The position numbers and the translations under genes were made by a program. A stretch of DNA of 35,108 nt from Geodermatophilaceae bacterium. Lineage in GTDB: Bacteria > Actinomycetota > Actinomycetes > Mycobacteriales > Geodermatophilaceae. The notes beneath the pieces are model-generated. The model did not search any database and was not told the origin of the DNA. It worked only from the letters and a program-made list of their open reading frames with translations. Shown one piece after another: positions 1 to 35,108 of the stretch. The stretch is from positions 1 to 35,108 of the forward strand of contig JACCZY010000097.1 in the NCBI GenBank assembly GCA_013695685.1. The letters run 5' to 3'. Positions within the stretch are counted from its first letter, which is position 1. Each line of letters opens with the position of its first letter.

Positions 1-60
1 CGGCGGGCAGGTTCGCCACCGCCGCGGGGCGTGCGTGTCGGCGAGGACGATCACCCGCAA
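1..60 (-). CDS. Metallophosphoesterase, N-terminal fragment (runs off window)
   Basis: Only the first 20 codons are present, reading MRVIVLADTHAPRRW and onward if the TTG start is read as Met. The beta-strand followed by A-D-T-H is the first metal-binding motif (DxH) of calcineurin-like phosphoesterases of the YfcE type. I chose the TTG because it is preceded by the purine-rich GAGGGTCGC and gives the usual M-R-V-hydrophobic opening; a GTG two codons later is the alternative. It lies 29 bp downstream of dnaE in the same direction, so it is probably co-transcribed. The ORF track misses it because it is truncated. Substrate cannot be inferred from so little sequence. Confidence 0.6.
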   Translation of the reverse strand, partial: MRVIVLADTHAPRRWRTCPP

Positions 61-89
61 GCGACCCTCACCCGACCCTCCGACGAACC

Positions 90-3000
90 TCAGGCGCCGA
101 TCGACTTCGGGCCGAGCAGCGCCTTGAGGTCACCCATCAGCGCCGGGGTGGCGCTCACCCGTAGTCCGTCGTCCAGCCGCAGAAGCGTCGTCCGGTTGCC
201 GTTGAGCAGCCGCAGGTGCACCTCCGTCGTCCCCGGGTGGCTGCCAAGTACCTCGCGCAGCCGGTCGACGACAGGCGGAGTGCACCGAGCCGCCGGGAGC
301 TGGACGACGACCGGGCCGCGCGGCCCCACGGACAGGTCGGGGAGCGTCACGTCGCTGACGAAGAGGCTCAGCGAGTCATCGCGCAGGGACAGCCGGCCCT
401 TGACGGTGACTATCGCGTCCTCGGCGATGTGGATCCCGACCTGGGCGTAGGCAGCCGGGAAGACCAGCACCTCGATGCTGCCCTCGAGATCCTCCAAGGT
501 CGCCGACGCCCATGCAGCTCCGGTCTTGGTCACCTTGCGGGCGACGTTGCACAGGATGCCGGCGACGGTGACCTGCTCGCCCTCCTCCATGGCCTCGCCG
601 TGCAAGGCAGCGATGGAGCAGTCCGCGTGACCGGCCAGCACGTGCTCCAGCCCGAGCAGCGGGTGGTCGGAGACGTACAGCCCCAGCATGTCCCGCTCGT
701 AGCTCAGCAGGTCGCGCTTGTCCCACTCCCCCGGCGGGACCGCCAGATCGAAGGGCAGGTCGGCCCCGGGGTCGGTGCCGGTGCCGGTGACGGCGCCGAA
801 GAGGTCGAACTGGCCGACCGCCTCCTGCCGCTTGAGCCCCACGACTGCATCCACCGCCTGGGTGTGGATGGCGGTCAACCCGCGGCGGGACTGCCCCAGG
901 GAGTCAAAGGCGCCGGCCTTGATCAGCGACTCGATCACCTTCTTGTTGCAGGCAACCTGCTCGGCCTTGCGGAGGAAGTCGGAGAAGTCGGTGAAGCGAC
1001 CCCGGTCGATGCGGCTGCGGGCGATCGACGCGACCACGTTGCGCCCGACGTTGCGCACCGCGCCCAACCCGAACCGGATGTCGGTCCCGGTCGGCGTGAA
1101 GTCGGCGGCGGACTCGTTGACATCCGGCGGGAGCACCTTGATGCCCATCCGCCGGCACTCGGCCAGGTACACCGCCATCTTGTCCTTGTCGTCCTTCATC
1201 GACGTCAGGAGAGCCGCCATGTACTCGGCCGGGTAGTTCGCCTTGAGGTAGGCCGTCCAGTACGACACCAGCGCGTAGCCGGCGCCGTGTGACTTGTTGA
1301 AGCCGTAGTCGCAGAACGGGACCAGGGTGTTCCATAACTTGTCGATCGCGGCGTCGGAGTACCCGCGCGAGCGCATGCCGTCGGAGAACGGCACGAACTC
1401 CTTGTCCAGGATCTCCTTCTTCTTCTTGCCCATCGCACGCCGGAGCAGGTCGGCCTGGCCCATCGAGTAGCCGGCCACCCGCTGGGCAATGGCCATGACC
1501 TGCTCCTGGTAGACGATCAACCCGTGCGTCTCGTCCAGGATCACGGCCAGCGGCTCGGCGAACTCAGGGTGGATGGAGTCCGCCGGCTTGCGCTGGTTCT
1601 TCCTGTCGGCGTAGTCGTTGTGCGCGTTGGTGCCCATCGGCCCGGGCCGGTAGAGCGCCAGTACGGCGGTGATGTCGTCGAAGCAGTCCGGCCGCAGCGA
1701 TCGGAGCAGATTGCGCACCGGCCCGCCGTCGAGCTGGAAGACTCCCAGCGTGTCGCCCCGGGCGAGGAGTTCGTACGTCGAGGCGTCGGTGAAACCCACC
1801 GTGTCCAGGTCGACCGTCTCACCGCGATTGGCCGCGATGTTCAGCAGCGAGTCGTCGAGGATCGTCAGGTTGCGCAGGCCGAGAAAGTCCATCTTGAGCA
1901 GGCCGAGCGCTTCGCAGGTCGGGAAGTCGAACTGCGTGATCACCGCGCCGTCGGCCTCGCGCCGCATCACCGGGATCACCTCTGACAGGGGTGTGCTCCC
2001 GAGGATCACGCCGGCCGCGTGAACGCCCCACTGCCGCTTCAGACCCTCCAGGTCACGCGCGGTGTCGACCACCAGCTTCGCGTCGGCGTCGGACTCGCAC
2101 CGCGCCCGGAGCTCCCCGGCCTCCTTGTACCGCGGGTGCTCGGGCGTGAACACCCCTGCCAGGGACATATCCTTGCCCATGACCGCCGCCGGCATCAGTT
2201 TGGTGAGCTGGTCGCCGAGCGCGTAGGGGCGGTCGAGCACCCGCGCAGCGTCCTTGATCGCCGCCTTGGCCTTGATCGTGCCGAAGGTGACGATCTGCGC
2301 GACGCGCTCCTCGCCGTACTTCGCGGTGACGTAGCGGATGACATCGCCGCGGCGACGTTCGTCGAAGTCGATGTCGATGTCGGGCATCGAGACCCGCTCC
2401 GGGTTGAGGAAGCGCTCGAAGAGCAGGCCGTGCTGGATCGGGTCGAGGTCGGTGATGCCGAGGACATAGGAGATCATCGAGCCCGAGGCCGACCCGCGGC
2501 CGGGTCCGACCCGGATGCCGTTGTCCTTGGCGTAGCGGACGAAGTCGGCGACGACGAGGAAGTACGCCGGAAAGCCCATCTGGACGATCACTGTGACTTC
2601 GAAGTCGGCCCGCTCGCGCACCTCGCTCGGGATCCCTGCCGGGTAACGCCGGTTCAGGCCGAGCTCGACCTCCTTGACGAACCAGGACTCCTGGGACTCC
2701 CCCGCCGGCACGTCGAAGCGCGGCATCAGGTCCGCGCCCTCGGTGAAGGCGACCTCGCAACGCTCGGCGACAGCCAAGGTGTTGTCGCAGGCGTCGGGGT
2801 GCTCGCCGAAGAGCTCGCGCATCTGCTCCGGCGACTTGAGGTAGTAGCCGTCGCCGTTGAACCGGAACCGCTTGGTGTCGCTGAGCTTGGCGCCGGTCTG
2901 GATGCACAGGAGGGCGTCGTGCGCGGTGGATTCCTGCTGGTGGGTGTAGTGCAGATCGTTCGTGGCCAGCAGCGGCATCTGCAACTCCCGGGCGATCCGC

Positions 3001-3644
3001 AGCAGGTCAGAGCGGGTACGCCGCTCGACGTCCAGCCCGTGGTCCATCAGCTCGCAGAAGAAGTTGGCTTTGCCCAAGATGTCCTGGAAGTCCGCCGCGG
3101 CGGCCCTGGCCCGGTCGAAGCGCCCAGCCCGCAGCCACATGTTGACCTCACCGGAGGGGCATCCGGTGGTGGCGATCAGCCCGGTGCCATAGCGCTCCAG
3201 CAGCTCCCGGTCGAAGCGCGGCTTGCGGTACTGCCCCTCGAGCGAGGCCAGCGACGACAGCCGGAAGAGGTTGTGCATCCCCTCGGTGGACTCCGCGAGC
3301 AGTGTCATGTGCGTGTAAGCGGCCTTGCCCTTGCTCGAGGCGCCTTCGCCGCCGTCCTCGTCCTGCACCGCGCCGCCGAAGTCGTACGGCGAGCGGTCGA
3401 ACCGGCTACCCGGCGTGTAGTAGCCCTCCATGCCGATGATCGGCTTGACGCCGGCGGCCCGAGCCTGCTTGTAGAAGTCGTAGGCGCCGAAGACGTTGCC
3501 GTGCTCGGTCATCGCCAGCGCCGGCATGCCCAGCCGCGCGGTCTCGGCCATCAACGACGGCAGTTTCGCCGCCCCGTCGAGCATGGAGTACTCGGTATGC
3601 ACGTGCAGGTGGGCGAACTGCTCGCCCCGCGCCGTGCTGGCCAC
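90..3644 (-). CDS. dnaE: DNA polymerase III subunit alpha (replicative, DnaE1 type)
   Basis: This is the catalytic subunit of the replicative DNA polymerase, 1184 aa. The N-terminal PHP domain keeps its metal ligands: H14 and H16 in HVHTEY, the Asp of MLDG, TEHGN, GMEGY, and later THM, GCPSGE and NDLH. This pattern is known for DnaE1 enzymes whose PHP domain is an active 3'-5' proofreading exonuclease. The polymerase core shows GPGRGSASGS, the catalytic PDIDIDFDE near residue 418, and the third Asp in KMDFLGLR near residue 584. An OB fold follows near residues 990-1070 (EQVTVAGILCNVARK). The ORF track starts at 3725, but a perfect AGGAGG lies 9 nt before a GTG at 3644, giving VASTARGEQFAHLHVHTEY. 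That start matches the family, so I used it. The flanking genes are co-oriented. Confidence 0.97.
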   Translation of the reverse strand: MASTARGEQFAHLHVHTEYSMLDGAAKLPSLMAETARLGMPALAMTEHGNVFGAYDFYKQARAAGVKPIIGMEGYYTPGSRFDRSPYDFGGAVQDEDGGEGASSKGKAAYTHMTLLAESTEGMHNLFRLSSLASLEGQYRKPRFDRELLERYGTGLIATTGCPSGEVNMWLRAGRFDRARAAAADFQDILGKANFFCELMDHGLDVERRTRSDLLRIARELQMPLLATNDLHYTHQQESTAHDALLCIQTGAKLSDTKRFRFNGDGYYLKSPEQMRELFGEHPDACDNTLAVAERCEVAFTEGADLMPRFDVPAGESQESWFVKEVELGLNRRYPAGIPSEVRERADFEVTVIVQMGFPAYFLVVADFVRYAKDNGIRVGPGRGSASGSMISYVLGITDLDPIQHGLLFERFLNPERVSMPDIDIDFDERRRGDVIRYVTAKYGEERVAQIVTFGTIKAKAAIKDAARVLDRPYALGDQLTKLMPAAVMGKDMSLAGVFTPEHPRYKEAGELRARCESDADAKLVVDTARDLEGLKRQWGVHAAGVILGSTPLSEVIPVMRREADGAVITQFDFPTCEALGLLKMDFLGLRNLTILDDSLLNIAANRGETVDLDTVGFTDASTYELLARGDTLGVFQLDGGPVRNLLRSLRPDCFDDITAVLALYRPGPMGTNAHNDYADRKNQRKPADSIHPEFAEPLAVILDETHGLIVYQEQVMAIAQRVAGYSMGQADLLRRAMGKKKKEILDKEFVPFSDGMRSRGYSDAAIDKLWNTLVPFCDYGFNKSHGAGYALVSYWTAYLKANYPAEYMAALLTSMKDDKDKMAVYLAECRRMGIKVLPPDVNESAADFTPTGTDIRFGLGAVRNVGRNVVASIARSRIDRGRFTDFSDFLRKAEQVACNKKVIESLIKAGAFDSLGQSRRGLTAIHTQAVDAVVGLKRQEAVGQFDLFGAVTGTGTDPGADLPFDLAVPPGEWDKRDLLSYERDMLGLYVSDHPLLGLEHVLAGHADCSIAALHGEAMEEGEQVTVAGILCNVARKVTKTGAAWASATLEDLEGSIEVLVFPAAYAQVGIHIAEDAIVTVKGRLSLRDDSLSLFVSDVTLPDLSVGPRGPVVVQLPAARCTPPVVDRLREVLGSHPGTTEVHLRLLNGNRTTLLRLDDGLRVSATPALMGDLKALLGPKSIGA

Positions 3645-3749
3645 TGCGGCAGCGCCTCCTCTGATCCACGTTCGGAACTGACGACCGCGGCTGGGGAAGG
3701 GCGCGCGATGACCGGTGCCCATCATGCAACACCACGGCGCCGACGTTCC

Positions 3750-4229
3750 TCAGGCCAGCGGCTTGTCGAAGAAGTACTCCGTGGTACCGGACGGATCGTG
3801 CAGCTGCCTGGTCTGGCTGCCGCGGATGTACCCCAGCCGCTCGTACAACCGGTGCGCGTCGGCGAATCGGCTGTCGCTCCACAGCTCGACGAGGCTCGCT
3901 CCGCCCGCCCTCGCCGCGTCCTCGACCAGGGCCACGAGCCGGGCACCCAGGCCGGCGCGCCGGGCCGCAGCCCCGACGTACAGGCTCTTCAACTCGACCC
4001 GACCCGGCCCGGCCGGCTTGTATCCCACGCATGCCACCACGGCCCCGTCGGCTTCGACCACCCGCAGCCCCCCACCGGTTCCGGCGTACGCCGTAGCGGG
4101 GGCAAGCATCCATGCGTCGAGGCCGGGCAGGTCGAGGACGCAACCCGGGTACTCGGCGAAGCAGCAGCCGATCAGCGTCACGATCGCCGCGCTGTCCTCA
4201 TCGGTGGCCGGACGCATCCCCGCGGTCAC
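3750..4229 (-). CDS. GNAT family N-acetyltransferase
   Basis: A 159-aa single-domain GNAT acetyltransferase that would move an acetyl group from acetyl-CoA to an unknown amine. The acetyl-CoA pyrophosphate-binding motif is visible as LYVGAAARRAGLGARL, and the C-terminal DAHRLYERLGYI is the usual motif B region (family knowledge). A cysteine pair sits near the N-terminus (GCCFAEYPGC). The start is a GTG whose GTGA overlaps the stop of the upstream CPBP protease, implying translational coupling. An ATG four codons later (4217) is an alternative. About 105 bp separate it from dnaE. The substrate cannot be predicted; RimI-like protein acetylation or small-molecule detoxification are both possible. 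Confidence 0.85.
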   Translation of the reverse strand: MTAGMRPATDEDSAAIVTLIGCCFAEYPGCVLDLPGLDAWMLAPATAYAGTGGGLRVVEADGAVVACVGYKPAGPGRVELKSLYVGAAARRAGLGARLVALVEDAARAGGASLVELWSDSRFADAHRLYERLGYIRGSQTRQLHDPSGTTEYFFDKPLA

Positions 4230-4990
4230 CGGTCAGGTCCGTCCGCGGGCAGCACGCTCACCGGGATCCACAGGATGCGCAGATCGATCGCTGCGTGCAC
4301 GAGCATCGGCAGCAGCAGGGTGCCGGATCCGAGGTACAGGAGCGTCAGCAGCGCGCCGAGCACGGACGTGGCGACCACGCCGCCGGCCCCCTGGTACAGG
4401 TGGGCCAGGCCGAAGACCACACCACCGAGGGCCACGAGGGCGAGGTCGGGCAGGCCGGGTGCGATCGCCACCACGACGGCCAGCAGGAATCCGCGGTAGA
4501 GCAGTTCCTCGCAGACCCCCGCGGTCACCGCGACCAACCCGAACCAGCGGCGTTCGACCGGCGAACGCGGCACGAGTGCGGTGATGGCCTGTGGCGCGCC
4601 CGCGGTCAGCGTTGCGGTGTCGCCCGTACGCCGTACGGACGCCCGCAGCGCCCGGGTGGACCCGATCAGGAACGCGAGAACGAGCACCGTCAGCACGAGC
4701 GCCACCACGTCGGGAGCCCGATCGGGCAGCCGCAGGCCGAGCTGAGCCCAGCCCACCGCCGGCGCGAGCAGTACGACGCCGGCCACGAGCGCGACGAGCC
4801 CCCACTCCAGGACGAGCAACCGCTGGTAGAGCCAGATCCGAGCGTTCGGGTCGCTGCCGAGGCCGGCTTCGAATCGGCGGTGCAAAACGGTGCCCACCAC
4901 CGGCTCGCCGACGATCAGATACGCAGCGAGCAGGCAGGCTGCCACGGTCGCGGGGCCGAACGCCGCCAGCCCGTCCACGGCCGGGATCAC
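4226..4990 (-). CDS. CPBP family intramembrane metalloprotease (CAAX/Abi type)
   Basis: A multi-pass membrane protein of about 254 aa from the CPBP family, related to Rce1. The three metal-binding motifs are present: EELLYRG near residue 161, FGLAH near 193 and HAAID near 231. Family members cleave membrane proteins or, in some bacteria, give bacteriocin immunity; the role here is unknown. The ORF track extends to 5101, but that extension lies inside rluD. The GTG at 4990 forms a GTGA overlap with the rluD stop and begins shortly before the first membrane segment ([14 protein letters not shown]), so I prefer it, although its ribosome-binding site is weak. It is coupled in turn to the GNAT gene by another GTGA overlap. 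Confidence 0.85.
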
Positions 4991-5904
4991 TCGCTGACCC
5001 GCGACAGCGCCAACGCGAGGTCGGCCGGGTAGGGGCTTTCGAAGACCACTGGCCGCTGGTCCTCGGGATGCTCGAACCCCAGCCGGCGGGCGTGCAGCCA
5101 CTGCCGCGACAGCCCCAACCGCTTCGCCAGCGTGGGGTCGGCGCCGTAGGTCAGGTCACCGACGCAAGGGTGCCGCACCGCCGCCATGTGCACCCGGATC
5201 TGGTGCGTGCGACCGGTTTCCAGCCGGATGTCGAGCAGGCTCGCCGCCCGGAACGCCTCCAGCGTCTCGTAGTGGGTGACGCTGGCCCGGCCCGCGGCCA
5301 CGACGGCGAAGCGCCAATCCGCGCTCGGGTGCCGGTCGATGGGCGCGTCGATCGTCCCGCTGCTCGGGTCCGGGTGTCCCTGGACGAGGGCGTGATAGCC
5401 CTTGTCCACCCGGCGCTCGCGGAAAGCGTCCTTGAGCACGGTGTACGCCCGCTCGGACTTCGCCAGCACCATCAGCCCCGTCGTACCGGCATCCAGGCGG
5501 TGTACGACGCCCTGACGCTCGGCCGCCCCGCTCGTGGCCAGCAGATACCCCATCGCTGCGACCCCCTGCACGACGGTCGGTCCGGTCCAGCCAGGACTCG
5601 GGTGCGCCGCGACCCCCACCGGCTTGTCCACGACCACCAGGTCGGCGTCGTCGTACACCACACGCAGGCCGTCGACCGGGACCGGCTCGATCGTCTGCGG
5701 CACGGGAGGTTGCGGCAGGGTCACCTCCAGCCAGCCGCCCGCGCTGACGCGGTCGGACTTGATCGGCACGCGGCCGTCCACGCGGACGTCGCCATTGTCG
5801 ATCAGCCCCACAGCCGTCGTCCGGGACACACCGAACAGGCGGGCCAGCGCAGCATCGACCCGCAACCCGTCCAGGCCGTCCGGTACCGGCAATGACCGCG
5901 TCAC
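4987..5904 (-). CDS. rluD: RluA/RluD-family 23S rRNA pseudouridine synthase
   Basis: A 305-aa pseudouridine synthase. An S4 RNA-binding domain occupies roughly residues 13-60 ([23 protein letters not shown]). The catalytic domain has the signature [19 protein letters not shown] with the nucleophilic aspartate at about D138, plus RTHQIRVHM. In the RluD group the substrate is usually uridines of helix 69 in 23S rRNA, but the exact site cannot be read from sequence alone. The start is a GTG 22 nt after the lspA stop. The lspA-rluD order is typical of actinobacteria and many other bacteria. Its stop overlaps the following protease gene. Confidence 0.92.
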
Positions 5905-5926
5905 GGCTGCACCGCGGATCGCCGCG

Positions 5927-6475
5927 TCACGGCTTCGATCGGGCGCCGCGCTCGCTCCGGGTGCCGTCCAGATCCACGCCCCGCACCGCCATCACTACGG
6001 CTAGCGCGCCGCCGCAGACGACTGCGGAGTCCGCGAGGTTGAAGATCGGCCAGACCCGGCCGTAGGGATCGAACACGCTGAGGAAGTCGACGACCCCGCC
6101 ACGGAACGGACCGGGCGAGCGCAGCAACCGGTCGACGAGGTTTCCGGCGGCGCCGCCGAGTACCAACGCCAGCGCGATCGCCCAGCCTGTCGACCGGATC
6201 CGGAACGCCGTCCGCACGATGATGGCGACCACCACCATCGCGATGGCGGTGAAGACGACAGTCGCTCCCTCGGCCAGGGAGAACGCCGCGCCGGTGTTGC
6301 GTGCCTCGGTGAGGTACAGCATGCCTCCGAGCAGGCGCAACGGCTCGCGGTCGGACAGGGTCGCGACCACGACGACCTTGCTGAGCACGTCGAGGACCAG
6401 CACGGCGAACGCGACCGACAGGAGCAGATGCGTCCGGTGCTGGCCGACGACCTGTGCGTCGGCCGGCTCACCCAT
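5927..6475 (-). CDS. lspA: Lipoprotein signal peptidase (signal peptidase II)
   Basis: A 182-aa integral membrane aspartyl protease that removes signal peptides from prolipoproteins after lipid attachment. Four hydrophobic segments are visible. Family motifs are [12 protein letters not shown] (N60), [10 protein letters not shown] with catalytic D115, and WPIFNLADS with catalytic D149. The C-terminus is a short basic cytoplasmic tail ([12 protein letters not shown]). The ATG at 6475 gives a usual-length protein with a short N-terminal extension ([12 protein letters not shown]). It heads the rluD-CPBP-GNAT-dnaE direction of genes. Confidence 0.96.
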
Positions 6476-6499
6476 CCGGGCATTGTCTCACCGGCGGTA

Positions 6500-6514
6500 C
6501 CGGCGCAGCGCCGG
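6500..6514 (-). terminator. Terminator-like inverted repeat after the DksA-type gene
   Basis: CCGGCGC-A-GCGCCGG is a perfect inverted repeat in the 46-bp gap between the DksA-type stop and the lspA start. It could form a strong GC hairpin but has no T-run after it, so it is not a canonical intrinsic terminator. Function is uncertain; GC-rich actinobacterial genomes contain many such repeats by chance. Confidence 0.3.
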
Positions 6515-6521
6515 CATGAGG

Positions 6522-7220
6522 TCAGCGACGCTCCTCACGCTGCTTGCACGCGAGGCACAGGGTCGCCCCGGGGAATGCCTGCAGCCGCGCCTTGGCGATC
6601 GGCTTGCCGCAGCTCTCACACAGCCCGTACCGGCCTTCGTCGACGCGCTCCATCGCGCGCTCGAGCTGGCTGATCAGGTCCCGCCGGTTCTTCGCCAGCG
6701 ACATCTCGTGCTCACGCTCGAACGTCTTACTGCCGGCATCGGCCTGGTCGTCGCCGGCGCTGTCGCTGGCCTGGGACTGCAGCTCGTCGATGGCCCGCAG
6801 GGTCTGCTCGTAGTCCGCCCGCATCTGGGTGAGCTGACCGTCCAGGTCCTTTCGTACGGCGGCCAGCTCGCGCGCTGACCATCCCTCCGGGGGACCGCCC
6901 GGTGTCTGCCCCGATTTGTTCGCGGACGCTGACTTCGGGGCCGGAGCCTTCGCGGCCGGAGCCTTCGGGTTCGGCGCCGACTTCTTCGCCGGCGCCGACT
7001 TCACCGGGGCAGACTTCTTGGCCGGAGCCTTCTTCGCGGGCGTCGACTTGCCGGCGGGGGCCGCCTTCCTCGCGGGCGCAGCCTGCTTCGCCGGGGCAGA
7101 CTTCGCCGACGTCGACTTCTTCGCCCCGGCAGACTTCGCCCCGGCAGACTTAGTGGCGGCGGACTTCCTCGCCGCGAGGGCGGCTTTCGTCCCGGTGGCC
7201 GCAGCCGAACTCTTCGCCAC
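6522..7220 (-). CDS. DksA/TraR-type C4 zinc-finger protein with Lys/Ala/Pro-rich N-terminal tail
   Basis: About 232 aa. The C-terminal third is a DksA/TraR domain: a helical region (EREHEMSLAKNRRDLISQLERAMERVDEG) followed by a C4 zinc finger, C201-x2-C204 ... C222-x2-C225. The DxxDxA tip motif that E. coli DksA uses in the RNA polymerase secondary channel is not evident. Roughly residues 10-105 are a disordered basic tail built of KSAPAKK, KAPAKK and AGAKS repeats, resembling histone H1 or the tail of mycobacterial HupB. I chose the GTG at 7220 (VAKSSAAATG) because the extra 83 codons of the ORF track extend into the antiporter gene; AGGA lies 8 nt upstream. A TraR/DksA-type gene next to lspA and ileS is usual in actinobacteria. 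Function is inferred: probably nucleic-acid or RNA-polymerase associated. Confidence 0.85.
   Translation of the reverse strand: MAKSSAAATGTKAALAARKSAATKSAGAKSAGAKKSTSAKSAPAKQAAPARKAAPAGKSTPAKKAPAKKSAPVKSAPAKKSAPNPKAPAAKAPAPKSASANKSGQTPGGPPEGWSARELAAVRKDLDGQLTQMRADYEQTLRAIDELQSQASDSAGDDQADAGSKTFEREHEMSLAKNRRDLISQLERAMERVDEGRYGLCESCGKPIAKARLQAFPGATLCLACKQREERR
6940..7152 (-). repeat. Short direct repeats encoding the Lys/Ala/Pro tail
   Basis: Degenerate 12-15 bp repeats inside the DksA-type gene. GCCGGAGCCTTC (plus-strand reading) occurs at 6940, 6955 and 7021. GCCCCGGCAGACTTC is tandemly repeated at 7123-7137 and, with one mismatch, 7138-7152. The unit length keeps the reading frame, so copy-number change would lengthen or shorten the basic tail without frameshift. 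Confidence 0.7.
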
Positions 7221-7284
7221 TCTCGCCGTCCTATTCTGCGCACCACCAGGGATGGGCGCCCTGCGCTTCTCGGAAGGCGCCCAC

Positions 7285-7294
7285 CATACGTATG
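7285..7294. promoter_or_regulatory. CATACGTATG palindrome, candidate promoter region of the DksA-type gene
   Basis: A perfect 10-bp AT-rich palindrome stands out in the 124-bp gap upstream of the DksA-type gene. On the minus strand TTGCGT lies 18 nt before TACGTA, which could serve as -35 and -10 elements about 65 bp before the GTG. The match to a sigma-A promoter is only moderate. Confidence 0.35.
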
Positions 7295-7344
7295 CCCGCC
7301 ACCCTGCACAACGCAACCCAAGGCTCACCGGCGCCAGAGAACGC

Positions 7345-8838
7345 TCAGGCGCGTGCCTGGCCGTCCTCCCCGCGCCAGCTGGCCAGCCGCCCGGCCCGGC
7401 TGACCGCGCGCAACCGCAGCTCGGTGCGTTCCCGAACGGCGCTCGCGGTGACCACCAGCAACTGGTCACCGCGCAGGATGCGGGTGGTGGGGGTGGGAAC
7501 GAAGGACCTGCCGTCGCGTACGACGAGGGTCACGGCCGCATCCTCGGGCAACCGCAGCTCGGACACGTACACGCCGTGCAGCCGCGACGCATCGGGCACG
7601 CGCACCTGCAGCAGATCCGCGCCGAGCTCCTCCAGGGGCGCGGACTCCACCTCCACCTCCCGGGTCTCGGTGGTCCCCGCGACGCCGAGCAGCCGCGCCA
7701 CCGCGGGCAACGTGGTGCCTTGAACGATGGTGAAGACGACAACGAGCACAAAGACGATGTCGAAGATCTGCAGCGCCCCCGGCACCGCCTCGGTCACCGG
7801 GATGGTGGCGAACACGATCGGCACGGCGCCGCGCAGACCCGCCCAGGACACAAAGGCCTGCTCCCGGAGCGGCACCCGGAACGGCAGCATCGAGACGAGC
7901 ACCGACAGGGGGCGCGCCAGCAGCAGCAGTCCCAGCCCGATCACGACGGCGGGGACCAGGACCTGGGGCAGCCGCGAGGGGCTGACGAGCAGCCCGAGCA
8001 GCACGAACAGCCCGATCTGGGAGAGCCACGCCAGCCCTTCGGCGAACCCGAGGGTGGCCCGCCGGTGCGGCAGCCGGGCGTTGCCCAGCACCAGTCCGGC
8101 GACGTACACCGCCAGGAAGCCGGAGGCATGCGCGACGTCCGCGCCGGCGTAGGCCATCACGCAGAACGCGACGGTCGCGAGCGGGTACAGACCGGAGGCC
8201 GGCAACGCGCTGCGGCGCAATACCCACATGCCCAACAACCCCGCGGCGATCCCGATGACGGCACCGGCCACCAATTCGTACAACAGCAGCCCACCAGCCC
8301 CGGGCAGCGACATCAGCGCGTCGCTGGACAGCAGCACGACGACGATCACCACCGGCGCATCGTTGAAACCCGACTCGAGCTCGAGTGTGGCGGTCACCCG
8401 TCGCGGCAGGCCGAGACCGCGCAGCGTGGAGAACACCGCGGCGGCGTCGGTCGAGCTCACGATGGCCCCGAGCAGAAGACCGGTCTGCCATGAGATGTCG
8501 AGGGCCAGTACGGCGACGGCGCCGGTCACGCCGATGCTTACGGCGACGCCGAGAGTGGACAGCACGATGCTGCGCGGCACCGCGTCTCGGACGGCGACCC
8601 AGCGGGTGGTCAACCCTCCCTCGGCCAGGATGATCACCAGAGCGCTGATGCCCAGCGTTCGAGTCAGCTCGGCGTCGTCGAAGTCGAGTCCGATGACGGA
8701 CTCACCCAGCAGGATGCCGAGGCCCAGGTAGAGCAGCAGGCTCGGCAGGCCCAGGCGGGTCGAGACCCGAACCGCCAGCGCACCCGCGAGCACCACTACG
8801 GCGCCGACGAGCAGGAAGAGGCCGAGGTTCTCGCTCAC
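7345..8838 (-). CDS. CPA-type K+(Na+)/H+ antiporter with C-terminal TrkA-C domain
   Basis: A 497-aa antiporter of the NhaP2/CvrA (YcgO) type. About 12-13 membrane segments span residues 5-390. The transport core shows SSTDAAAVFSTL and LESGFNDAPVV, the Asp-bearing motifs of the CPA family, and the later motif GLRGAVPIVFATIP. After residue 400 a cytosolic TrkA-C/RCK-C domain follows (LLQVRVPDASRLHGVYVSELRLPEDAAVTLVVRDG), which in this family senses nucleotide ligands to gate transport. The start is GTG at 8838 with a good ribosome-binding site (GGGAGG, 6-nt spacer). It lies between ileS and the DksA-type gene and is divergent from ileS. Ion preference (K+ or Na+) cannot be settled from sequence; the TrkA-C domain favours K+. 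Confidence 0.9.
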   Translation of the reverse strand: MSENLGLFLLVGAVVVLAGALAVRVSTRLGLPSLLLYLGLGILLGESVIGLDFDDAELTRTLGISALVIILAEGGLTTRWVAVRDAVPRSIVLSTLGVAVSIGVTGAVAVLALDISWQTGLLLGAIVSSTDAAAVFSTLRGLGLPRRVTATLELESGFNDAPVVIVVVLLSSDALMSLPGAGGLLLYELVAGAVIGIAAGLLGMWVLRRSALPASGLYPLATVAFCVMAYAGADVAHASGFLAVYVAGLVLGNARLPHRRATLGFAEGLAWLSQIGLFVLLGLLVSPSRLPQVLVPAVVIGLGLLLLARPLSVLVSMLPFRVPLREQAFVSWAGLRGAVPIVFATIPVTEAVPGALQIFDIVFVLVVVFTIVQGTTLPAVARLLGVAGTTETREVEVESAPLEELGADLLQVRVPDASRLHGVYVSELRLPEDAAVTLVVRDGRSFVPTPTTRILRGDQLLVVTASAVRERTELRLRAVSRAGRLASWRGEDGQARA

Positions 8839-8971
8839 TCGCGGCCTCCCATGTGCCGGGATTGTTCCCTATCTCGGTCGCCGCCCCGAGCGCGTGGCGG
8901 CTACCATCGCTGTCTGCGCTGACGGGACACCGACCGAAGATCACCTGAGACGAGACGATGGAGCGGCACTG
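8839..8971. promoter_or_regulatory. Divergent intergenic region antiporter / ileS with candidate ileS -10 box
   Basis: This 133-bp region must hold promoters for both divergent genes. On the plus strand GGCTACCATC contains TACCAT (8902-8907), a good actinobacterial TAnnnT -10 box, about 65 bp before the ileS ATG. No convincing -35 lies at 17-18 bp. I looked for a T-box leader, since actinobacterial ileS genes often have one, and did not see its conserved GGTGG-type sequence. Confidence 0.35.
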
Positions 8972-11900
8972 ATGTCGGGACAGTCGCCGTTCACCCCGTT
9001 ACCCCCCCAGGTCGACCTGCCGGCACTCGAGCACGAGGTGCTGCAGCGCTGGCACGAGGGCAAGGTCTTCCAGCGGTCCCTGGAGGCCTCGGCCGGCCGG
9101 CCACCCTGGGTCTTCTACGAGGGCCCGCCGACCGCGAACGGCAGGCCGGGCGTCCACCACATCGAGGCGCGGACCTTCAAGGACGTCTTCCCGCGCTACC
9201 GGACGATGAAGGGGTACCACGTCCCGCGCCGGGCCGGCTGGGACTGCCACGGGCTGCCGGTCGAGCTGGCGGTGGAGACCGAACTCGGCTTCACCGGCAA
9301 GAAGGACATCGAGGCCCACGGCGTCGCCGCGTTCAACGCCAAGTGCCGGGAGTCGGTGCACCGCCACGTCGACGAGTGGGAGTCGTTGACCGAGCGGATG
9401 GGCTTCTGGGTCGACATGTCCGAGGCCTACTGGACGATGGACCCGGCCTACATCGAGAGCGTGTGGTGGTCGCTCAAGGTCATCTTCGACAAGGGGCTGC
9501 TGGTCGAGGACTACCGGGTGGCGCCGTACTGTCCGCGGTGCGGAACCGGACTGTCCGACCACGAGGTGGCGCAGGGCTACGAGACGGTGGTCGACCCGTC
9601 GGTCTACGTCCGCTTCCCTGTCACCAGCGGCGAGTGGGCCGGCCGCGCCGACCTCCTGGTCTGGACCACGACACCGTGGACCCTGGTGTCCAACACCGCG
9701 GTCGCCGTACACCCCGAGGTGACGTACGTCGTAGCGCGCACCGGTGACAGCACTTTCGTGGTGGCCGAGCCGCTGTTCGAGCGGGTGCTCGGCACCGACG
9801 TCGAGGTGCTCGCCCGGATGGGCGGCACAGAACTGGAGCGGACGTCGTACGCCCGGCCGTTCGACCTGGTCGACATCCCGGACGCGCACTACGTCATCAC
9901 CGCGCCGTACGTCACCACCAGCGACGGCACCGGACTCGTGCACCAGTCCCCCGCCTTCGGTGCCGACGACCTCGCCGCCACCCGCGGTTACGGGATGCCG
10001 GTGGTCAACCCGGTCGGCCGGGACGGCCGGTTCGCCGACGGGCTGGACCTCGTCGGCGGCGTGTTCTTCAAGACCGCTGACGCCGCCCTCGTGGCGGACC
10101 TGCGCGCCCGCGGGCTGCTCTTCCGGTCGGAGGACTACGAGCACTCCTACCCGCACTGCTGGCGCTGCCACACGCCGCTCATGTACTACGCCCTGCCGTC
10201 CTGGTACATCAGGACCACCGCGGTCAAGGACAAGCTGCTGGCCGAGAACGAGCGGACCGACTGGCACCCGGCGAACATCAAGTACGGCCGGTACGGCGAC
10301 TGGCTCCGGAACAACGTGGACTGGGCGCTGTCCCGCGACCGGTACTGGGGTACGCCGCTGCCGATCTGGCGCTGCCCCGACGGGCACGACACCTGCGTCG
10401 GGTCGCTCGCCGAGCTGTCCACCTTGGTCGGCTCCGACGTGTCCACTGTGGACCCGCACCGGCCGTACGTCGACGCGATCACGCTGCCGTGTCCGGTGTG
10501 CGCTCAGACCGCGGGCCGGGTGCCGCAGGTGATCGACGCGTGGTACGACGCCGGCTCCATGTCCTTCGCCCAGTGGGGGGCCCCGCACCGCAACAACGAG
10601 CTGTTCGAGGCCGCCTTTCCCGGGCAGTTCATCTGCGAGGCCATCGACCAGACCCGCGGTTGGTTCTACACGATGATGGTCGTACCCACCGTTGTGTTCG
10701 GTCGGTCGTCGTACGAGACCGTGCTCTGCCTCGGCCACATCCTGGCCGAAGACGGCCGCAAGATGAGCAAACACCTCGGCAACATCCTCGAGCCGCTGCC
10801 GCTGATGGATCGACACGGGGCAGACGCTGTGCGCTGGTTCATGGCCACGAGCGGCTCCCCGTGGTCCGGACGACGGATCGGGCACGCCGCGTTGGACGAC
10901 GTCGTCCGCAAGGTGCTCCTGACGTACTGGAACACCGCGTCGTTCTTCACCCTCTACGCGGCGGCCGCCGATTACGACCCTTCGGCGGCAGACTCACCCC
11001 CGCTCGGAGAACGGCCGCTGCTGGACCGGTGGCTGGCCGCTGAGGTGGCAGCCCTCGTGTCGGACGTGGACGACGCGATGTCGTCGTTCGACACCGTGCT
11101 GGCCGGCCGGCGGCTGGCCGGCTTCATCGACGACCTGTCCAACTGGTACGTGCGGCGGTCCAGGCGTCGGTTCTGGGACGGCGATCCGGCCGCGTTCGCG
11201 ACCCTGCGGGACGCGCTGGACGTGCTGACCAGGCTGCTCGCCCCGCTGGTGCCGTTCATCACCGAGCGGGTCTGGTCGGCGGTGAGTGCCGGCGTCGTTC
11301 CGGGAGCGCCCGATTCGGTCCACCTGGCGGACTGGCCGGTCCCCGGCCACGACGACACCGAACTGCGCGGGCGGATGGCGCTGGTGCGGCGGCTGGTGGA
11401 GTTGGGCCGGGCCGCCCGGACCCAGTCCAAGGTGCGGACCCGGCAGCCCCTCGGCCGGGCGCTCGTGGCGGCGCCCGGCTGGGCGGCGCTGCCCGAGGAG
11501 TTGCGCGCGCAGGTGGCCGACGAACTCAACGTGCAGGCCGTCGAATCGCTGGAGCGGGACGGTGACGAACTCATCGACGTCGGCATCAAGGCCAACTTCC
11601 GCGTCCTGGGCCGTCGCTTCGGCAAGGATGTCCAGGCAGTCGCCGCAGCCATCGCCGGCGCCAATCCGGCGGCGGCGGCGGCGGCGCTGCGCGCCGGGAC
11701 CGCGACTGTCACCGTCGGCGGCGAACGGGTCACGCTCGACGCCGACGAGGTGATCGTGACCGAGACGCCGCGCGCCGGATGGGCGGTAGCCAGCGAGCAC
11801 GGGGAAAGTCTCGCCCTCGACCTCACCCTCACCCCACAGCTGCGCCGCGCCGGTCTGGCCCGTGAGGTCGTCCGCGCGGTGCAGGAGGCACGTAAGAGCA

Positions 11901-12100
11901 GCGGCCTGTCGATCAGCGACCGGATCGCGCTGTGGTGGCTGGCCGACGGCGAGGCTGCCACGGCGCTGACCGAGCACGAGGCGACGGTGACCGCCGAGGT
12001 GCTGGCGACGTCGTACACCAACGCCGAGCCGCCCGACGCCGACCTGCCCGGTTTCAGCGTCGAGCCGGGGATCTCGTTCTGGCTTACCCGCGCCGGCTGA
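8972..12100 (+). CDS. ileS: Isoleucyl-tRNA synthetase, eukaryote-like (type 2)
   Basis: Class I aminoacyl-tRNA synthetase of about 1042 aa that charges tRNA-Ile. The nucleotide-binding HIGH signature appears as PTANGRPGVHHIEAR (H62-H63), the form typical of type 2, eukaryote-like IleS. KMSKS appears as GRKMSKHLGN near residue 597. The CP1 editing insert (LVWTTTPWTLVSNTAVAVHP, ATRGYGMPVVNPV) and the anticodon-binding C-terminal region are complete. I chose the ATG at 8972 (MSGQSPFTPL), 26 codons into the track ORF, because the family starts here; a weak GGAG precedes it. Type 2 enzymes are known to be little affected by mupirocin. The gene converges on wag31. Confidence 0.97.
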   Translation: MSGQSPFTPLPPQVDLPALEHEVLQRWHEGKVFQRSLEASAGRPPWVFYEGPPTANGRPGVHHIEARTFKDVFPRYRTMKGYHVPRRAGWDCHGLPVELAVETELGFTGKKDIEAHGVAAFNAKCRESVHRHVDEWESLTERMGFWVDMSEAYWTMDPAYIESVWWSLKVIFDKGLLVEDYRVAPYCPRCGTGLSDHEVAQGYETVVDPSVYVRFPVTSGEWAGRADLLVWTTTPWTLVSNTAVAVHPEVTYVVARTGDSTFVVAEPLFERVLGTDVEVLARMGGTELERTSYARPFDLVDIPDAHYVITAPYVTTSDGTGLVHQSPAFGADDLAATRGYGMPVVNPVGRDGRFADGLDLVGGVFFKTADAALVADLRARGLLFRSEDYEHSYPHCWRCHTPLMYYALPSWYIRTTAVKDKLLAENERTDWHPANIKYGRYGDWLRNNVDWALSRDRYWGTPLPIWRCPDGHDTCVGSLAELSTLVGSDVSTVDPHRPYVDAITLPCPVCAQTAGRVPQVIDAWYDAGSMSFAQWGAPHRNNELFEAAFPGQFICEAIDQTRGWFYTMMVVPTVVFGRSSYETVLCLGHILAEDGRKMSKHLGNILEPLPLMDRHGADAVRWFMATSGSPWSGRRIGHAALDDVVRKVLLTYWNTASFFTLYAAAADYDPSAADSPPLGERPLLDRWLAAEVAALVSDVDDAMSSFDTVLAGRRLAGFIDDLSNWYVRRSRRRFWDGDPAAFATLRDALDVLTRLLAPLVPFITERVWSAVSAGVVPGAPDSVHLADWPVPGHDDTELRGRMALVRRLVELGRAARTQSKVRTRQPLGRALVAAPGWAALPEELRAQVADELNVQAVESLERDGDELIDVGIKANFRVLGRRFGKDVQAVAAAIAGANPAAAAAALRAGTATVTVGGERVTLDADEVIVTETPRAGWAVASEHGESLALDLTLTPQLRRAGLAREVVRAVQEARKSSGLSISDRIALWWLADGEAATALTEHEATVTAEVLATSYTNAEPPDADLPGFSVEPGISFWLTRAG

Positions 12101-12111
12101 TCGGCTCCGGT

Positions 12112-12843
12112 TCAGTCCTCGGGCGGGTTGGCGCTGTTCTGCGCCGGGCCGGCCGACTGCCCGGCGCCGACAGGGCGCTGCTCACCGGTCGGCTCCCCGG
12201 AAGCACTGACGTCCAGCTCTCGCAGCTGCGACTCCAGGTAGGACTTGAGCCGGGTTCGGTACTCCCGCTCGAACGTGCGTAGGTCCTCGATCTGCTGCTC
12301 CAAGGAGGTCCTGCGCTGCTCCAAGGCCCCGATGACCTCCGTCCGCTTGCGCTCGGCGTCCTCGGCCACCGTCTGGGCACGAGTCTCGGCCTCGCTCAGC
12401 ATCTCCTCGGACTTCGACGTCGAGTCGGAGATCATCTGCTCGCTGGACGTGCGCGCGTCGGCCAGCAGCCGGTCGGCCTGCGCCTTGGCCTCGCCCACGT
12501 GCCGGTCGGCGGTCTCGGTGGCCAGCGCCAGCATCCGGGTGGCCTGGCTCAGTTCGTCGCCGTCGCCGACGACGGCGCGCTCCTCGGGTACCTGCTCCTT
12601 GGTGATGCTCACGCCCGACGTGGCATCCGGCGGCGGCGCTGCCTGGTCCTCTTCGGTCGAAACGGGGCGATCAGGGGTCTCGGCGGTCCGGGAGCGCAGT
12701 TCGTTGTTCTCCTCGATCAGCCGGGCGAACTCGGTCTCGACGAGATCCAAGAAGGCGTCCACCTCGTCCTCGTCGTAGCCCCGCTTGCCGATCGGTGGCT
12801 TCTTGAAGGCGACGTTGTGGACGTCGGCGGGGGTCAGCGGCAT
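12112..12843 (-). CDS. wag31: DivIVA-family polar growth protein Wag31
   Basis: A 243-aa coiled-coil protein that binds negatively curved membrane at cell poles and directs polar wall growth in actinobacteria. The N-terminal DivIVA lipid-binding domain is clear: MPLTPADVHNVAFKKPPIGKRGYDEDEVDAFLDLVETEF. A low-complexity acidic linker (residues about 55-95, STEEDQAAPPPDA) separates it from the long C-terminal coiled coil (about 100-215). The tail is disordered (GEPTGEQRPVGAGQ). The ATG at 12843 has a strong GAGGTGAT ribosome-binding site; the extra 20 codons of the track ORF are unlike the family. Its position after sepF and yggT is standard. An 82-bp upstream gap may hold its own promoter, but no clear boxes were seen. 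Confidence 0.96.
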   Translation of the reverse strand: MPLTPADVHNVAFKKPPIGKRGYDEDEVDAFLDLVETEFARLIEENNELRSRTAETPDRPVSTEEDQAAPPPDATSGVSITKEQVPEERAVVGDGDELSQATRMLALATETADRHVGEAKAQADRLLADARTSSEQMISDSTSKSEEMLSEAETRAQTVAEDAERKRTEVIGALEQRRTSLEQQIEDLRTFEREYRTRLKSYLESQLRELDVSASGEPTGEQRPVGAGQSAGPAQNSANPPED

Positions 12844-12925
12844 GCCATCACCTCGAAGGATTGGTCGGGTACAGCAGCGTACGGAGGGCAGTCGCCCATG
12901 CACTCATTGCACGCAAGGTACTCGG

Positions 12926-13222
12926 TCAGCTTGTCACGGCCAGATTCCCGGCCACGTCGCGCAGCACGAACACGATGATCAGGAGCACCATAAACCCGAG
13001 GTCCAGGCGCACCGTGCCCAGATTCAGCGGCGGGATGACCCGCTGTAGGGCTTTCAGCGGCGGGTCAGTCGCTGCGTACACGACCTCAAGGCCCGCCGCG
13101 ACGAGACCGGAGGGCCGCCAGTTGCGCGCGAAAACCATCACCCAGCCGACGATGAGGCGAGCGAGCAGGAAGAGAAAATAGACGTAGAGCGCGAAGTAGA
13201 CGATCGTCCAGAAGGTGGCCAT
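12926..13222 (-). CDS. yggT: YggT-family membrane protein
   Basis: A 98-aa integral membrane protein with two hydrophobic regions (residues about 4-30 and 72-90) flanking a short loop. The family signature is seen as FARLIVGW-like (LARLIVGWVMVFARNW) and TDPPLKALQRVIPP. Its biochemical role is unknown; genes of this family sit between sepF and divIVA in actinobacteria and Gram-positives, suggesting a link to division or membrane organisation. It begins 9 nt after the sepF stop, with GGAG close before the ATG. Confidence 0.92.
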   Translation of the reverse strand: MATFWTIVYFALYVYFLFLLARLIVGWVMVFARNWRPSGLVAAGLEVVYAATDPPLKALQRVIPPLNLGTVRLDLGFMVLLIIVFVLRDVAGNLAVTS

Positions 13223-13231
13223 TCAGCTCCG

Positions 13232-13783
13232 TCAGCTCTGATTGAAGAAGCCGCCCTCGACGATTCTGGCCTTGTCCTCGGCCGTGACTGAGACATTCTG
13301 CGGCGACAGCAGGAACACCTTGTTCGTCACACGCTCGATGCTACCGCGCAGGCCGAAGGACAGGCCGGCGGCGAAGTCCACCAGCCGCTTGGCGTCGGCG
13401 TCGTCCATCTCCGTCAGGTTCATGATCACCGGTACACCGTCGCGGAAGTGCTCCCCGATGGTGCGTGCCTCGTTGTACGTGCGCGGGTGCAGCGTCGTGA
13501 TCCGGTAGGTGCCTTGCTCGCTGTGGCCCATCACGGCGACCGGATGCTTCGGCTCGTATCCGGCGGGATTCGGGGGCTCCGGCGCACCGGCCCAGACCCG
13601 AGCCGCCCGCTCCGCGCGGGGCCGTCTCGCCGGCGCGGCCGGCTCGCCGGCGTAGGAGTCCGCGGCGTAGGGGTCCGCGCCGTGGGTGTTGCTCGCGGCG
13701 TAAGCCCGGTCGTCGTCGGAGTGGCGGTCGTCTTCCTCGACGAGACCGAGGTAGACACCCATCTTGCGCATGGCACCGGCCAT
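13232..13783 (-). CDS. sepF: Cell division protein SepF
   Basis: A 183-aa membrane anchor for FtsZ, essential where FtsA is absent as in actinobacteria. The N-terminal amphipathic helix is [20 protein letters not shown] variable linker (about 20-80) contains short repeats ([12 protein letters not shown]). The conserved SepF fold follows: [70 protein letters not shown]. The start ATG is preceded by AAGGGGCCGATTCG, a sequence nearly identical to the ftsZ leader (see repeat entries). Confidence 0.96.
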
Positions 13784-13797
13784 CGAATCGGCCCCTT
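13781..13797 (-). repeat. sepF copy of the ftsZ/sepF leader element
   Basis: The minus strand reads AAGGGGCCGATTCGATG, including the sepF start codon. The ftsZ leader has the same string with one added T. It includes a weak ribosome-binding site (AAGGGG). Confidence 0.6.
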
Positions 13798-13807
13798 ATC
13801 GGCTAGG

Positions 13808-14560
13808 TCAGCGGACGTGATCGGACATTAGTGCGCGGTCACCGAACAGGGCGGCACCGACACGCACGTACGTGGCTCCGTGCCCGATGGCGGTCTCGAG
13901 GTCCGCGCTCATCCCGGCCGAGATGGCCACGGCATCGGCAGCGACGCCCCGCACGCCCTCGGCGAGCACGGCCAGCCGGGCGAACGCGGCGCCGGGATCG
14001 CCGCCCAGCGGGCCGAGCGCCATCACGCCGGCCAGCCGGAGCCCGGTGGTGGCGGCAACGTGCTCGGCGAGCGCGACTACGTTCCTCGGGCGCACACCGC
14101 CACGCGCCTCGCCGGCGGCATCGGGGCCCCGGCCGTCGAGCTCGTCAAGGTTGACCTGCACCAATGCGTCCAAGCGGCGGCCGGTCCGCGCCGCGGCACG
14201 TCCGAGCGCATCGGCCAGCTCTACCCGGTCGACGGAGTGCACGACGTCGGCGTACGACGCGACCGAACGGGCCTTGTTACGCTGGATCTGGCCGACGAAA
14301 TGCCAGCGCACCAAGTGCCCGGGCGCGAGCCGGCTGATCTGCGCGGCCTTGCTTGCCGCCTCCTGGTCGCGGTTCTCGCCGAAGTCGGTGACGCCCAGAT
14401 CCAGCAGGTGCGCGACGTCGGTAGCGGGGAACGTCTTGCTCACGGCGACGAGCGTGACGTCGCCGGGCGCCCGTCCGGCAGCCCGCGCCGCGGCGTCGAT
14501 CCGGGCACGCAGCGCGGTCAGGTTGGCTGCCAGCTCACCCGCGCGCTCGGGAGCGCTCAT
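13808..14560 (-). CDS. YggS/PLPBP family pyridoxal phosphate homeostasis protein
   Basis: A 250-aa TIM-barrel protein that binds pyridoxal 5'-phosphate and takes part in vitamin B6 and amino-acid homeostasis; it resembles the N-domain of alanine racemase but is not a racemase. The PLP lysine is K42 in TLVAVSKTFPA. Other family motifs are FGENRDQEAASK, WHFVGQIQRNKAR, HSVDRVELA, and AISAGMSADLETAIGHGATYVRVG near the end. The ATG at 14560 forms an ATGA overlap with pgeF; the track's GTG three codons upstream is less likely. It is translationally coupled to pgeF and precedes sepF, the usual actinobacterial order. Confidence 0.95.
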   Translation of the reverse strand: MSAPERAGELAANLTALRARIDAAARAAGRAPGDVTLVAVSKTFPATDVAHLLDLGVTDFGENRDQEAASKAAQISRLAPGHLVRWHFVGQIQRNKARSVASYADVVHSVDRVELADALGRAAARTGRRLDALVQVNLDELDGRGPDAAGEARGGVRPRNVVALAEHVAATTGLRLAGVMALGPLGGDPGAAFARLAVLAEGVRGVAADAVAISAGMSADLETAIGHGATYVRVGAALFGDRALMSDHVR

Positions 14561-15252
14561 GCGAGCCACACCATACCGGCCTGGCGACCGGTGACCCCGT
14601 CCCGGCGATGGCTGAAGAGCGTCGGCTCCTCTAGGGTGCAGCGCGGGTCACAGACCACCTCACCGACTCCGGCGGCCAGCAACTGCCCACGGATCCCGGC
14701 GCGCAGATCCAGCCCCGGACTTCCCCTGGTGGTGCGGCTGGCGCTGCCGGGCGCTGCTCCCTCGACGTCGCGCTGCATGTCCTCGGGAACCTCGTAGCAG
14801 CTGCCGCAGATCGCCGGCCCGAGCAGTGCGTCGATCCGATCTGCGCTCGCACCGGCGGCGACCATCGCCGCCACCGCGTGCCCCGCGACGTCCAGCCGCA
14901 CGCCGACCCGACCGGCGTGCACCGCCGCGATCACGCCGGCCGCGGCATCGGCGAGCAGGATCGGCACGCAGTCGGCAGACAGCGCGGTGAGCACCAGCCC
15001 GGGCGTCGTCGTGACCAGGCCATCGCACGCCGGTACGGCGTGCTCCCGCGGTGAGTCGATCCGGCGGATGGTCCGACCGTGGATCGGCTCCATCCAGACC
15101 AGATCACCGACCGGCACGCCGGTCGAGCGCGCCAGCCGAGACCGGTTCAACTCGACCGCTGCCGGATCGTCACCGACGTGGTCGGCCAGATTGAAGGTGT
15201 CGTACGGCGAGGCGCTGGCGCCGCCGCACCGGTCGGTGACGACCCGGCGCAC
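14557..15252 (-). CDS. pgeF: Peptidoglycan editing factor / multicopper-like purine nucleosidase (YfiH, DUF152)
   Basis: A 231-aa member of the laccase-domain YfiH family. E. coli PgeF removes mis-incorporated L-Ser from UDP-MurNAc precursors, and related proteins act on purine nucleosides. The zinc ligands are visible: His in WMEPIHGRTI, Cys in LSADCVPILL, and His in AAVHAGRVG. The family motif GPAICGSCYEV is also present. The start is GTG, 17 bp after the ftsZ stop, with no strong ribosome-binding site. The location directly downstream of ftsZ is conserved in actinobacteria. Confidence 0.93.
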   Translation of the reverse strand: MRRVVTDRCGGASASPYDTFNLADHVGDDPAAVELNRSRLARSTGVPVGDLVWMEPIHGRTIRRIDSPREHAVPACDGLVTTTPGLVLTALSADCVPILLADAAAGVIAAVHAGRVGVRLDVAGHAVAAMVAAGASADRIDALLGPAICGSCYEVPEDMQRDVEGAAPGSASRTTRGSPGLDLRAGIRGQLLAAGVGEVVCDPRCTLEEPTLFSHRRDGVTGRQAGMVWLA

Positions 15253-15269
15253 CCGGCGAGGAGACGCGG

Positions 15270-16397
15270 TCAGGATCTCAGAAACTCGGGGATGTCGAGG
15301 TCGTCGTCCAGCTCGTCCACGGTGTAGGCGCCGTGTGCGGCGGCCGGCCGCGGCAGCGGCGGATAGCCATTCGTCGTGGTGACCGGACGCGCCACGGCCG
15401 CCGGCTCCTGTTCGGCGGCAGGTCTCACCTCGGTCTTTCGGAAGGTCGGCTTGCCGGTGTCGAAGCCGGCCGCGATGACCGTGACGCGGACCTCGTCGCC
15501 CAGCGCATCGTCGATCACCGCACCGAAGATGATGTTGGCCTCGGGGTGAGCGGAGTCGGCCACCAGCGATGCTGCCTCGTTGATCTCGAACAGGCCGAGG
15601 TCCGAACCGCCCTGGATCGACAGCAGCACGCCGTGGGCACCCTCCATCGACGCCTCCAGCAGTGGACTGGCCACTGCCTGCTCGGCGGCGGTGATCGCGC
15701 GGTTCTCTCCCCGCGCACTACCGATTCCCATCAGCGCGCTGCCGGCGCCGGACATCACCGACTTCACGTCGGCGAAGTCGAGGTTGATCAGCCCCGGCGT
15801 GGTGATCAGGTCGGTGATGCCCTGGACACCGGAGAGCAGCACCTGGTCGGCGGTCCGGAACGCATCCATCACGCTGACGTTGCGGTCACCGAGCTGCAGC
15901 AGCCGGTCGTTCGGGATCACGATGAGGGTGTCGCACTCGTCGCGCAGCTCGCCGATGCCGGTCTCAGCCTGGGTGGCCCGGCGCTTGCCCTCGAACGCGA
16001 ACGGCCGGGTCACCACGCCGATGGTCAGCGCACCCAGCTTGCGCGAGATGCCCGCCACGACCGGTGCCCCGCCGGTGCCGGTACCGCCGCCCTCACCGGC
16101 GGTCACGAACACCATGTCGGCGCCCTTGAGGACCTCCTCGATCTCCTCGCGGTGATCCTCGGCGGCCTTGCGGCCGACCTCGGGCTGCGCCCCGGCGCCG
16201 AGACCGCGGGTGAGTTCCCTGCCGATGTCGAGCTTGACGTCGGCGTCGCTCATCAACAGCGCCTGGGCGTCGGTGTTGATAGCGATGAACTCGACCCCCT
16301 TGAGGCCGACCTCGATCATCCGGTTGACGGCATTGACGCCGCCCCCGCCGATCCCGACGACCTTGATGACCGCCAGGTAGTTGTGCGGAGCTGTCAT
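15270..16397 (-). CDS. ftsZ: Cell division GTPase FtsZ
   Basis: The 375-aa bacterial tubulin that forms the Z ring. GTP binding: [15 protein letters not shown] (residues about 13-27) and the tubulin signature GGGTGTG at 103-109. The T7 catalytic loop is [11 protein letters not shown], which completes GTP hydrolysis in the neighbouring subunit. After residue about 320 there is a variable linker and then the conserved C-terminal peptide [12 protein letters not shown], which docks SepF and other partners. The start ATG has an AAGGGG leader 9 nt away. Instead of lying directly after ftsQ, it is separated from it by an AhpD-like gene and a 151-bp promoter region. Confidence 0.98.
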
Positions 16398-16412
16398 CGA
16401 ATCGGACCCCTT
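16395..16412 (-). repeat. ftsZ copy of the ftsZ/sepF leader element
   Basis: The minus strand reads AAGGGGTCCGATTCGATG, ending in the ftsZ ATG. It differs from the sepF leader only by one inserted T. Such identity beyond the ribosome-binding site suggests shared translational control or a recent duplication of the leader. Confidence 0.6.
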
Positions 16413-16420
16413 CTGCAGTG

Positions 16421-16437
16421 ACCCTCAAGTTGAGGGT
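16421..16437. promoter_or_regulatory. Perfect 17-bp palindrome upstream of ftsZ, candidate operator
   Basis: ACCCTCAA-G-TTGAGGGT is an 8-bp perfect inverted repeat around one base, 24 bp before the ftsZ ATG. On the minus strand it begins 8 bp after a consensus TTGACA hexamer (16451-16446), so it would cover the spacer and -10 region of a promoter using that hexamer. The half-site CCTCAA/TTGAGG resembles MerR/SoxR-type operators, but the centre is much shorter than in those. No regulator can be named from sequence. Confidence 0.55.
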
Positions 16438-16445
16438 TAGAGTTA

Positions 16446-16451
16446 TGTCAA
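16446..16451 (-). promoter_or_regulatory. Candidate -35 box of an ftsZ promoter (TTGACA)
   Basis: A consensus TTGACA on the minus strand in the 151-bp gap upstream of ftsZ. No good TAnnnT lies at 16-18 bp downstream; that position falls in the second arm of the palindrome. Promoters directly upstream of ftsZ are usual in actinobacteria. The rest of the gap (16452-16548) shows nothing clear beyond GC-rich inverted repeats. Confidence 0.45.
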
Positions 16452-16548
16452 CCTGCGAAAACGGTAGGTAGCCCCGGCGGGGGAGTCAAAGACGTTCCCC
16501 GGCGTGTCGCCCGCGGATTCTGCGGCGGCCGTGCACGAGGGTCGGAGC

Positions 16549-17124
16549 TCAGCCCTTGGGCAGGCGGCCCATCAGGTAGAACTCGTCGTTGGGCGGTACG
16601 GCGGCGAGGTGCACGAGCCGGTTGGACATCGCGAAGAAGGAGACGATCGAGCCGATGTCCCAGATGTCGTCCTCGGTGAAGCCGTGCTCCCGCAGCGGAT
16701 CCAGATGTTCGGGCACGACACTGGCCGGGTCCCGGGCGAGCCGCAGGGCGAACTCGAGCATCGCCTTTTGGGCGTCGGTGATCTCGGCCTTGCGCCAATC
16801 GGTCGCCACCTGGTCGGCGATCCGCGGGTTCCGGGCCCGAATCCGGGCGATCGCGCCGTGGGCCACGACGCAGTACAGGCATCCGTTCGCCGCGCTGGTC
16901 GCCACCACGATCAGCTCCCGGTCGGCCTTGGGCAGCATGGTGCTCTCGGTGTCCATCAGGGCGTCGTGATAGGCGAAGAACGCCCGCCACTCCGCCGGCC
17001 GGTGCGCCAGTGCCAGAAACACGTTCGGCACGAAGCCGGACTTGTCCTCCACCTCGGCCAGCCGGGCGGCGATATCCTCCGGCAGGTCCGCCCGGTCCGG
17101 CACCGGAAACCGGCTGATCACCAT
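16549..17124 (-). CDS. AhpD-like alkylhydroperoxidase (carboxymuconolactone decarboxylase family)
   Basis: A 191-aa all-helical protein of the CMD/AhpD superfamily, closest in form to the 'peroxidase-related enzyme' group. The active-site spacing E70 ... C82-x2-C85-x3-H89 (PKADRELIVVATSAANGCLYCVVAHG) equals the Glu118/Cys130/Cys133/His137 pattern of mycobacterial AhpD, so a thiol peroxidase activity is likely. The physiological electron donor and substrate are unknown. I chose the ATG at 17124 (MVISRFPVPD); the six extra track codons overlap the promoter-like TAGGCT. The gene interrupts the normally adjacent ftsQ-ftsZ pair, starting only 21 bp after ftsQ, so it may be co-transcribed with the dcw cluster as well as from its own promoter. 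Confidence 0.9.
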   Translation of the reverse strand: MVISRFPVPDRADLPEDIAARLAEVEDKSGFVPNVFLALAHRPAEWRAFFAYHDALMDTESTMLPKADRELIVVATSAANGCLYCVVAHGAIARIRARNPRIADQVATDWRKAEITDAQKAMLEFALRLARDPASVVPEHLDPLREHGFTEDDIWDIGSIVSFFAMSNRLVHLAAVPPNDEFYLMGRLPKG

Positions 17125-17131
17125 GGCAGCT

Positions 17132-17137
17132 AGCCTA
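17132..17137 (-). promoter_or_regulatory. Candidate -10 box for a leaderless AhpD-like transcript
   Basis: The minus strand reads TAGGCT, then seven bases, then the ATG at 17124. TAnnnT placed 7 nt before an ATG is the usual geometry of leaderless mRNAs in actinobacteria, where transcription starts on the A of the start codon. No Shine-Dalgarno precedes this ATG, which agrees. The -35 region inside the ftsQ end is poor. Confidence 0.45.
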
Positions 17138-17145
17138 ACCACGGC

Positions 17146-17937
17146 TCAGCGGATGACCACGGCCGTCGGACTGCTGACGTCGATGGTCCGGCCGGGCTGG
17201 CCGAACACTCCTGCCAGGACAAGGGCCTTGCGCTCGCTGTCCTCGGCGCTGCCCCAGATCACCGTTCGCCCGCTGACAAGGTGCAGTACGACGGAATCCG
17301 GGGTGGTGGCCGAAACGCGGGCCACCCGGGCCAGTACGTCGGCCGGCAGGGCGCCGATCACCTCCAGCGCGGCCATCGTCGCCCGGTCGTCCGCAGCGGC
17401 TCGCGCCACTTCCAGTGGCGGAACGCCGGCCGGTGGCTCGGTCACCTGGGCGAAGAGCACCCCGTGCCGGTCGATGAGCCACTGCGCCCCCTCGGAGTCC
17501 ACAACTGCGACAGGTGCCCGCTCGATCACCTCGATCAGCACCGTCGATGGCCAGGACCGCGCCACCGTCACCGACTCGATCTGCGGCAGGGCCCGCAGCC
17601 GCTCGGTGACCGCGTCGGTGTCCAATCGCAGCAGGGGCAAACCCGCCGGGATCCCCGCGACCTCACGCACAGCCGCGGCGCTGACATCCTGGCTGCCCGC
17701 TACCTCGACACTGCGCACGGCGAGGACCGGTGAGAAGTACAGCAGCCAGGTGAGCAAACCCGCGAGGACCATGACACCGGCGAGCACGCCGAGGACTGCG
17801 ACGCGGGGCAGCCGGGGCAGCCGCGGCAACCGGCGCCTGCCTGCCGGCCGGACCCGGCGTCGGCGTCGGCGTTCGTGCCTGTGCGGCGGGACTTGCAGCC
17901 GCACCTGCGGCCTCGCCGGCGTGCGAACGGCGGTCAT
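17146..17937 (-). CDS. ftsQ: Cell division protein FtsQ (POTRA domain)
   Basis: A 263-aa bitopic membrane protein of the divisome. The cytoplasmic tail (1-45) is very arginine-rich (HERRRRRRVRPAGRRRLPRLPRLPR). One membrane span covers about 46-68. The POTRA domain follows (YFSPVLAVRSVEVAGSQDVSAAAVREVAGIPAGLPLLRLDTDAV), then the beta domain (VTVARSWPSTVLIEVIERAPVAVV). FtsQ connects FtsL and partners to FtsWI. The ATG overlaps the murC stop as ATGA. The gene ends the unbroken coupled block murE-ftsQ. Confidence 0.95.
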   Translation of the reverse strand: MTAVRTPARPQVRLQVPPHRHERRRRRRVRPAGRRRLPRLPRLPRVAVLGVLAGVMVLAGLLTWLLYFSPVLAVRSVEVAGSQDVSAAAVREVAGIPAGLPLLRLDTDAVTERLRALPQIESVTVARSWPSTVLIEVIERAPVAVVDSEGAQWLIDRHGVLFAQVTEPPAGVPPLEVARAAADDRATMAALEVIGALPADVLARVARVSATTPDSVVLHLVSGRTVIWGSAEDSERKALVLAGVFGQPGRTIDVSSPTAVVIR

Positions 17938-19358
17938 CGCGCCCGCTCCGCGAGCAGTTCGAGAATCTCCGGTGCGAGTTTGTACACCGGCCCGGAGCCA
18001 AGCAGCACGATGACATCCCCCGGCCCTGCCCGCTCGACTACCGCCTGCGCCGTACCGGACCAGGTCGGGGCGTACGCGACCCGCTCGGCCGGCAGCGGAA
18101 CCCGCTCGGCGATCAGCCGGCCCGTCACCCCCGGAATCGGGTCCTCACGATTCACCGCGATCTCCATCACCACCGCCTCGTCTGCGAGTCCGAGTGCCGC
18201 ACCGAACTCGGCGGCGAAGGTCTGCGTGCGCGTGTACAGGTAAGGCTGGAATACAGCGACCAGCCGGCCCGGTTGCGCCACCGATCTGGCAGCGCGCAGC
18301 TGGGCCGCGATCTCGGTCGGGTGGTGCGCGTAGTCGTCGTAGACCCGCACCCCGTCCGCGGTCCCGGTGAGCTCGAACCGCCGGTGCACGCCGGCGTACC
18401 GCTCCAAGCCGGTGGTCAGCTGCTCCGGCGCGAAGCCGAGTTCGAGACCGGTCAGCAGGACGGCAGCAGAGTTCAGGGCCATGTGCACCCCGAGGGCGCC
18501 GACCCGTACCCGGCCCAGCGGCGACCCGTCCAGTTCCGCGTCGTACGACGTCGCGCCGTCCTCGAGGAACAGCCCGGACAACCGCAGATCCGCCGGCCCT
18601 TCGCCGTAGGTCCGGACCCGCAGCCCCCGGGCGAGGGCATCCGCGCGCAGGGCCAGCGTGTCGCGATCATCGGCGCAGAGCACCAGAAAGCCGCCGGGCT
18701 CGACTGTGTCCACGAAACTCCGGTACGCGCTGCGGATGCCGTCGAGGTCGCCGTGCCGATCGAGGTGGTCGGCCTCGATGTTGGTGATGATCGCACCGGC
18801 CGGCCAGAGCAGCAGGAACGACCCGTCGCTCTCATCCGCCTCGGCCACGAAGATGTCTCCGCCGCCCAGCCGCGCGTTGGAGCCGGTGTCGGCCAGCTCG
18901 GCCCCGATGGCGTACGACGGGTCCGCGCCGCAGTACTGCAGGGTCGTTGCCAGCATCGAGGTGGTGGAGGTCTTGCCGTGCGCACCGGCCACCGCGACGA
19001 CCCGCCGGCCGGCCGCGACGCTGGCCAGGGCGAGCGACCGGTGCAGCACCGGCAGCCCACGTCGCCGCGCCTCCACGACCTCGGGGTTGCTCTCCCGGAT
19101 CGCCGTGGACACGACGACGGTGTCGGCGTCACGGACGTGTGCCGGGTCGTGACCGATCTCGATCCGCGCGCCGGTTAGTCCTTGGGCATGGTCGGTGGCC
19201 ACCGCATCGCTACCGGAGACGGGGATCCCGGCGGCCAGCAGCAACCGGGCGATCGCGCTCATTCCGCTGCCGCCGATCCCCACGATGTGTACCCGGCCGA
19301 GGGATTCCAGCGCCGGCGGAAGCTGGTCGGGATCGACGTACGGCGGGTAGACCGTCAT
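17934..19358 (-). CDS. murC: UDP-N-acetylmuramate--L-alanine ligase MurC
   Basis: A 474-aa Mur ligase that adds L-Ala to UDP-MurNAc using ATP, the first step of stem-peptide assembly. The N-terminal Rossmann motif is [19 protein letters not shown]. The ATP loop is [12 protein letters not shown], with Ala where Thr is common. EADESDGSF and [11 protein letters not shown] are the central and C-terminal family motifs. The track ORF begins 92 codons too early inside murG; the ATG at 19358 ([14 protein letters not shown]) overlaps the murG stop as ATGA. Confidence 0.97.
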
Positions 19359-20437
19359 GGTCGCACCGCCTCCATCGTCAGGCGGGCCATCACGTCGTCG
19401 GCGTCGGGGCGGCCGGCCGACTTGGCGTTCGACGTCATCCTCGCCAGGGACTGCGGATCGGCCAGGACCGGTACGACGTTGTCGACTATCCACTGTGGAC
19501 TGAGGGCGGCATCCTCGACCAGTAGTCCGCCGCCGGCCGCCACGATCGGCTGTGCGTTGAGCCGCTGCTCGCCGTTGCCGACCGGATAGGGGACGTACGC
19601 CGCGGGCAGCCCCACCGCGGCGAGTTCCGCGCACGTCACCGCGCCGGCCCGGCAGAGCAGCATGTCGGACGCGGCGTACGCGAGATCCATCCGGTCGGCG
19701 TACGGGACCACCACGTACGCCGCACCACCGGGGGCGGATTGCACGTCGACGGCGTTCTTGGGACCGGTGAGGTGCAGGACCTGGATGCCGGCCCCGAGCA
19801 GCGCAGGTGCGGCCCCGGTGGCAGCGGCGTTCAGCGAACGGGCGCCCTGCGAACCGCCGGTGACGAGCAGGGTCGGGCGCTCCGGGTCCAGCCCGAAGTA
19901 GGCGGCCGCGGACGGCCGCAGCGCGGGGCGGTCCAGCGTCGTGATCGACCGGCGCAGCGGCATCCCGACGACCTGCGCGCGGGGCAGCGGCGTCCCTTCG
20001 GTGGTCACCGCCACCACGTGGGCGAACCGCGCCGCCACCCGGTTCGCCAGGCCCGGCAACGGGTTCTGCTCGTGCACCACGATCGGCGTCCGGCGCAGCC
20101 GAGCGGCAAGATAGGCGGGGAAGGCGACGTACCCGCCGAAACCCACGACGACGTCGGCGTCCACGCGATCCAGGATCTCGCGGGTGCGGCTGACCGCGCG
20201 AGTCAGCCGGAACGGCAGCCGGGCGAGGTCGAGCGTGGGCTTGCGGGGCATGGGGACCGGGGGGATGAGTTCCAGGTCGTAGCCGCGGGACGGGATCAGC
20301 GTGCTCTCCAGTCCGCGAGCGGTCCCCAGCGCCGTGATTCGCACGCCGGGGTCCAACCGCCGCAGCGCGTCACCGACCGCCAACGCCGGTTCGATGTGCC
20401 CGGCCGTGCCACCGCCGGCCAGTACGACGCTGCTCAC
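19355..20437 (-). CDS. murG: UDP-GlcNAc:lipid I N-acetylglucosaminyltransferase MurG
   Basis: A 360-aa GT-B glycosyltransferase at the inner face of the membrane that converts lipid I to lipid II. The N-terminal glycine loop is [35 protein letters not shown] and [12 protein letters not shown] mark the acceptor domain. [12 protein letters not shown] is the second glycine loop, and [24 protein letters not shown] binds UDP-GlcNAc. The start is GTG, overlapping the ftsW stop as GTGA. Confidence 0.97.
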
Positions 20438-21711
20438 CGACGGCGGCGGGGCAGGCCGTCCACCGCCGAACGCGGGATGGGCAGCCGCAGCAGCCGCGCC
20501 GTCCGGCCCTGGCCATGGCGGCGCAGATGGGCCACGGCGTCGGGCTCATGGCGGGCGAAGCCGGCCAGCATGCCGACGATGAACATGGTCACCACCAGGG
20601 AGGTCCCGCCGGAGGAGATCAGCGGCAGCGGTACCCCGGTGACGGGCAGCAGACCGACTACATAGCCGATGTTGATGATCGCCTGCCCGACCAGCCAGAT
20701 AATGACCGCGGCGCTGACCAGCCGGATGAACGGATCGGAGGTGCGGCGCGCGATCCGCAGGCCGGCGTAGGCCAGGGTCCCGAACAGCGCGAGCAGGATC
20801 AGGCAGCCGACGAAGCCGAGTTCCTCGCCGACGATCGCGAAGATGTAGTCACTGTGCCCGTTCGGCAGCAACCCCCACTTCATCCGGCTGTTGCCGAGTC
20901 CGACGCCCCACCAGCCCCCGGTGGCCAAGGCGTACATGCCGCGGATGGACTGCAGCCCGGCACCCTCGGGGTCGGAGAACGGATCGAGGTAGGTGACGAT
21001 GCGCTGCATCCGGTAGGGCTCCACGGCAATCAGGGCGACCACACCGGCGATCATGGCGGCGAAGAGGGCCATGAACATGCGTAACGGTGCTCCGACTGTC
21101 CACAGTAGAGCGAACAGGATGAGAACGAAGCAGAGCGTGGTGCCAAGGTCGGGCTCGAGCATGACGAGCCCTCCGAGCAGCATGCCCACGGGCACGAGCG
21201 GAATCAGCAGGTGCCGCCACTCCCCCAGCATCTTCTGCTTGCGCACCAGCAGATCCGCGCCCCAGAGCACGAACGCGACCTTGGCGAGTTCCGACGGCTG
21301 CAGCTGGAACAGGCCGACGTCCAGCCAGCGGCGTGCGCCGTACATCTCCTGACCGATGGCCGGGACCAGCACGACGGCGAGCAGTACCACCGCGGCCAAC
21401 AGGGCCGGGTAGGCCAGCCGCCGGTACATCGAGGGCCGCAACCGCAGTCCCAGCCACACCGCCACCAGACCCACCAGCAGGTAGATCGCCTGCCGATCGA
21501 AGATGCCGAACGGCGAGCGCGACGTCGGGTCGGAGAACAGCAGCGATTCCACGCTGGAGGCCGAGAACACCATGGCCAGGCCGAACACCGCGAGCGCTCC
21601 ACCCGCGCCGAGGACGAGGTGGAACGAAGCCAGCGGCTTGTCCAGAAACGTCGCCACGGCGTTTCCCGATGATGGCGAGGTGGCTTCGACGCGGCTGGTT
21701 GTCGAGCTCAC
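20434..21711 (-). CDS. ftsW: Septal peptidoglycan glycosyltransferase FtsW (SEDS family)
   Basis: A 425-aa SEDS polymerase with about ten membrane segments that polymerises lipid II at the septum with FtsI. Family motifs include [23 protein letters not shown], the catalytic aspartate region [27 protein letters not shown], and the C-terminal [17 protein letters not shown]. The cytoplasmic C-terminus is basic ([20 protein letters not shown]). Position between murD and murG identifies it as FtsW, not RodA. The start is GTG overlapping the murD stop as GTGA. Confidence 0.97.
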
Positions 21712-23066
21712 CGGTCGGCCAGCTTGGCTACGGCGGTCGCGAAGGCCCGCCCGCGTTCGGAATAGTCACCAAACATGTCCCACGAAGCCGCCGCCGGAGC
21801 CAGCAGCACAGTCTGCCCCGGTGAGGCCAGACCCGCCGCGCGCGCCACGACCTCGTCCATGGCGCCATTGTCGGTTCTCGTCACTTCCGTCACAGGGACA
21901 TCGGGAGCGTGTCGCGCCAACGCTTCGGCGAGAAGGTGACGATCGGCTCCCAGCAGAACCACCGCCGCCAGCCGGCCGCTGACCGAGGCCACGAAATCGT
22001 CCACCGCAACGCCTTTGAGCAGTCCACCGGCGATCCAGACGACCCGTCCGTACGCCGACAGGGAGGCCGCCGCGGCATGCGGGTTCGTCGCCTTGCTGTC
22101 GTCCACGTAGGCGACACCATCCACAGTAGACACGAGCGCGTTGCGGTGCGGCGCCGGCCGGAAATCCCGCAGTCCCGCGGACACCGCGGCCGGGGTGACA
22201 CCGTACGCCCGCGCGAGTGCCGCCGCGGCCAGTGCATTGGCGACGTTGTGCGACCCGGGCACCGGGATGTCCGCGGCAGCCACGAGAGCGACGTCGGTAC
22301 CGAAGGCGCGGTCCACCAGCACGCCGTCCACGACGCCGAGGCCGCCCGGCGGAGGTTCGGACAGGGTGAAGCCGACAATCCGCTCGCTGCCGGCGGCCAG
22401 TCGGACCGACCATTCGTCATCCGCATTGACCACGGCTGCGACGTTTCCGGCGTAGACGCGGCCTTTCGCCGCGGCGTACGCGGCGAAGGACCCGTGCCAG
22501 TCGATGTGGTCCGGGGCCAGGTTGAGCACGGTGCCCGCCAGCGGCCGCAGGGACGGGGTGGCATGCAGCTGCGGGCTCCCGAGTTCGACCGCTAGCACGT
22601 CGTACTGCTTCCCCACCACCTCGGCGAGCGGCAGGCCCACGTTGCCGGCCGCCACGGTCCGCAGTCCCGCCGCGCGCAGGATCGACTCCAGCATCAGCAC
22701 TGTCGTGGTCTTGCCGTTCGTGCCCGTGACCGCGAGCCACGGGACGGCCGGATCGCGCAGCCGCCAGGCGAACTCCACCTCGCCGATGACCTCGAGTCCG
22801 GCAGCAGCGGCGGCGGCCAGCAGCGGGTGGGTGGGACGCCAACCCGGGGACACGACGACCATGTCGACACCACGCGGGACGCTCGAGGGCATGCCGACGA
22901 AACGCGCCCCCAGCGCTTCCAACTCGGCCGTGCGCTCGCTCTCGCGTTGGTCGGCAACCAGGACCTGTGCACCACCGGCGAGCAGTACCCGGGCGACCGC
23001 CGCACCCGCCACGGCGGCGCCGGCCACGAGCACGGTGTGGCCCCGGTACGCCGCCGCCCGCCTCAC
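21708..23066 (-). CDS. murD: UDP-MurNAc-L-Ala--D-Glu ligase MurD
   Basis: A 452-aa Mur ligase that adds D-glutamate. The ATP loop is [14 protein letters not shown], followed by [13 protein letters not shown] and the C-terminal [15 protein letters not shown] and [16 protein letters not shown]. The central Mg-binding motif usually written ELSSFQLH reads [12 protein letters not shown] here, an unusual change in a strongly conserved site (see findings). I chose the GTG at 23066, which overlaps the mraY stop as GTGA and gives [16 protein letters not shown]; the track start lies 36 codons upstream inside mraY. Confidence 0.95.
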
Positions 23067-24142
23067 TGGATGTCGGCGCTGGCGAGCCAGTCGGCGTAGA
23101 AGAGTCCGAGGCCGAAGGCGACGGCCAGCCCGGTGATGATCCAGAACCGCACGACGACGGTCATCTCGGTCCACCCGGCCAACTCGAAGTGGTGATGGAT
23201 CGGGGCCATCCGGAACACTCGCTTGCGGGTCGCCTTGAAGACCAGGATCTGGGTGGCCACCGAGAGTGTCTCGACCACGAACAGCCCGCCGAGCACGACG
23301 AGCAGCAACTCGGTCTTGGTGAGCACCGCCATGCCGGCCATCAGCCCGCCGAGTGCGAGCGAACCGGTGTCACCCATGATGATCCGGGCCGGATTGGCGT
23401 TCCACCAGAGGAATCCGAAGCAGGCGCCGAGCGCCGAGGCCGCCACCAGGGCGATGTCGAGCGGATCGCGGACCTCGTAGCAACCGGACAGTTCCTGGCG
23501 AGCGCACAGATGCCCGAACTGCCAGAACGAGATGACGACGTACGACCCGAACACCATCACCGACGAGCCGGCAGCCAGCCCGTCCAGTCCGTCGGTCAGG
23601 TTCACGGCGTTGGAGAAGCCGGCGACCATGAGATAGGCGAATACCACGAACAGCACGGCGCCGAACGTGATCTCGGGGATGTCCCTGACGAAGGACAGGC
23701 TGGTCGAGGCGGGGGCCAGACCGTCGCGCTCGAACTGCAGCGCCAGTACGGCGAAGCTCACCCCTACGACGAGCTGACCGACGAGCTTGGCGGTCTTGCT
23801 CAGCCCCAGATTGCGCTTCTGCCGGATCTTGATGTAGTCGTCCAGGAACCCGACGAAGCCGAGGCCCACCATCAGGTAAAGCAGCAGGAATCCGGTGGCG
23901 GTAGGTCCCCGGTCGGGCTGGGTGAGCAGGTAGAGCTGCGCGCCGGCGTACCCGAGGACGGTCGCCAGCACGACTACTGCGCCGCCCATCGTCGGGGTGC
24001 CCTGCTTGGACAGGTGGGTCTGCGGGCCGTCGACGCGGATCTCCTGACCGATGCCGCGGCGGCGCAGCAGCCTGATCGCGACCGGCGTGAAAATGATCGA
24101 CACGACGAGGGAGACGATCGCCGCCAGCAGGACCGACGTCAT
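23063..24142 (-). CDS. mraY: Phospho-MurNAc-pentapeptide transferase MraY
   Basis: A 359-aa membrane enzyme with about ten spans that transfers phospho-MurNAc-pentapeptide to undecaprenyl phosphate, giving lipid I. Active-site motifs are [18 protein letters not shown] (Asp pair), [29 protein letters not shown] and the HHH loop [12 protein letters not shown]. The opening [36 protein letters not shown] is typical. The ATG overlaps the murF stop as ATGA. Confidence 0.98.
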
Positions 24143-25542
24143 GGGAGGACCCCAGCGGCAGCCGGCTGCTCGGATGCCAGCAGGTCCGAGGCGACCCGCT
24201 CCAGCCCGGCCGAGCGGGAGGCCTTGACCAGGACGACATCCCCGGGGCGGACCTCGCGCCGCAGCAACTCCACCGCCGCCGCCACATCGGCAACAGGCTC
24301 ACCCGCCAGGCCGCTCGCCCCCTCGAGGATGGCGCGCGCAATCGGACCGACAGCTACCAGCCGATCGACCCCCAACTCGGCGGTGAGCCGCCCGATTTCA
24401 ACGTGGGCGGCCGGGCCGTGCTCACCGAGTTCGGCCATCTCCCCGAGGACCGCCCACGACCGGCGCCCGGCCGCCATGGCCGCGAGCGCCCGCAGCGCGG
24501 CGGCCATCGATTCCGGGTTGGCGTTGTAGGCGTCGTTTACCACCCGTACGCCGTCGTCGGTGTCGGTGACCTCCATCCGCCACCGGCTCGCCGGCCGGGC
24601 GGTACCCAGCGCCGCGGCCACCTCCGCCACCCCCATCCCCACCTCGAGGGCGACTGCGGCGGCGGCGAGGGAGTTGCCGACGTGATGCGCGCCGTACAGG
24701 CCGAGGCGGACGGCTGACCGTCCGCCGGGACAGACCAGGGTGTACGACGGCCGCCCGGCGTCGTCGAGCTCGATGTTCTCGGCCCGCACGATGGCATCGT
24801 CAGCCCGCCCGACGGTGAGCACCCGCGCGGCCGTGGCCTGAGCCATGGCCGCCACGATCGGGTCGTCGGCGTTGAGCACGGCCACACCGTCACCAGCGGG
24901 CAGCGCCTGGACCAGTTCGGCCTTGCTGGCCGCGATGGCGGCCCGGCTGCCGAACTCGCCCAGGTGCGCGGTTCCGACGTTGAGGACGACGCCGATCCGC
25001 GGCGGTGCGATGGCGCACAGGGCGGCGATGTGTCCGGGGGCCCGCGCCGAGCACTCGAGCACCAGGTACCGGGTGTCGGGTCCGGCCCGCAGGACCGTGT
25101 GCGGATGCCCGATCTCGTTGTTGAACGAGCCCGGCGGAGCGACGGTCCTGCCGTGGTGTCCGAGGACGTGCGCGAGCAGATCCTTCGTGGAGGTCTTTCC
25201 CGACGAGCCGGTCAGGCCGACCACGGTGATCCGGGGCAACCGGTGCAGTACCTCGTGTGCCAGCCGCCCGAGAGCAACCTGTACGTCGGGCACGACCACC
25301 GCAGGCACCCCGACCCCGACCGAACGGGCGGCGAGGACGCCCACGGCGCCCGCGGTCACCGCCGCGGCGGCGAAGTCATGGCCGTCGGCGCGCTCCCCGC
25401 CCAGCGCCACGAACAGGCCGCCCGGGCCGACCTCGCGGGAGTCGAACTCCACAGTTCCCGTCACCGCGGCGTACGGCGTGGCGACGCCGGCGAGCCGGCC
25501 GTCCACGGCCTCGGCGACCTCGGCGAGGGTCAGCGCGATCAC
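24139..25542 (-). CDS. murF: UDP-MurNAc-tripeptide--D-Ala-D-Ala ligase MurF
   Basis: A 467-aa Mur ligase that adds the D-Ala-D-Ala dipeptide. The N-terminal uridine-binding domain contains [25 protein letters not shown]. The ATP loop is [18 protein letters not shown], a MurF-type form with Ser for Thr. [12 protein letters not shown] and [20 protein letters not shown] are diagnostic for MurF. The start is GTG overlapping the murE stop as GTGA. Confidence 0.97.
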
Positions 25543-27044
25543 CGGACGAGCGACCCGATCAACTCGGCGAGGACACTGCGGTCGTCGAAGGGCCGCACGA
25601 CGCCGTGGTCCTCCTGCCCCTGCTCGTGTCCCTTCCCGGCCACGACGACAGTGTCGCCGGGACCGGCGGCGGCCACCGCGGCCGCGATGGCGTCCCGCCG
25701 GTCGGCTACCTCCACCACCTCAGCCCGGTCGACGGTAGTCACGCCCTCGACCCCGCGCAGCATCGCCGCACGGATCTCACCCGGCTCCTCCGAGCGGGGG
25801 TTGTCGTCGGTAACGACGAGCAGGTTCGCCCCTCTGGCGGCTGCGGCACCCATCGGCCCCCGCTTGCCCTGGTCGCGGTCGCCGCCACAGCCGAGCACCA
25901 CGATCAGCCGGCCCGCAGTGGCCGGGCGGAGCGCCGCGAGCAGCGTGCTCACCGCCTCGGGGGTGTGTGCGTAGTCGACCAGCGCACTGAACGGTTGACC
26001 GGCCGCGACCGGTTCCATCCGGCCGGGAACCGTCGTCGTGGCGATCCCGGCCGCCGCCCGCACCGGGTCGACGTCGGCCGAAGCCAGGACAGCGAGCGCG
26101 AGCAGGGCGTTGGCGACGTTGAACCGCCCCGGCAGCCGCACACCGGCTTCGAACCGCAGTCCATCGGGACCGGTCACGATGAAGCTGCTGCCGCCCGAGG
26201 CGTCCGTGCTGACGTCGCCGGCCCGCCAGTCCGCCGCCGGATCACCGTCGGCGGACACCGTGATCGTCGCCGGTCCCACGAGCCGCCTGCCGTACGCGTC
26301 GTCGACGTTGACCACTTCGTGCTCGCACCGACCGTCGAAGAGCAGCGCCTTGGCACCGAAGTAGCTCTCCATGTCCCCGTGGAAGTCCAGGTGGTCCTGC
26401 GAAAGGTTCGTGAACGCCCCGACGGTGAACCGCGTGCCGCCCACGCGGTGCTGCGCCAGCGCGTGGCTGGACACCTCCATGGCCATCGCCTGCACACCAC
26501 GCTCGGCCATGACGGCGAGCAGCGCATGCAGGTCCGGCGCCTCGGGCGTCGTACGCACGCTCGGCACCGCCACGCCGGCGATCCGGGTCTCGACGGTACC
26601 GATCAGCCCCGTCACCAGGCCGGCCGCGGCGAGCCCCGCCTCCAGCAGGTAGGCCACGGTGGTCTTGCCGTTCGTGCCGGTGATGCCGAGGACCGTAATG
26701 CTCGTCTCGCCGTACACGCCGACCGCGATTTCGCCCAGCCGGGCCCGCGGGTCCTCGACCACGAGGACCGGTATGCCGCCGGCACTCGCGACCGGTTCGC
26801 CGCCCGGATCGGTGAGTACGGCGGCCGCACCGGCCTGCACCGCCTGCGGCACGAACTGCGCTCCATGCGCGTTGGCCCCGGGCAGTGCGGCGTACAGGTC
26901 ACCGGCCCGCACCGCGCGGCTGTCCAGCGTTACCCCGGTCACCACGGTCTCCTCGCCGCCGGGTGGCACCGGCAGGCCGAGTACGCCGGCCAGGTCGGCC
27001 AGCCGCCGCGGGACCGGCCGGGCCGGCCGCGGGTGGACGATCAT
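25539..27044 (-). CDS. murE: UDP-MurNAc-dipeptide--meso-diaminopimelate ligase MurE
   Basis: Adds the third stem residue, about 501 aa from the chosen start. The ATP loop is [19 protein letters not shown]. The C-terminal VVTDDNPRSEEP contains the DNPR motif that selects meso-diaminopimelate over lysine. AMEVSSHALAQHRV, FTNLSQDHLDFHGDMESYF and VDYAHTPEAV are further family motifs. Starts are ambiguous. I prefer the ATG at 27044 (MIVHPRPARPVP), as in related actinobacteria. GTG 27056 has AGGAG 11 nt upstream, and ATG 27155 overlaps the ftsI stop by 11 nt. If 27044 is right, a 100-bp gap remains after ftsI, with TACCCT as a possible internal -10. Confidence 0.93.
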   Translation of the reverse strand: MIVHPRPARPVPRRLADLAGVLGLPVPPGGEETVVTGVTLDSRAVRAGDLYAALPGANAHGAQFVPQAVQAGAAAVLTDPGGEPVASAGGIPVLVVEDPRARLGEIAVGVYGETSITVLGITGTNGKTTVAYLLEAGLAAAGLVTGLIGTVETRIAGVAVPSVRTTPEAPDLHALLAVMAERGVQAMAMEVSSHALAQHRVGGTRFTVGAFTNLSQDHLDFHGDMESYFGAKALLFDGRCEHEVVNVDDAYGRRLVGPATITVSADGDPAADWRAGDVSTDASGGSSFIVTGPDGLRFEAGVRLPGRFNVANALLALAVLASADVDPVRAAAGIATTTVPGRMEPVAAGQPFSALVDYAHTPEAVSTLLAALRPATAGRLIVVLGCGGDRDQGKRGPMGAAAARGANLLVVTDDNPRSEEPGEIRAAMLRGVEGVTTVDRAEVVEVADRRDAIAAAVAAAGPGDTVVVAGKGHEQGQEDHGVVRPFDDRSVLAELIGSLVR

Positions 27045-27144
27045 CCCGCCCGCCACCGACCGCTGCGCTCCTGCTGTGTGCTCGCGATCGGCGGCGTGCT
27101 CATGCACAACGGCGAGGGTACCCACCCGGATCACAGACCACCGG

Positions 27145-28899
27145 CTAGTCCTCATCGGTGGTCAGCCGGAACTCCGGGCTGGGAGTACCGGTCGGAGCAA
27201 CACCGTTGTCCCCCAACGCGAAGGACATGATCGAGGTGAACACCGGCGCGGCGATCACACCGCCGCCGCCGCTGCCGCCGGGCTGCTCGACGCTGATCGC
27301 GATCACGTACCGCGGGTCGTCGGCGGGAGCGAACCCGGCGAACGTCGCCCAATAGCCGCCGCCGGCGTAGCAGCGGCACTCGGGGTTGGGCCGCTGGGCG
27401 GTGCCGGTCTTCCCCGCTACCCGGTAGCCGTCGATGCGGGCCAGCGGCGCCGTACCGCCCTCGTTCGTCACCGACTCGAGCATGTACCGCAGGTCCGCGG
27501 AGGTGTCGGGTTCCAGCACCCGCCGTGGCTCTGATCCCGGCTGGTCGATGACTGTCCCGTCCGGGCCGATCACCTGGTCGACGATGCGCGGCGGGACCAG
27601 TACGCCGTCGTTCGCGACTGCCTGGAACATCGAGGCCATCTGCAGCACGGTCATCGAGACGCCCTGCCCGAACGGGATGGTTCCGGCCTGGCTGCCCGAC
27701 CACTCCTCGTGGGGCAGGAGGATGCCGTTGCTCTCCGCCGGCAGCTCGATGCCGGTCGCCGTTCCCAGCCCGAACCGGCGCAGGTACTCCTCCAGCCGGG
27801 CGTTCCCCAGCTGCTGCGCGAGCATCACGGTGCCCACGTTGCTGGACTTGCCGAGGATGCCGGTGGCGGTGAAGTGGATCGGGGCGTGGCCCCACGCGTC
27901 GTTGATGACGATGTCGGACACCGCGATGTTGTCGGGGACGGTCAGCTCCGTCTCCGGGGTGATGAGGCCCTCCTCGAGTGCCCCGGCGAACGTGATCATC
28001 TTGTTCACCGAGCCGGGCTCGATCACGTGTGACACCGTGGGGTTGGCCAACTGGTCACCGCGCACCCCGCCCGGGTCCGCGGCGTTGTAGCCGGGGCTGC
28101 CGCCCATCGCCAGTACCTGGCCGGTGGCCACATCCAGGACGACAGCTTGCGCGCTGCTGACGCCCGCGTTCTCGTTGGCGACGGCGAGCGCCTGTTCCAG
28201 GGTGAACTGCAGGTCCTGGTCCAGGGTCAGCTGCACGTCGCTTCCGGGTACCGCCTCCTCCAGGGAGTGCGTGGCCGCCGGGATGGGCAGCCCGAATCGA
28301 CCCTGTTCGTAGACGAGCTGCCCCGGCGTACCCGTTAGCACGTCGTCGTACTGGTCCTCGATCCCGGCCAGGCCGGTGTCGTCCTGGCCGACGAAGCCGA
28401 CCACCTGCGCGGCGGTCCACTCGGCCGGGTATTCGCGGCGCTGCTCGACGAGTTCGCCGATCCCGGCCAGCTGCAGGTCCATGATCGCCTGCGCACCGGC
28501 CGGGTCCAGCCCGCGGGCGAGGTAGACGAACCGCCCGTCGGCCGTCAGCTCGCCCATCAGGGCGTCGGCGCTGGTGGCGAGCAGCGGGGCCAGCGCCAGC
28601 GCCGTCCGGCCCGGTGCCACGATCATGCCCGGGTCGGCGAAGATCGCGCGCGCCTCGACGGAGTACGCCAGCGCATTGCCGTCCCGGTCGAGGATCTGGC
28701 CACGGGCGGCGGGCAGGTCCAGCCTGGTCAGCCGCAGCTCCTCGGCCGCCGCTGCGTACTTCATCCCATCGAGGCCTTGGAGCTGGACCAGCCGGCCGCC
28801 GATGATGGTGAGGACCGTCAGTACGACGGCCAGCCCGAAGCGCACCCGACGGTGTGGATCGGACAGGCGCAGCCGGCGGGTCCCGCGTCGTGGACTCAT
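27145..28899 (-). CDS. ftsI: Septal transpeptidase FtsI / PBP3 (PbpB)
   Basis: A 584-aa class B penicillin-binding protein that cross-links septal peptidoglycan with FtsW. A single N-terminal span (about 20-38) follows a basic tail. The dimerisation domain has LDLPAARGQILDRDGNALA. The transpeptidase triad is seen as EPGSVNKM (SxxK), KSSNVG (SxN) and AGKTGTAQ (KTG). No PASTA domain is present. A GGAGGA ribosome-binding site lies just before the ATG, which shares one base with the ftsL stop (TGATG). Confidence 0.97.
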   Translation of the reverse strand: MSPRRGTRRLRLSDPHRRVRFGLAVVLTVLTIIGGRLVQLQGLDGMKYAAAAEELRLTRLDLPAARGQILDRDGNALAYSVEARAIFADPGMIVAPGRTALALAPLLATSADALMGELTADGRFVYLARGLDPAGAQAIMDLQLAGIGELVEQRREYPAEWTAAQVVGFVGQDDTGLAGIEDQYDDVLTGTPGQLVYEQGRFGLPIPAATHSLEEAVPGSDVQLTLDQDLQFTLEQALAVANENAGVSSAQAVVLDVATGQVLAMGGSPGYNAADPGGVRGDQLANPTVSHVIEPGSVNKMITFAGALEEGLITPETELTVPDNIAVSDIVINDAWGHAPIHFTATGILGKSSNVGTVMLAQQLGNARLEEYLRRFGLGTATGIELPAESNGILLPHEEWSGSQAGTIPFGQGVSMTVLQMASMFQAVANDGVLVPPRIVDQVIGPDGTVIDQPGSEPRRVLEPDTSADLRYMLESVTNEGGTAPLARIDGYRVAGKTGTAQRPNPECRCYAGGGYWATFAGFAPADDPRYVIAISVEQPGGSGGGGVIAAPVFTSIMSFALGDNGVAPTGTPSPEFRLTTDED

Positions 28900-29333
28900 C
28901 AGTTCCTCCGGGCCGGCGGTGGCGGACGGGTTGCCGGCTTGGCCTCGCCGACCACCTGCGTCGTTCCGTCCGGATGCACGATCAGGAAGCCGGGGGGCCC
29001 GGCCGGGACCATCCCCTGCTCGACGGCTGCCCGGGCCAGCGCCGCCGGCGCCTGGGCTGCACCGATCTCCTGTTGCAGCTCCTGCTCCTGCAGCCGCAAC
29101 TGCTCGATCTGCTGGCTCAGCGACCGCTCGGTGAAGGAGTCGGCCGCGATCGCGGTATTGAGAACGAGCAAGGCGATGAGTCCAGCACCGATGACGAAGA
29201 GGATCAGAGCCACGAACGGCGCCCGGCCGGCGGGGGCGGGGGCGGCCACGGGCCGCTGCAGCGACACCCGCGTCGGCTCGGTACGGCGACCCGCCACCCG
29301 CTGGGGGCGGTCGTAGGCCGGAAGGGCACTCAT
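28899..29333 (-). CDS. ftsL: Cell division protein FtsL
   Basis: A 144-aa bitopic protein that bridges FtsQ and FtsWI. The cytoplasmic tail (1-40) is Arg/Pro-rich. One span covers about 41-63 ([23 protein letters not shown]). A short leucine/glutamine coiled coil follows ([23 protein letters not shown]), then a proline-rich end. FtsL sequences diverge fast, so the call rests on architecture and the rsmH-ftsL-ftsI position. The ATG overlaps the rsmH stop as ATGA. Confidence 0.9.
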
Positions 29334-30304
29334 GCCGCCACCCCGAGCCGCTCGGCTGCCCGCAACCGCACCGAGGCCGCGCGGGGATTCACCGCCACCT
29401 CGCCGGCACCGGCGGTCTCCGCGCCACGGGTCAGCAGCCGTAGCGTCGGTGCCGCGGACGGGAGAGCTACCGGCAGGTCCAGTGGGGTTCGGTCGGCCGA
29501 CTCCGCGGCGAAGGCACGCTTGACGATCCGGTCCTCCAGGGAGTGGTAGCTCAGTACGACGATGCGTCCGCCCACGGCGAGCGCGTCCAGCGCCGCGGGG
29601 ATCGCGGCACCAAGTGCCTCCAGCTCGGCGTTGACCTCGATCCGCAGCGCCTGGAAGGTCCGCTTCGCGGGGTGGCCACCGGTGCGGCGGGTAGCAGCGG
29701 GGATGGCGGCGCGGACCAGCTCGGCCAGCTTCGCGGTGGATTCCAGCGGCGCGGCAGCCCGCTCCCGCACGATGGCTGCAGCGACGCGGCCGGCGAACCG
29801 CTCCTCGCCGTACTCGCGCAGGATCCTGGCCAGCTGGGCGGCGGAGTAGCCGTTGACGATCTCACCGGCGGTACGGCCGCTGGTCTGATCCATCCGCATG
29901 TCCAGCGGCGCGTCGCGGGAGTAGGCGAAGCCCCGTTCGGCACTGTCCAGCTGCATGGAGGACACACCGAGGTCGAAGAGCACCCCCTCGACCTCCGACA
30001 GGCCCAGCTCGGCGAGTACGTCGGGCAGCGAGTCATAGACCGCGTGGATGAGCTGCAGCCGCTCGGCGTACGGCGACAACCGCCTCCGGCTGTGCTCCAG
30101 CGCGGCCGGGTCGCGGTCCAGACCGACCAGCCGCACCTGCGGGAAGGCTCGCAACAGCGCCTCGGCGTGCCCGCCCAGCCCCAGCGTGGCGTCCACCACC
30201 ACTGCCGGCCGATCGGCCTGGGGACGCAGCGCCGGGGCGAGCAGCGCCACACAACGCTCGAGCAGGACCGGTACATGCTCGCCCCGCTGCGTACCACTGT
30301 CCAT
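29330..30304 (-). CDS. rsmH: 16S rRNA (cytosine-1402-N4)-methyltransferase RsmH (MraW)
   Basis: A 324-aa SAM-dependent methyltransferase that modifies C1402 in the ribosomal P site. The opening [15 protein letters not shown], the SAM loop [61 protein letters not shown] and [16 protein letters not shown] are all family signatures. The ATG has GAAAGG 6-7 nt upstream. It is preceded by a 192-bp leader after mraZ that may be structured. Confidence 0.97.
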
Positions 30305-30496
30305 CGGGCGCCTTTCGGGTGCTGTGATGCTTCGGTGGTGGCTTCTCGTGGTCTTCGTGGTGACCTGTCGCGGCCGTATCGATCGGTCCCCGCCCGAGGC
30401 ACCACCTGGCGCCGGGGAAGGTGCGTCAGGGGGCGCCCTCGGGGGGAGACCGACGGCTACGGACGGGGTGGATCCGCCTCGCCGTCCACTGGCTCG
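30305..30496 (-). promoter_or_regulatory. mraZ-rsmH intergenic leader with inverted and direct repeats
   Basis: A 192-bp gap in an otherwise compact operon. On the minus strand CCCCCCGAGGGCGCC can pair imperfectly with GGTGCCTCGGGCGGGG, enclosing a 28-nt loop that itself holds GGCGCC. Closer to rsmH are three imperfect direct repeats of 11-12 nt, (T)CACCACGAAG / ACCACGAGAAG / CCACCACCGAAG (30330-30363). A conserved 'mraW RNA motif' has been described upstream of rsmH in some actinobacteria; I cannot confirm that this is it. Confidence 0.4.
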
Positions 30497-30928
30497 TCAC
30501 ACGAGTCCGGGCACCACCTCCGAGTCCATCCGGGCGAAGAGCGGCTCGTGCTCGTCGAGGAACCGTCGCCAGGCCTCGCCGTCCCAGATCTCGAAGTGGG
30601 TGTTGGAGCCGATCGCCACGCAGTCGCGCTCCAGTGCGGCGTACCGGCGAAGCTCGAGGTTGATCACGATTCGGCCCTGCTTGTCCGGAGTGGGGGCGTC
30701 GGCGGCGGAGTAGAGCAACCGCGCGTAGTCGCGCACGCGGGGAGCGGTGTTCGGCACCTGACTGAGGGCAACGCTTCGCCGGGTGAACTCGGCGAGGGGA
30801 AAGACCGACACGCAGTTCTCCTGTCCCCTCGTGATCACCAAGCCGTCGGCCAACCGCTCGCGAAACTTTGCCGGGAGGGCGACCCGGCCCTTCTCGTCCA
30901 TGCGCAGGGTGTGGGTGCCCAGGAACAC
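30497..30928 (-). CDS. mraZ: Transcriptional regulator MraZ
   Basis: A 143-aa regulator with two SpoVT/AbrB-like halves, each with the DxxGR motif: RMDEKGRVALPAKFRERL and TPDKQGRIVINLELRRYA. MraZ forms ring oligomers and represses the dcw promoter by binding repeated boxes. I chose the GTG at 30928 (read as MFLGTHTLRMDEKGR) because GGAGGT lies 8 nt upstream and the family begins with MFLG; the track ORF adds 22 unlikely residues. Just upstream are four phased boxes matching MraZ sites, implying autoregulation. Confidence 0.96.
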   Translation of the reverse strand: MFLGTHTLRMDEKGRVALPAKFRERLADGLVITRGQENCVSVFPLAEFTRRSVALSQVPNTAPRVRDYARLLYSAADAPTPDKQGRIVINLELRRYAALERDCVAIGSNTHFEIWDGEAWRRFLDEHEPLFARMDSEVVPGLV

Positions 30929-30978
30929 CGCAGCCACCTCCACACCCACCACGCCGGCCCCAGTTGACGCCCTGCTCT

Positions 30979-31013
30979 CCCCACTGATCACCACGCTACC
31001 CCACTGGTCCCCA
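30979..31013 (-). promoter_or_regulatory. Four MraZ-type boxes with exact 10-bp spacing
   Basis: The minus strand reads TGGGG-accag-TGGGG-tagcg-TGGTG-atcag-TGGGG. Boxes lie at 31009-31013, 30999-31003, 30989-30993 and 30979-30983, each repeat 10 bp apart, so all face one side of the helix. MraZ of E. coli and relatives is known to bind TGGGN repeats with 5-nt spacers before mraZ. A TAGCGT (TAnnnT) lies within the array and may be the -10 box, so bound MraZ would block it. Confidence 0.8.
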
Positions 31014-31124
31014 CTCGTACACCATCAGCGCGGGTCGGCGCACCACTTCCTGGGCGGAGGGCCTCAGTGGCGTGCCGAAGACCACGATTTGGAGACGGAC
31101 ATGGGGGAATCCAGCTGCTCGACA

Positions 31125-31130
31125 TAGAGT
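31125..31130 (+). promoter_or_regulatory. Candidate -10 box for the moxR operon
   Basis: CATAGAGT contains TAGAGT, a TAnnnT -10 about 58 bp before the moxR start. No clear -35 at 17-18 bp. The remaining region between mraZ and moxR shows only the MraZ boxes. Confidence 0.35.
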
Positions 31131-31187
31131 GCCCAGGGTGCGGGTCGCCCGAGAACGTGCGGCCATCAACGGCGAGGAGGACCGCGC

Positions 31188-32192
31188 GTGCTCTCACGCA
31201 GCGCCCTAGGTGATCTCGACGATCCTGCGATCGAGCCGCTCGGGCTGGACGACGTCCGGGAGGCGACGGTCCGCATCGCCGGCAACATCGAGCGGGTGAT
31301 CGAGGGCAAGCCGGAGGTCGTCCGCCTGGCGATCGTCGTCATGCTGGCAGAGGGACACCTGCTGATCGAGGACGTCCCCGGGGTGGGGAAGACCAAACTC
31401 GCCAAGGCGCTGGCCCGCTCCATCGACTCCTCGGTACGCCGGATCCAGTTCACGCCGGACCTGCTGCCCAGCGACGTCACCGGGGTGAGCGTCTACAACC
31501 AGGAGACGCACGACTTCGAGTTCAAGCCGGGAGCGGTCTTCGCCAACCTGGTGGTCGGCGACGAGATCAACCGCGCCTCGCCCAAGACCCAGTCGGCGCT
31601 GCTGGAGTGCATGGAGGAGCAGCAGGTCACCGTCGACGGGACGACGTACCGGCTGGAAACGCCGTTCATGGTGCTGGCGACGCAGAATCCGATCGAGATG
31701 GAGGGCACCTACCCGTTGCCCGAGGCGCAGCGGGACCGCTTCACCGCCCGCGTGTCGATGGGCTACCCCGATGTGTACGCCGAGGTCGCCATGCTCAGCG
31801 GGCACGCCGGCAGCGACCCCCTCGACGACCTCAAGCCGGTATCGAGCGCGCGCGAGGTGCGCGCGTTGATCCATGCGGTGCATGCCGTCCACGTCTCCGA
31901 CGCGGTGCGCAAGTACCTCGTCGACGTGATCAACGCGACCCGCCGCTCCCCGGAGCTGCGCCTGGGCGGCTCACCGCGAGCCTCGCTGCAACTGCTGCGG
32001 ACCGCCAAGGCGCAGGCTGCCCTGGCCGGCCGCAGCTACGTCCTGCCCGATGACATCCAGCAGCTGGCCGGCTCGGTGTTGCCGCACCGCGTCATCATGA
32101 CCCCCGAGGCGCAGATCGCCCGCCGTACGGCGGAGCAGGTGATCGCCGACGTGATCCGGACCGTCCCGGTGCCTCGTGGGACGGACGACTGA
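31188..32192 (+). CDS. MoxR-family AAA+ ATPase
   Basis: A 334-aa AAA+ ATPase of the MoxR group, thought to act as a chaperone with partner proteins carrying von Willebrand-like domains. Walker A is EDVPGVGKTKLA (about 62-72), Walker B LVVGDEINRA (D125-E126), sensor region VLATQNPIEMEGTYPLPEAQRDRF, and a C-terminal lid domain. The start is GTG with a perfect AGGAGG 7 nt upstream. It heads a plus-strand operon with a DUF58 protein and a transglutaminase, a conserved trio in bacteria, divergent from mraZ. Confidence 0.93.
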   Translation: MLSRSALGDLDDPAIEPLGLDDVREATVRIAGNIERVIEGKPEVVRLAIVVMLAEGHLLIEDVPGVGKTKLAKALARSIDSSVRRIQFTPDLLPSDVTGVSVYNQETHDFEFKPGAVFANLVVGDEINRASPKTQSALLECMEEQQVTVDGTTYRLETPFMVLATQNPIEMEGTYPLPEAQRDRFTARVSMGYPDVYAEVAMLSGHAGSDPLDDLKPVSSAREVRALIHAVHAVHVSDAVRKYLVDVINATRRSPELRLGGSPRASLQLLRTAKAQAALAGRSYVLPDDIQQLAGSVLPHRVIMTPEAQIARRTAEQVIADVIRTVPVPRGTDD

Positions 32193-33497
32193 GTGCGCCA
32201 GGCACTCACCGGTTTGACCACCCGCGGTCGCTGCTTCGTTGCGGCCGGCTTCTCCGCCGCGCTCAGCGCGCTGATCCTCGGCGAGAAGGACCTGCTCAGG
32301 GTCGCGGTCTTCCTTGTCGCGCTGCCTTTGATCGCGGCATTTCTGGTAGCCCGCACCCAGTTCCGGCTGTCCTGCCAGCGGGTCATCTCCCCTGCGAGGG
32401 TGCCGGCCGGTGAGCCGGCCACCGTCCGGCTCACTCTCGACAACATCTCGCGGATCCCGACCGGTCTGCTGCTGCTCGAGGACAACCTGCCCTACATTCT
32501 CGGTGGCCGACCGCGGTTCGTCATCGACCGGGTTCCCGCCGGCGACTCTCGCACCGTGCACTACGAGGCCAAGGGTGAGCTGCGCGGCCGGTACCGGATC
32601 GGGCCACTGCGGCTGCGGCTTGCCGACCCGTTCGGGCTGGTCGAACTCACGAGGGGCTTCTCCGGCACCGACCTGCTGACAGTGGTGCCGACGGTGCACC
32701 CGCTGCCGACGCTCGGCCTCGGCGGGGCGTGGTCCACCGGCGGGGACAGCTCGTCGCGCTCGGTGGCGGTCCAGGGCGACGACGACGCGGCCACCCGCGA
32801 GTACCGCGACGGGGATGATCTGCGCAAGGTGCACTGGCGCTCCACCGCCCGGATCGGAAAGCTCATGGTTCGCCGGGAAGAGCAACCCTGGCAGACCCGT
32901 GCGGCGCTGCTCCTGGACGCCCGGCTGTCGCGACACCGCGGCGAAGGTGCCGGGTCCAGCTTCGAATGGTCGGTGAGTTCGACGGCGAGCGTCGGCATGC
33001 ACCTCGGCCGGCTCGGCTACTCGCTGCGGCTGTTCTCCGACAGCGGTGAGCTGCACACCGGCACCGATGAGGACTTCAGCGCCGGCCACCAACTGCTCGA
33101 CCAGCTGGCGATCTTCGCCTCCTCGTCGAACCTGGAGATGGACCGCGGCGTCCAGGCCCTGCGGCACGCCAACGAGGACGGGCTGCTGGTCGCGGTCCTG
33201 GGTGACATCGGTCCCGACGAAGCGCAGGCGCTGGCGACCGGCCGGGGCGGCACCGCGCGCAGCATCGCCGTGCTCTGCGACGTGTCCAGCTGGATGAGCG
33301 GGGCCGGCGCCGACCGCGCTGCGGTCTTCGCGCGGCACGGGGCGTCGGTGAGCGTGCTACGACGTAGCGGGTGGCGGGTGGTGATCGGCGGCCGCGACCG
33401 GACGATCACCGAGGCATGGGCGCAGGTCGGCGTCTCCGCCTTTGCCAGCGCCGGCGGCAGCATGACCTTCGGCGTCGAGCCGGCGGCGGTCTCATGA
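32193..33497 (+). CDS. DUF58 domain-containing membrane protein
   Basis: A 434-aa protein with two membrane spans near the N-terminus (about 15-52), an extracytoplasmic beta-rich part (VPAGEPATVRLTLDNISRIPTGLLLLEDNLPY), and the DUF58 signature REYRDGDDLRKVHWRSTARIGKLMVRREE near residue 202. The C-terminal part is probably a von Willebrand-like fold (RAALLLDARLSRH). GTG starts directly after the moxR stop without any gap. Function is not established; it is the usual partner of MoxR and of the downstream transglutaminase. Confidence 0.92.
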   Translation: MRQALTGLTTRGRCFVAAGFSAALSALILGEKDLLRVAVFLVALPLIAAFLVARTQFRLSCQRVISPARVPAGEPATVRLTLDNISRIPTGLLLLEDNLPYILGGRPRFVIDRVPAGDSRTVHYEAKGELRGRYRIGPLRLRLADPFGLVELTRGFSGTDLLTVVPTVHPLPTLGLGGAWSTGGDSSSRSVAVQGDDDAATREYRDGDDLRKVHWRSTARIGKLMVRREEQPWQTRAALLLDARLSRHRGEGAGSSFEWSVSSTASVGMHLGRLGYSLRLFSDSGELHTGTDEDFSAGHQLLDQLAIFASSSNLEMDRGVQALRHANEDGLLVAVLGDIGPDEAQALATGRGGTARSIAVLCDVSSWMSGAGADRAAVFARHGASVSVLRRSGWRVVIGGRDRTITEAWAQVGVSAFASAGGSMTFGVEPAAVS

Positions 33498-35108
33498 GTG
33501 TGATGACGACCAGCACCAGGCTGGCGCTCGCCGGGGGCGTCGGCGTACTGCTCGGCGCGCTGTCCCTCGAGCCGGTCTTCGTCAACCTGGACTGGGTGCT
33601 CCCGGTCGTGCTCGTCCTGGCGGCGATCCTGGCAGTCAGCGTCGGTGCCCGCCTGGTCCCCGGGCTGGCGCCCTGGGCACCGCTACTCGAGTTGGCCGGC
33701 GGGTTGTTCGTCCTCACTGCCCTGTTCGTTCCGTCCAACGCGTTCTTCGGCGTCCTGCCGACGTGGACCAGCCTGGCCGACATGCGGGTGCTGCTGGGTG
33801 AGGCCGGGTACGCCGTCCGTACCCAGGTCTCCCCTGCCCAGACCCTGGAGGAACTGCTCTTCCTGGCGGCTATCGGCGTCGGTGTCGTCGCGGTCGCCGT
33901 CGACATCCTTGCGGTGGCCCTGCGCCGGCCGGCGGTCGCCGGCCTGGCCCTGCTCGTCCTGTATGCGATCCCCACCGCCGCTCTGGTCGAGGGGATCCCG
34001 TGGTGGCCGTTCGTCGGCGCGGCCGTGGGTTACCTGCTGCTGCTCTTCGTCGATGGCCGGGAGGCCGTGATGCGCTGGGGCCGCCCAGCCGACGACGGCC
34101 CTCGTACGCCGACGTTCGGCTTGCCCGCCTCGCAGCGGATCGGGGCACTGGCGATCGCGGTGGGCCTGGCGGTGCCGCTGCTGGTCCCGTCGCTGCCCAC
34201 CGGCATCCTGCGCACGGCCGGCAACGGCATCGGGGACGGACCCGGCACCTCGTTGAACCCGCTGGCCACCCTCGCCGGCGAGCTGACCCTTCCCGAGCCG
34301 CTGGATCTGCTCCGGGTGGAGACCAACGTCGATCAGCCGTACTACCTCCGGGTGGTGTCCCTCGAGACGTACACCGACCAGGGTTGGGCGCCGGGCGACC
34401 TCGACGGGACGTTCGATGCCAACGCAGGCGACCTGCCGGGCCCTCCGAGCGGCAGCCCCACCCGGCGGGTCGAGGCGCAGATCGAGGTGCTCGACCAGAA
34501 CGACCGGTTCCTGTCGACCTACTACGCCACCAGTGACGTGGACACCGGGGCAGACTGGCGCTTCGACGAGATCAGCGGCACGGTGTGGAGCCCGAACGAT
34601 CGCACCGGCGGGCTCACCTACACGGTCGTGGCGAACGAGCCGGTCCCGTCGGTGGCCGACCTCGAAGCCGCCGACGATCTGGACTCCCAGGAGCAGATCC
34701 AGCGCCGGTTCACCGCCCTCCCCCGCGTCGTCCGCCCGGAGATCTCGAATCTGGTGCGGGACGTCGTGGCCGGCGCCGAGGGCCCCTACGCGCGGACACT
34801 GGCGATCAACGACTTCTTCACCGATCCGGCTAACGGATTCCTCTACAGCCTCAGCACCGAACCCGGCACCAGCGGGAGCGATCTCGTCGACTTCCTGACC
34901 AATCGGCGCGGGTACTGCGAGCAGTACGCCGCGGCGATGGCGGTGATGATGCGCTTCGCCAACATCCCGGCCCGGGTCGTCATCGGCTACACGCCCGGCA
35001 CCCGCAACGCCGGGCTGTGGACGGTGACCACGGACGACGCGCATGCGTGGGTGGAGGCGTACTTCGAGGGCATCGGCTGGGTACCGTTCGACCCGACGCC
35101 GCTGGGCG
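33494..35108 (+). CDS. TgpA-like membrane transglutaminase (DUF3488), 3' end outside window
   Basis: The ORF runs open from the ATG at 33494, which overlaps the DUF58 stop as ATGA, to the window end; 538 codons are visible. It is missing from the ORF track because it has no stop. Residues 1 to about 240 contain several membrane spans (RLALAGGVGVLLGAL, WVLPVVLVLAAILAVSVGA and others). An external region follows, ending in a papain-like transglutaminase core with Cys475 in GYCEQYAAAM, His517 in DDAHAWVEAYF and Asp533 in FDPTP, the full catalytic triad. Homologues are predicted to cross-link or cleave surface proteins or peptides. The missing C-terminus normally holds another span and a cytoplasmic tail. 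Confidence 0.92.
   Translation, partial: MSVMTTSTRLALAGGVGVLLGALSLEPVFVNLDWVLPVVLVLAAILAVSVGARLVPGLAPWAPLLELAGGLFVLTALFVPSNAFFGVLPTWTSLADMRVLLGEAGYAVRTQVSPAQTLEELLFLAAIGVGVVAVAVDILAVALRRPAVAGLALLVLYAIPTAALVEGIPWWPFVGAAVGYLLLLFVDGREAVMRWGRPADDGPRTPTFGLPASQRIGALAIAVGLAVPLLVPSLPTGILRTAGNGIGDGPGTSLNPLATLAGELTLPEPLDLLRVETNVDQPYYLRVVSLETYTDQGWAPGDLDGTFDANAGDLPGPPSGSPTRRVEAQIEVLDQNDRFLSTYYATSDVDTGADWRFDEISGTVWSPNDRTGGLTYTVVANEPVPSVADLEAADDLDSQEQIQRRFTALPRVVRPEISNLVRDVVAGAEGPYARTLAINDFFTDPANGFLYSLSTEPGTSGSDLVDFLTNRRGYCEQYAAAMAVMMRFANIPARVVIGYTPGTRNAGLWTVTTDDAHAWVEAYFEGIGWVPFDPTPLG

Follow-up and report, generated by a model that had tools for sequence, protein, structure and literature searches.

We identified a perfect palindrome ahead of ftsZ in the window, the whole 35,108-nucleotide stretch of DNA analyzed here, as the core of a predicted operator for FtsR, a known cell-division regulator and MerR-family activator that occurs throughout Actinobacteria, with a probability that we put at about 0.88. 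This assignment draws on the match in register to the described FtsR site, the conservation of the surrounding block, the FtsR gene of the host genome, and the rank of the site as the best in that genome. FtsR control of ftsZ is already described in relatives; the operator type is known, and the genome is new to it. The assignment would settle the identity of the palindrome and add one more actinobacterial genus to those with the described FtsR site. A sharper site model, namely a 31-bp dyad fixed to TTGACATAAC, and a predicted link to mcdR are the useful additions.

A conserved dyad ahead of ftsZ

The palindrome, ACCCTCAA-G-TTGAGGGT, matched in 8/8 pairs, and 8 bp separated it from a TTGACA read from 16451 to 16446 on the minus strand, which is the coding strand of ftsZ (Table 1). 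The first-pass annotation had reported both elements and described the palindrome as AT-richer than its surroundings; both were real, and the GC content was 53% in the site against 71% across the window. The genome-wide motif search that it had proposed found the exact palindrome only once in the 2.98-Mb genome and, with a sequence model, ranked the ftsZ site as the best match. The window contained no other perfect 8+1+8 palindrome. Markov-shuffled windows held a mean of 1.9 such palindromes each, or ~0.008 per 154-bp gap. Thus, the palindrome taken alone is not above chance, and its significance comes from its position and conservation. An AhpD/CMD-family peroxidase-related gene (16549-17142, minus strand; TIGR01926, 206 bits) was located between ftsQ and ftsZ, and its apparent 3′ end was also observed ahead of ftsZ in two relatives of the genus (L085 and L088).

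Table 1. Features of the ftsZ upstream region, in window coordinates
Feature	Position	Strand	Basis
ftsZ CDS, 375 aa	15270..16397	-	TIGR00065 417 bits against a cut-off of 295; Pfam Tubulin, FtsZ_C
AGAAGGGG, likely ribosome-binding site, 9 nt ahead of ATG	16407..16414	-	deduced from sequence
31-bp conserved dyad block; last half-site, 16414-16420, degenerate in the window's genus	16414..16444	-	column conservation, dyad scan
FtsR-type 25-bp site AACTCTAACCCTCAACTTGAGGGTC	16420..16444	-	in register with C. glutamicum AACCCTAAAGTAAAGGTTGAGGGTA (PMC6683498)
Perfect 17-bp palindrome, inner part of the dyad	16421..16437	.	sequence, shuffling
GAGGGT, candidate -10, 19-bp spacer	16421..16426	-	A2 98%, T6 89% in representatives; deduced
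TTGACA, -35 of the operator-overlapping promoter	16446..16451	-	near-invariant and at fixed distance to the operator in 45 representatives, from rows chosen on TTGACATAAC with ≤1 mismatch
TACCGT, candidate -10 of the upstream promoter, 17-bp spacer	16461..16466	-	conserved in relatives
TTGACT, candidate -35 of the upstream promoter	16484..16489	-	deduced from sequence
CGACACG, WhiA/WhiB-type box	16503..16509	-	CGACAC conserved upstream in relatives

Next, we collected 185 actinobacterial ftsZ upstream regions from genome contigs and whole-genome relatives, and counted the block as present when its TTGACATAAC start matched with ≤1 mismatch. By this measure, TTGACATAAC and the dyad block occurred in 145/185 regions. 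Column conservation was then analyzed in 45 divergent representatives of the 145 block-bearing regions. Block positions 1 (the first T of TTGACA) to 38 were conserved, and the information fell to background on either side; the conservation of positions 1-10 is partly due to row selection, whereas that of positions 11-38 is not. The strongest dyad centre was at block position 23, corresponding to 16429 of the window and to the centre of the palindrome, and weaker centres were observed at positions 20 and 26. The consensus of positions 8-38 was AACTnTAAnCCTCTACTTGAGGnTGAGGGTT, which reads as four half-sites, or as two overlapping 25-bp sites with a 6-bp offset. Loss of the fourth half-site (positions 32-38) was seen in the window and in the relatives nearest to it (L084-L088), and their inner 17 bp were perfect or one mismatch off. 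Perfect 17-bp symmetry was found in only 2/45 representatives. The expected conservation of the palindrome across relatives was therefore seen in part: the perfect symmetry was not kept, but the dyad consensus was, along with TTGACA.

The same data weighed on two readings without a DNA-binding regulator. A functionless chance palindrome would agree with the ~1.9 palindromes of this kind expected per window of this composition, but it does not explain a block present across families in most ftsZ upstream regions, or the genome-best motif score. We consider it exceedingly improbable, and it was rejected on conservation, not on rarity. We also considered that the ftsZ leader might act as RNA, through a hairpin or a terminator, as the palindrome is able to form a hairpin. 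However, the fold z-score was only -1.4, and a terminator scan revealed none. Furthermore, the arms showed no covariation in the 45 representatives, with 9.04/15 positions paired within rows and 8.84 across rows. Fold score, terminator scan, and pair counts all stood against the hairpin, which was rejected as highly improbable. The lack of covariation argues for a DNA operator rather than an RNA hairpin, and half-sites conserved independently are what a DNA-binding dimer predicts.

FtsR as the predicted regulator

Corynebacterium glutamicum FtsR (Cg1631), isolated on the promoter of ftsZ, activates this gene, and its bound site is the 25-bp inverted repeat AACCCTAAAGTAAAGGTTGAGGGTA (PMC6683498). 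In Mycobacterium tuberculosis, where FtsR is Rv1828, promoter P1 has a similar site, placed between its -35 and -10 (PMC6683498). As compared with AACCCTAAAGTAAAGGTTGAGGGTA, the window site AACTCTAACCCTCAACTTGAGGGTC was identical at 16/25 positions, with 7/8 in the half-site AACCCTAA and 8/8 in TTGAGGGT. In the described FtsR register, the outer left half AACTCTAA pairs with the right half TTGAGGGT, and this arrangement is present in the window. The first-pass annotation had noted half-sites resembling those of MerR/SoxR-type operators, and the match in register to the motif of a MerR-family protein bears this out. It had also judged the spacing wrong for MerR, because the inner arm had been paired with the right arm; the outer left arm with the right arm gives the 25-bp FtsR repeat, so a regulator of another family is not needed. 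Its proposal of an operator in the ftsZ promoter, able to act apart from the upstream operon, is probably correct.

The host genome (G000) encodes FtsR at C272:23802-24530, and the product scored 282 bits with NCBIfam NF050798 (cut-off 150) and matched the Rv1828 structure 5ydc with an E value of 1e-23. The gene was found in its published neighbourhood of gcvH, odhI/garA, ftsR, a nuclease (assigned by size and position only), and mcdR. FtsR was above the cut-off in 117/119 relatives, compared with 1/14 control genomes; the positive control was presumably C. glutamicum, the only actinobacterium among the nine controls listed. The ftsZ site was the top match in the genome of a sequence model of the site (E 5e-5), a rank that is partly by construction, as the 36 rows of the model include the window's own site. 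When the genome was searched with the 25-bp pattern, only the 1-mismatch ftsZ match stood out, and the number of matches with 3 mismatches was no higher than that of the reversed control.

McdR (Rv1830), the sister MerR regulator encoded two genes from FtsR, was weighed as another possible binder, since a similar palindrome precedes mcdR itself. Its published motif, AATnACAnnnnTGTnATT, was absent from the dyad block by reading, whereas the described FtsR motif matched in register. McdR was thus rejected as the binder, and we regard it as very unlikely.

The FtsR operator predicted here shares with those of C. glutamicum and M. tuberculosis the gene, the 25-bp register, the half-sites, and the FtsR neighbourhood (PMC6683498). 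In contrast to the C. glutamicum operator, the window site, like those of most of the order, is part of a 31-bp dyad fixed to TTGACATAAC. Furthermore, the window's genus differs from the described operator in the loss of the fourth half-site and in its near-perfect inner palindrome. The C. glutamicum site is centred at -73 from the mapped start (PMC6683498), which is not a spacer position and speaks against the spacer layout predicted for the window.

Inferred promoter geometry and a candidate upstream promoter

With TTGACA taken as the -35, a hexamer with both A2 and T6 occurred only at a spacer of 19 bp (89% of representatives) or 25 bp (84%), and no fitting -10 was found at 16-18 or 20 bp. 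Because the 25-bp alternative was lost in the window's genus, GAGGGT with the 19-bp spacer is the better candidate. GAGGGT is without the first T of TANNNT, and its conserved A and T could reflect the dyad alone. The earlier placement of the palindrome at the -10 region therefore holds for GAGGGT at 19 bp, but not for the 16-18 bp range.

In classical MerR/SoxR operators, the dyad lies in promoters with spacers of 19-20 bp. The ftsZ region of the window resembles these in its predicted MerR-family regulator, a dyad between the -35 and the candidate -10, a 19-bp candidate spacer, and CCTCAA/TTGAGG half-sites. However, its half-sites, which together span 25 bp, are more widely spaced and can occur doubled, and its candidate -10 is weak. 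For this organism, we infer that FtsR binds the site, how the promoter is laid out, and a distortion mechanism. An FtsR dimer would bind the 25-bp inverted repeat, which relatives carry doubled, as a 31-bp dyad with four half-sites. The site would lie over the -35 TTGACA and the -10-like GAGGGT, whose 19-bp spacer would, like those of classical MerR promoters, be too long for good unaided use. Bound FtsR would be expected to bring both hexamers into register, thereby increasing ftsZ transcription, and ftsZ would also be transcribed from a second promoter farther upstream, which carries a GACAC box (WhiA/WhiB). We give such a MerR-type mechanism with a 19-bp spacer about even odds at ftsZ.

The candidate upstream promoter was then analyzed in relatives. 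TAnnnT was located 20-26 bp ahead of TTGACATAAC in 25/25 listed relatives, and TA[ACG]C[GTC]T was present in 117/140 relatives compared with 9.4 expected when kinship is ignored. CGACAC occurred upstream in 93/143 relatives (5.4 expected). The WhiA/WhiB2 promoter motif is cGACACGc (PMC9040748), and a WhiA gene is encoded in the host genome. As in WhiA/WhiB2 GACAC promoters (PMC9040748), a GACACG box was found upstream of both ftsZ and mcdR. This box is a distinct element of the same regulatory region, separate from the palindrome.

Alternatively, FtsR could bind the same operator but act on the upstream GACAC promoter, TTGACT-17-TACCGT, an arrangement compatible with the identity of the regulator. 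Transcription would then start just ahead of TTGACATAAC, and the operator would fall within the first 45 transcribed bases, modulating or blocking. Consistent with this, the distance between the upstream -10 and the operator block is almost constant from family to family. Nevertheless, this distance is shortened to 15 bp in the window's genus, compared with 20-26 bp in the other listed families. Moreover, an action on the upstream promoter has no need for TTGACA, which is nonetheless near-invariant and fixed to the operator in rows chosen on TTGACATAAC, and the FtsR of C. glutamicum activates ftsZ (PMC6683498). We therefore consider this alternative rather unlikely.

A predicted second FtsR site ahead of mcdR

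The second-best match of the site model in the host genome was located at C272:25141-25165 (L121:4142-4166), ~130-150 bp ahead of mcdR, where the site is followed by GCGACACGCCG and adjoins GACACG. A weight matrix built on the ftsZ sites scored >12 bits upstream of mcdR in 9/30 relatives, compared with 0/180 control stretches, and in 7/26 other genomes, compared with 0/156 controls. The strongest scores were those of Nocardioides (39.7) and Arthrobacter (36.8). The dyad upstream of mcdR thus recurs across several actinobacterial families, and most of the genomes listed from the same family, the window's genus aside, lacked it. The mcdR homologue was not among the nine FtsR peaks in C. glutamicum (PMC6683498), and our literature search found no paper joining Rv1828 and Rv1830. 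The putative link between FtsR and mcdR is new, and we offer it as a prediction. A genuine site ahead of mcdR would link two regulators of division whose genes are neighbours.

We propose that ftsZ and mcdR may form a conserved core regulon of FtsR, in which the supply for the Z-ring would be tied to the McdR-WhiB2 loop. In this proposal, which we hold to be evenly balanced between right and wrong, ftsZ would carry two overlapping sites with four half-sites, and the window's genus a reduced form with three.

Two weaker FtsR-like matches were also observed. The third match in the host genome (C100:10344-10369; L292) had an E value of 0.08, lies just past a hydrolase-like frame, and may be due to chance. 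In one relative (G072), an FtsR-like site at C1:150343-150371 (L295:1544-1572) was located ~700 bp upstream of ftsR, where self-regulation of the cluster is possible.
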